Shown here: positions 1-41,522 of the stretch, in pieces
Numbering within the stretch: position 1 is the first letter of the stretch
Layout: every line of letters begins with the position of its first letter
Origin: a virus
IMG/VR virus record: IMGVR_UViG_3300047476_000180
Span: 1-41,522 of that record
Reading direction: 5' to 3' (one strand)
Length of the DNA stretch: 41,522 bases
Position numbers and translations under genes: made by a program
The notes under the pieces: generated by a model
Databases searched by the model: none
Told to the model about the DNA's origin: nothing
Seen by the model: only the letters and a program-made list of their open reading frames with translations

Positions 1-1760
1 CCTCTAGGAGCGAGTCCAGCATCCGCGACAGGAGGAACCACTCGATCTGGCTCAGGGACTCCAACTCCTGCGGGGGTGGCTCCTGCACTGGGCTTGCCAG
101 CCACTGTAGTGCTTGTTCCACTTGGGGTAACGACAGGTGTTCCAACATCTTTGGCTCCCGGTGCGGCGGTACGACGCGCAAGCTCCGCTTGGATTGCGGC
201 AATTAGAGGTTTGTTCTGAACTTCTTCCGGCTTGGCAAGCTCTTGCTGCAATACGGGGGTAAGACTTTCGGTATCGATTAGTCCGGGAGCTAGAGATAGT
301 GTCTGGGGCGTGACCGGAATCGGCGGCTCAACGTAGTTGTCTTCGGCGCGACGCGCAAGTTCCGCTTGGATTGCGGCAATCAGGGGTTTGTTCTGGCTAG
401 CCTCGGGCTTCGACAGTTGCGTTTCGAGCGTCTGTTGAAGACCAGCTACAGACCAACTGTCGAGCTTACTGGGAACATTTGAAAATGAAGTGGGAGCAGG
501 GGCAGCAGGGGCAGCAGGGGTTTCGGCAACGGGAGGAGTAGCCGCGACGGGGGTGACAGGAGGCAGCGACGGGGGAACTTCGGGCGTAGGAAGTGAATCG
601 GCGGGAGGTGCGGGTGGTTCGTTTGCTGCGGCTTGCTCGGCTTTGATGCGGTCGGCCTCTTGCTTGGCTTTGCGGCCCTCCAGAACAGCACCGGGAATAC
701 CGAACGCGGTGCCGCCGATAGCGCCCTTGATACCCGCCTCGATCAGCCGGTCAACATTCTCAGGGCTGAAAATATCGCCTTCGGCCCCCGCAGTCTTCTC
801 GGCAAGGAGGGAGATAAGTTCTTGTGCGCTTTCAGTAACCCCTTCTCCCGCTGTAGTTTTGGCAAGCTCCTTGGCAATTGCCATCTTGATTGTCGGGGGG
901 ACAACCGTAGAACGATCAATCAGTTCACCCGCAACTTTTGCGCGGGCGGGGGGAGAAAACTGCGACAGCAATCTGGCGGGGATGAGCGAATCTAGTGCGG
1001 CTTGCACAGCACCAAACGTCAAGGCAATACCGGGCTCAAGCTCCCCGGTTTCCCCATAAATACCTTGAAACGTTCCGGGAGCATTCAGTCCGAGGGACGT
1101 ACCATAGACACCAGCCGCTGTTCCTGTTCTAGCACCGGCAGCACCGGCAGCTTCAATTTGTTTGCCTAGTTGTGCAGGGGCGCGAGTAGCAAGGCGCTCG
1201 GCGTAAGCCTTGGCGGCTTCTTCAGACAGACCTCGTTTTGCCGCAGTCTCGGCGGCACGGGTTGCGGCAGCGCGTTCAATTTCACCGAGGGCACCCCGAA
1301 CTGCCAGTCGCTTACCGATAGCCCCAAAGGCACCGCCGCCCGTCAACATGGCAAGCATATCCGGGGTAAGTTCCCCCAGAGTCTCGGCACCGTAGCCTAA
1401 AAGATCGCCGAGCCCGCCAATTTCCTTGTAGGACTTGTAGGCGGTGGGGAAGAGAACCTCTGCTTGGCGTCGTTTTTCTACGGCTTCTTCCATCTGCTGC
1501 TTGGCGTAGTCTTCATACCCCAAAGCCGAGCCGACCATTGCAGGGAGGACATCAGTAACCGTGCTGCCCAACCCGCTCAAACCTCGCCCGAGGCCAGCCT
1601 TTGCCAACGCCCCAAGCCCCTGATTCTTGTAATCAGGCTGATACGCTACCCGCGCTGCCGCTTTTTCCGCTAGTCGTTGATAAGCAGATTGAAGCTCATC
1701 CTCTGACATCGTGTCAGGAAAATTGACATAGCCGTAGTTGGGTACGTTGATGACGGGCAT
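1..1760 (-). CDS. Large virion protein, partial (C-terminus off window)
   Basis: An open frame of at least 586 codons starts at the ATG at 1760 and is still open at the window edge. The first ~220 residues are helical and Ala/Gly-rich with hydrophobic stretches (for example LAMLTGGGAFGAIG), then comes a Pro/Ala-rich linker near residues 380-420. An imperfect repeat (core NKPLIAAIQAELARR) occurs twice after the linker. Its size, position at the end of the virion operon and low-complexity linkers suggest a large internal or ejected virion protein. No catalytic domain is visible in the part present. The start lies 5 bases after the previous stop, behind a weak AGG ribosome site. Function is inferred from context only. 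Confidence 0.75.
   Translation of the reverse strand, partial: MPVINVPNYGYVNFPDTMSEDELQSAYQRLAEKAAARVAYQPDYKNQGLGALAKAGLGRGLSGLGSTVTDVLPAMVGSALGYEDYAKQQMEEAVEKRRQAEVLFPTAYKSYKEIGGLGDLLGYGAETLGELTPDMLAMLTGGGAFGAIGKRLAVRGALGEIERAAATRAAETAAKRGLSEEAAKAYAERLATRAPAQLGKQIEAAGAAGARTGTAAGVYGTSLGLNAPGTFQGIYGETGELEPGIALTFGAVQAALDSLIPARLLSQFSPPARAKVAGELIDRSTVVPPTIKMAIAKELAKTTAGEGVTESAQELISLLAEKTAGAEGDIFSPENVDRLIEAGIKGAIGGTAFGIPGAVLEGRKAKQEADRIKAEQAAANEPPAPPADSLPTPEVPPSLPPVTPVAATPPVAETPAAPAAPAPTSFSNVPSKLDSWSVAGLQQTLETQLSKPEASQNKPLIAAIQAELARRAEDNYVEPPIPVTPQTLSLAPGLIDTESLTPVLQQELAKPEEVQNKPLIAAIQAELARRTAAPGAKDVGTPVVTPSGTSTTVAGKPSAGATPAGVGVPEPDRVVPPVADAGLAPR
174..250. repeat. Imperfect direct repeat, copy A
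   Basis: About 77 bp, repeated at 351-427 (offset 177 bp). It encodes the repeated peptide containing NKPLIAAIQAELARR in the partial virion gene. The copies differ at scattered positions, so this is an older intragenic duplication. Confidence 0.75.
351..427. repeat. Imperfect direct repeat, copy B
   Basis: Second copy of the 77-bp intragenic repeat at 174-250, lying upstream in reading direction. Both copies keep the reading frame. Confidence 0.75.
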
Positions 1761-1765
1761 GGGTA

Positions 1766-3370
1766 TTACCTAGTAGCACCGCTGAGTTCCGCGTCCGCAA
1801 CATTGTACGGAACAGCGCGATTAATGGCAGCAGAGCCAAACTTACTCGCAGCAATAAGTTCTCGGTAACGATTTTCTTGCGCCGCCCTAACTATAGGAAG
1901 AAGTTCTTCTGGTTTTGGTTTATTCACAAACCATTTGGTGGATTGCAACTTCTCAAGAAGCTCAGGCTCGTACTCCTTTAGATACTTAATAAAGTATGGA
2001 GACTGCATAGGGTTAAGATCAGGAATATCTTCCTTAGCCATTTCCCTGAACCCCTTCATTTGCGTAGCGTCAAGGTCTGGCGGCGGTTTTACTTGTCCAA
2101 GCGCACCAAGTCCAGCGCGTAGCATAGCCGAATCAGCGCGTTGATCCGCGCCGTACATACTGCCGACCGCTTGCATAGCCGCCGAGCCGGTTGTGGCCTC
2201 AAGAGACTTGAGCCGTTCAACAATGGTTTCGTATTCTTTACGCGCATCCAGTGCGGCCTTGGTATTGCCAATCTTGTCGTTGTAGTCAGCACGTTGCGCA
2301 GCCAAGATCGCATTCCGCTTCAACTCGTTCGCTACGTCACGTTTAGCTTCAATGTCAAGCCCGGATTTATCGTAGGCTTCCTCGGCGGTGCGAAGCGCAG
2401 CAGGGCCACCCGCAAGACTTGCGTTTCTAGCAAACCCTTGTAGTAGCGCGCCTAGCGGATCGTAGTTTTTCTTACGCACCGCCTCTTCACGCTCGGCCCG
2501 ACGTAGCGCAGCAGCCTCTGCCGCGCTGATGTTTTCAATCGCAGGGGTCAGAAAGTCGGGGCGTTCGGCAAGCAGCTTCTTGTATTCCCCAAGTTCGACA
2601 GCGTACTGACTTGTGTCAGTCGAAGGGAGAATAGAGTCCCGAAGCATACGCACGGCCGACGCTACCGCGTTCATATTATCCATACCTAGCCCAGCAATAC
2701 CTGTAGGGGCAGCGGTTTTTGCAGAGGCAACGGCGGGGGATTCAGGGGGCTCTTTTCCGAGTTGAGCGTATTGGTTTTGAATTTCTTTGGCGATCGCAGT
2801 ACGCGCTGCTTCCGACAGCGAAGGATCGTTCCTAAGAATAGTTACTAGTTGGTTGATCTTGCTGGCGGCGTCACCCCCCAAATCAAACCGCAAAGGTTCA
2901 ACAGGGGGAGTATAGGTTTGTCCAGTAGCTTTGGCGGTAGCTTTTGCCCTGTCCTCCATGAAAGTCTGATCCCGCTGCTTTCTTTCCTCGATTAGCCTAC
3001 GGATACGTTCTTCATCCTGCGCCAGTTGATATTCGTCCGCAACGCCGGTATCAAACTCCGCGCCTCCACCATAGGCAAACCCAACCACCCCACCTTCAGC
3101 ATACTGCCCCATCGAGATGTCCAGACCCGCAATACCGGCAGGTTGACTAGCACGGTTAGCTGCTTCCAGCATTTGTCTGGCTTGGTCGTCTTGGGCGTTT
3201 TGCTCGACAGAGGGGAGCGCCGCTCTAAGATTCGCCGCAATACCCGCTTGACTAGCCTGAGACAGAACACTAGCTGCAACACTCAGCCCTCCTTGCGGCG
3301 TTACAGGGTTAATTTGATCCGCAGCACTAAGGACTCGCGCCAGCCCGGAAGGAATATTTTGAGGGGCCAT
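1766..3370 (-). CDS. Virion-associated protein with YAEGG motif (534 aa)
   Basis: The function is not recognised. The N-terminal 80 residues are Ala/Gln-rich and helical. Residues 90-102 contain YAEGGVVGFAYGGG, a glycine motif shared with other proteins of this phage. A charged segment around residues 110-150 looks coiled-coil, and the rest is mostly helical with many Ala, Arg and Glu residues. The ATG at 3370 lies 12 bases after the upstream stop. It sits between two other large virion-type genes in the leftward operon, so an internal or tail-associated structural role is likely. No enzyme motif is visible. Confidence 0.8.
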   Translation of the reverse strand: MAPQNIPSGLARVLSAADQINPVTPQGGLSVAASVLSQASQAGIAANLRAALPSVEQNAQDDQARQMLEAANRASQPAGIAGLDISMGQYAEGGVVGFAYGGGAEFDTGVADEYQLAQDEERIRRLIEERKQRDQTFMEDRAKATAKATGQTYTPPVEPLRFDLGGDAASKINQLVTILRNDPSLSEAARTAIAKEIQNQYAQLGKEPPESPAVASAKTAAPTGIAGLGMDNMNAVASAVRMLRDSILPSTDTSQYAVELGEYKKLLAERPDFLTPAIENISAAEAAALRRAEREEAVRKKNYDPLGALLQGFARNASLAGGPAALRTAEEAYDKSGLDIEAKRDVANELKRNAILAAQRADYNDKIGNTKAALDARKEYETIVERLKSLEATTGSAAMQAVGSMYGADQRADSAMLRAGLGALGQVKPPPDLDATQMKGFREMAKEDIPDLNPMQSPYFIKYLKEYEPELLEKLQSTKWFVNKPKPEELLPIVRAAQENRYRELIAASKFGSAAINRAVPYNVADAELSGATR

Positions 3371-3381
3371 GTTTGCTTCCT

Positions 3382-5403
3382 TTACGTAGCCGAGCCAATA
3401 CCGCGAATGGCATCAATAAGCGCAGACAAGTCCTGCATCCCGGTCGTTTGCGCCACAGCACTCTGAGTACTAATTGGAAGCCCAGACAGCATACTCTGCT
3501 TGAATTGAAGCTGCTTATACGGATAAGCCCTAGCCTCTTCAAATTGAGCCCGCTGCGCGTCGAGAGCTTGCTGTTCGATGGCGCTTTGTTGTGCGCCCGC
3601 GCCAAGTTGTGCTGCCAGACCTTTAAGCCCCATCTCACCCTGTTGAACGCCGAGGTTACCTTGAGTCTGAGCGGCGCTAAGTGCGTTTTTGAGGCTTTCC
3701 AAACCATAATTAGCGCCGAATTGCTTGGACTGTTCTCCAAGCTGTTGACCAGCCAGACCGTATTGAGCGCCGAGTTGTGCTGCTGTCATACCCTGACCAG
3801 CACCAAACTGTCGAGACTGCTCGCCCATCTGTTGGGCGTTGAGCCCCATTTGAGCTTCCTGCATCCTTTGAGCCAGCGCCTTGTCGTAGGCAGTTTGAAG
3901 CCCGGTAGCTTGAATGCCGCCAATCTGTCTATTAAGTGCCTCTTGGTTTGTAGCCCGCATGATGGCGTCTCGACTACCCCCGAAAGCACCGGCCTGTGCA
4001 AACTTAGCGAGATCGGCTTGCTGGTTTATTTGTGACTGCCTCGCCGCTTCACGCGCCTGAACGTCTACAACATTTTGTAGATACGGATTCATGTAGCTCT
4101 GCACAGAGCCAACCGGACCAAGCCCAGTATCAAACTGACCGGCTTGGTATGCACCGGGTGCTTGGAACTGATTACCAAACTGCGTAGGAGAGTACTGCAT
4201 CCCCTGCATCTGCCCAGCAATATTACCGGCAGTCTGTGCGGCTTGGCCGATAGCACCGGGAGTTTGGAAATTTTGGTAGCCTGTAAACGCTTGTTGTTGC
4301 AGCGGCGAAGTTCCAGCAGTCAACTGCCCCGTATAGGCTTGGTACGGCTGGTTGCCGAGTGCGTTGGCTTGGGACAGCATATCCGTGACATACGGCCCCG
4401 CCCATTCGGAGAGGTTGCTAGTGACTGATGTACCAGCAGTAGGTGTTTTACCGCCTTCATTAAAAGCCACTGCACCGCCACCCGCGTACCCAGCAATACC
4501 ACCGGGCATGAACTTAGCCGGGTTGATCTGCTTGCCTTGCTTCTTCGTGCCAGTACGTGCCTTACGAACGCGGTCCATCATCTTGTACAAAACATCCGCA
4601 CCAGCCTTGGAATTGCCATTGCCAAGATGCGACACGACATCGGCAGGGATCACGAACTCACCGTGACTGAGCTTGGCAGCTTGCTTACCGTCAATGTCGG
4701 TGTTGATCTTGTCTGCCATGCCGTCCGTAGGCCCGTCTAGATAGCGAGGCGGTTTTGTCGCACCACCACGGGCAAGTCCCATGATTCCACCTTCAGCAGC
4801 GTAAGTAGTCGCCTTGTACGGCTGACCAACAGCCCCGGCACCATAGGCACGGGTAGGAATGACATTGGTAGGTTGCACGGCTTTGCGCGTCAAGTCTGGA
4901 CTGCCTAGAAAACCACGGGCTTGATTTTGAATTTTACGCTGATCAAGCGTGGACTTAATGGCGTACATCGCCAAAATAGCGTCAAGAATGCTACGGCCTG
5001 TCGATTCTTTGTCCTTTAGTGAATCCGTAGCACGTTTGACAATATTTTTTGACGGGGTTGCCTTACCCCCTGCAATACCAGAACTACTGTATTTGCCCGC
5101 GTTAAAAGAGCCATATGACTGCCCAGTGCGCGGATCGTACAGTGTATTAACTCCCGTTACCGGGTCATACGACATACTTGGGCCAGAAATATCCTGCTCT
5201 GGGCCCGCTACGCTAGGATCATAGTATGTGTTGGCATACGGATCAGCAGGGTTGTAATTAGTCAGCCCACTATTGGCGCGAGGATCATAAGGCTCGGGGC
5301 CAAAAAGCGGTGTACCTTGCAAATCCCAGTTATCTACTTGCTCATCTGCGGGCGGTTGATAATCGCTCTCAGCGGTGGGATCATAAAAATACTCGTCGCT
5401 CAT
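3382..5403 (-). CDS. Gln/Gly-rich virion protein with GEFVIPADVVSHLG motif (673 aa)
   Basis: Four regions can be seen. Residues 1-100 are acidic and Tyr/Pro-rich. Residues ~135-160 form a helical stretch. Residues ~200-320 carry YAAEGG, LARGG, GYAGGG and FNEGG glycine motifs around SHGEFVIPADVVSHLG (246-261), followed by a basic KARTGTKKQGKQ stretch. The last ~330 residues are Gln/Ala/Gly-rich with loose repeats such as AAQLGAQYGLAGQQLGEQ. I recall the central GEFVIPADVVSHLGNG block from other environmental phage proteins, but it has no assigned function known to me. An internal virion or tail-associated structural role is inferred from size, composition and position. Confidence 0.8.
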   Translation of the reverse strand: MSDEYFYDPTAESDYQPPADEQVDNWDLQGTPLFGPEPYDPRANSGLTNYNPADPYANTYYDPSVAGPEQDISGPSMSYDPVTGVNTLYDPRTGQSYGSFNAGKYSSSGIAGGKATPSKNIVKRATDSLKDKESTGRSILDAILAMYAIKSTLDQRKIQNQARGFLGSPDLTRKAVQPTNVIPTRAYGAGAVGQPYKATTYAAEGGIMGLARGGATKPPRYLDGPTDGMADKINTDIDGKQAAKLSHGEFVIPADVVSHLGNGNSKAGADVLYKMMDRVRKARTGTKKQGKQINPAKFMPGGIAGYAGGGAVAFNEGGKTPTAGTSVTSNLSEWAGPYVTDMLSQANALGNQPYQAYTGQLTAGTSPLQQQAFTGYQNFQTPGAIGQAAQTAGNIAGQMQGMQYSPTQFGNQFQAPGAYQAGQFDTGLGPVGSVQSYMNPYLQNVVDVQAREAARQSQINQQADLAKFAQAGAFGGSRDAIMRATNQEALNRQIGGIQATGLQTAYDKALAQRMQEAQMGLNAQQMGEQSRQFGAGQGMTAAQLGAQYGLAGQQLGEQSKQFGANYGLESLKNALSAAQTQGNLGVQQGEMGLKGLAAQLGAGAQQSAIEQQALDAQRAQFEEARAYPYKQLQFKQSMLSGLPISTQSAVAQTTGMQDLSALIDAIRGIGSAT

Positions 5404-5415
5404 ATCACACCTCTC

Positions 5416-6675
5416 TTACGCTGTCCGCAGGGACTGAAGTAGTTCAGCCACAGTGCGCGGCTGGCGGTTTTTGTCGCCCAAGTAGCTACTCAGGAACATC
5501 GAGTTTACGTCGAACGCGGGCATAGGTGCAGAAGCCGCCGTTTGCTGCACGATAGGACTCTGCCCGCCAGTATCCATCAACCCCAAGCCAAGCAACAACG
5601 CCACCAACTCGCTGTTATCTTGTGCGGGCGCGGCAGCGACAGGAGACGGCGCAGGAGCGGGTGCAGGGCTAGGCGCGGCAGCGACAGGAGCGGGTGCAGG
5701 GCTAGGGGCAGCAGAACCGCCGCCAGAGCCACCACCATAATCACCAATCAAACTAGGATCAGGCACATACCCAACAGGGTCACGCGGTCCAACCGCCATT
5801 TGCTCACGGTCAAGTTCACCCGGCGCAAACCCACCCTGCGGGGCAAAAAGACCACCGATGCTGGTAATGTTGCCGGGCTGAAATAGGCTGGCAACATTAG
5901 TACTTGACCCTTCGGGGTTAAAGTAGCGCCACGCATCTTCCGCGAGATTCGCCGCGCCGGGGAAAGTGGCTTGATTGAATTCGGACTTCGCCACGTTCAT
6001 GGCGATGTTGCCAAACACATCATTAGGGTCTTGCCCGCGCATCAAACCGCTAGTGGCGGTTCGCGCTGCTGCTGCGGCCATTGGGCCGAACTCAGACCCG
6101 ATCTCTCGCCCAATACCACCCGAAGCTGCGGCGATGCCAAGGTTGCCAAAATCAACGTCCCCAGTTTTGAGCAGACTCGGGATGCCGTAGCTTGCTGCAC
6201 CCTGTACAGCGCCTTGTGCCAGCGGGCCGAGAGAGGCTGCTTCTTTACCAAGTATTGGCACCAACTTGCCGGTAACCGTATCAGCCACAAAATTCTTCGC
6301 GATTGCCGTAGGATCAACCCCTTGAGAAACATCGTAAGCCGCGTTCGCCGCTGCTGTAGCAATCGGCCCTACCGTAAAATTGCCGATAGTACTGAGAACT
6401 TTTCGGGGGTTATCCGTTATGTAGTTCCACGCTTTTTCAAGAATGTTGGGTCCAATTTTTCCAATTTCCGGATTAAAAGGCGTTTCCGTGCCTTGGTAAT
6501 TTGAAGTTATACCTTGCGCCTCACCGCTACCGAAGCTGCCCCCAAACCCACCTGAATCACCACCGCCGAAGCCGCCGAAACCACCAAAACTACCCCCACC
6601 AACATCCGTTGGCATATAGTAGGTATCCCCGGTTTCGGGATTGATGATCGGTGTAGTTCCAGTAGCTGCTGCCAT
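5416..6675 (-). CDS. Gly-rich putative virion protein (419 aa)
   Basis: Not recognised as a named family. The N-terminus (about residues 25-52) is a run of Gly, Ser and Phe. Residues ~80-230 are Ala/Gly-rich and fairly hydrophobic, with segments that could touch a membrane. Residues ~325-355 form a linker of repeated Pro-Ala units. The C-terminal ~60 residues, with SSYLGDKNRQPRTVAELL, look folded. The ATG at 6675 lies 7 bases after the upstream stop. Composition and place in the tail region suggest an internal or ejected virion protein, which is inference. Confidence 0.75.
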   Translation of the reverse strand: MAAATGTTPIINPETGDTYYMPTDVGGGSFGGFGGFGGGDSGGFGGSFGSGEAQGITSNYQGTETPFNPEIGKIGPNILEKAWNYITDNPRKVLSTIGNFTVGPIATAAANAAYDVSQGVDPTAIAKNFVADTVTGKLVPILGKEAASLGPLAQGAVQGAASYGIPSLLKTGDVDFGNLGIAAASGGIGREIGSEFGPMAAAAARTATSGLMRGQDPNDVFGNIAMNVAKSEFNQATFPGAANLAEDAWRYFNPEGSSTNVASLFQPGNITSIGGLFAPQGGFAPGELDREQMAVGPRDPVGYVPDPSLIGDYGGGSGGGSAAPSPAPAPVAAAPSPAPAPAPSPVAAAPAQDNSELVALLLGLGLMDTGGQSPIVQQTAASAPMPAFDVNSMFLSSYLGDKNRQPRTVAELLQSLRTA

Positions 6676-6682
6676 CTCAACC

Positions 6683-8044
6683 TCACTGCGTCAGGTCGTA
6701 GAACGACAAAGAGCCAATGGCTGCACCAGTCGAACCAGTGAGAACGCGAATGCCCACTGTGTAAATGTCGCTCGTCCCAGCCAGCGAAGCGCCAAGCTGC
6801 AAATCCCAGTTGTACCCGGTCGGCGCATTGATCACGCCCGAGGACTGATTGGTGGATTTGACGTAGAAGGATTGCACGATAGTCCCGAGCGTCATGGCGG
6901 TAGCCGAGGTATCCATCTCGACATTGGCGTCAGAACCAACTGCCGCCCAAGATGCGCTTGTCAGCCCGGTGCAATTCTTTGCCAAGATGATTTCAAAATC
7001 ATCCCCGGTCGATGTCGGCATGATATTTACACGGTTCGGCAATACTACCGCACCAAGTGCCGTTGAGGCAAGCCTGATCGATACAAGCGGGACAAATGTG
7101 GTAGAGATACCTGTCAGGGCCGCAGTTCGCCTTGCTACGTGTTCAATCGATGTCTGCTCATACCCACCCTCAGAAACCACGCTGGAGCAAATCTGCCGCA
7201 TCGAGCCGCTTGTCGCGCTAAGGTTCTTGATCTCATACCGCACCGGCAAGACTGCCGTGGTCATGTAAACCTTGGTCAAGCTGTTGGCATTGTTGAACGT
7301 GTGGCAGACGATGTACTGCCCATCGATGATGAACCCGCACCGGACAGAGCCCACACCGAGCCACTCAAAGTCCATCCACAGAATCTGCGTCTTGCTCAGG
7401 TCAAGGGTAAACCCGGAGTCCCCAGTGCCGTCGAGCTTGTCGCCGTTCCAATCTGCCTGATTGATTGCCCGCGTATCATCTACGCTGCCCGATGTATAAG
7501 TCCGCAGGATAAACGAGATAGTCGTGCCGTTGGCTTGAAGGAAGACACCGTTCTGCGGGCCAAAGTATCCAACTCGCTGCCTGAGATCAGCGGTAGGGGC
7601 GTTCATGCAAAACGTCGCCAACATCAACAATCCCTTACCCGGCTGGTAGGGGAAAACACGGTACGTCTGCCTGACAACCTCAGAGTTAGTCGTCGTGGTG
7701 ACGGACATTTGCACCGAAGACTCGTTGGTCAAGTATGTCGTTGAGCCGCCTGATGCCGTGCTGGTGTCGAACTGATTGTCGATGGCGTATCTGTTCTGAG
7801 AGTCGAACAAGGTGTAAGGCTCGCTTACACGTAGCCGCCCGAAGGCATCCGTATTTGTTCCACCAATGGAGATGGGCACTGTTCCGGTTCCGCTCACAAG
7901 CTGCCCCAAGAGTTGATCAAGCTGGTTGAAGTACAGACGAAGGATACTGTTGAACTTGTCAAAGTACTTCTGGTCGTATTCCTGCGTTGGGTTAGGGAGC
8001 GCAGGAGCAACAAACCGCTTGATCAGGGTTGTAAGGATCGCCAT
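6683..8044 (-). CDS. Phage tail/structural protein with DAFGRLRVS motif (453 aa)
   Basis: After a helical N-terminus (residues 1-52) the protein becomes beta-rich. DAFGRLRVSEP at residues 66-76 is a motif I associate with tail or appendage proteins of environmental phages. The rest has many short Thr/Ser-rich strands, consistent with a beta-sandwich receptor-binding or tail-surface protein. Its ATG overlaps the stop of the upstream gene in TGATG, so translation is probably coupled. The exact role is unknown; tail fibre or minor tail protein fits best. Confidence 0.75.
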   Translation of the reverse strand: MAILTTLIKRFVAPALPNPTQEYDQKYFDKFNSILRLYFNQLDQLLGQLVSGTGTVPISIGGTNTDAFGRLRVSEPYTLFDSQNRYAIDNQFDTSTASGGSTTYLTNESSVQMSVTTTTNSEVVRQTYRVFPYQPGKGLLMLATFCMNAPTADLRQRVGYFGPQNGVFLQANGTTISFILRTYTSGSVDDTRAINQADWNGDKLDGTGDSGFTLDLSKTQILWMDFEWLGVGSVRCGFIIDGQYIVCHTFNNANSLTKVYMTTAVLPVRYEIKNLSATSGSMRQICSSVVSEGGYEQTSIEHVARRTAALTGISTTFVPLVSIRLASTALGAVVLPNRVNIMPTSTGDDFEIILAKNCTGLTSASWAAVGSDANVEMDTSATAMTLGTIVQSFYVKSTNQSSGVINAPTGYNWDLQLGASLAGTSDIYTVGIRVLTGSTGAAIGSLSFYDLTQ

Positions 8045-9975
8045 CAGGACTTCCTGCCGTCAGGACGAATATCAATACGCGGTGCGCCAAGTTGCCATTG
8101 AACACCAAGTCCCGTAGATTCGATCTTGATCGACATCTGCCGCCCGCGCACCCGAGTGTTTAGCTGGCCCGTGAACTTCTCAACCACAAGCACAGCAGTC
8201 CTCGTGATGGTGCCGTAGCTTGTTCCGGCAACTGACTGATTGGCATTAGTGCTGCTGTTGTCGTTGTAGCCAGAGCCAGAATTCTGGAGCGGCAGCAGGT
8301 ACAGATTAGCCTGCGGATTTTCTGCGATTGAGCCTGTAAACGTGATGTCAGGCAGCACTCGCCAGATAAACCCAAAGTTGTTACCGTCGTCAATGTCGAA
8401 TTCGGCGGAAGTAATATACGCCTCGATTGGGGCTGAAGTGCTGGTGGTGTTGTCGTCTACACCGTACTCTTGGTACAACAGTTTTTGCGCGTATCCCGCC
8501 GCAATAGGGAAGTGACTGATAACGCTGGAGTCAAGCCATGCGGTACGCGCAAGTGTCCCGTAGTACCAAGCCTTCTCGATATAGTTAAACACTACATACC
8601 TGTCGATGGTCGTGCTATTTGCTGAACAGTAGAACCACCAGACCTCGTTGAACTTCTCAACAGTCGTGGCAAAAACCTGAAGGTTCTGGTCGTTGTTAAA
8701 GTCGTCAAACACATAGCGCTGAAGATTGCAGGTAAGTGTTTGCACCCGACCGTCGTAGGCGTAAAACTTATCAGCACCCATCCAATAAGCCACTCCGCCA
8801 GCAACAGCGGCTGCTCGACTTGAGGCAACCGTCACGTTGTCCGCAAGAAGCTGTGTGCCCCATACAACGGGCGGGCCAAGATACTGCATGGAGTAGAGCG
8901 AGGTGTCAGTCCAGACAAGGATTTCTTGTCTAACTTGCAGCGCTGAAACAATTTCTGATCCGTGGGAGAGTCGGATGCTCCCTGCTTGATTGGTGGCAGC
9001 AGGTGTCCAGTTGACAGCACTTTCCTGATCCGACCATCGAATCAGCATCGCGTCTTGCGTTAAGCTGCCGTAATCGTTAGTGCCAAACACAATCACAAAC
9101 CGCGAGGTGTCTGAGATAACTGTTTGGTTCTGGAAAAGAGGGGTATCCGACGCGCCACTCAAGGAAGACAGGGCCACGCCGCGCACACCTGTACCGGAAG
9201 TTGCGTCCCAGTAGTAAAGCGCACCGCCATTGGGGCCGTAGATCAGGTCTTCACCAAAATTACCTGCGTTCCATATACGGATAAAGTCGCTCCCGGCGCT
9301 GGCCGTACCAGTCCCCCATCCGCCACCACCCCAAGTACCAGCGCCCCAGCCTGTAAAAGCGGTTTGAATCTCTGCGCCGACATTGATCTGATACTGTGCA
9401 ACAACAGTCGCGCCGCCATTGCCGGTATCAGAAGCGTTAGAAGTGACAGGGAGCCCTGTCGTTGGATCTTTGGCGGTGATTGTGTACGTGTTGGCGTCCA
9501 CATACGTAATCTGGTATTCCTGCTCCAGTACGGCTTCCGTAATGTTTCCGCCAAGACCGCCCGGACTTGCGACACCGCTGAAGGTAACAAAGTCCCCGTT
9601 TACACAGCCGTGCGCTGTGTCAGTCACAGTGATGGTTGAGCTATAGGGCGCAATGGTGACAGCCGCAAAGGTCACTGCACCCGCTGCGGTTGTTTCCCTA
9701 ATCGGCGTGATGTCGTAGTACGTGCCGGTTTCTGAAATGTAGTACTTCAGATTAGTACCAACACCAAGGTACTTGGCACCGTTCAGAATAGACCACGCCC
9801 ACAAAGAACGACAGACACCAAGGAAAGTGTTGTCAGAAATCTTTTGCCAGCCGCCGATCTTCTCTGGCGTACCTTGCCGGAAGCGCACCTTGTCGCAGTC
9901 ATACCAACCGCCTTCGTTGGTATAGCGAGTGTTTTCCCGGTTGACCCCCGCCCTGAGTTGCAATTTTTTTAGCAT
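8044..9975 (-). CDS. Tail accessory/stabilisation-like protein (643 aa)
   Basis: I chose the ATG at 9975 (MLKKLQLRAGVNREN), which has AGGG upstream. An upstream extension to 10044 reads through a Cys/Arg-rich stretch that overlaps the start region of the opposite-strand endonuclease and looks non-coding. The N-terminus, with YTNEGGWYDCDKVRFRQG and then a Gly-Trp, followed by about 550 residues of beta-rich sequence with repeated WxxG elements, resembles propeller-like tail proteins. P22 gp10 (phage stabilisation family) is one possible comparison, but I cannot confirm it. Part of the sequence (TVTDTAHGCVNGDFVTFSGV) looks like an Ig-like insertion. Confidence 0.75.
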   Translation of the reverse strand: MLKKLQLRAGVNRENTRYTNEGGWYDCDKVRFRQGTPEKIGGWQKISDNTFLGVCRSLWAWSILNGAKYLGVGTNLKYYISETGTYYDITPIRETTAAGAVTFAAVTIAPYSSTITVTDTAHGCVNGDFVTFSGVASPGGLGGNITEAVLEQEYQITYVDANTYTITAKDPTTGLPVTSNASDTGNGGATVVAQYQINVGAEIQTAFTGWGAGTWGGGGWGTGTASAGSDFIRIWNAGNFGEDLIYGPNGGALYYWDATSGTGVRGVALSSLSGASDTPLFQNQTVISDTSRFVIVFGTNDYGSLTQDAMLIRWSDQESAVNWTPAATNQAGSIRLSHGSEIVSALQVRQEILVWTDTSLYSMQYLGPPVVWGTQLLADNVTVASSRAAAVAGGVAYWMGADKFYAYDGRVQTLTCNLQRYVFDDFNNDQNLQVFATTVEKFNEVWWFYCSANSTTIDRYVVFNYIEKAWYYGTLARTAWLDSSVISHFPIAAGYAQKLLYQEYGVDDNTTSTSAPIEAYITSAEFDIDDGNNFGFIWRVLPDITFTGSIAENPQANLYLLPLQNSGSGYNDNSSTNANQSVAGTSYGTITRTAVLVVEKFTGQLNTRVRGRQMSIKIESTGLGVQWQLGAPRIDIRPDGRKS

Positions 9976-10016
9976 TGTGGTACCCTGACTAAACTGGCAT
10001 TCACCAGGAGAACACC

Positions 10017-10856
10017 ATGTACGTCTACATCTGGAAAACGCCAAACGGCGTCCCCTTTTATGTTGGTTTTACCAAAACCAAGAGAAGATTTAATCCTTTT
10101 AATTCCGGCAATCGCAACTGGCTGTGCACACAAAAACTTGAAGAGCTTGGTGCAAGCAATGTAATTGTTGAACTGCGGCTTGTTGCTTCTGTCGAGGAAG
10201 GAGCAGAACTTGAGCGCAAACTTATTGCAGAAATTGGCCGTATTCAGACTGGAACGGGACCGCTTACCAATTTGCGCGAAGGAGGCGAAGGAGTTCAAAG
10301 TCCTACTCCTGCGCATCGTGAAAAATTGCGGCAAGTGATGCTTGAGCCAAACCATCCAGCACGAAGCGAAGCTGCCAGAGCAAAAAAACGTGCCCGACTA
10401 AATGCACCAGACGTAAAACAAAAGTTCCTTGGTGAAGCCAACCCAGCAAAGCGGCCAGAAGTACGTGAAAAAATTAAAGCCAAGTGGGAAGACCCTGAGC
10501 ATAGGGCAAAAGTAATTGCTGCTCGTACTGGGTTAACCCGTGATTTGCCGGAAGCCGCTAAGCAAGTCTTACGCGATAACTTGGCAAATAATGATGCCAT
10601 GAAATCATGGAGCGAACGCAATGGCAAAGATCCAGACTTTGACGCCAAACGCATTGCAGGGATCAGAGCAGCACAGCCAGCAAGGGCCGCAAAGATGTCT
10701 GATCCCGTTGCCCTAGCGCAACGCAAAGAGCGCCTCAAAGTCACAATGAATTCACCAGAGTTCAAAGCTAAACGCGCCTTATGGGATACACCAGAATATC
10801 GACAGAAGCTGTCCGAGAAAAAAAAGGAATACTGGGCAAAACGCAAAGCAGTGTAA
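10017..10856 (+). CDS. GIY-YIG homing endonuclease, inserted antisense (279 aa)
   Basis: The first ~95 residues form a GIY-YIG nuclease domain: VYIWKTPNGVPFYVGFTKT carries the two tyrosine motifs, then the expected basic residues (KRRF), a conserved Glu in ELERKLIAEIG, and the Asn in GPLTNLREGGEG. The C-terminal ~180 residues are Lys/Arg/Ala-rich helical repeats that probably bind DNA. A good ribosome site (AGGAG) precedes the ATG. It is the only rightward gene inside the leftward block: it diverges from the tail gene starting at 9975 and ends directly against the holin stop (TAA then TTA, no gap). This marks it as a mobile free-standing homing gene. Family assignment is firm; the target site is unknown. 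Confidence 0.9.
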   Translation: MYVYIWKTPNGVPFYVGFTKTKRRFNPFNSGNRNWLCTQKLEELGASNVIVELRLVASVEEGAELERKLIAEIGRIQTGTGPLTNLREGGEGVQSPTPAHREKLRQVMLEPNHPARSEAARAKKRARLNAPDVKQKFLGEANPAKRPEVREKIKAKWEDPEHRAKVIAARTGLTRDLPEAAKQVLRDNLANNDAMKSWSERNGKDPDFDAKRIAGIRAAQPARAAKMSDPVALAQRKERLKVTMNSPEFKAKRALWDTPEYRQKLSEKKKEYWAKRKAV

Positions 10857-11261
10857 TTACTTCGTCACGCTCTTGGTTTTCTCAAAAGTCCGCATGGTGC
10901 TGATACCGAGCATACCCGTGATAACTACCCAGAGCAGATCAATGTTGAGCGTGGGCGGGGTAGGCCAGCCCTTGATAGAAGACCACCAAGCCAGCATAGG
11001 CTGAAGCATCGTGGCGTAAATGAAACCAATGCCACCGGCCCAACCAAAGAACGGCCTCCACCCAGCGACGAAGATACTGGGGTGAGCAGCTTCCTTGGCG
11101 TTTATCTCAAGCTGTGCGACGATCTGCTTGAGTTCCCCTTCTGCCGCCATCCGGATGAACTCAGCTTCTGCCTTGGCCTTCTCTGTCTTGTCTTCGGGAC
11201 CGAACCGATCCAGAAGAGTCTTGCCAATATCCAGCAGTGGGCCAATGAGCAAAGGAGACAT
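10857..11261 (-). CDS. Holin, three-TM/GTA type (134 aa)
   Basis: A charged amphipathic N-terminal half (residues 22-60, Lys/Glu/Ala-rich) is followed by PSIFVAGWRPFFGWAGG and two clear membrane segments, about residues 66-92 and 105-126. The FVAGWRPF pattern and layout fit the 3TM holin family known from gene-transfer agents and many tailed phages. Holins form inner-membrane lesions that release endolysin at lysis. The endolysin gene lies directly upstream with 3 bases between, forming a lysis pair. The stop abuts the end of the antisense GIY-YIG gene. Confidence 0.88.
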   Translation of the reverse strand: MSPLLIGPLLDIGKTLLDRFGPEDKTEKAKAEAEFIRMAAEGELKQIVAQLEINAKEAAHPSIFVAGWRPFFGWAGGIGFIYATMLQPMLAWWSSIKGWPTPPTLNIDLLWVVITGMLGISTMRTFEKTKSVTK

Positions 11262-11264
11262 GGG

Positions 11265-11738
11265 TTACTCCATCAAAGAGGCAATACGAAGCGCCCAGCC
11301 ACGGGAGAAGGCGGGCCAGTTGGAAAGACCCGCCATGAATTTTAGCCGTTGGGACAGCATACGCATACGTAGCGCGTCGGGGTTTCCGGCATTAGCCGCA
11401 GCGATGGTCTGAGGGCCAATAGCCCCGTCATCTTTTACACCAAGCGCCCGCTGCAACCACTTGGCAGACTGTCCGACACCACTGTTGACAGCCCCGTCGA
11501 ATAGAACATACCTGATTGCCGGGGGCATTTGATCTGCCTTGACGGCGTCCCAGTACCGATCCTTGTAGATGCGCTTGGCAAGATCGAGAGGCAAGTCTTT
11601 CATGTCGCCCCGATAACCAACCTCGCGGGCTACGGCTTCGGTAACGCCGTAACGGGTTTTTCCGCCGGGATCGGCACTGTGGTCGGAATATCCTCCTTCG
11701 TGTTTCAGAAGGGTATCAAAGGCAGCATCGAAGTTCAT
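11265..11738 (-). CDS. Endolysin, GH108-type N-acetylmuramidase (157 aa)
   Basis: HEGGYSDHSADPGGKTRYGV at residues 13-32 is the signature of glycoside hydrolase family 108, with Glu14 the expected catalytic acid. Residues ~90-157 (QSAKWLQRALGVKDDGAIGP) match the peptidoglycan-binding domain usually fused to it. The enzyme would cleave the glycan strands of host peptidoglycan. At 157 residues it is a little shorter than many family members (about 165-180) but looks complete. No signal peptide is seen, so release depends on the adjacent holin. Confidence 0.93.
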   Translation of the reverse strand: MNFDAAFDTLLKHEGGYSDHSADPGGKTRYGVTEAVAREVGYRGDMKDLPLDLAKRIYKDRYWDAVKADQMPPAIRYVLFDGAVNSGVGQSAKWLQRALGVKDDGAIGPQTIAAANAGNPDALRMRMLSQRLKFMAGLSNWPAFSRGWALRIASLME

Positions 11739-11750
11739 GCTTAGCCCTTA

Positions 11751-12167
11751 CTAGTCAGAAATTTGGCATGTACCAGCCAAACTTGTTCCAGCAGCGTCGT
11801 TGTAAAAATACACCGTAACATCTTTTAAGATTGGTCCAGTGCCCCATCCAACGGTTCTAGAAGAGGACAGTGCATAAATGGTGTTATTAGTTAATCCACC
11901 CGATGTCCACAAGTTGCTGTTGTTAACAAACTTAACCCAGTAACTATTACCAATGCTTGTCGTAGTTGGGAAATACCAATTATCAGATCCAGAAGGGGGC
12001 AAAACTATTGCGCCAGAAGAATTGCCGGTATATGTGACTGTTCCGTTGGTGTTGAGCGTAAGAGAACAAGAGCCTGTCGTTGTCTCTACCCCCCATGTCA
12101 CTCCGGCGTTCACTGGAGTGCCTGATGAACCGGAAATATATCCAAGAGTTCTTGCGGCGAATGTCAT
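11751..12167 (-). CDS. Small beta-rich virion/fibre protein (138 aa)
   Basis: Thr, Ser, Gly and Asn dominate, with short alternating strands such as CSLTLNTNGTVTYTGNSSG and YWVKFVNNSNLW. This is typical of fibre tips or small virion surface proteins. Its ATG overlaps the stop of the fibre gene upstream (ATGA), so the two are probably made together and this protein may cap or assist that fibre. No family was recognised. Confidence 0.7.
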   Translation of the reverse strand: MTFAARTLGYISGSSGTPVNAGVTWGVETTTGSCSLTLNTNGTVTYTGNSSGAIVLPPSGSDNWYFPTTTSIGNSYWVKFVNNSNLWTSGGLTNNTIYALSSSRTVGWGTGPILKDVTVYFYNDAAGTSLAGTCQISD

Positions 12168-13408
12168 GCGAACCCCTTGGAAAGAGTCGCGTACCAGAAG
12201 CCCGTAGACGAGCGATACGTGGCGACCAGAAGATCAGCAGCGTTAGCTCCTGTACTCAGCACCCCCGCCGAACCACCGGGCCACTTGAAGCTGGCAGGCC
12301 ATGTCATGGTGCGACCGCCCGTGCCATCTTGGGTAATGAACCAGTTGATGGTTTGTCCGTCAGCAGCGTTACTGATCGTCGGTGCGGTGGTGACGTTGGC
12401 GGTGAACGTAGTCGTGAAGACGTTGGACAGTTGACAGTTAACCGTCATTGCCGTTGCTGAGAAAGTGACCGCAACAGACGGAGTTCTTGCAGATGTAAAT
12501 GTACCGGCAGCGGGAGTCGTTCCACCGATAGCCGGAGGGCTTGCTAGGTAGTTGCTAAAACCCGTACCGCTAACGGTGGAGGAGGCCGAAAGAGTAGTAA
12601 AAGAACCAGCAGCGGCGGCGGTCCCACCGATAGCAGGCGGACTTGCTAGGTAAGTGCTAAACCCCGTACCGCTAACGGTGGAGGAAGCTGATAGCGTTGT
12701 AAAAGCGCCAGCAGCCGCCGCCGTGCCACCAATGGCCGGGGGGCTAGCAAGGTAAGTGCTAAACCCTGTACCACTAACCGTTGATGACGCAGAGAGCGTA
12801 GTGAATGCGCCAGCAGCCGCCGCCGTGCCACCAATGGCCGGGGGGCTAGCAAGGTAAGTGCTAAACCCTGTACCACTAACCGTTGATGACGCAGAGAGCG
12901 TAGTGAATGCGCCAGTATTCGGAGTAGTAGCACCAACAGTGCCGTTATACGCCCCACTAAAAGTGCCTGAGATCGTGCCGCCAAACGTAACGCCAGCCAG
13001 ATAATCAAAAGCGTTTACAACGTCTGTCCCGTTGCAAGAAACTGCAACAGTCTTGCCGGTTGGGATGGTAATGCCAGCGCCAGCGGAGGTCTTGAAAACA
13101 ATCGACTGCGAGCCAGAGGTTGCGTTCTTGACAAAATACAGCTTGCTTACCGATGGGCAAATGACGTTGCGAGTGGTCGTCAGGCTGACCGCGCTGGTGA
13201 TGTTGAGCATCATGCTCCGCGCTTCGTCCGCAGCGCCATTTGAAGACGTCAGCGTGTAGTCAGCGTTCGACGGCATGGAAACCGTCGTGTACCCGGCGAT
13301 AGCTGTATCGGTGAGGTTTGTACAACCGTCGTTTACAACCAAACCCCAGTTCGTATCCCCAACTGCGGGCTTACTCAGTCGAAGGCTGGCGGTATAGGTA
13401 GCGGGCAT
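12164..13408 (-). CDS. Tail fibre with tandem 34-residue repeats (414 aa)
   Basis: The N-terminus (YTASLRLSKPAVGDTNWG) is a domain I associate with phage fibre attachment. From about residue 165 there are four tandem 34-residue repeats containing TTLSASSTVSGTGFS and YLASPPAIGGT. The first two are identical at DNA level across 211 bp. The C-terminal domain, with TINWFITQDGTGGRTMTWP, resembles fibre end domains. Repeats of this sort usually form the shaft of a trimeric fibre. It is translationally coupled to the 138-residue gene downstream. Confidence 0.85.
   Translation of the reverse strand: MPATYTASLRLSKPAVGDTNWGLVVNDGCTNLTDTAIAGYTTVSMPSNADYTLTSSNGAADEARSMMLNITSAVSLTTTRNVICPSVSKLYFVKNATSGSQSIVFKTSAGAGITIPTGKTVAVSCNGTDVVNAFDYLAGVTFGGTISGTFSGAYNGTVGATTPNTGAFTTLSASSTVSGTGFSTYLASPPAIGGTAAAAGAFTTLSASSTVSGTGFSTYLASPPAIGGTAAAAGAFTTLSASSTVSGTGFSTYLASPPAIGGTAAAAGSFTTLSASSTVSGTGFSNYLASPPAIGGTTPAAGTFTSARTPSVAVTFSATAMTVNCQLSNVFTTTFTANVTTAPTISNAADGQTINWFITQDGTGGRTMTWPASFKWPGGSAGVLSTGANAADLLVATYRSSTGFWYATLSKGFA
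12705..12915. repeat. Exact 102-bp tandem repeat within fibre gene
   Basis: Bases 12705-12813 are identical to 12807-12915 (offset 102 bp, 34 codons). Adjacent related units at ~12500-12705 encode nearly the same peptide but differ at many synonymous sites. The perfect pair is therefore a recent duplication or conversion. Confidence 0.93.
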
Positions 13409-13417
13409 ATCTTTTCC

Positions 13418-13738
13418 TTACGTCGGTATGTCTTGCCAATTTGACGTTTGCGCGGTGTCAATGTCCGTCCAGCCGGAAGCCTGCGTGTTCGTAACTTCAA
13501 CCCAGCTTGAGGTCTGCGCGTTGGCGATTACCACCCACGCCGCCGCTTGCGCGTCTACAACGTCTGCCCAGTTTGCTGTCTGCGCAGTGTTAATGCCAAA
13601 CCAGATCGGAACAGTGACAGTGACTGTGCCGATTTCCCCGGTGCCTTGAACTCCGGTGACAAGAACTGTTATACCACCAGCCGCAGCAATCTGAAATGCG
13701 TCGTTTTGAAACGCATCTAGTTGAAACGCGGTCGTCAT
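13418..13738 (-). CDS. Small virion protein with Trp-containing 11-residue repeats (106 aa)
   Basis: The N-terminus has the short repeat AFQLDAFQNDAFQ, and residues ~50-105 contain about five 11-residue units of the type TAQTSNWQDI, each with a Trp. The middle strand TVTVTVPIWFG is beta-like. Short Trp-repeat proteins of this kind are common among phage structural genes, but no function is known to me. Its ATG directly follows the stop of the methyltransferase-like gene. A fibre-associated role is inferred from its neighbours. Confidence 0.7.
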   Translation of the reverse strand: MTTAFQLDAFQNDAFQIAAAGGITVLVTGVQGTGEIGTVTVTVPIWFGINTAQTANWADVVDAQAAAWVVIANAQTSSWVEVTNTQASGWTDIDTAQTSNWQDIPT

Positions 13739-14284
13739 TTAGTCCACCACTTTGACAGGCTTAGTCAGGGTCGCATGGATATCTTGAGCGGCTTCTTTGT
13801 AGTTTGCCAGCGCAAACTGCACATGCTCCGGGTGGCGAGCGCCAAGCTCCGGCGAGAAAGAGTATCCCCAAGTAGCGTCGAAATTACAAGAGTAACCGTT
13901 AGGGTTCCACTGCTTGTCGGTATGAGGGGCGTTTACTTTGCGCCAGTCATACTTGAGGTAATAGAAGAACATCTCCGCAACGGGAGGCCACTGATGGGTG
14001 AAGTCTCCATAGGCCCGATTGGACGCCCAGTGCGGAGTAATGATCGTTGCCTTGGCACCGTCCTTCATGACCCGGAAAGCCTCGTTCATGAAGTGAACCC
14101 GCTGCATAGCGGTCAGGTGTTCAAGAAAATGGCTGGCGTGAACCTCGTCTACCGAGCCGTCTTCCCAAGGCCAAGGATCAACGCCGATATTGAGGACGAC
14201 ATCAACCCCCTCCATCGGGTATTGATCTACACCGACGAAGCCTTCACGCTTCTTACCACCACAACCGAGATCGATCTTTGTCAT
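13739..14284 (-). CDS. SAM-dependent methyltransferase-like protein (181 aa)
   Basis: TKIDLGCGGKKREGFVGVD at the N-terminus is motif I of class I SAM-dependent methyltransferases, with the acidic Asp at the end of strand 2. VDEVHASHFLEHL (motif IV region) and a following EAFRVMKDGAKATIITPHW (post motif) fit the fold. The substrate cannot be read from sequence. It sits next to a glycosyltransferase-like gene among fibre genes, so modification of a sugar or surface polymer is a reasonable guess. The family resembles small methyltransferases of polysaccharide gene clusters. Confidence 0.8.
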   Translation of the reverse strand: MTKIDLGCGGKKREGFVGVDQYPMEGVDVVLNIGVDPWPWEDGSVDEVHASHFLEHLTAMQRVHFMNEAFRVMKDGAKATIITPHWASNRAYGDFTHQWPPVAEMFFYYLKYDWRKVNAPHTDKQWNPNGYSCNFDATWGYSFSPELGARHPEHVQFALANYKEAAQDIHATLTKPVKVVD

Positions 14285-14290
14285 TTGTTC

Positions 14291-15025
14291 CTACCACACG
14301 TAGTCAGGAATGCCGCCGCGCTTCCCGTCGAGGTCATAGTGTCCAACCTTCACGCTTGTGTCAATAGCACAACGATACCCATACTGACGAGCATTGCCCC
14401 AGAAGTAGAGATCCTGCGTGGCAACGCCATTCTCAGTCTGCGTGACGAACCAAGGTCTGCGAAGACGCTCGTCCTTGAACATATCCAAGCGCCAGACGTT
14501 GAAACCCATGCCGGTGCCACAGCACTCAACAAGACCGCCGTTCGGATCAGGGCGCTGGGGGCGGAAGTTAAGCACCGGGTCTTTGGGATCGCCCCAGATT
14601 TGCGCTGCACCACCCGGTCCTTGAGTGAAATAGAGCCCGCCAATACAGGCAAACTCAGGATGCGCCTCCATCCGAGCCAGTAGCTTGACAATCCCGTCAG
14701 CAGGAGGGATGTTGTCGTGTTCCAGCGTGATGATGTACTTCCACTTGCTCAGGTCTGGGTGAGCGAGGATGCTCTCGATGGCAGAGCTAAACGCCTTGCC
14801 GACCTCCATGCCCACAGCCCAGAGCCGCGTAAATTTTGCGTTCGGCGGCGCGTACATATTCATCCAAGACGCAACTGCCTTGGTGGGAATCTGCCCGAAG
14901 CACGGCACGATCTGGATGCACGACAGGTCTTTGTAAGCCTTGTCTGCTGTGAGCCGAGAGATCGTCTGATCCAGATCGGCGTTGTGTTTTCCCCCGTCGT
15001 AGGAGGAGATGATCTGCGGCTGCAT
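14291..15025 (-). CDS. Glycosyltransferase-like protein, GT-A type (244 aa)
   Basis: The middle of the protein reads KYIITLEHDNIPPADGIVKL, which looks like the metal-binding DXD-type loop of GT-A glycosyltransferases (here EHDN). This is followed by FACIGGLYFTQGPGG and a late acidic/aromatic region (TQDLYFWGNARQYGY) typical of the acceptor side. The ATG at 15025 overlaps the stop of a small upstream gene (TAATG). Together with the methyltransferase-like gene 6 bases downstream it forms a two-gene cassette inside the fibre region. Substrate unknown; the fold call is moderately sure. Confidence 0.72.
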   Translation of the reverse strand: MQPQIISSYDGGKHNADLDQTISRLTADKAYKDLSCIQIVPCFGQIPTKAVASWMNMYAPPNAKFTRLWAVGMEVGKAFSSAIESILAHPDLSKWKYIITLEHDNIPPADGIVKLLARMEAHPEFACIGGLYFTQGPGGAAQIWGDPKDPVLNFRPQRPDPNGGLVECCGTGMGFNVWRLDMFKDERLRRPWFVTQTENGVATQDLYFWGNARQYGYRCAIDTSVKVGHYDLDGKRGGIPDYVW

Positions 15026-15186
15026 TAAGGCATTCCGACAAGCACAGTAGCAACGTAAGAGGCCCCGCCCGTTACATCAGACTCACGGACACAAAGCGCA
15101 ATTCTAGGCACAGGCTCGGACAAAACGATGTAAACAATATTGTCAACCGTAATTCTTTGGCACGAAGCAAAGTCGTTGATGTCCAT
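15025..15186 (-). CDS. Small protein between fibre and glycosyltransferase (53 aa)
   Basis: The ATG at 15186 opens a 53-residue frame (MDINDFASCQRITVDN...) that exactly fills the gap between the 810-residue fibre and the glycosyltransferase-like gene. It ends in TAATG, sharing one base with the next start. The C-terminal half is beta-like (ASYVATVLVGMP). The exact fit between neighbours supports a real gene. No function was recognised; it may be a fibre-associated subunit. Confidence 0.65.
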   Translation of the reverse strand: MDINDFASCQRITVDNIVYIVLSEPVPRIALCVRESDVTGGASYVATVLVGMP

Positions 15187-15188
15187 GC

Positions 15189-17621
15189 TTACACCGTGCT
15201 ATTGATGAACATGATGGCGGGGGCTCGTAGGGCGAGAGAGTCAGACCCGCGAATCTGGCTAAACGCCACGCTGTTGGGGAGCCCAGATGTAGTCACTGAA
15301 TAAACGCCTTGCCCCTGTGTAAATTGCATGGTGGTGTTATGGGACGCCCCAAAGAAGCCAACAAAGTTGCTGTTGACTTGAGTCACAAGCATTTGCGACA
15401 AAGAAGCGTTTTGACCGCCCGTGGTGGAACGGGAAAGCTGTGCAATGTAAATTTCCTGCTCTTGGACAGTCAAGCTCCACGGGAAAGTCAACAAGCGCAT
15501 ACCAGAGAACAGCGACCAATGCGTACCGGTCGTGCCTTGAAACGTAAAGTTTGTTGAAAATGAGGTACTGCTGGCAAGGGAAAGCGTACTGACGTTCTGC
15601 GTATAGAACCCCACCCAGTAGCTCAACGTTAACGTGCCGTTGGAGTTGGAGGCGTTTGTGTACGCAACAGGAACGCCGACTCGGTCTTGGAAGTAATACG
15701 GGCAGTGTTCCGGCTCAAAGTACAACGTGCCTTGCCCCTGCTGACCGGCAACCATCCCCAAGTCAGCATACGGGGGCCAGCCATCGTAGGTGTTGTTGGC
15801 AACGACGGAAGCCGTCATCGTGGAGCCATTCAGGCCAAACGACACGCCGTTGGAGTTGCTGAAAACAACCGTGTTGTTTGTGACGGTTGAAGCCCCGGCA
15901 GCAATTTCCACACCGCCGCCTCCACCACCAGCCGCGCCTTGAATAACGATGGTGTTGGAGTTGCCGCTCAAGGTGATGTTGTTGCCGCCAGAGAAGTAGA
16001 TGGGCGCCTCCGTGGTCAGCGAAGTGCTGGTAGTCCCTGCGGTGTTGCCTTCAAGGTTCCAGCCGTAGAAATGATCATCGGAGTTGTTGAGAGACAGCGC
16101 CACGCCGTTGGTATTGACGGAGAGCGTACCGTTGAGATTGGTTAGGGCAAGCGTGGTGCCGGTTCCCGCCTTGTTGGTATCGACAGTCTGAGCGGCGTAG
16201 GTCGTCAGGAACTGAGGCACGGCCATGCTAAGGCCGTTGGTCCCGAGAGCAGCGGTGATAGCCGTGCCCGCAGTCGTGGTGGATGTAAATCCGGTTCCGG
16301 CTCGACCAGAAGTCAGGTCGTTTACAAAGGTGGTAATGAATTGGGGCACAGCCATCGACAGGCCGTTGGTGCCCAAAGCTGCCGTGATTGCAGTACCTGC
16401 CGTAGTTGTGCTGGTGAACCCGGTTCCTGCAATTGCCCCAGACGCTTGTGTCTGCGTGGACTGCGTAGCAGTCGTGATGAACGGAGGCCAAGCAGCGGAA
16501 AGTCCCGCTGTGTTGTTTGTGATGCCTACCGTCGATCCAGCTTGCGTGGTGCTGGTGTAGCCCGTCCCGGCATAGTCGGTCTTGACCGAAGCCGTCATCT
16601 GGTTGGTGCTAAGACCAAACGTGACGCCGTTGCTGTTGGCAAACTGGATCGTGCCAGTATTTTGTGTGTACGTGCCAGAACCTTGCAGGGCCGCACCGCC
16701 GCCACCGCCAGCAGCGTTACCACTCAGGGACAAAGCTACGCCATTGGTGCCGACATTCAATGTGCCGGTAATGTTGGTTAGGGCAAGCGTAGTACCAACG
16801 CCAGCAATATTTCCTGCGGGTTGCGTCTGTGTAGTCTGGGCAGCGAACGTGGTGATGTACGCCGGAACGGCCATCGAAAGGCCATTTGTTCCGAGAGCAG
16901 CAGTGATTGCGGTTCCCGCTGTCGTAGTCGAAGTAAAGCCCGTACCGGCGCGGCCTGAAGTCAGGTCGTTAACGAAGGTCGTGATGTACTGGGGCACAGC
17001 CATCGACAAACCATTAGTGCCAAGCGCAGCGGTTACAGCCGTACCAGCCGTAGTCGTAGATGTAAACCCCGTACCTGCCCTGCCAGACGTCAGATCGTTA
17101 ACGAAAGTAGTGATAAACGCCGGGACAGCCATTGAAAGGCCATTGGTTCCCAGCGCGGCAGTAACCGCAGTACCAGCAGTCGTTGTGCTGGTGAATCCCG
17201 TACCAGCGATGTTCCCAGAGGCTTGAGTCTGCGTAGACTGTGTAAACCCAGTGATGAACACCGGGACGGCCATTGATAGTCCGTTTGTCCCCATAGCCGC
17301 CGTGATGGCGGTGCCGGTCGTAGTAGTCGAGGAAAAGCCTGTTCCCGCAATGGCACCAGACGCTTGAGTCTGTACTGTTTGAGCAACAGTATTAGCGCCG
17401 CTGACAATAATTGTCGCTGCGCCCGCAGCAGTTACCGCGCTCAGTGTGACGTTATTTCCACCTTGGAACGCGATGTTCGTTCCGCTGATGGTGGACTGCC
17501 CTGCGGTGTTACCAGCGAGCGTGATCTGCTGGTTGTGAGCAGAATTCCAGTCACTCGGGCGAACGACAGAAGTAGCTGTACCGTCCGCTACCGTCTGGCT
17601 GTAGGCATGGAACAGGGCCAT
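15189..17621 (-). CDS. Large repeat tail fibre/adhesin (810 aa)
   Basis: The N-terminus (HAYSQTVADGTATSVVRPSD) resembles a virion-anchoring domain. About residues 80-500 hold repeated ~50-residue units built from GTGFTSTTTAGTAVTAALG and GLSMAVPQFITTF. These suggest a long beta-helical or beta-prism shaft. The last ~200 residues (from YDGWPPYADLGM) are non-repetitive and aromatic-rich and are the probable receptor-binding tip. The ATG directly follows the upstream stop (TAAATG). It is the longest complete fibre-type gene here and a prime host-range candidate. The exact fold is inferred. Confidence 0.87.
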   Translation of the reverse strand: MALFHAYSQTVADGTATSVVRPSDWNSAHNQQITLAGNTAGQSTISGTNIAFQGGNNVTLSAVTAAGAATIIVSGANTVAQTVQTQASGAIAGTGFSSTTTTGTAITAAMGTNGLSMAVPVFITGFTQSTQTQASGNIAGTGFTSTTTAGTAVTAALGTNGLSMAVPAFITTFVNDLTSGRAGTGFTSTTTAGTAVTAALGTNGLSMAVPQYITTFVNDLTSGRAGTGFTSTTTAGTAITAALGTNGLSMAVPAYITTFAAQTTQTQPAGNIAGVGTTLALTNITGTLNVGTNGVALSLSGNAAGGGGGAALQGSGTYTQNTGTIQFANSNGVTFGLSTNQMTASVKTDYAGTGYTSTTQAGSTVGITNNTAGLSAAWPPFITTATQSTQTQASGAIAGTGFTSTTTAGTAITAALGTNGLSMAVPQFITTFVNDLTSGRAGTGFTSTTTAGTAITAALGTNGLSMAVPQFLTTYAAQTVDTNKAGTGTTLALTNLNGTLSVNTNGVALSLNNSDDHFYGWNLEGNTAGTTSTSLTTEAPIYFSGGNNITLSGNSNTIVIQGAAGGGGGGVEIAAGASTVTNNTVVFSNSNGVSFGLNGSTMTASVVANNTYDGWPPYADLGMVAGQQGQGTLYFEPEHCPYYFQDRVGVPVAYTNASNSNGTLTLSYWVGFYTQNVSTLSLASSTSFSTNFTFQGTTGTHWSLFSGMRLLTFPWSLTVQEQEIYIAQLSRSTTGGQNASLSQMLVTQVNSNFVGFFGASHNTTMQFTQGQGVYSVTTSGLPNSVAFSQIRGSDSLALRAPAIMFINSTV

Positions 17622-18041
17622 TTAAGCAATCCTGATGATCGCGCTGGTAGCGTTAGCGGTCGGGAATTGAATCGTGAACGTGCCGGAAGAAACGGCTTGA
17701 TCAGTACCAAAGTCAAGGACTGCGATGGACTTGTTGCTCTGGCTGCTGTTGTAGATCAGCGCCCCACGGGCTGTAAACGTAGCGCTGCCCCACGAAGAAT
17801 TGGTGAAGCTGACGAACGCCGTCGTGCCGGAACTTGAAACCGTAGTGCCTGTCAGGACGTTTCCACCAGCCGTATAACCAGCGCCAGAAACTTCCCCGGA
17901 CGTCGTGTACGCAGTGGTCGTGGCGTCAAGATTAGCTGCGCTGGTGTAAAGCGCAATCTTGAGCGTATCCACCAGAAGGTCTTGATCTCCGTTGAGGATG
18001 TCTACCTTGAAGCTGGTGGTCATGCACTGAGTAATAGCCAT
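17622..18041 (-). CDS. Small conserved phage virion protein (139 aa)
   Basis: The sequence begins MAITQCMTTSFKVDILNG and continues through TLKIALYTSAANLDATTTAY and SGEVSGAGYTAGGNVL. I recognise this pattern from many environmental phages, where the gene lies near head-tail connector and fibre genes. It is beta-rich with no transmembrane segment. Its start is coupled to the upstream stop in TGATG. A structural role at the head-tail junction or in tail appendages is inferred; no precise function is known. Confidence 0.75.
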   Translation of the reverse strand: MAITQCMTTSFKVDILNGDQDLLVDTLKIALYTSAANLDATTTAYTTSGEVSGAGYTAGGNVLTGTTVSSSGTTAFVSFTNSSWGSATFTARGALIYNSSQSNKSIAVLDFGTDQAVSSGTFTIQFPTANATSAIIRIA

Positions 18042-18691
18042 CAGATCACCTTGGTTCTAAGCTGCCCGCTGCGATAGGCGTCTTGACGTTGCTTGCCATC
18101 GCCAAGGTTCTTCAGGAGGGTCAGCGATTGCTGGTACTCCTTATCGTACATGGCAACGATGTCCTGCTCCTGCTTCATGTATCGAGCAGCCTCGACCATG
18201 ACCGCATTAAACAGCGCGGAGTCAAAGTTATCCCCAAGCCACGAAGTCCCCGCGTCCACAATACTCTGAGGATAGTAGAAGTAGTGAAGCTCGGCAGTCA
18301 ACGAGGCGCTCGGCGTCGGGCCAAGAATCAGGGATAGCTCATTAGGATCAGAGCTAGTCGGCCCAAAGATGGCGTAGTACTTGGGAGTCCCTGTGCTTGA
18401 CGGCGTAGGGTACGCTTCACGGATGAAATTCACATCCTTGTTCAGCAGGTAGGTATACGCGCCGAGCGCGTCAATGACGGCAAGGCTAAACACCGACAGG
18501 AAGTCAGTCGGCGCGGAAAGATACTTGTTACCCGAAGTCAGCGTGCCCGTGACGTTCTTGCGAAGAGCAGGCAGTTGAACGCTGTTGTAAATCTTCTGCT
18601 CTGCCAGCTTGGTAAGCTCGGCAAAAACAGTACTGGAGAACGTGTTCTCACAGTAATTTTCACAGGCGGTCTGAAGTTCGGCGTAATTCAT
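18041..18691 (-). CDS. Head-tail adaptor/connector-like protein (216 aa)
   Basis: The N-terminal helix (MNYAELQTACENYCENTF) with a following KLAEQKIYN helix, a central beta-like part, then FYYPQSIVDAGTSWL and a helical C-terminus (FNAVMVEAARYMKQEQDIVAMYDKEYQQSL) match my memory of the adaptor family that sits below the portal in short- and long-tailed phages. It would connect portal to tail in the virion. A second, P22 gp4-like protein at 21763-22476 shares the overall layout. Family placement is by pattern only. Confidence 0.75.
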   Translation of the reverse strand: MNYAELQTACENYCENTFSSTVFAELTKLAEQKIYNSVQLPALRKNVTGTLTSGNKYLSAPTDFLSVFSLAVIDALGAYTYLLNKDVNFIREAYPTPSSTGTPKYYAIFGPTSSDPNELSLILGPTPSASLTAELHYFYYPQSIVDAGTSWLGDNFDSALFNAVMVEAARYMKQEQDIVAMYDKEYQQSLTLLKNLGDGKQRQDAYRSGQLRTKVI

Positions 18692-18694
18692 AGC

Positions 18695-18895
18695 TTAAGC
18701 CATCGGACCCCGAGCCATCGTGCCCTTGGTGGCCGCACCGTTACCGCGAGTCTTGATACCCGAGGTTTTGGGAACAGGCGGCTGGTTGGCAGCGATATTA
18801 CCAACAACGAGGCACTTCTGGTCTTTCAGGGTTTCGACGTTGTTGCCGTCGTACCCGTTACCGACTTGCTGCTTGTAAGTCTTAGGTGTGCTCAT
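18695..18895 (-). CDS. Small basic protein (66 aa)
   Basis: A 66-residue Gly/Lys/Asn-rich protein (TYKQQVGNGYDGNNVETLKD...) ending in TRGNGAATKGTMARGPMA. It lies tightly between two other genes with 3-base spacing, which supports its being real. The low-complexity basic C-terminus suggests an unstructured tail binding nucleic acid or another virion protein. No family was recognised. Confidence 0.6.
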   Translation of the reverse strand: MSTPKTYKQQVGNGYDGNNVETLKDQKCLVVGNIAANQPPVPKTSGIKTRGNGAATKGTMARGPMA

Positions 18896-18898
18896 GAT

Positions 18899-19054
18899 TT
18901 AGCCCGTCTTCTGGTTCATAGCGCGGGAGAGGTTCTTGCCGAACTTCATCCGGTCATCCGTGGTCGGGCCACCCTTCTTGAAGGTCTTGGCCTTGCCGGG
19001 GTGCATCTTGGCTTCATGCTTGCCAACTGCTTGTTGGGGGGTCATCTTTGCCAT
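18899..19054 (-). CDS. Small basic KKGG protein (51 aa)
   Basis: The ATG at 19054 has a perfect AAGGAG ribosome site 5 bases upstream and opens a 51-residue frame ending at 18899. The protein is Lys-rich (MAKMTPQQAVGKHEAK...) with KTFKKGGPTTDDRMKFGKN in the middle. The FKKGG element echoes the KKGG and YAKGG elements of the basic protein cluster at 23798-26105. The upstream 62 bases (19055-19116) are non-coding. Function unknown. Confidence 0.65.
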   Translation of the reverse strand: MAKMTPQQAVGKHEAKMHPGKAKTFKKGGPTTDDRMKFGKNLSRAMNQKTG

Positions 19055-19116
19055 GTCAACTCCTTGGTGGGGTTACGCTACTGTAGCGGTTCTTCCTGCT
19101 GATGGGAAGGGGTGCG

Positions 19117-20043
19117 TTAGTTTACAGAAAGTACGTTTATGCCGATAGCCCCGGCATTTGGGCTCGTCTCAAAAATAACTCCAGCGTTTGTAAATGTTGT
19201 TGCAACAGCCCTACTTGCAGACAGCACGCCAGAAAGTCCCCCGAGGTATATATACTTCCCTGTGCCATTTAGCACAAACGCAAAAGACTGTGTTCCTACA
19301 CCAAAAGTGCCAATATTTAAAAACCCTGTAGTCCCAGAGTTATCAGTAATTGAGCACCGCCACATTCCTGTTGTGCGTATATATCCAATTTGGAAACTTG
19401 TGTAACTTCCGGCAGCGATATTGTTGATATCATTGGCGATATAAAAAACTGCTACCAAGTCAACACCGGTAACAGGAACAACAACTTCCGTTTCAACAAT
19501 AAAAGAATTTCCTGACAAACTCAACGACACCCCAGCGGACTTAAACAGCGTGTTAGTTGCTCGTAAATTACCTGTGCCGTCTAGTTGTAGCTGCGTTGTC
19601 CCGACCGTTGACCCTCTAGCGTTAACCCAACTTTGTCCGGTGTTGGCTACATGCCCACTAAGCGGGCCAGCCGGCCCGTCAAACGTATCAAGAAACAGAT
19701 AAGGTATCGGCACAGGCACCACCACAGTCACGTTCCCAACTTCCCCGCCAGCAGAGGTGTACTCGTTGGCGTCGAGGAAGTTGTAGACAGGGACAAGCTG
19801 CTCGCGGCTTTGTGGGTATTCTGCAAAGTCAGGGCGGGGATCACGCACAGCTTGCGGATCTGAGATAGGGTACATGCCCAGTTGCAACTGCGGATGATCT
19901 TCTTCCCAGCACTCCCGGCATACCTTGATCTCAACCTGCTTTGTCTTGAGGACAAGTTTCTTCAGGTCTTTCAGCTTCGTGCGGATACCGCAGCGGTCGC
20001 ATTCTGCAATCGCTCTGTTGCCAGCGGTAAAACGATTAGCCAT
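19117..20043 (-). CDS. Zinc-ribbon protein with beta-rich C-terminal module (308 aa)
   Basis: Residues 1-46 carry two CxxC pairs (Cys15/18 and Cys42/45) that should bind zinc. About 110 N-terminal residues, including HPQLQLGMYPISDPQA and EYTSAGGEVGNVTVV, are nearly the same as in the neighbouring 343-residue protein. The C-terminal ~190 residues are different: a beta-rich, lectin-like part starting DTFDGPAGPLSGHVANTGQSW. So this is one head domain joined to a swapped effector or binding module. A virion role (for example capsid-attached adhesin) is inferred from context. Confidence 0.8.
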   Translation of the reverse strand: MANRFTAGNRAIAECDRCGIRTKLKDLKKLVLKTKQVEIKVCRECWEEDHPQLQLGMYPISDPQAVRDPRPDFAEYPQSREQLVPVYNFLDANEYTSAGGEVGNVTVVVPVPIPYLFLDTFDGPAGPLSGHVANTGQSWVNARGSTVGTTQLQLDGTGNLRATNTLFKSAGVSLSLSGNSFIVETEVVVPVTGVDLVAVFYIANDINNIAAGSYTSFQIGYIRTTGMWRCSITDNSGTTGFLNIGTFGVGTQSFAFVLNGTGKYIYLGGLSGVLSASRAVATTFTNAGVIFETSPNAGAIGINVLSVN

Positions 20044-20049
20044 AGTGGG

Positions 20050-21081
20050 TTAAGAATTGGGGAACGCGGCGGTCGGCGGGGTGAAATTTGCAGTATAGCG
20101 AGCTATGCCTTTGGTGATGCGGAGGTCGTCTATGTATCTCTCCAAACCCTCCCCAGCCCGAACACTGACTACCGATGATACAGATGTGGTATCTGTAAAG
20201 GATGTTACTGGGAATGAAGATGGGTATGCCCCATTTCCTAACGACTGTAAAACACCATTAACAAACAAACGGCACACCCCGCTTTGTCTTGTAAAAGCAA
20301 TATGGTTCCAATTGCCAGCCGCGTCCGATTGCGAAATAGCGCATGACCACACTGTACTCACTGAACTTTTATTAACAGCAACTTGCAGTTTGTAATTAAA
20401 TCCAAAATCACCGTATCTAACTTGAAGATTAATGCTGCTTGAATATAAAATGTCTACAATGTATTGATATTGTCCAGTATACGCCGTAAACGCCCACGCT
20501 TCGATAGTAAAGTCACCAGTACCAAATTCAAAGTCACTTGAGCCGGGTGTTGACAAATAGCTGAAGCCGCTACTAAAGAAACTGCTACCCGTACCAAATT
20601 TAACAATACTAGTATTTACTTGCGCGCCCGAGTTGGCAGTAACAGTTTTTGGACTTGGCGAGTTATCCGTGAATGTCGTACTGCCATTGGTGCCATCCAT
20701 ATGAAGCAGAAGGCTGACGTAAGCATAGTACGGATCTGTTGGAACAGGGGGCGGCAATACCACAGTCACGTTCCCAACCTCACCGCCAGCAGAGGTGTAC
20801 TCGTTAACATCAAGAAAGTTGTACACCGGAACTAGCGCGGATCGGCTTTGTGCGTACCCAGAAAAGTCAGGTCTTGGCTGAAGAAGCGCCTGTGGATCGG
20901 CAACGGGGTACATGCCCAGTTGAAGCTGCGGTTGATCCGGCACCCAGCATGATGGACATGCCTTGATAGAAACCCGCTTGGTCTTGACAACAAGATTCTT
21001 GAGATCGCGCAGCTTGTACCTAAAACCGCATACATCACACGCAGCAATGGACTGTCTGCCAGCGGTGAAGCGATTAGCCAT
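20050..21081 (-). CDS. Zinc-ribbon protein with LamG-like lectin domain (343 aa)
   Basis: Residues 1-110 repeat the zinc-ribbon head of the neighbouring gene (Cys15/18, Cys42/45, then PQLQLGMYPVADPQA). Residues ~117-343 form a concanavalin A/LamG-like domain: LLLHMDGTNGSTTFTDNSP at the start, FTIEAWAF in the middle and RYIDDLRITKGIARYTANF at the end, all typical of this fold. The domain closely resembles that of the gene at 22486-23163. It overlaps the HNH endonuclease gene upstream by 8 bases. Likely a sugar-binding virion surface protein. Confidence 0.85.
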   Translation of the reverse strand: MANRFTAGRQSIAACDVCGFRYKLRDLKNLVVKTKRVSIKACPSCWVPDQPQLQLGMYPVADPQALLQPRPDFSGYAQSRSALVPVYNFLDVNEYTSAGGEVGNVTVVLPPPVPTDPYYAYVSLLLHMDGTNGSTTFTDNSPSPKTVTANSGAQVNTSIVKFGTGSSFFSSGFSYLSTPGSSDFEFGTGDFTIEAWAFTAYTGQYQYIVDILYSSSINLQVRYGDFGFNYKLQVAVNKSSVSTVWSCAISQSDAAGNWNHIAFTRQSGVCRLFVNGVLQSLGNGAYPSSFPVTSFTDTTSVSSVVSVRAGEGLERYIDDLRITKGIARYTANFTPPTAAFPNS

Positions 21082-21760
21082 TGCTTATCTCAAACTTGTT
21101 GTGCTTCTTAAGGTTATCTAACCAAGGCACAACTTGTAAATTTGTCGGAACGTGTAAGCCAGAAACCTTTTTACCGTTAAGCGGAAGTATATGATCTACG
21201 TGCCACTTAAAACCAAACATTTGAGTTCTAATAGCAGCAAGTTCATATGCCTGCTCAACCATCCATTTATCGTCTTCGGTCAACCACGGCGGGATGCGTT
21301 GTTGGCGTTTTTGGTGGTTTAAGGCTTTTGAGGCGGTATCTTTACCGGAGTTGGCCGCTATCCATTTTTTCCGCGCAGCAATCTTTTTTTGTTGGTTTGC
21401 TTCAGCGTATGCTTTATCTTTCTCTGCTACATGCTCTTTGTTAGCTTCTTTCCACGCTGCTTTTTGTGCGGCAATCTTAGCTGCATTTGCTTCTCTGTAC
21501 GCTTTATGGTATTCCGCAACACACTTTTTGCAATGCGGTCCATGCTTTGGGACGTACACAAATGTGATGTCAATGCTGCAATCAACACATGTACGTGGTG
21601 TAGGAGTTTTTGGCAAAAGAGCCGCAGCTTCTTTTTTGGCTTTTGCTTCTTGTTGTAACCGCTCTCTACGCCGCTTACCGCTCAGATAAAACTGGTCCTT
21701 GTGCGCCAAATAGTACGCACGTTTAGCAGCTTTTTCAGCGGTGGGATCTTTGTAAGGCAT
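21074..21760 (-). CDS. HNH homing endonuclease (228 aa)
   Basis: The C-terminus contains FGFKWHVDHILPLNGKKVSG and then HVPTNLQVVPWLDNLKKHNK, which together form a complete HNH nuclease core (His-Asp-His, Asn, and the late Asn/His). Residues 58-80 hold a four-cysteine zinc finger (Cys58, 61, 77, 80). The stretch between, with repeated EANxxKxAAxKxAW-type units, is a Lys/Ala-rich helical linker that probably contacts DNA. It lies between the head-closure gene and the zinc-ribbon/LamG gene and overlaps the latter's start by 8 bases. Free-standing mobile endonuclease. Confidence 0.92.
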   Translation of the reverse strand: MPYKDPTAEKAAKRAYYLAHKDQFYLSGKRRRERLQQEAKAKKEAAALLPKTPTPRTCVDCSIDITFVYVPKHGPHCKKCVAEYHKAYREANAAKIAAQKAAWKEANKEHVAEKDKAYAEANQQKKIAARKKWIAANSGKDTASKALNHQKRQQRIPPWLTEDDKWMVEQAYELAAIRTQMFGFKWHVDHILPLNGKKVSGLHVPTNLQVVPWLDNLKKHNKFEISNG

Positions 21761-21762
21761 GG

Positions 21763-22476
21763 TTAGTTGACAAACATCTGCCTTGGCACAAAACGTATAG
21801 CGGAACGATCTCTATCTTCAGAACTAGCAAAGTCCCAGTCAAAGTCGTACTGAGCCTTGAGGATGTCCAGTCGATCCATCGCACCGGGGATCTTGAGCGC
21901 AAGGTAGTAAGCCAGCCCAGACACCATCGCCGGGATGAACCGGAACGGAACGTCCATCGTATTGACACCGCTCCCAGCGTCCTGAATCCTGCGCAGCCGC
22001 CAGTATACGAAGGTGTAACTCTGCGATCCATCCGGCGTAGGCCAGACCGTGATGTTGGGCGTAGGGGCTTGACGGTTGATGTAAACCTGAATCGGCCTAG
22101 CCTGAGTCAGCTTGTTTGGGATGGACGAGTACGTAGAAACGCTGATCCGCGTGATGGTCAGGTCTGCCTGCGTTGAAACATTGCCTGCTCCCGTGCGGAT
22201 CACATGCTCCATCAGGTCTACCGTATCAGACGGAAGGTCGTAGGTGGCAGTGCCTTGTACCAGAGGAATGCTCCCCTGCTCAACGGTCCACATATTGATG
22301 CCACGGTTCGCCCAGTCTGCAAACAGCAGGTTCAGGCTGCGCCGCGCAGTCTTCATGTCGTAGCCCGTGCGAAGCTCGGCACCGCAGCGTTCAAAGGCTT
22401 CCTCGACCAGTTCAGACAGATCGAGGTTAAACGTCGTTGTCTGGGACGTATTTCCAGTATATGAGAGGACGGGCAT
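21763..22476 (-). CDS. P22 gp4-like head-closure (tail accessory) protein (237 aa)
   Basis: The N-terminal region LDLSELVEEAFERCGAELRT and KTARRSLNLLFADWANRGIN matches what I recall of the P22 gp4 family, which binds beneath the portal to stabilise packaged DNA. The rest fits too: PLVQGTATYDLPSDTVDLME, a central ITVWPTPD, and a C-terminal FIPAMVSGLAYYLALKIPG helix. Length is usual for the family. P22 gp4 also has cell-wall hydrolase activity; whether this one does cannot be read here. This is the best sign of a short-tailed particle. Confidence 0.85.
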   Translation of the reverse strand: MPVLSYTGNTSQTTTFNLDLSELVEEAFERCGAELRTGYDMKTARRSLNLLFADWANRGINMWTVEQGSIPLVQGTATYDLPSDTVDLMEHVIRTGAGNVSTQADLTITRISVSTYSSIPNKLTQARPIQVYINRQAPTPNITVWPTPDGSQSYTFVYWRLRRIQDAGSGVNTMDVPFRFIPAMVSGLAYYLALKIPGAMDRLDILKAQYDFDWDFASSEDRDRSAIRFVPRQMFVN

Positions 22477-22485
22477 GGCTAGTCC

Positions 22486-23163
22486 TTAATAATTAGGGTA
22501 AGGCGCTGTTGGCGGTGTGAAGCTGCTTGTATACCTAGCAACCCCCCTAGTAATACGGAGATCGTCCATGTAGCCGTTTAGATACCCAACATTGCCGTAA
22601 GGGCTACCGCCAATAGTGAAATCCGGGCCGTTGAAGTTAACGCCCAGCCCGCTATTGGATGTGTCGTACAACACGCCATCAAAGAACCGGTACCACGAGG
22701 AGGTGCCCCTAACAATGGCAACGTGGGTCCATGTATTTAGCGCAAACCCACCGTATTGCCCAAATATATTGAGAGCTGCCGTGCTGACTTGCGCACGAAC
22801 GGCAATATCAATGCCATCGCCCCCAGTACCACTTGATCTACTGTTAAACAAATACCCGGCATCGCTCGTCAGATACATCCAATATTCAACTGTGAGCAGT
22901 CCTGCACCAAGACCCCCAGAAACCGTTGCCGTAGCATAGTCTCCGCTACCGTCGCCAGCATAACTACCCGTGCCAAATTTAACAACGCTTGTATTAACTT
23001 GTGCGTTGCCGTTTGCCGTTAGCGTCTTGGGGCTTGGTGAGTTATCAGTAAACGTAGTGCTTCCGTTACTGCCATCCATGTGCAGCAACAGGATGACGCT
23101 GGAGTAGTAAGGGTCACCTCCCGAGCGACCGCTACCAAGCATCATCTGCTGAACCGCGCTCAT
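22486..23163 (-). CDS. LamG-like lectin/virion surface protein (225 aa)
   Basis: I start it at the ATG at 23163, whose ATGA overlaps the upstream stop; a longer frame from a TTG at 23190 lacks support. After a short N-terminus (MSAVQQMMLGSGRSGG), a LamG/concanavalin A-like domain fills the protein: LLLHMDGSNGSTTFTDNSP, YMYLTSD-type strands and YMDDLRITRGVARYTSSF. It is closely related to the C-terminal domain of the zinc-ribbon protein at 20050-21081 but lacks the zinc head. Probable carbohydrate-binding surface protein. Confidence 0.82.
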   Translation of the reverse strand: MSAVQQMMLGSGRSGGDPYYSSVILLLHMDGSNGSTTFTDNSPSPKTLTANGNAQVNTSVVKFGTGSYAGDGSGDYATATVSGGLGAGLLTVEYWMYLTSDAGYLFNSRSSGTGGDGIDIAVRAQVSTAALNIFGQYGGFALNTWTHVAIVRGTSSWYRFFDGVLYDTSNSGLGVNFNGPDFTIGGSPYGNVGYLNGYMDDLRITRGVARYTSSFTPPTAPYPNY

Positions 23164-23795
23164 GTCAGACCCGTACCGCTGATGAGCCAAGAGGTCGTGC
23201 CAATCTTGATCGCCGTGGCAACGCCGTTCTGCGCGAGCGTCCTGCTGCCCGTCGTAGTCGATCCAGCCAGCGTCATGGTGTCGCTGTTGATGGCGATGGT
23301 GATGCTGCTGGCGTTGGTGTTGACGAACGTAATGGCCGTCCCGAGCGGATAAGCCACGCTAGCGTTAGCTGCAATCGTGAAGGTGATCGAGCCGGTAGCG
23401 GTGTAAATGTGCTTCCCAGCATCCGACGCCACAGTCACGTAGCTGGTGCTTTGGCTGTTCTGAGGCACCATGCGGAACCCGACAGCGTTGGAGTCAAGAC
23501 CAGTGCCTTGAAGGTACGCAGCAGCAGTTGCGGTTTCCGATGCGTCAAAAAGCACTACGCCCGGAATGGTCTGCCCACTGTATCCAGTAGCAAAAACGGC
23601 GATGCTGTACGTGCCATTTGCAGCGTAGAACTGATACTCCCCATCTGAGTTGGTGATCGTCGGGTTAGGGGTCGTGGTAATGCCGTTGTCGCTGTACAGC
23701 GTAGCCAGCGCACTCAAGGAGTCATAGACGTAGACAAACGCCCCGCTGATGGCGTTGCCCGAGCGGTCTTGAACTACGTCAAACTTGCACTGCAT
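23160..23795 (-). CDS. Fibre-like protein with Ig/carboxypeptidase-regulatory-like head (211 aa)
   Basis: Residues 1-85 (CKFDVVQDRSGNAISGAFVY, then NSDGEYQFYAANGTYSIAVF) look like a beta-sandwich of the carboxypeptidase-regulatory or CNA-B type. The C-terminal half (SITFTIAANASVAYPLGTAI, then NGVATAIKIGTTSWLISGTG) is a small beta domain I associate with phage fibre tips. Its stop overlaps the start of the LamG gene (ATGA), so both are made together. Virion surface or fibre role inferred. Confidence 0.78.
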   Translation of the reverse strand: MQCKFDVVQDRSGNAISGAFVYVYDSLSALATLYSDNGITTTPNPTITNSDGEYQFYAANGTYSIAVFATGYSGQTIPGVVLFDASETATAAAYLQGTGLDSNAVGFRMVPQNSQSTSYVTVASDAGKHIYTATGSITFTIAANASVAYPLGTAITFVNTNASSITIAINSDTMTLAGSTTTGSRTLAQNGVATAIKIGTTSWLISGTGLT

Positions 23796-23797
23796 GG

Positions 23798-24046
23798 CTA
23801 CCTCTTTGCTGTTAGCGCAGAGCGCTTGAATGCCTTGGCTGTGGGAGCGCCAGCAGTACCGGGCTTACGCATCTTTTCACCTGAGCCCTGAGCAATCCGC
23901 TGACGCTTGGCGTTGATGTTTGCGTACAGCCCAATCGGCCCACCTTCAGCATACTCGGCAAAGTCGGTGCTGTCCCGTCGCGCCTTGGTTTTGGCGCTAG
24001 GCATCTTCGCGGGGTTGATACACCCCATACCTCGGGACGGACGCAT
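23798..24046 (-). CDS. Small basic YAEGG protein (82 aa)
   Basis: I place the start at the ATG at 24046 (MRPSRGMGCINPAKMPSAK), which shares bases with the preceding stop in TGATG and has AAGGTGG upstream; a GTG at 24061 is less likely. The protein is Lys/Arg-rich with DFAEYAEGGPIGLYANINAK in the middle and GEKMRKPGTAGAPTAKAFK at the end. I recall similar small proteins from other environmental phages, but no function is assigned. It is the last of the basic glycine-motif cluster. Confidence 0.75.
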   Translation of the reverse strand: MRPSRGMGCINPAKMPSAKTKARRDSTDFAEYAEGGPIGLYANINAKRQRIAQGSGEKMRKPGTAGAPTAKAFKRSALTAKR

Positions 24047-24459
24047 CACACCACCTTGCACTTAGTCTTGCCGCGTTGAGCGCAGCCGTCGATCCTGCCG
24101 CCCTTGGCGTAGCCCTTGGCGCAGCCGCCCTTTTTCAGCCCCATAGGACTTTCTCTTTGCGCCATCACCGGACGCGCAACGGGAAGACGCATACCCTGTG
24201 CCGCCAACCGAGATTGCATTTGAGCTCGCAGCTTGTCAGCATCGGCAGGATTAAATTGTGGACGGCTCATGCCAAGGCTTGACATGGTGCTATTCATCTT
24301 GGCAATTTCTTCCGGCGTAGCTGGGCGACCACCGCCCAAGTCTTTGATGAGTTGAGAAAGTCCTGCCCCACCAGCGGGAGTCATGGACGGGCTCATCATG
24401 CGACTAGGGCCAGCGCGGCCCACAGGCATACCGCCCATGGCAAATTTCTTCGGCTTCAT
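24046..24459 (-). CDS. Basic protein with C-terminal YAKGG-RGKTK tag (137 aa)
   Basis: The protein starts MKPKKFAMGGMPVGRAGPSR. A helical, Gln/Met-rich middle (about residues 60-100) is followed by the C-terminal tail KKGGCAKGYAKGG, then GCAQRGKTKCKVV. The tail is shared in form with three neighbouring genes that otherwise differ in sequence and length. The ATG overlaps the upstream stop in ATGA. The tail has several Cys and Lys residues. Function unknown; a small virion or assembly protein is inferred. Confidence 0.78.
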   Translation of the reverse strand: MKPKKFAMGGMPVGRAGPSRMMSPSMTPAGGAGLSQLIKDLGGGRPATPEEIAKMNSTMSSLGMSRPQFNPADADKLRAQMQSRLAAQGMRLPVARPVMAQRESPMGLKKGGCAKGYAKGGRIDGCAQRGKTKCKVV

Positions 24460-25391
24460 ACAAACCTGCCCTTCGTCTTACCGCGCGACTCGCAGCCACC
24501 GCCACGGACAGAGCCACCCTTGGCGTAAGCCTTGACATTGCCGCCCTTCTTGAACCCGGCTTCCATGTCGGAAGAGCGCATCTCATCGTACCTACGCTCT
24601 GCTTCTTCTCGCTTCGCGGCAAGTCGCGCACGGTCAGCCGCGCCGCGAGCAGTAGACTCCTTAAGCTCTTGTGCCCGCCTAGCCATATCTTCAATCATCT
24701 CCCTCGGCCTTGCAGCAGCGCGAGTTGCAGCTTGGGTAGCGGCCTCGTCGGCTAGCTTCGACGCTTTAGCAGCTTGGTACATCTTGCCGAGCTTCTGCGC
24801 CCCCGCAATCCCTGCGCCAATACCCGCACCGATACCAAGCGGAGGGAGCGTCTTTTCAGCTAGTTCCTTAGCGCCACGGCCAAAACGCTCAAGCCTAGAC
24901 TCTTCGCGGGCGGGCGTATTTTGCCCCATCGGCTTAGGAACTTCGCTCGCTCTGGATTCCGCAACAGTGTCCTTAAAAGACCCAGCCGCAGCGCCCCGAC
25001 CGCTCGGAGCCACATTGTCACGCGGGCGACCGCTAGGACCGGGAGGGCTAGACTTGGAAACAGCCTTGGGTGCAGAACGCTTAACAGGAGGAGCTTCATC
25101 CTCTTCACCGGCAAGACGGCGCATGATCGCTGCGCGAGCCCGCATCCGGGTATCGTCATCAATATTCTTGTTCTCACCTTCGGTGACGCCACCTTCGGCG
25201 TACTTCTTCACTTTGCCGCCGCAAGCCTTCTTGGCCGGAGGTTTCGCGGGAGCCGAAGCTGCTTCTTTAGGGGCGGGGGCAGTATTGGTGAGCGAACGCT
25301 CATACGCCTTCCCCATATTTACCGCCGCCGCGTCCTTGCGGGCGTTCTCAATTGCTAGTTGTTCGCGCCGGGTACGTTCGGTGTCAGCCAT
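24456..25391 (-). CDS. Lys/Ala-rich protein with C-terminal YAKGG-RGKTK tag (311 aa)
   Basis: A charged helical N-terminus is followed by KKACGGKVKKYAEGGVTEG near residue 60, a long Pro/Ser/Arg-rich disordered part, and one hydrophobic Gly-rich segment (LPPLGIGAGIGAGIAGA, about residues 185-200) that might enter a membrane. A coiled-coil stretch rich in Arg, Glu and Ala follows. The tail is KKGGNVKAYAKGGSV, then GCESRGKTKGRFV. It is the largest member of the tag cluster. Function not recognised; a DNA-ejected internal virion protein is one possibility. Confidence 0.75.
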   Translation of the reverse strand: MADTERTRREQLAIENARKDAAAVNMGKAYERSLTNTAPAPKEAASAPAKPPAKKACGGKVKKYAEGGVTEGENKNIDDDTRMRARAAIMRRLAGEEDEAPPVKRSAPKAVSKSSPPGPSGRPRDNVAPSGRGAAAGSFKDTVAESRASEVPKPMGQNTPAREESRLERFGRGAKELAEKTLPPLGIGAGIGAGIAGAQKLGKMYQAAKASKLADEAATQAATRAAARPREMIEDMARRAQELKESTARGAADRARLAAKREEAERRYDEMRSSDMEAGFKKGGNVKAYAKGGSVRGGGCESRGKTKGRFV

Positions 25392-25401
25392 TTCCTGCTC
25401 C

Positions 25402-25734
25402 TTACTTGCAGCTTCCGCCGCCCATCATCTTGACGATCTTGCCCTTGGTCTTGCCGCGAAGCTCGACACCGCCGCCCTTGGCGTAGCCTTTGGCTTCCTT
25501 CATTTCATGCTGGATCATGGACTTGGGAGCGCCTTTCTTCTTCATGAAAGCCACTTCCTTCTTCATCATTTCCTTGGATTCTTTCATATCACCACCTTTT
25601 GCAAATTTACGGCCCTTATCGGCCTCAGTGAAGTCGCGTCCAACGGACTGCGGAATTCCCGCCTTCTTTGCAAAGGAGGGGTTATGGGCAACAGCCGCCA
25701 TCAGGCGATGTTGTTTAGAAGAGGTAGAAGGCAT
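25402..25734 (-). CDS. Small DUF3008-like protein with YAKGG-RGKTK tag (110 aa)
   Basis: The N-terminus SKQHRLMAAVAHNPSFAKKA and following GIPQSVGRDF resemble the small DUF3008-type proteins found in phages and bacteria; this is from memory. FAKGGDMKESK, a Lys/Met-rich helix, then KGYAKGGGVELRGKTKGKIV follow, and unusually there are 11 more residues after the tag. The ATG shares a base with the upstream stop (TAATG). Role unknown; basic and probably bound to nucleic acid or other virion proteins. Confidence 0.8.
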   Translation of the reverse strand: MPSTSSKQHRLMAAVAHNPSFAKKAGIPQSVGRDFTEADKGRKFAKGGDMKESKEMMKKEVAFMKKKGAPKSMIQHEMKEAKGYAKGGGVELRGKTKGKIVKMMGGGSCK

Positions 25735-26105
25735 TATCGCATCCTGCCTTTTGTTTTGCCACGTTGAGCAATGCCGTCACCGCGCCGGGAAGCAGTTTTA
25801 ATCAACCCACCCCGCGCTTTTGCGACGGGTTCTTCTGCTTCCGGGGGCTCATCAGCCATTGATTCTGTTACTTTGTCCATAACTTTCTGGACAACGTATT
25901 TTTTAGCTTCGCGTTTAGCTGTGCCAACAGGATCAATCATTGCCGACGCAGACCCAGCGGGCATCCCAGTCTGTTCATCCACGCCTTCGGCAATTTTACC
26001 GATCACGTACCCTTTGGGGTCAACAAGCCCAGAAGGCAAGCCCGCCTTTTCTAACTGCTTACCAGCGAGGTACTTAAGCGCAGCAACAACAATAGGGGCT
26101 GGCAT
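25734..26105 (-). CDS. Small protein with C-terminal RGKTK tag (123 aa)
   Basis: The first ~85 residues are a folded-looking helical domain (PIVVAALKYLAGKQLEKAGL, then IGKIAEGVDEQTGMPAG). The C-terminal part is acidic and then basic (PEAEEPVAKARGGLIK) and ends GIAQRGKTKGRMR. It is the first of the four tagged genes in transcription order. Despite the shared tail its main domain is unlike the other three. The ATG at 26105 follows the upstream stop by 3 bases. Function unknown. Confidence 0.78.
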   Translation of the reverse strand: MPAPIVVAALKYLAGKQLEKAGLPSGLVDPKGYVIGKIAEGVDEQTGMPAGSASAMIDPVGTAKREAKKYVVQKVMDKVTESMADEPPEAEEPVAKARGGLIKTASRRGDGIAQRGKTKGRMR

Positions 26106-26108
26106 TGT

Positions 26109-26351
26109 TTACTCCAAATTCCTACGCTCACGGATAGTGTCCAGCTTTTTTTCAAGCTGGTCGAACCGATCAAAGAGTTGTTTCATATCCTGCCTGAATT
26201 CTGCCCGCGTAATGTGATCCCGTGCAATTTCTTCGCGGGTGCGGTTGACGAGAATCCCAAGGCGCTGAATCTCAGCAAACTTGTCTTTAAGGATAAAGCC
26301 CATAATCCCAAGGACTACGCTGAGAACCGCGTTCCAGATCATCATTTCCAT
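26109..26351 (-). CDS. Membrane-anchored coiled-coil protein (80 aa)
   Basis: Residues 5-22 (IWNAVLSVVLGIMGFILK) form one transmembrane helix. The remaining ~58 residues are a charged coiled coil (RAEFRQDMKQLFDRFDQLEK). This layout, one N-terminal anchor plus a long coil, is shared by inner-membrane spanins and some holin-like phage proteins. It is far from the endolysin-holin pair, and no outer-membrane spanin is evident next to it. Spanin-like or virion-membrane roles are both possible. Confidence 0.75.
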   Translation of the reverse strand: MEMMIWNAVLSVVLGIMGFILKDKFAEIQRLGILVNRTREEIARDHITRAEFRQDMKQLFDRFDQLEKKLDTIRERRNLE

Positions 26352-26354
26352 GAC

Positions 26355-26609
26355 TTAACACTTCCATGCCCGCAAACTTTTGTTGATGCGGCTGTTGGGA
26401 TCGTTTGCCGTTTTCTCGCTGGTGAGCTTGGCTTTCATGCCTTTCATCCGGGCACAGAATGAGTCACGGCGAGGACCGCCTTCAGGCTGCGGAGCTTTAA
26501 GCCCCGGCTTGCCCGGATTAGCTTTGTTGTACGACGCACGGCCTTTGGCATTGAGCCCACCGGACTCTGCCTTGCCTTCCTTGCGGGTCCAAGCTGGGGT
26601 TTTTGCCAT
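26355..26609 (-). CDS. DUF6321-like small phage protein (84 aa)
   Basis: The pattern SGGLNAKGRASYNKANPGKP, then LKAPQPEGGPRRDSFCARMK and a final Leu-Arg-Ala-Trp-Lys-Cys, is one I recognise from many environmental phages (DUF6321, from memory). The conserved Cys near residue 52 and the C-terminal Cys may be functional. The protein is strongly basic and probably unstructured in part. No role is established. It sits between an adhesin gene and the basic tag cluster. Confidence 0.83.
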   Translation of the reverse strand: MAKTPAWTRKEGKAESGGLNAKGRASYNKANPGKPGLKAPQPEGGPRRDSFCARMKGMKAKLTSEKTANDPNSRINKSLRAWKC

Positions 26610-26611
26610 GA

Positions 26612-28453
26612 TTAAAACCTAAAGCCAAAGCTCAAGCTAGTGGGTACACCACGATTTATGGCGGATAGGGCTGGAAAGTTCCAGCCAGTATTATTGCCGC
26701 CATTCACGTTACCATAGTACAAAGCAGCAGTCCAGATAGCACCGCCCGTTACAACGCTATCGCTGATAGTTGTGAAGTAAGCGTTTACAAACCCAGTACT
26801 GCACGAAAGCGTATACGTACTACCGGGGACCGTGCTAGCTACAGTGATTCTAGAGGAGTTAAACGCTGAAAAAATAAACGATGTAGCAGTGTGGGTAACA
26901 CCGTTCTTGAACTGTACGGTGCCCGTAACATTTGGGGTCGAACCCAAAGAACAACTGACTTGCCCATTAACAGTTAACGCATCAGCAAAAACAGTTGTCC
27001 CACTTACCGGAGCAATAGAAAGCCCTTTGGGCCAAGTAACTCCAGCGGAGGTAATTGTCTGCGTCGTGCCATAAATAGCGCCAAGTCCAATCAACGCAGC
27101 GCCTGTTCCAGTCAAAGTAATTGCAGAACTAAACGTCACGTTGCCGTAAAACCCCGGAGCGCCTGTCCCAAAAGCAATGGTAGCGGGAAGAGTACGTATT
27201 GCTGTAGTTATGTTGCCAACAGGATTACTCAAATTAAATGTGATTGTTGCGCCTGAATTTAGGCCGGTGTCTTCAATAACCACCGTGTCTTGCGCAAGAG
27301 GATAGTTATTGAGCGCTGGCACACCACCAGATGTCAATGCCCACGCAGTATCTGTCCAGTTCCCACCAGCCGGTAAGTTCCAGTATTTCGTGACCCCAGC
27401 AGTAAACGTAATACCGCTGTTGTTGAGCAAGTTACCAATGCGCGTCCCGGAGACGGGCGCGGCTGCTCCGGTAATTACAATGTCTCTGAAATCAACATCA
27501 GCCAACGCCGCCATCGTTGCGACGTTGAGCGTCGTTTGTGACCTATAGGTAGATGCACGAACCTGCATACGGATAACCGCCGTGTTAGCCGCCCCGAGCG
27601 TCAGTGTGCCGTTAATTGTCTGAGTCTTACCCGATTCAAAAGCACATGAAGGAAAAGAAACTGCGATTTTGCTGGTGTAAGTCAGATTATTAAACGTGTT
27701 GGAGCCGTTGATTGTAACGGACCCACTTGAGGTTGATGTAAACGATACGTTGTAGAACGTCAGGCCCGCACTGTTAACTGTTGGGTTTGCATTTGAATAG
27801 GCGATGGTTGATGTGCCAGCGTTGAAAGTTAGGCTAGTAATTGTCGTGGCAACAAACGCATTTGCACCAGTCAGCGTAACCGTGGAAGACCCAAGGTTAA
27901 TAGTTCTGTCTAAACTTGTATTAGAACCAAGTGATACAGCGGTCAACGCAAAGTTATTTGTATTAATCGTTCCCGCATTTACGGAAAAAGCATTGCAAGT
28001 TAATGCACTACCCAAATTAAAAATCAAACTTCGGTTATATGCCTGTACTGAATTAACAATAGTAACACTACCGACAGTAACCCCGTTTGTGGTCAGGGTC
28101 GCAGAATCTTGAAACGTAAGGATTGTTATACCAGAGTACACAAAATTAACGGCGGGTAGAGTCATGTCGCCGTATAAATACAACCGGCCAGATCCTGCCA
28201 AAGTCATTGTTCGGTCTAGCGCACCACCAACACCGCCCGTGCTAAAACTCTTACAGAATGGTGTGTTGGTCGTTGTAGTGCCACCAATAGTGACCGTGAA
28301 AGGCCCGCCAGTGTCTGAATTGGCATCAAACACTACGTCATCTTCCGGCGTAGGGGCTCCAGCGTTACCCGTCCCGCCAGACGTAGCCGCCCAGTTCTTG
28401 GTGGCGGTCTGATCCCACGTACCAGACCCGCCAACCCAGTAGTACGTCGCCAT
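26612..28453 (-). CDS. Beta-rich adhesin/fibre protein (613 aa)
   Basis: It begins ATYYWVGGSGTWDQTATKNW, a motif I associate with repetitive phage and bacterial surface proteins. Most of the sequence is a long series of Thr/Ser/Asn-rich strands (for example LTFNAGTSTIAYSNANPTVN) of the type that builds beta-helices. A second copy of the start motif appears near residue 365 (WNLPAGGNWTDTAWALTSGG). The ATG directly follows the stop of the 52-residue gene. A host-binding virion appendage is inferred. Confidence 0.82.
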   Translation of the reverse strand: MATYYWVGGSGTWDQTATKNWAATSGGTGNAGAPTPEDDVVFDANSDTGGPFTVTIGGTTTTNTPFCKSFSTGGVGGALDRTMTLAGSGRLYLYGDMTLPAVNFVYSGITILTFQDSATLTTNGVTVGSVTIVNSVQAYNRSLIFNLGSALTCNAFSVNAGTINTNNFALTAVSLGSNTSLDRTINLGSSTVTLTGANAFVATTITSLTFNAGTSTIAYSNANPTVNSAGLTFYNVSFTSTSSGSVTINGSNTFNNLTYTSKIAVSFPSCAFESGKTQTINGTLTLGAANTAVIRMQVRASTYRSQTTLNVATMAALADVDFRDIVITGAAAPVSGTRIGNLLNNSGITFTAGVTKYWNLPAGGNWTDTAWALTSGGVPALNNYPLAQDTVVIEDTGLNSGATITFNLSNPVGNITTAIRTLPATIAFGTGAPGFYGNVTFSSAITLTGTGAALIGLGAIYGTTQTITSAGVTWPKGLSIAPVSGTTVFADALTVNGQVSCSLGSTPNVTGTVQFKNGVTHTATSFIFSAFNSSRITVASTVPGSTYTLSCSTGFVNAYFTTISDSVVTGGAIWTAALYYGNVNGGNNTGWNFPALSAINRGVPTSLSFGFRF

Positions 28454-28612
28454 TTATTCCTCGCTCGGGGCGGTGACAATGGCATACCAAGTATCAAACC
28501 TAGCCTGTTTCATGGCGTCGATCTGCTTCTTGGTGTATTTTTCGTCGTCGGGAAAGACAAGCGCGTCCCGAAAGACAAGCCCATCCTTCTCGATTTCAAA
28601 CTCAATAACCAT
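28454..28612 (-). CDS. Small acidic protein (52 aa)
   Basis: The ATG at 28612 opens a frame (MVIEFEIEKDGLVFRDALVF...) ending at a TAA that directly touches the next gene's ATG. Residues 23-45 contain a short helix (KYTKKQIDAMKQARFDTW). It fits exactly between two genes, two bases after the upstream stop, which supports its being real. Small proteins of this type beside adhesin genes are common; the role (perhaps fibre chaperone) is a guess. Confidence 0.68.
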   Translation of the reverse strand: MVIEFEIEKDGLVFRDALVFPDDEKYTKKQIDAMKQARFDTWYAIVTAPSEE

Positions 28613-28614
28613 GA

Positions 28615-28872
28615 TCAGTAAATACGGACCAAACTAGTCGCAGTCGTGCTGGTCGCCCAAACACGAATAACTTGCACCGGGATGACCGAGCCACCGGGGA
28701 CAGCAGTGAACGTGACAATATCCCCATTAGCCGTGGTGACTTGCACGTTCCCCGCAACACCGACATAGATCACGGATGGATTCGCCAAATTTACACTGTC
28801 ATTTGGCGTGACAACCTCTGCCCCCGCAGGGAACATAGGGAATGTCGGACTGTAATTAGTCTGCTTACCCAT
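28615..28872 (-). CDS. Small beta-rich virion protein (85 aa)
   Basis: The sequence runs through ANPSVIYVGVAGNVQVTTAN, DIVTFTAVPGGSVIPVQVIR and VWATSTTATSLVRIY. It is a strand-rich small protein of a kind I often see beside phage head genes, perhaps a decoration or spike-like subunit. The ribosome site (AGGAG) lies between a stable hairpin (28892-28907) and the ATG. Function inferred from context. Confidence 0.75.
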   Translation of the reverse strand: MGKQTNYSPTFPMFPAGAEVVTPNDSVNLANPSVIYVGVAGNVQVTTANGDIVTFTAVPGGSVIPVQVIRVWATSTTATSLVRIY

Positions 28873-28891
28873 TAACGCACTCCTAAGACAA

Positions 28892-28907
28892 GGGGGCCGT
28901 AGCCCCC
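28892..28907 (-). terminator. UACG-loop hairpin between two virion genes
   Basis: On the minus strand the sequence GGGGGC-TACG-GCCCCC forms a perfect 6-bp stem closed by a stable UNCG tetraloop. Only a weak T tract (TTGTCTT) follows, and the next gene's ribosome site is 10 bases further. It may act as a partial terminator lowering downstream expression, or as a processing or stability element. Confidence 0.6.
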
Positions 28908-28911
28908 GTCA

Positions 28912-29391
28912 TCAGTTCTGGAAGGTGGTGGGGTTCTGCGAACCGTCCGGCGCACGTTGGATGTACACGACAGTCACAATGAACCGGCCCGCACCCAGAG
29001 TGCCCGTACCGACCACATTACGAATCCAGATCGTCGTGTCAGCGGTCGTGGAGGTTTGCCAAGCAAGCTGCGTAGCGGCAGTCGCCGTGCCACGGAAGCG
29101 GCCACCAGCGGTGGTAGCAACACCCGCCATCAGTTGAGCGCCGCCAGAAGCAGTACCCACCGAGATGGTCGTCGTGCCGGTCGTGGCAGCAACCACTTGG
29201 TCAACAACGATGTCGTAAATCTGCGAGCCTTGCGGGATCACAAAGGCAGAAACGTCGTAATTGCCCTGAGCCGTGTTGGTCAGATCACCCGAGTCATAAG
29301 ACTGAGCAACGGTCACAAGGCCCGTATTGCGACCCGGGTTGTAACGCTGGGTGCCAACGCGCACGGGACCAGAGAAAGTAGCGAAACTCAT
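28912..29391 (-). CDS. Probable capsid decoration/virion protein (159 aa)
   Basis: It starts MSFATFSGPVRVGTQRYNPG and is followed by strand-rich sequence (SAFVIPQGSQIYDIVVDQVV, then TTTISVGTASGGAQLMAG). I associate this pattern with small structural proteins coded near capsid genes in environmental phages. A GAGGA ribosome site precedes the ATG. The 81 bases upstream (29392-29472) separate it from the GIY-YIG gene, so it may originally have followed the capsid gene directly. Decoration or head role inferred. Confidence 0.75.
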   Translation of the reverse strand: MSFATFSGPVRVGTQRYNPGRNTGLVTVAQSYDSGDLTNTAQGNYDVSAFVIPQGSQIYDIVVDQVVAATTGTTTISVGTASGGAQLMAGVATTAGGRFRGTATAATQLAWQTSTTADTTIWIRNVVGTGTLGAGRFIVTVVYIQRAPDGSQNPTTFQN

Positions 29392-29472
29392 GGTTTTGTC
29401 CTCAAATTGCGCTTACCGTCCTTGAGGGAGGTCTGCCAAGTCAGTCGGTAAGCTGGTGTCTTGGTTTCGTCT

Positions 29473-30348
29473 TTATATCACGGGTGTTTGGGGAATGCAA
29501 GCGTCTGCGTAGCGAAACACCCAACCTTTTTTTGGGCCTTTGGATAGTGGCTGACCGGACTTGAGGGCGCGGCGCAGCGTAGGCATCAGCAAATTTACAG
29601 CCGCAAGTGTCTCGGTCAGACTTGTAAAATTACACTCGGCACCTTCCGGCGAAACAGCAATAACCGCCTTGCTCATCTTGGCACGGGACTCATCCGTGTG
29701 CTTTCGTCCTTGCCAATGGCTGTAGCTGCCCGCTTCTGCGGCGGCGCGTATCTTTGCCTTACCTTCTTCTGACACCTTCCGCCCGGCAGCTTTTGGTTTG
29801 CCTATCTGGGCGGCGCTTATCTTGGCTTTGGTTTCTGCGCTTCGTTCTTTGCCCGCCCAAGGGGTTACGGGGTTTAGTTTCTTTGCTGCGCTAATCTTGG
29901 CTTTTGTTTCAGCACTGTGTGTTGTGCCAACACGCGGATGATTGTTGTAGTCAGCCGCGTAAAAGTCTTTAAGCTGTTGGGAAATTTGCGCCTTTTGTTC
30001 GTCAGACATTAGCTTGCCAAAGTTGAAATGCGCTTCACCATATACCCCGCGCCAAGGCGCAACAGCGGCCGCGCCAGAGTTGTAGCAGTAAGGCTCCCCA
30101 TGATGCTGCTTCAGCCACCAATCCTCAACCGACTGTAAATTTCCACCATCCGCTACTTCTTCAACTACTTCAAACACAAACTTTGCTTCCCCGTATTTGT
30201 TCCATGCGGCTTGCAAATGTTTGCAGTGGTGTCTGTTGCCGCGCAGTTGCTTACGATGCTCTCGGAACCTCACCTTCTTGTTGGTGGTACTTCCAACGTA
30301 AAACTTGTCGTTGACCAAATTGATGATCTTGTAGATTACCTGTGTCAA
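29473..30348 (-). CDS. GIY-YIG homing endonuclease with NUMOD repeats, TTG start (291 aa)
   Basis: Residues 4-95 form a GIY-YIG domain (VIYKIINLVNDKFYVGSTTN, then RFREHRKQL and LQAAWNKYGEAKF). Four NUMOD3-like DNA-binding helices follow, each of the type HSAETKAKISAAK. The C-terminal ~55 residues look like a NUMOD1-type helix-turn-helix (TSLTETLAAVNLLMPTLRRA). The start codon is TTG with a strong GAGGAG site 6 bases upstream; a later start would remove the first tyrosine motif. It lies just after the capsid terminator. Family firm; target site unknown. Confidence 0.92.
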   Translation of the reverse strand: MTQVIYKIINLVNDKFYVGSTTNKKVRFREHRKQLRGNRHHCKHLQAAWNKYGEAKFVFEVVEEVADGGNLQSVEDWWLKQHHGEPYCYNSGAAAVAPWRGVYGEAHFNFGKLMSDEQKAQISQQLKDFYAADYNNHPRVGTTHSAETKAKISAAKKLNPVTPWAGKERSAETKAKISAAQIGKPKAAGRKVSEEGKAKIRAAAEAGSYSHWQGRKHTDESRAKMSKAVIAVSPEGAECNFTSLTETLAAVNLLMPTLRRALKSGQPLSKGPKKGWVFRYADACIPQTPVI

Positions 30349-30420
30349 AGTCTACTCCTCAACGTTACAAAGCTAAGACCGTAATGTACCGCCGGTACGT
30401 GAGTTTGTCAACAGGCAAAG

Positions 30421-30443
30421 AAAAAGGCCCCCGTAGGGGCCTT
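30421..30443 (-). terminator. Intrinsic terminator after the major capsid gene
   Basis: On the minus strand AAGGCCCC-TACG-GGGGCCTT forms a perfect 8-bp stem with a UACG tetraloop, followed by TTTCTTT. It lies 39 bases past the capsid stop at 30482. This placement would limit read-through from the highly expressed head operon into the endonuclease gene. Confidence 0.88.
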
Positions 30444-30481
30444 CGACCAAGCGTAAGTGCTTGATTCTATTGAGGTTTTCC

Positions 30482-31399
30482 TCAAGTGGAGCCGGGCGAG
30501 CCGAAGATACCCAGCGGGTCCGACACCCCGAAGCTGTACCTCTCTCGGGCCTTGTACCGCATATTGCCCGTATCGAAATCACCGTCCATTGACGTAGACA
30601 TCGGGGTACGAACAAAGTGCTTCAGACCGTTGGGCACATCCGTCGTCAGGAACCAAGCGTTGGTGTCGGTCAGGAAGTGGTTAACGGTGTAACCTTCCGG
30701 GACCGAGCCATTGTTCTTCAGAGCGTTGATGTCGTTGTCGGTCGTGCCAACACGGAGAGAAGTCTCCAGCAGGCGGGTCGCGACGAACATCAGGCTCGGC
30801 GGAACAATCAGCTTACGGGGCTTGGCGGCGATCAGCAGACCACGCTCATCCGTCCACGCAGCGATCTGGATCACAGCCGCTTCAAGGGAGGTTTCGTTCA
30901 GGTCAGTACCCGTCGAAGGACGGTTGCTGTTGGTGCCACCGGACACCAGCGGATGGTCGGTCGCGAACAGAACCTTGCCGTCACCATAGGTCGGGTTGCC
31001 CGAACCAGTGAAGCCTTGGTTAAGAATCGCAGCCGCCTTGATCTGCTTGGTGTAAGCCATGCCACGGGCCAGCGCCTTGGTATAACGAGCCGAGAGGCTG
31101 TCATACAGGTTGTCTTCCATCGCCTCTTCGGTGATGGAGAAACCCATAGCGATGGTTTCGTGCTGGTAACGCGCAGTCCACGCCTCTTGAGCGTTGTCAT
31201 ACGCGATGGCCGCGCCTTCGGTCTTCACCGGGGCCTGACCAAAACCAGAGAGCTTGGTTTCTTCTTCAAAGGAACGCTCCGAGCTTTCCTGCTCGTAGAT
31301 TTCCTTATGCTCTTCGCCGTAGCGCTTGTACTCCAGACCAAACAGGGCGTTAAGACCCGGCAGGAGTTCCTTGAGTAGTTGTGAACGAGAAATTGCCAT
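30482..31399 (-). CDS. Major capsid protein, HK97-fold/Mu gpT-like (305 aa)
   Basis: The sequence GFGQAPVKTEGAAIAYDNAQ, AWTARYQHETIAMGFSITEE and ATDHPLVSGGTNSNRP matches the gpT-like major head protein family as I know it. A strong predicted helix (RYTKALARGMAYTKQIKAAA) corresponds to the spine helix of the fold, and LLIAAKPRKLIVPPSLMFVA to the central strands. No N-terminal prohead peptide is obvious. It lies downstream of scaffold and capsid-associated genes and ends at a strong terminator, as expected for the most abundant virion protein. Confidence 0.92.
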   Translation of the reverse strand: MAISRSQLLKELLPGLNALFGLEYKRYGEEHKEIYEQESSERSFEEETKLSGFGQAPVKTEGAAIAYDNAQEAWTARYQHETIAMGFSITEEAMEDNLYDSLSARYTKALARGMAYTKQIKAAAILNQGFTGSGNPTYGDGKVLFATDHPLVSGGTNSNRPSTGTDLNETSLEAAVIQIAAWTDERGLLIAAKPRKLIVPPSLMFVATRLLETSLRVGTTDNDINALKNNGSVPEGYTVNHFLTDTNAWFLTTDVPNGLKHFVRTPMSTSMDGDFDTGNMRYKARERYSFGVSDPLGIFGSPGST

Positions 31400-31409
31400 G
31401 ATTCACTCC

Positions 31410-32051
31410 TTAGACGCCAAGCGGGTTGACGTAAGAATGGACGCCGTGGTTAAACTTAACCAAGACTTCCGGATACGCATCGCTGGGAGTGATGATGTCC
31501 ACAATACGCATAGCCAGCGTAGTGGTGGAGGCACACGAACCCCAGTTCGACCCGGTGTCCAGAGCGGTGTTCGCCAGACCCGTGGTGGCGCTGCCCGAGA
31601 AACCACTCAGAGCGGCGTTCTGACCGATAGCACCGAGGGCGCCGTTGGTCTTCGAGCCGACAACAGTCGCGGCTTGGATCGAGTAAAGCTGATCCGGATC
31701 GTCACACACGCGGATGTAAACATCGGTGTAGCCAGCGGTGATCGCGTTAGCCGGGAGGGTCTGTGCATACAGCGGCTGGTTAGTAGCCGGATTCACAAAA
31801 CGCACACCGACGCACACGCCCAGAATACCCGCCGTACCGTCCGAAGACGTAGCGGTGTACTTGGGAGCCACGGGGGTAGCCGAGATCGGGGTCGGAACAC
31901 CGTTGGTGTTCATGTAGATGACGGAACCCGTGAAATACGCGGTTGCCACATTGCTGGGCAGACGGAACTCACGAATAACGCCACCGTTGAAGGTCTGGCC
32001 GCCGATAAGTTGAACCGGCTTTAGACCAAAGGGAGAGGCGGTAGCAGCCAT
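31410..32051 (-). CDS. Capsid-associated/decoration protein (213 aa)
   Basis: The N-terminus SPFGLKPVQLIGGQTFNGGV and a central SDGTAGILGVCVGVRFVNP belong to a family I often see directly beside the capsid gene in environmental phages. It is beta-rich with a few Cys residues. Placement between a conserved 149-residue protein and the capsid suggests a decoration or head-surface protein. The stop lies 10 bases before the capsid ATG. Confidence 0.8.
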   Translation of the reverse strand: MAATASPFGLKPVQLIGGQTFNGGVIREFRLPSNVATAYFTGSVIYMNTNGVPTPISATPVAPKYTATSSDGTAGILGVCVGVRFVNPATNQPLYAQTLPANAITAGYTDVYIRVCDDPDQLYSIQAATVVGSKTNGALGAIGQNAALSGFSGSATTGLANTALDTGSNWGSCASTTTLAMRIVDIITPSDAYPEVLVKFNHGVHSYVNPLGV

Positions 32052-32069
32052 TTATAACTCCTTGGTGGA

Positions 32070-32519
32070 TTAAGAACCGCGTCCGAACGTCACCTTGGTT
32101 TGACGCTCCCTGAACAGGGGAGCCCGAGGATCGCTCTCGCGCATGAAGTTGTTGTCAACCGAATTCATCTGCCCATCAGCTTGCTGCTGGTAAAAAGCGT
32201 CGCGCTGTTGTGCAAACTCAATCGGGGTTTTGCAAAGGAGAAGCCCACCAATCTCAATGCTATCCGGGTAGCGGTTTTTGCCGCCGCCCATCAGTTGGAT
32301 TTCGGGATGCTCAGAAGCCTTGACAGGCTCCCATCCTTCGCGCAGCTTGGAGGAAATGTTCATCGGGTCGTCCGTACCCAACGTGCTGACACGAATCCAG
32401 CGGAAGCCGTAACCCGGCTCCGGATCGGGATTAGGGAGAAGCTGCGGAGGCATCCACTGCTTCGGTCGCTCCGCCTTTACGCGGGTATCCTGTTCACGAT
32501 TGATTCGATTCTCAGCCAT
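32070..32519 (-). CDS. Conserved head-module protein (149 aa)
   Basis: A charged protein with PEPGYGFRWIRVSTLGTDDP, KLREGWEPVKASEHPEIQLM and EIGGLLLCKTPIEFAQQRD. I recognise this layout from phages with the same head order (scaffold, this gene, decoration, capsid). It has no membrane segment or enzyme motif. It overlaps the scaffold gene by 8 bases. Function unknown; a minor head or assembly factor is likely. Confidence 0.77.
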   Translation of the reverse strand: MAENRINREQDTRVKAERPKQWMPPQLLPNPDPEPGYGFRWIRVSTLGTDDPMNISSKLREGWEPVKASEHPEIQLMGGGKNRYPDSIEIGGLLLCKTPIEFAQQRDAFYQQQADGQMNSVDNNFMRESDPRAPLFRERQTKVTFGRGS

Positions 32520-33444
32520 TTTGATTCCTCAGTTGTTCAGCAACTTGCTTTGCGTAAAGCTCCAGAGGAACTCCAAGCCGCTTTGCAATTGATACTTGGG
32601 TTTGCGTAAGCACGATTTTACGGGGCGCTGTGCTACGGGTTGCGGATGCCACTACGGTTGACTTCTTCGGCTTTTCTTGAGGGAACGCATCAGGGAAAAG
32701 CTGACGTACACGGGAATTGATCTTCTCGTAGTACTCATCACTCGACGGATCGACACCACCTTCCACAAGTTTCTTGTGAACGGTCAGCGCAACTGCCGTC
32801 ATTTCATCGTCGCTTCCGAACCAAGGATTGGCATTTTGCCAACTCTGGGCCTTCTGATCGACGCGAACTTCGGGCTCGCTAACCGGCCTAGGTGCGGGTT
32901 GTACAACATTTTCTTCCTGTTGTACAGGGGGTTTGAAATTATTTACGCGGTCAAACCGGATTTTTGCGGTTGTAAGGGCTTCCTGAGCTTCAACCAGCTT
33001 ATCGGAATCCCCGGCTTCGTAGGCTTCCTTATATGCCCGCTTGGCGTCTTCCACCTCTGCGCTGACCACTTTCTTGGCCTGTTCCAGCAGCGCGGTTTGA
33101 TTTTGTCCCAGACTGCCTTGGAGTTTCTTGTTCTCCTCCATGACGGTTTGAGCCAACCGCAGGGCTTCTTCCCGTTCACGCAGGGCGGCTTCCTTAGCCC
33201 GACGCTCTTCGTGGTAGCCCTTGGTGAAGTGCTGAATGCGCTTCTTGACGGAGTCGGAGTACTGCTCAAGCTCGTCATCCGTGACTTCAGCGGGCGGCTC
33301 CTTCATGGGAGCCCTGCCCCGGTCCTGCTCCGGAGTATCGTCAACGATCTCGACCTCGACATCTTCCCCGGCGTTTACAGCCGTAGGTTGAACTTCGGTG
33401 TTCTCGTCTGGAAATTTGAACGCTTGCTTCTCGATTTCAGCCAT
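32512..33444 (-). CDS. Scaffolding protein (310 aa)
   Basis: Acidic N-terminus (VEVEIVDDTPEQDRG), then a long coiled coil at about residues 55-180 (HEERRAKEAALREREEALRL, then ALLEQAKKVVSAEVEDAKRA), a Pro-rich linker, and a basic C-terminal helix (SIAKRLGVPLELYAKQVAEQ). This is the usual plan of phage scaffolds, which guide capsid assembly through the basic C-terminus. Position between portal and capsid genes agrees. Confidence 0.87.
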   Translation of the reverse strand: MAEIEKQAFKFPDENTEVQPTAVNAGEDVEVEIVDDTPEQDRGRAPMKEPPAEVTDDELEQYSDSVKKRIQHFTKGYHEERRAKEAALREREEALRLAQTVMEENKKLQGSLGQNQTALLEQAKKVVSAEVEDAKRAYKEAYEAGDSDKLVEAQEALTTAKIRFDRVNNFKPPVQQEENVVQPAPRPVSEPEVRVDQKAQSWQNANPWFGSDDEMTAVALTVHKKLVEGGVDPSSDEYYEKINSRVRQLFPDAFPQEKPKKSTVVASATRSTAPRKIVLTQTQVSIAKRLGVPLELYAKQVAEQLRNQNG

Positions 33445-33454
33445 GAGTTACTCC

Positions 33455-33859
33455 TTAAATGCGGCCAATGCCCCGGGGGTCTTGAACCACCGCCTCGACG
33501 GAATCATCATTAATGATTCGCCATTCTGTGCCGTGAATCTTGACGCGGGTGCCGGTATTGGGTCGAACAAGCACGAAGTCGCCATTTTTGCAGGACGGGC
33601 CTGAAGGGAAACGGCTTTTATCGGCGTAGGCGTCTGGACCCATCTTCACCACGCACAACACGGGGGACATGATTTCTTCAAAATGAAGCGTTTGCCCTGC
33701 CTTGACCAGCCCGCTATCGTATTTATCATCAATCTTTGGAAGCGCACAAAGAAGGTGATACGTGACGGGATCAGGCAGTTGTCGCGCCTTTTCTTCCGCC
33801 GTGCTGGGTAGCGTGGTGGGTACGGCGTTTTCCGCAGCCGCAATTAGGAGTTCACTCAT
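33455..33859 (-). CDS. GroES-like co-chaperonin (134 aa)
   Basis: The C-terminal ~90 residues match the GroES/Cpn10 fold: VVKMGPDAYADKSRFPSGPS, CKNGDFVLVRPNTGTRVKI and INDDSVEAVVQDPRGI. The first ~45 residues are an extension. I start it at the ATG at 33859; a TTG at 33874 lies inside the upstream gene and is unneeded. It overlaps the 64-residue gene by 8 bases. A phage GroES homologue would work with host GroEL to fold head proteins, as T4 gp31 does. Its place between portal and scaffold supports this. Confidence 0.83.
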   Translation of the reverse strand: MSELLIAAAENAVPTTLPSTAEEKARQLPDPVTYHLLCALPKIDDKYDSGLVKAGQTLHFEEIMSPVLCVVKMGPDAYADKSRFPSGPSCKNGDFVLVRPNTGTRVKIHGTEWRIINDDSVEAVVQDPRGIGRI

Positions 33860-34046
33860 CGTCGTCTTTCTCAAGTTTACGCAAGAGGGCTTCTACAGTT
33901 TCATACGCGAGCGATAGCCCCCGAATCTCGCCGCACATACCCCGATACTCGGAGTAATCCTTCGCAGCCCCCTCGTACAAAGCCTTGGCAATGTACAGGC
34001 GGCGTTCGTCAATATCCTTCAGGATCAACTGGAAGTACTTGTCCAT
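33852..34046 (-). CDS. Small helical protein downstream of portal (64 aa)
   Basis: The ATG at 34046 shares a base with the portal stop (TGATG), so translation is coupled; a GTG one codon earlier is possible. The protein is helical and charged (MDKYFQLILKDIDERRLYIA, then GLSLAYETVEALLRKLEKDD). Small helical genes directly after the portal are common in this kind of phage head module. No function is known. Confidence 0.73.
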   Translation of the reverse strand: MDKYFQLILKDIDERRLYIAKALYEGAAKDYSEYRGMCGEIRGLSLAYETVEALLRKLEKDDDE

Positions 34047-36490
34047 CACTGATTACCTTTCGGCGCAGCGGGTTTGGGCTGAGATTTGGTCATGTGCTTG
34101 ACCACATCCACCCGGAGCTTCTTGTCGTTCTGCTGGTTCTGCATCGCCAGTCGGCTGTTGTTCTGCCGCTCCTGAGACTGCAACCGGGCCTGTTCCTTCT
34201 GGGCTTCGACCGCCAGACGTTGCTGCTCAAGCTGAATCTTCTGCTGTGCAATCTGGAAGTCTCGCTGGCTGTCCGCTTCCTTGCGCTTGAGTTCTTCTGC
34301 CTTAAGCTGAAGTTCTGCTTGTTGCATCTGGAGCATCGGGTCTTGCGCTGCCTGTTGAGCCTGTTGTTGTTGAGCCTTGGCTTGATTAACTTGCAGAAGC
34401 TGCTGGGAAGCCTGAGCAACCAGACGGGAAAGCTGAACCTCAATTTCCTCGGGAAGCTCTGCATCGGGCGCGGTCATCTGGACGCCAAGCTGTTCTTCGA
34501 TCTGTGTCCGATACCTGAACGCCATGTGCTGGGCAACGTGGGCCATGATGGCTCCCTGCATCTGCTGCGCCATCGGGCTCTGGCCGATCATTCCCATGAT
34601 CAGCGGGTCTTGCATCAGCGACATATGCGTCGCAATGTGCGCTTCGTGATCCTGATAAATAAACGCCTGAGTCGGCTTGCCCGTCAGGAAGCTCATGTTC
34701 TCTGACACAGGATCGCGGGGTTTCTGGTCATCTTCCGTAGGAATAAGCTCCTCGGCGTTCTTGATACCCAGAACCTCCAGCATCTGCTTGTGCAGCTTGG
34801 GAAGGTCGTAAATCTGCGGGGCACCTTGGGCCAGTTGCATGGCCGCTTGGTACTGCATGATCCGCTGCGCCATTGTGGCGGCGTTGGGATCGCTGACCGG
34901 GATAACTTCTACGATGTCGTAGTCAGACTGCTTGGCAGCGCGGTCCCCACCTTCGGGGGTGTAGGCATATTCCGTAGGAGCAAAGTCCCGGATGATCGCC
35001 TTGAGAAGTTTGAACTCCATCCGCAAACTGGCGTGGACCCGAGCCTGAACCGCGCTCATGGTCTTGAGCGTCCGCTCCAGCAGAGCCAAGGTTGTGCCGA
35101 CAGGAGCTTGAGCGCTCATGTCGCTGATCTTCATGTCAGAGATCGCACCCAGCCTACGGCCTTCCTCGGTGATCTGGTTGAGAAGCGCCAGCAGAGTCTG
35201 GCTCGGCTCCTTGTACGGCAGCGGCATGATGTTGTCGCGCACCGTCCCGCTCGGAACGTCCACATCACGGAACTCACCCGGAGCGATGGGGGTGTCGTCT
35301 CCTTTGATCCGCAGACCACGGCTCTTCAGACCACCCGGCAGATTGCTCAGGGAGCCAGCGTCCACAAGCTGACGGATCAGGCTCGTACCCGCACGGGCGT
35401 AACCACCGATCAGGTGGATCAAACCCAGACCATAAGCACCGAAGCCGGGGATGTAGGTGTACTGGACAAAGTGCTGACGCTTCTGGTTGAGGTTGTCGTC
35501 CTCGTTCCAGTTTCTGCGAATGGACAGAACCGTGTTGGTCCCGCGCTCGACAGTGATGACATAAGGAAGAGCAATCCCGTCCTTGTCTTCGTAGCCCGGA
35601 AGGTCGTAGTCAACGTGCAGTTCCAGAAGCTGATACCGCTCGTCATCAGTCAGGGAATACCCTTGCTCTTCCGCCTTTTTCTTCTCAACGTCCGTAAAAA
35701 TACGTACAGGATCGCCAAGGTCAACGTCGCGGTAGAACCCAGCAACCTGAAGTTTCTTGACCTCGTTCTTTGTCTTACGCATCACATGGGTGACGCGCTC
35801 GGCGTTGTAGATGTTTGACGCGCCGTAGGGGATGATCACATCTTCCGCAGGGAGAAAGATCGCCGTCTGCCGATCAAGCGCCGGGTCGAAGTAAACCTTC
35901 TTGAACGCTGCCCCAGTCAGGCCAAGGGAATACAGCATCCGCTCATGTTCTGAGCGGTACTCGATCATCTCCTCGGTCAGCTTGAAGTTCATGTCGTCCC
36001 TGACACGCTCCGCAGCTTCTTCCTTCATCTTGTCGATGGCACCGACAATCTGCGTCTTCACCGGGCCTTGAGCCGGGAAAGTCTCGGTAATCATCTCCGC
36101 TTGGAAGCGGATAGCTGCTTCAGTCAGCAGTGTGCTGTAAACGCCACAGGCACCAGACCACGGCTCCGTGCGTTCCTCGTACTTCATTCCAAGGACTTCA
36201 AGCCCCTTGACGAACGCATCCACCCAGTCCTTGCGGCTGTTGATATCCGCATCCACCAGATCGACAAGCTCAGACGCAATGCTCTGAAGGTCCGATTCAT
36301 TGATGAACTCGGCAAGATTGGAGTCAAACTCTTCGCCTTCGGCTTCGCTATCAGGCATCAGGTCGATCTCCAGCCCATCGATGCCGATGGTTACGTCGTC
36401 TGGGTTATCGATCTCGATCTCAATGGCTGGCGCATCTCCCAGCGTTTCGGGGTCAAAGGGAGTAAGTGCGCGGTCGATGTTGGTAGCCAT
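34046..36490 (-). CDS. Portal protein (814 aa)
   Basis: Size, position after terL, and segments such as RKDWVDAFVKGLEVLGMKYE, ERTEPWSGACGVYSTLLTEA and VYFDPALDRQTAIFLPAEDV fit large portal proteins of podoviruses and relatives. The C-terminal ~170 residues are a Gln-rich coiled coil (QAKAQQQQAQQAAQ, then LQMQQAELQLKAEELKRKEA), possibly the barrel or an internal extension. Twelve copies would form the DNA channel at one capsid vertex. It lies 8 bases after terL. Confidence 0.92.
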   Translation of the reverse strand: MATNIDRALTPFDPETLGDAPAIEIEIDNPDDVTIGIDGLEIDLMPDSEAEGEEFDSNLAEFINESDLQSIASELVDLVDADINSRKDWVDAFVKGLEVLGMKYEERTEPWSGACGVYSTLLTEAAIRFQAEMITETFPAQGPVKTQIVGAIDKMKEEAAERVRDDMNFKLTEEMIEYRSEHERMLYSLGLTGAAFKKVYFDPALDRQTAIFLPAEDVIIPYGASNIYNAERVTHVMRKTKNEVKKLQVAGFYRDVDLGDPVRIFTDVEKKKAEEQGYSLTDDERYQLLELHVDYDLPGYEDKDGIALPYVITVERGTNTVLSIRRNWNEDDNLNQKRQHFVQYTYIPGFGAYGLGLIHLIGGYARAGTSLIRQLVDAGSLSNLPGGLKSRGLRIKGDDTPIAPGEFRDVDVPSGTVRDNIMPLPYKEPSQTLLALLNQITEEGRRLGAISDMKISDMSAQAPVGTTLALLERTLKTMSAVQARVHASLRMEFKLLKAIIRDFAPTEYAYTPEGGDRAAKQSDYDIVEVIPVSDPNAATMAQRIMQYQAAMQLAQGAPQIYDLPKLHKQMLEVLGIKNAEELIPTEDDQKPRDPVSENMSFLTGKPTQAFIYQDHEAHIATHMSLMQDPLIMGMIGQSPMAQQMQGAIMAHVAQHMAFRYRTQIEEQLGVQMTAPDAELPEEIEVQLSRLVAQASQQLLQVNQAKAQQQQAQQAAQDPMLQMQQAELQLKAEELKRKEADSQRDFQIAQQKIQLEQQRLAVEAQKEQARLQSQERQNNSRLAMQNQQNDKKLRVDVVKHMTKSQPKPAAPKGNQ

Positions 36491-36498
36491 GATTTACC

Positions 36499-38046
36499 TT
36501 AGTAGTACGCCGCCTTACGGTGGCTTTTGAAATATCGGGGCTCATCCTTCTCGTCAGACGGGAGTTTGATGAATCCGCCCTGCCGGAACCGCATGAGCGC
36601 CATGACTGTCGAGTCCACCAAGTCGTCGTTGGGCATGAACGGGAACCCCGCAATCTCCTCGACAACCTCTTCCGCCCACCGCGTTTGTGGCACCCAGCAC
36701 AGCTTTGACGACACGATATCTGTCACTGCGTTCAAGCGGGCTAGTTTATCCCCAGACCCACGGTGCGGGGTGTATTCCTGCACAGGTAACCCCATCCGTC
36801 GCATCTCCTGATACAACGCTGCGCCGTTGGACTTCTTCTCAACAATAAACGAATCAGGCTCCCAGAATTTATATTCTTCCAGCGCCAAACGTTTAAGTTC
36901 CGGAAACTCCAGACGTTTTTTTATGCTGTTGAGCAAGATGATGTTGTGGCAGTCGGCTTCTTCGTTAAACCACACCCCCCACGTGGTCAGCGCCGTGAAG
37001 TCCGCTCGGTTGTGGGATTCAGCGGCTGCGTCCAGCGACATGATGATGTATTCGCAACTAGGCGGTGTCTCGCCTGTCCACACATTCCACCACTCGCGCT
37101 TGACCAACGAGGCTTCCTCGGCGGTCGGATTCTGCTGATATTGCGCATTCCACTGGAACAACGGCATAGACGCCTTAGTCCGCAGCAGCGCCTCGACATC
37201 GTAGAACTCAGGCCACAACGCCCGCTGAGAACCATCCTTGGATTCAAACAGCGCCGGAAACTCAACAACCTCGTACTGATCCGAGCCGGGGTTCTTAGAC
37301 ATATCAGCCACAACCCGCCCCGTCAGGTCGTTCAGGTGCCACCGGGTCTGGATGATCGCAACACGCCCACCGGGCATCAACCGGGTACGGGCACCGTAGG
37401 TGAACCACTCGTATGCCTTGTCGAACACCTCAAAGTTACCGTTGATGATGTCCTGCTCGTTGTGGGGGTCGTCAACCAGCAACAAGTCTGCACCGCGACC
37501 GGCAAGCGCGGACCCGACGCCACAGGCGTAGTACTCGCCGCCAACATTTGTGTTCCATCTACCTGCTGACTTGCTGTCCTGAGCAAGTGTCACAGTAGGA
37601 AATATCTTCTTGTAATCATTGGTGTCGATGATGTTTCGCACTTTGCGGCCAAAGTCCACCGCCAGATCAACGGTGTGCGACACCATCAGCACTTTCTTGT
37701 TTGGATATTTACCGATAAACCACGCCGGGAAGTAGATAGACACAAGCTGGCTCTTGCCATGTCGAGGCGGGATGTTCACGCATACCCGGTCCCTCCTACC
37801 CTCCGCGATGCTCATCAGCATATTCGCAAGGATGCGGTGGTGTTTACCCACCTTGTAGTCAGACTGCATGGCCTTGCAGAACTCAATCAGGTCGTTTCTG
37901 CACACCTCGGCATGACGCCGATCCGCCAGAGTCTGGGCGACTTGCAGGATTTCTTCCTGCTCGGCTTCGTCAAATTGGTCAATGTTGTTGACCAAAAGCT
38001 CAATGTCCTCGTCGGACAGATCGCCCAAAGCCCCCAGTTCAACCAC
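36499..38046 (-). CDS. terL: Terminase large subunit (515 aa)
   Basis: The ATPase has Walker A PPRHGKS (about residues 93-99), Walker B LLLVDDPH (about 188-195) and the motif III region VAIIQTRWHLNDLTGRV. The nuclease domain begins at IIMSLDAAAESHNRADFTAL with a catalytic Asp and later acidic residues (FPFMPNDDLVDSTVMAL). It drives DNA into the prohead and cuts it. I start it at the GTG at 38046, 9 bases after GGAGG; a TTG at 38055 has its ribosome site too close. It overlaps the terS-like gene by 8 bases. Confidence 0.95.
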   Translation of the reverse strand: MVELGALGDLSDEDIELLVNNIDQFDEAEQEEILQVAQTLADRRHAEVCRNDLIEFCKAMQSDYKVGKHHRILANMLMSIAEGRRDRVCVNIPPRHGKSQLVSIYFPAWFIGKYPNKKVLMVSHTVDLAVDFGRKVRNIIDTNDYKKIFPTVTLAQDSKSAGRWNTNVGGEYYACGVGSALAGRGADLLLVDDPHNEQDIINGNFEVFDKAYEWFTYGARTRLMPGGRVAIIQTRWHLNDLTGRVVADMSKNPGSDQYEVVEFPALFESKDGSQRALWPEFYDVEALLRTKASMPLFQWNAQYQQNPTAEEASLVKREWWNVWTGETPPSCEYIIMSLDAAAESHNRADFTALTTWGVWFNEEADCHNIILLNSIKKRLEFPELKRLALEEYKFWEPDSFIVEKKSNGAALYQEMRRMGLPVQEYTPHRGSGDKLARLNAVTDIVSSKLCWVPQTRWAEEVVEEIAGFPFMPNDDLVDSTVMALMRFRQGGFIKLPSDEKDEPRYFKSHRKAAYY

Positions 38047-38704
38047 GATCCTCAACCTCCAGCCCCAAGGCAGCGTCGATATCCTCTACAAGCGGGCCAT
38101 TTATGTCTTCCGGGTCCACGATAACGGCATCTTCCACCTTCAGCGACTGCGCCGCGAGGTTTTGGCTGCGTTCCCGCAGGGATTCCAGCTTATCCCGCAG
38201 GGATTGCCGCAAATCTTCCGTAGATCGGTGGGTAACCGTCACTTCCGAGCGTTCCGTGAACAGTCCAACGTCGGAAATCTTGCCAAGAAGCTCCAAAGCG
38301 CGAATACGCACCCTTGGATCAGGGTTAGAAGCCTCTAAAAGTAGCTTATTTGTGACGAAATGTCGTATTTGAACGGCATTTTTCACTACCGAATGGCTAA
38401 ATTCGGTCAGCAACTCGTCAATTTGCAGGATTACAGCGGGTCGGAGAGCCGACATTCGGCCAGTGGTGACCGCTTTGCTGGTTTTTTCTTCGTCTTTCGC
38501 AAACGCTGTGACCAAATCCGCGACGATCTGCTCGTCATCCTCGCCGGGAGCGAGGTATTCCTCGTCCAAACCGCTATCTACAAGCGTCTGGATGGTCTTA
38601 CACGCAGCAGCAGCCCGCTCGCGGAGCGTGGAATGCAGCATATCGTCCGGGGGAATCATCACACCCAGATCAGGAATGCACGTAAGGCAGGGGTTTGTAT
38701 CCAT
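38039..38704 (-). CDS. Putative terminase small subunit (221 aa)
   Basis: Lies directly upstream of terL. The C-terminal half, with NPDPRVRIRALELLGKISDV, GLFTERSEVTVTHRSTEDLR and a following helix, matches my memory of small-terminase-like genes in environmental podoviruses. The N-terminus is acidic with CLTC near residue 6. A small subunit would recognise the packaging start site and regulate the large subunit. It is the first gene of the leftward operon. Confidence 0.75.
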   Translation of the reverse strand: MDTNPCLTCIPDLGVMIPPDDMLHSTLRERAAAACKTIQTLVDSGLDEEYLAPGEDDEQIVADLVTAFAKDEEKTSKAVTTGRMSALRPAVILQIDELLTEFSHSVVKNAVQIRHFVTNKLLLEASNPDPRVRIRALELLGKISDVGLFTERSEVTVTHRSTEDLRQSLRDKLESLRERSQNLAAQSLKVEDAVIVDPEDINGPLVEDIDAALGLEVEDRG

Positions 38705-38741
38705 CGAGTTGTACGCAGTCGGAATCCCCGACGTTGCGCGG

Positions 38742-38769
38742 AAGATAACACAAAAAAATAAAAGTGCAA
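38742..38769 (-). promoter_or_regulatory. Weak candidate promoter for the leftward operon
   Basis: On the minus strand TTGCAC and TATCTT are separated by 16 bases, about 40 bases before the terS-like ATG. The match to the sigma70 consensus is partial (4 of 6 at the -10 box, poorer at -35), so this is only a candidate. Confidence 0.25.
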
Positions 38770-38802
38770 GGAGGTTTGGGACTCCTGACGGGGGGTGTTT
38801 CT

Positions 38803-38822
38803 AAGTTAGGGGGTACTAACTT
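38803..38822. repeat. 7-bp inverted repeat
   Basis: AAGTTAG and CTAACTT flank a 6-base loop (GGGGTA). It lies about 100 bases upstream of the leftward operon and could be an operator or a weak hairpin. Confidence 0.45.
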
Positions 38823-39025
38823 TGGGTATGGAATTGAAAAAGTGGTAGGGGGAGGGGTAAACCCTGGTATTAGAACTAAAAAAGTGGTATTTGCGGGCGT
38901 GGATTACTAACACACTGCGCGGCGTGGGACTCCAAACCCTAGCTTGGGGGGCCGGGTACGGGTGGGTAAATGGGTCTAACGCTGTATTTACCATTTCATA
39001 TAGTCTCGTGCCATCCCTTGCTTTC

Positions 39026-39044
39026 CTGTAGTTTTGTTCTACAG
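39026..39044. repeat. 6-bp inverted repeat
   Basis: CTGTAG and CTACAG flank TTTTGTT, about 70 bases before the rightward gene at 39116. A dimeric regulator site is possible. Confidence 0.45.
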
Positions 39045-39050
39045 TTCACT

Positions 39051-39075
39051 CATCGGTCGACGCAGTCTGCCGATG
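39051..39075. repeat. 6-bp inverted repeat
   Basis: CATCGG and CCGATG are separated by 13 bases, directly before the next hairpin in the leader of the rightward gene. Confidence 0.4.
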
Positions 39076-39078
39076 CGT

Positions 39079-39095
39079 GACAGGCGCTCCCTGTC
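39079..39095 (+). promoter_or_regulatory. Leader hairpin before rightward gene
   Basis: GACAGG-CGCTC-CCTGTC forms a 6-bp stem with a 5-base loop, ending 9 bases before the GGAGA ribosome site of the gene at 39116. It could affect translation or RNA stability. Confidence 0.45.
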
Positions 39096-39115
39096 GATTG
39101 TTTGGAGAATGTAAG

Positions 39116-39628
39116 ATGACATTTGATCTCACCCCCATTGCCGCAACTGTCAAGTCTGCGGTCGAGGCCGAAGGCACCGCGCATGGTCGTTGGGTTAAGG
39201 CTAGCGATGCCGCATGGTCGCTGGGTGTCCGCGCCGATATGCTCTCGTCTGATAAGGATAAAGGCGATAAGGATGTAAAGACTCAGTTTCGTGGCCTGAT
39301 CCACGCGGCTTTCACCCCGAAAGTACAGACTCTGCTTGCCGTTCCCGGCAGCGCGGTTGTCGGCCTGACGGATCAGGAGCGCAGCGACCGCCGCTACTGG
39401 AAACAGCGTACGGAAGTCATGCTGGGTCGTCTGGCCCACTACCTGCGTCAACACGAGCGGGACGAGCGGGGCGCGCAAGCTACCCGGCGCGACATGGCCC
39501 AGCGACTGAAGGATGACTGCGAACTCTGGCAGTCGCGGATTCGTAAGGCCGATGAGAAAGCGGTCGAGTGCTTCGATGATGTTTCTGACGTCATTAAGGC
39601 TCTGAAGGACGTTATCGATCTCTGCTAA
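39116..39628 (+). CDS. Hypothetical helical protein (170 aa)
   Basis: The ATG at 39116 has GGAGA 8 bases upstream; an extension to a GTG at 39077 would read through the leader hairpin and is unlikely. The protein is helical and charged, with HGRWVKASDAAWSLGVRADM near the start, DRRYWKQRTEVMLGRLAHYL in the middle and KAVECFDDVSDVIKALKDVI at the end. The Trp/Lys/Arg mix might bind nucleic acid, but no domain was recognised. It is a single-gene unit closed by two strong terminators, which suggests high or tightly bounded expression. Confidence 0.85.
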   Translation: MTFDLTPIAATVKSAVEAEGTAHGRWVKASDAAWSLGVRADMLSSDKDKGDKDVKTQFRGLIHAAFTPKVQTLLAVPGSAVVGLTDQERSDRRYWKQRTEVMLGRLAHYLRQHERDERGAQATRRDMAQRLKDDCELWQSRIRKADEKAVECFDDVSDVIKALKDVIDLC

Positions 39629-39636
39629 ACCCACCC

Positions 39637-39665
39637 GCCCCGGCTTCGGTCGGGGCTTTTTTTTT
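39637..39665 (+). terminator. Intrinsic terminator 1 (UUCG loop)
   Basis: GCCCCGGC-TTCG-GTCGGGGC forms an 8-bp stem (one G-T pair) with a UUCG tetraloop, followed by nine Ts. It begins 9 bases after the stop of the 170-residue gene. A textbook strong terminator. Confidence 0.95.
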
Positions 39666-39681
39666 GTCTGTACGTTCCATC

Positions 39682-39710
39682 GCCCCGACTTCGGTCGGGG
39701 CTTTTTTTTT
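39682..39710 (+). terminator. Intrinsic terminator 2 (UUCG loop)
   Basis: GCCCCGAC-TTCG-GTCGGGGC is a perfect 8-bp stem with a UUCG loop and nine Ts, nearly identical to the first terminator 45 bases upstream. The tandem pair insulates the repeat region that follows. Confidence 0.95.
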
Positions 39711-39737
39711 CGTCCGTTTGTTTTGTTCTCCGTTCGA

Positions 39738-39765
39738 GACCAGTTCTCAAAGCAGCGGCGAGGAG
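39738..39765 (+). repeat. 28-bp dispersed repeat, copy 1
   Basis: Begins GACCAGTTCTC and ends AGCAGCGGCGAGGAG; it differs from copies 2 and 3 at one base (A for G at position 12). Copies lie at 39861-39888 and 40363-40390 in the same direction. Confidence 0.9.
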
Positions 39766-39860
39766 CAGCACGGGGCGTCGCCCGTTCGAGGACGATCATG
39801 CGAGCGGGAATTGGTACACACGCTGTATGCACCATTACAGCAGCGGTGCGATGCCCCCAA

Positions 39861-39888
39861 GACCAGTTCTCGAAGCAGCGGCGAGGAG
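39861..39888 (+). repeat. 28-bp dispersed repeat, copy 2
   Basis: Identical to copy 3 over 28 bases and one further base (T). Copy starts are 123 and 502 bases apart, so the spacing is irregular. Confidence 0.9.
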
Positions 39889-40021
39889 TCGTAATGCCCC
39901 AAACAGCGATTGTTCCAATCGTTCCTGTTTTTACCAGAAGTTAGAACACTCGAGTACACTTGCTTGGATACTACTGTTTGATACGATACTAGACGGGAGT
40001 GAGCTATCTGATGTTATCATC

Positions 40022-40041
40022 TAGTAGTATATAGTAGTATA
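40022..40041. repeat. 10-bp tandem repeat (TAGTAGTATA twice)
   Basis: Two perfect copies of TAGTAGTATA lead directly into the AT palindrome at 40041-40060. Together they form about 40 bases of very AT-rich DNA. Confidence 0.8.
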
Positions 40042-40060
40042 TTATATTATATAATATAAT
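40041..40060. repeat. 20-bp AT-only perfect palindrome
   Basis: The sequence is perfectly self-complementary and has no G or C (core TTATATTATATAATATAA). It could form a cruciform or act as a DNA-unwinding element. There is no U-tract pattern to make it a terminator. Confidence 0.85.
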
Positions 40061-40255
40061 GTTCCAATGTTCCTATCTTTAGAAGCCCCAAGGGGGGAAA
40101 TTGCTTCGAGCCCCCGACCGCCCGCTGCGGCGACTGCCTCAACACGGAACCCTATTTACCCCCCTGTGTCCTCGAAAAGGCCGGACTTTCGGAACTTTCA
40201 CCACTTTGCCTCATTTTTAAGCAGCTATCCTACAACGATACTTCATTAAAAAGCG

Positions 40256-40286
40256 GAACAATAGGTACAAATAGCGCCATCGCAAC
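40256..40286 (+). repeat. 31-bp direct repeat, copy 1
   Basis: Begins GAACA, one variable base, then TAGGTACAAATAGCGCC and on to CGCAAC. A second copy with one mismatch lies 145 bases downstream. Confidence 0.9.
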
Positions 40287-40362
40287 TTTCAAAAGTTCCG
40301 GAACTTTCGGCCCGTTCCCCACCCTTCCGAGAACTTTCCCAAGAGGGTTGCCGAAGCCCCTA

Positions 40363-40390
40363 GACCAGTTCTCGAAGCAGCGGCGAGGAG
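40363..40390 (+). repeat. 28-bp dispersed repeat, copy 3
   Basis: Third copy of the GACCAGTTCTC...GGCGAGGAG repeat. It lies 10 bases before copy 2 of the 31-bp repeat. Confidence 0.9.
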
Positions 40391-40400
40391 TTTTTTGATA

Positions 40401-40431
40401 GAACACTAGGTACAAATAGCGCCATCGCAAC
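40401..40431 (+). repeat. 31-bp direct repeat, copy 2
   Basis: Matches 40256-40286 at 30 of 31 positions. The right ends of both copies run into AACTTTC-containing sequence (directly or within 16 bases). Confidence 0.9.
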
Positions 40432-40525
40432 AAGACTAGGAACTTTCCCTAGCTCTCACCACCACCCCCTACGCTACAATACGCCTCGACACGCTACACA
40501 CCGATACAATACGACTACACATTAC

Positions 40526-40554
40526 TTGACTTAGAACACGACTTATGCTATAAT
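40526..40554 (+). promoter_or_regulatory. Near-consensus extended -10 sigma70 promoter
   Basis: TTGACT (5 of 6) and TATAAT (6 of 6) are separated by exactly 17 bases, and TGC directly before TATAAT makes an extended -10. The first gene starts 69 bases past the -10 box. This should be read by host polymerase soon after infection. Confidence 0.93.
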
Positions 40555-40622
40555 ATATATAGTGGGAGATCAAGTAGCGCAGCCCACGGCGCAACAACCA
40601 ACCGATAGATAGGAGAACTGCA

Positions 40623-40766
40623 ATGAACGGAATGAACTACGTCGCTTTCTTCGAGACTTGTGATCTTGAATTCTTCTTTTGCGCTTTGGAGCAGCTTCCC
40701 AAGAACTGCTGGTTCCCCGGCGTGGATGACTGCATGAACGCCTACTGCATGGGCGGCGAACTGTAA
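40623..40766 (+). CDS. Small cysteine-rich early protein (47 aa)
   Basis: The ATG at 40623 has AGGAG 8 bases upstream and is the first gene after the strong promoter. The 47-residue product is acidic and aromatic (MNGMNYVAFFETCDLEFFF...) with five cysteines (about residues 13, 20, 31, 38 and 42). The cysteines could bind a metal or form disulphides. No family was recognised. First-position early genes in phages often act on host machinery, which is inference here. Confidence 0.75.
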   Translation: MNGMNYVAFFETCDLEFFFCALEQLPKNCWFPGVDDCMNAYCMGGEL

Positions 40767-40816
40767 ACGAAACAACGGGCGGGGCATGGTGCCTCGCCCA
40801 CAACTAGGAGAAACCT

Positions 40817-40975
40817 ATGAACACTCAACAAATCACCCGCACGATTCTTCGTGCCCTTCATGAGCAGATCGACCCGACGGTCGATGAGATGGAGGCCCCT
40901 GCGGACACCGAGGTCGATGCCGCCGCGCTGGTGCGCGAGTTCGTCAAGAAGTGGGAAGCAAGGAAGGGAGAGTGA
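40817..40975 (+). CDS. Small acidic early protein (52 aa)
   Basis: The ATG at 40817 has AGGAG 7 bases upstream. The protein is mostly helical: a basic N-terminal helix (QQITRTILRALHEQI), an acidic middle (DEMEAPADTEVDAAA) and a basic end (VREFVKKWEARKGE). Codon use and the close next start support a real gene. Function unknown. Confidence 0.75.
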   Translation: MNTQQITRTILRALHEQIDPTVDEMEAPADTEVDAAALVREFVKKWEARKGE

Positions 40976-40976
40976 T

Positions 40977-41246
40977 ATGAAAGTGAGAGCCGTTCGGCGC
41001 GAGAAGCGCACAAAACCCCAGCCGTATATCGACTGGCACATCATCTGCCCCGATTCCGGGTGCCCCGACTGGAAGCGGATGTACAACCTTCGTCCTTCCC
41101 GTAGTCGTTTCATATACAGCAACGACGACTCCACCGTGAGGCAGGGTGTGCAAGTTCACCTGAGCCGGTTCACCTACACCGGGTGCAGCCATCGCGGCAT
41201 CAGGTTTGTCAAACGCAACAAACATACTGAGGGGCTGGGATGGTGA
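40977..41246 (+). CDS. Small basic protein (89 aa)
   Basis: The ATG at 40977 lies one base after the upstream stop, with GGGAGA as ribosome site; a longer frame upstream would overlap the 52-residue gene. The product is strongly basic (MKVRAVRREKRTKPQPYIDW..., later RGIRFVKRNKH) with IICPDSGCPDW and TGCSHRG. The Cys pairs and His residues could form a small metal site, so nucleic acid binding is possible. It overlaps the next gene by 7 bases. Confidence 0.75.
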   Translation: MKVRAVRREKRTKPQPYIDWHIICPDSGCPDWKRMYNLRPSRSRFIYSNDDSTVRQGVQVHLSRFTYTGCSHRGIRFVKRNKHTEGLGW

Positions 41247-41440
41247 CGGTGACTTCTGGAACTTCTTTTACGGAGGCTCTCGCCCACGTGCGTGGTGCCT
41301 TCAACGCGGGTGCCCTGCACGACTGGCAGGTCTACGTGGATCAGAGCGACGGCGAGAACGGGTATCGACACATTGTCGTGCTGCCCGCCGAGTCTGCCGA
41401 CTGGGTTGAATTTTTTGACGAAGGAGATGCGAGTGAGTAA
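41240..41440 (+). CDS. Small acidic protein (66 aa)
   Basis: The ATG at 41240 overlaps the previous gene by 7 bases, with GAGGGG upstream. The protein reads VTVTSGTSFTEALAHVRGAF, then WQVYVDQSDGENGYRHIVVL and an acidic tail (FFDEGDASE). It looks like a small alpha/beta fold. No family was recognised. Tight overlaps show co-translation in the rightward operon. Confidence 0.75.
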   Translation: MVTVTSGTSFTEALAHVRGAFNAGALHDWQVYVDQSDGENGYRHIVVLPAESADWVEFFDEGDASE

Positions 41441-41522
41441 CAAAGATGTGCAGAAGGCGTGGGGAACCGCGCCAAAGATGCGCGCTATCTGCATCGAGTG
41501 CGGCGACGAGTACGCCGCTGCG
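41433..41522 (+). CDS. Start of a further early gene, GTG start (partial)
   Basis: A GTG at 41433 has AAGGAG 7 bases upstream and overlaps the previous gene by 8 bases. Thirty codons are present before the window ends (VSNKDVQKAWGTAPKMRAI...). CIEC near residue 20 may be the first half of a zinc-binding site. Too short to assign. Confidence 0.6.
   Translation, partial: MSNKDVQKAWGTAPKMRAICIECGDEYAAA

What the first reader, a model, noticed from the sequence alone, without database searches (positions are those of the whole stretch)
23798..26105. Four unrelated small proteins share a C-terminal RGKTK tag
Genes 24046-24459, 24456-25391, 25402-25734 and 25734-26105 differ in length and main sequence, but all end in a glycine/lysine stretch followed by RGKTK[GC][KR]. 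At DNA level the threonine of the tag is coded ACT, ACG, ACC and ACA in the four genes, and the Arg, Gly and Lys codons also vary. The tag is thus probably kept by selection rather than being a fresh duplication. It may be a sorting, packaging or processing signal that brings different proteins to the same partner. I recall similar tails in other environmental phages, but know of no described function.
Basis: partly seen in the sequence, partly recalled or inferred. Interest (0 to 1): 0.78.

Follow-up and report, generated by a model that had tools for sequence, protein, structure and literature searches.

The report
Shared C-terminal tag on phage proteins
A large group of uncultured aquatic phages ends many otherwise unrelated small basic proteins, all made in one spot between the capsid and tail genes, with the same roughly 20-residue peptide, which most likely acts as an address label that docks these proteins into the virus particle.

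Summary
Four neighbouring window genes end in RGKTK-type tails. Their codons differ, and with the tails removed the proteins are unrelated (best BLASTP E 0.12). The tail belongs to a C-terminal module, roughly KKGGxVxSASxR[AG]DG[ICV]AxRGKT[KR]G[RK][MFIY][VCIL]-stop. A profile finds 541 ORFs (fewer are independent) in 205 loci, on up to 151 BLASTP-distinct bodies. In 15 long contigs all 45 tagged genes lie in one slot between the capsid gene and the tail-adaptor gene. The tag follows one capsid-protein clade: 69 of 73 rows, the other 4 with degenerate tags, against 1 of 28 in the sister clade. Tags are more conserved than bodies (76% v. 44%), and tags within one genome are no more alike than between genomes. 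The tag's end also encodes the next gene's Shine-Dalgarno site, but that cannot explain the DGxAxRGKT core. Planktothrix phage Pag-Yong1 has one tagged protein. A second C-terminal tag (RGxGAATKGxxxRGPMA) sits on another small gene, 18695-18895. Best reading: a docking/packaging address shared by variable head cargo proteins, like the T4 capsid-targeting sequence but C-terminal. Binding and packaging are inferred, not shown.

The parts
25734..26105 (-). tagged gene 4 (123 aa); tag ARGGLIKTASRRGDGIAQRGKTKGRMR, tag core DNA about 25737-25799
   Evidence: tag HMM 44 bits; orthologues: tag nearly invariant, body divergent; AlphaFold tail unstructured, model poor overall
25402..25734 (-). tagged gene 3 (110 aa): N-terminal helical module MPSTSSKQHRLMAAVAHNPSFAKKAGIPQSVG (phrog_16759) plus tag GGGVELRGKTKGKIVKMMGGGSCK (about 25405-25467)
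   Evidence: helices pLDDT about 86, tag pLDDT below 50
24456..25391 (-). tagged gene 2 (311 aa); tag KAYAKGGSVRGGGCESRGKTKGRFV (about 24459-24527); stop overlaps the start of tagged gene 1 by 4 bp
   Evidence: (16 bits)
24046..24459 (-). tagged gene 1 (137 aa); tag GYAKGGRIDGCAQRGKTKCKVV (about 24049-24117)
   Evidence: (26 bits)
18695..18895 (-). 66-aa protein with the second, related C-terminal tag TSGIKTRGNGAATKGTMARGPMA (about 18698-18766)
   Evidence: a regex for this tag type and near matches finds 152 ORFs with the motif at the C-terminus
26355..26609 (-). DUF6321 protein, slot neighbour; untagged here, carries the tag in some relatives (e.g. L046, L016, G009)
26109..26351 (-). 80-aa slot neighbour with N-terminal hydrophobic helix and charged tail, not seen tagged in the 15 long contigs
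23798..24061 (-). 87-aa slot neighbour with phrog_16028 module, untagged
30482..31399 (-). major capsid protein (upstream border of the slot)
   Evidence: phrog_371 major head protein
21763..22476 (-). tail-adaptor-like protein (downstream border of the slot)
   Evidence: phrog_12985, unknown function; named by position and likeness to adaptor genes of DSL-LC04 and Pag-Yong1

Best explanation
The tag is a transferable C-terminal short linear peptide (about 20-27 residues, disordered on its own) that works as an address. It docks a variable set of small, basic, mostly disordered proteins onto one conserved partner of the phage head, such as the major capsid protein, scaffold or portal, during assembly, so that they are built into or packaged in the virion. 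Any of them could then help organise DNA or be delivered with it. Logically this is the T4 internal-protein / capsid-targeting-sequence arrangement with the signal at the C-terminus. Shown: the shared tag, protein-level selection, confinement to one late-gene slot, linkage to one capsid clade, unrelated bodies. Inferred: virion location, the partner and the packaging step.
For: (1) In 15 contigs, 45/45 tagged genes lie between the capsid and adaptor genes, 0 elsewhere. (2) The tag follows the capsid clade: in a scan by capsid sequence, 29/33 contigs have a tag and the other 4 have degenerate tags; sister clade 1/24; tree 69 tag + 4 variant against 27 none + 1 tag, split 100/100. (3) Tag core near invariant: D 97%, G 100%, A 96%, G 100%, K 98%, T 100% of 463 non-redundant HMM-selected tags; the variable positions keep type (I/C/V, R/K, K/R, hydrophobic end). 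(4) Tag identity 0.76 against body 0.44 within families, 0.64 between families with unrelated bodies. (5) Within-genome tags no closer than between-genome tags (6.57 v. 6.74 differences of 19), as expected if all fit one conserved partner. (6) AlphaFold leaves the tag unstructured beside confident helices in tagged gene 3, as for a docking peptide (the gene 4 model is poor throughout). (7) Slot modules are linked to virion proteins: the N-terminal module of tagged gene 3 matches PHROG virion structural proteins, and DUF6321 ends a cyanophage protein annotated structural, T4-like GC0119. (8) T4 precedent: small basic internal proteins with divergent bodies share a short terminal targeting sequence and are packaged in the head (PMC9026906).
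Against: No virion proteomics, binding data or structure. The T4 targeting sequence is N-terminal and cleaved by a prohead protease; here the tag is C-terminal and no separate protease family was found among the ten proteins scanned. The tag is strongly basic, so generic nucleic-acid binding is possible. Clade linkage may be shared ancestry of the whole head module rather than co-specificity. The sister clade lives without the tag, and one member (L376) carries a tag with a sister-type capsid.
Confidence: 0.45

Rival explanations
1. The tag is a nucleic-acid-binding tail: the proteins are histone-like condensers of phage DNA or RNA-binding proteins, and the conserved K/R/G/S peptide contacts nucleic acid rather than a protein partner.
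For: All tagged proteins in the 15 contigs have pI 9.3-12; the tag is rich in K/R/G/S; T4 internal proteins, the closest analogue, are also basic and were suspected to bind DNA (PMC9026906).
Against: The core has invariant D, G, A and T and a conserved hydrophobic end, more specific than a generic basic tail; a DNA-binding tail would not need one slot or one capsid clade.
Confidence: 0.2
2. The tag addresses the proteins to a non-virion partner: a host factor, or an assembly or lysis machine such as the phage GroES/host chaperonin or the membrane, so the slot encodes host-takeover or assembly helpers.
For: Bodies are hypervariable orphans without Pfam matches, typical of host-interaction genes; 10 of 147 body families have a strongly hydrophobic stretch; a GroES gene is in the same head module.
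Against: A host partner would be expected to vary between phages of different hosts, yet the tag is uniform and follows the capsid clade; no convincing defence-family match (one marginal PADLOC hit, E 0.006).
Confidence: 0.17
3. Descent only: the slot grew by tandem duplication of one ancestral gene; bodies drifted beyond recognition and the tag is the slow-evolving remnant, with no shared partner.
For: All tagged genes are neighbours in one slot; an apparent fusion of two tagged genes occurs (L207 5343-6092); a short KK[FY]AxGG motif recurs in bodies.
Against: Tag identity between unrelated bodies is 0.64 with invariant positions, so the tag itself is under selection whatever its origin; bodies include independent modules (DUF6321, MPSTS) that occur without the tag elsewhere.
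Confidence: 0.13
4. DNA-level by-product: the gene ends are conserved because they contain the Shine-Dalgarno site of the next gene.
For: The last Gly of GKT[KR]G uses GGA/GGG in 61% of exact C-terminal tags against 6% for the first Gly, the next Arg is mostly AGG/CGG, and 158 of 298 tags have an ATG overlapping the stop.
Against: DGxAxRGKT lies upstream of the SD region and is conserved with free synonymous codons; tags with 8-26 further residues and N-terminal versions keep the core away from a gene junction.
Confidence: 0.03

Closest known systems
T4 internal proteins (IPI, IPII, IPIII, Alt) and their capsid-targeting sequence
   Same: Small basic proteins with divergent bodies and variable repertoire share one short terminal peptide; that peptide directs packaging in T4 (PMC9026906)
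   Different: T4 peptide is N-terminal, 10-19 residues and removed by protease gp21; here C-terminal, about 20-27 residues, processing unknown, phage with a different head module, packaging not shown
Encapsulin cargo-loading peptides (from general knowledge; papers listed but not read)
   Same: Unrelated cargo proteins carry a short C-terminal peptide that docks inside an HK97-fold shell
   Different: Cellular compartments, usually one or few cargoes, other sequence; no binding shown here
Head modules of HTVC023P, HTVC027P and DSL-LC04 (annotated relatives)
   Same: Similar head gene content and small basic proteins near the capsid genes; HTVC023P has two proteins ending DGIRGVGAAIRGHKFIGVK and SRGGGAAVRGMGFKGVF
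   Different: No RGKTKG-type tag
Planktothrix phage Pag-Yong1 / Synechococcus phage MinM2 / Planktothrix phage Pra-JY27
   Same: Capsid 72% identical; the 308-aa slot protein (UMO75986.1 in Pag-Yong1, WEV89192.1 in MinM2) ends RDGCAKRGRTKGRFI
   Different: One tagged gene found, GR for GK in the core

Membership tests
T4-type internal protein with capsid-targeting sequence | short peptide shared by otherwise divergent basic proteins | tested here: met
T4-type internal protein with capsid-targeting sequence | targeting peptide at the N-terminus | tested here: not met
   the tag is C-terminal; a separate 62-aa protein bears a similar motif near its N-terminus
T4-type internal protein with capsid-targeting sequence | cleavage by a prohead protease | tested here: inconclusive
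   no separate protease family among ten proteins scanned; the capsid protein only matches the capsid half of protease-capsid fusion profiles; the rest of the window was not scanned for proteases
T4-type internal protein with capsid-targeting sequence | protein present inside virions and ejected | not testable with these tools
   needs virion mass spectrometry
Encapsulin cargo | C-terminal loading peptide on unrelated cargo proteins | tested here: met
   (analogy only)
Encapsulin cargo | binding of the peptide to the inner face of the shell | not testable with these tools
   the predictor offered here takes single chains; no complex could be modelled
Paralogous gene family (simple duplication) | whole-length homology among members | tested here: not met
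   up to 151 body clusters; the window bodies have no significant similarity

The most novel reading that the evidence does not exclude
A clade-wide peptide address system: a fixed C-terminal tag (plus a second, related one) lets these phages recruit almost any small disordered body into the virion, so that new head proteins are born by acquiring the tag in one genomic slot, while the last codons of the tag serve as the translation signal of the next gene.
Probability: 0.3. Interest if true: 0.85.

Novelty: new variant of a known kind. Interest (0 to 1): 0.72.

Why it matters
It gives a concrete, testable handle on the many orphan genes between the capsid and tail genes of a widespread group of aquatic phages. 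If the tag is a packaging address, tagged proteins can be predicted as virion cargo from sequence alone, their partner can be found by pull-down, and the tag could be a C-terminal way to load cargo into phage heads. It also shows how a slot can turn over unrelated genes while keeping one functional peptide.

Tried and rejected
Searching annotated phages with a 28-aa consensus tag, with the 62-aa protein that bears the motif near its N-terminus and with the second-tag protein gave no match. No credible PDB relative by sequence for tagged gene 3, gene 23798, the DUF6321 protein, the capsid or the adaptor. Pfam, PHROGs and PADLOC give no function for 80 representative tagged bodies beyond DUF6321 and the MPSTS module. 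A suspected enzymatic domain in L123 4606-5217 was not supported. Literature searches for the motif letters found nothing relevant, and a general search for a conserved C-terminal packaging signal found none. Papers on HTVC027P/HTVC023P-type phages, searched for relevant terms, gave no virion proteomics. The hypothesis that the tag exists only as the next gene's ribosome-binding site was rejected for the core and kept for the last codons. L124 (a Patulibacter MAG contig) carries the tag on a membrane acyltransferase-like ORF at the contig end; judged an assembly chimera.

Full report
Check of the observation. The four ORFs and their RGKTK tails are as described, including the four different threonine codons. 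In 25402-25734 the tag is followed by 11 residues rather than two. Chance is negligible. After trimming the tag module, no pair of the four bodies matches significantly (best E 0.12). The window is a 41.5-kb viral record with terminase, portal, GroES and major capsid genes (PHROG matches) and a putative scaffold gene (named by position; its only PHROG match has no function) in one direction, followed by the tagged genes and then an adaptor-like gene and tail genes. Annotated terminases (Pelagibacter phages HTVC027P and HTVC023P, phage 023Pt_psg01, phage DSL-LC04) are 44-46% identical.

How widespread it is. In the matches translated, the motif lies at or near the C-terminus. In 257 Gb of bacterial and archaeal genomes the same pattern hit only two MAG contigs, one clearly viral and one probably chimeric. 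A search with tagged gene 4 found 409 relatives, most through the tag. A profile built from the tags finds 541 ORFs of at least 14 bits in the 210 loci then held (1.8 Mb), against 12 in reversed sequences, and most matches end at the last residue or within 26 residues of it. These counts include two pieces of the window itself (L001, L002), some nested frames, and 19 ORFs of a 61-73-aa protein with the motif near its N-terminus, so the number of independent genes is lower. Without the tag the bodies fall into 151 BLASTP clusters, 98 of them singletons. Fast-evolving disordered bodies inflate that number, so it is an upper limit on unrelated bodies. The consensus from 463 non-redundant HMM-selected tags has an almost invariant core D-G-[ICV]-A-x-[RK]-G-K-T-[KR]-G and a basic-hydrophobic-hydrophobic end.

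Selection. Codons for the invariant residues vary freely. Tag identity within orthologous families averages 0.76 against 0.44 for bodies, and 0.64 between families with unrelated bodies. Tags in one contig are no more alike than tags in different contigs (6.57 against 6.74 differences of 19), which argues against recent duplication or gene conversion and for one common constraint. A separate DNA-level constraint is superimposed on the last codons: the final Gly uses GGA/GGG in 61% of exact C-terminal tags (6% at the first Gly), the next Arg is mostly AGG/CGG, and in 158 of 298 cases an ATG overlaps the stop. The tag's end thus doubles as the next gene's Shine-Dalgarno site. Tags followed by 8-26 more residues, and the N-terminal relatives, keep the core away from that junction.

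Where it is. In 15 long contigs, window included, gene order is largely constant: TerL, portal, GroES, putative scaffold, capsid, DUF6321, an 80-aa helix protein, one to four tagged genes, a phrog_16028 protein, the adaptor-like gene (tagged genes may interleave with the small neighbours). All 45 tagged genes lie between the capsid and adaptor genes, none elsewhere, and all have pI 9.3-12. One exception outside these 15 is known: L123 has a tagged gene just after the adaptor.

Which phages have it. A scan with the window's capsid protein, not chosen for the tag, gave 33 distinct contigs with at least 4 kb downstream; 29 had a tag by the profile, and the other four have degenerate tags in the same place. 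A scan with the DSL-LC04 capsid gave 24, of which one (L376) has a tag. On a capsid tree the two sets are separated by branches with 100/100 support: 69 tag + 4 variant against 27 none + 1 tag. Inside-clade support is weaker, and the place of the long MinM2 branch is unsure. Among annotated records, Planktothrix phage Pag-Yong1 and its same-length counterparts MinM2 and Pra-JY27 (capsid 72%) are the closest; the Pag-Yong1 and MinM2 sequences read here have one slot protein ending RDGCAKRGRTKGRFI, so experiments are possible.

The tagged bodies. Most are disorder-promoting and basic, without Pfam matches. One family has a conserved N-terminal helical module, MPSTSKKQHNLMAAVAHNPAFAKKVGIPQSVG. 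Relatives of that module include the phiKZ protein PHIKZ165.1, and it matches the N-termini of PHROG virion structural proteins and of annotated structural proteins in jumbo phages such as GAP32 and CBB. AlphaFold gives that module helices at about 86 pLDDT and leaves the tag below 50; for tagged gene 4 the whole model is of low confidence. DUF6321, the usual slot neighbour, is the C-terminal domain of a cyanophage protein annotated structural, T4-like GC0119, and is itself tagged in several contigs. A recurring [KR]x[FYM]xxGG-type motif is about 30-fold denser in tagged proteins than in other proteins of the contigs (56 in 6,515 against 71 in 252,056 residues; 7.8 expected from composition).

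A second tag. A different small protein between the adaptor and the next conserved tail gene ends in SGIK[IMV]RG[TAN]GAATKGxxxRGPMA-stop (window 18695-18895). A regular expression for this tag type finds 152 ORFs with the motif at the C-terminus; a few of these are RGKTKG-type tags caught by the same expression. It shares the pattern DGI/SGI..RG..TKG..R.M with the first tag. HTVC023P has proteins ending DGIRGVGAAIRGHKFIGVK and SRGGGAAVRGMGFKGVF, and the DSL-LC04 clade has a protein beginning MAGRGMG[CA]ATRGGGAVESGP. The RGKTKG tag may be one form of a broader set of RG-rich terminal peptides in these phages; this is inference.

Mechanism. The anatomy (short conserved end, variable basic bodies, late head-tail slot, one capsid clade) matches the logic of the T4 internal proteins. 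There a 10-19-residue N-terminal capsid-targeting sequence shared by divergent small basic proteins directs them into the prohead core, and T4-related phages have other basic proteins with similar sequences (PMC9026906). I therefore favour a C-terminal docking or packaging address read by a conserved head protein (0.45). Nucleic-acid binding (0.2), a non-virion partner (0.17), pure descent (0.13) and a DNA-level by-product (0.03) are the rivals. None of the functional steps is demonstrated. The claim that the tag is a selected, transferable module of this phage clade stands on the computed evidence alone.

Noticed in passing
window 18695-18895 (-): Second conserved C-terminal tag GIKTRGNGAATKGTMARGPMA on a 66-aa gene; a regex for this type finds 152 C-terminal ORFs, about one per contig.
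   Followed up: partly
tag ends, e.g. window 24456-24473: The last codons of the tag double as the Shine-Dalgarno site of the next, often overlapping gene (GGA/GGG and AGG/CGG codon shift).
   Followed up: yes
L092 11860-12048, L023 5539-5724 and others: A 61-73-aa protein begins with the same motif (MAYTKSADGIAKKGKTEGKNLGDSGP...) and mostly ends GRxxAKxxxQKRG.
   Followed up: partly
L207 5343-6092: In a close relative (capsid 92%) parts like tagged genes 3 and 1 appear fused in one ORF, leaving one tag internal.
   Followed up: no
L376 5678-6049: A tagged gene (GDGIAIRGRTKGKLY) in a phage of the otherwise untagged DSL-LC04 capsid clade, suggesting horizontal transfer of one tagged gene.
   Followed up: partly
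window 30482-31399 (-): The capsid protein is unusually uniform (about 76-92% identity to the window across the tagged contigs) while terminases and portals vary more.
   Followed up: no
L336 6120-6317, L344 4219-4416 and similar loci up to L408: The sister clade has a small protein beginning MAGRGMG[CA]ATRGGGAVESGPKNK, another conserved RG-rich terminal peptide.
   Followed up: no
window 10017-10856 (+) and 29473-30348 (-): Two ORFs that read like GIY-YIG-type homing endonucleases inserted in the late region; judged from sequence only.
   Followed up: no
tagged proteins in 15 contigs: A short [KR]x[FYM]xxGG motif is about 30-fold enriched in tagged proteins and also occurs in putative ejection proteins of the window 3382-5403 family.
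   Followed up: partly
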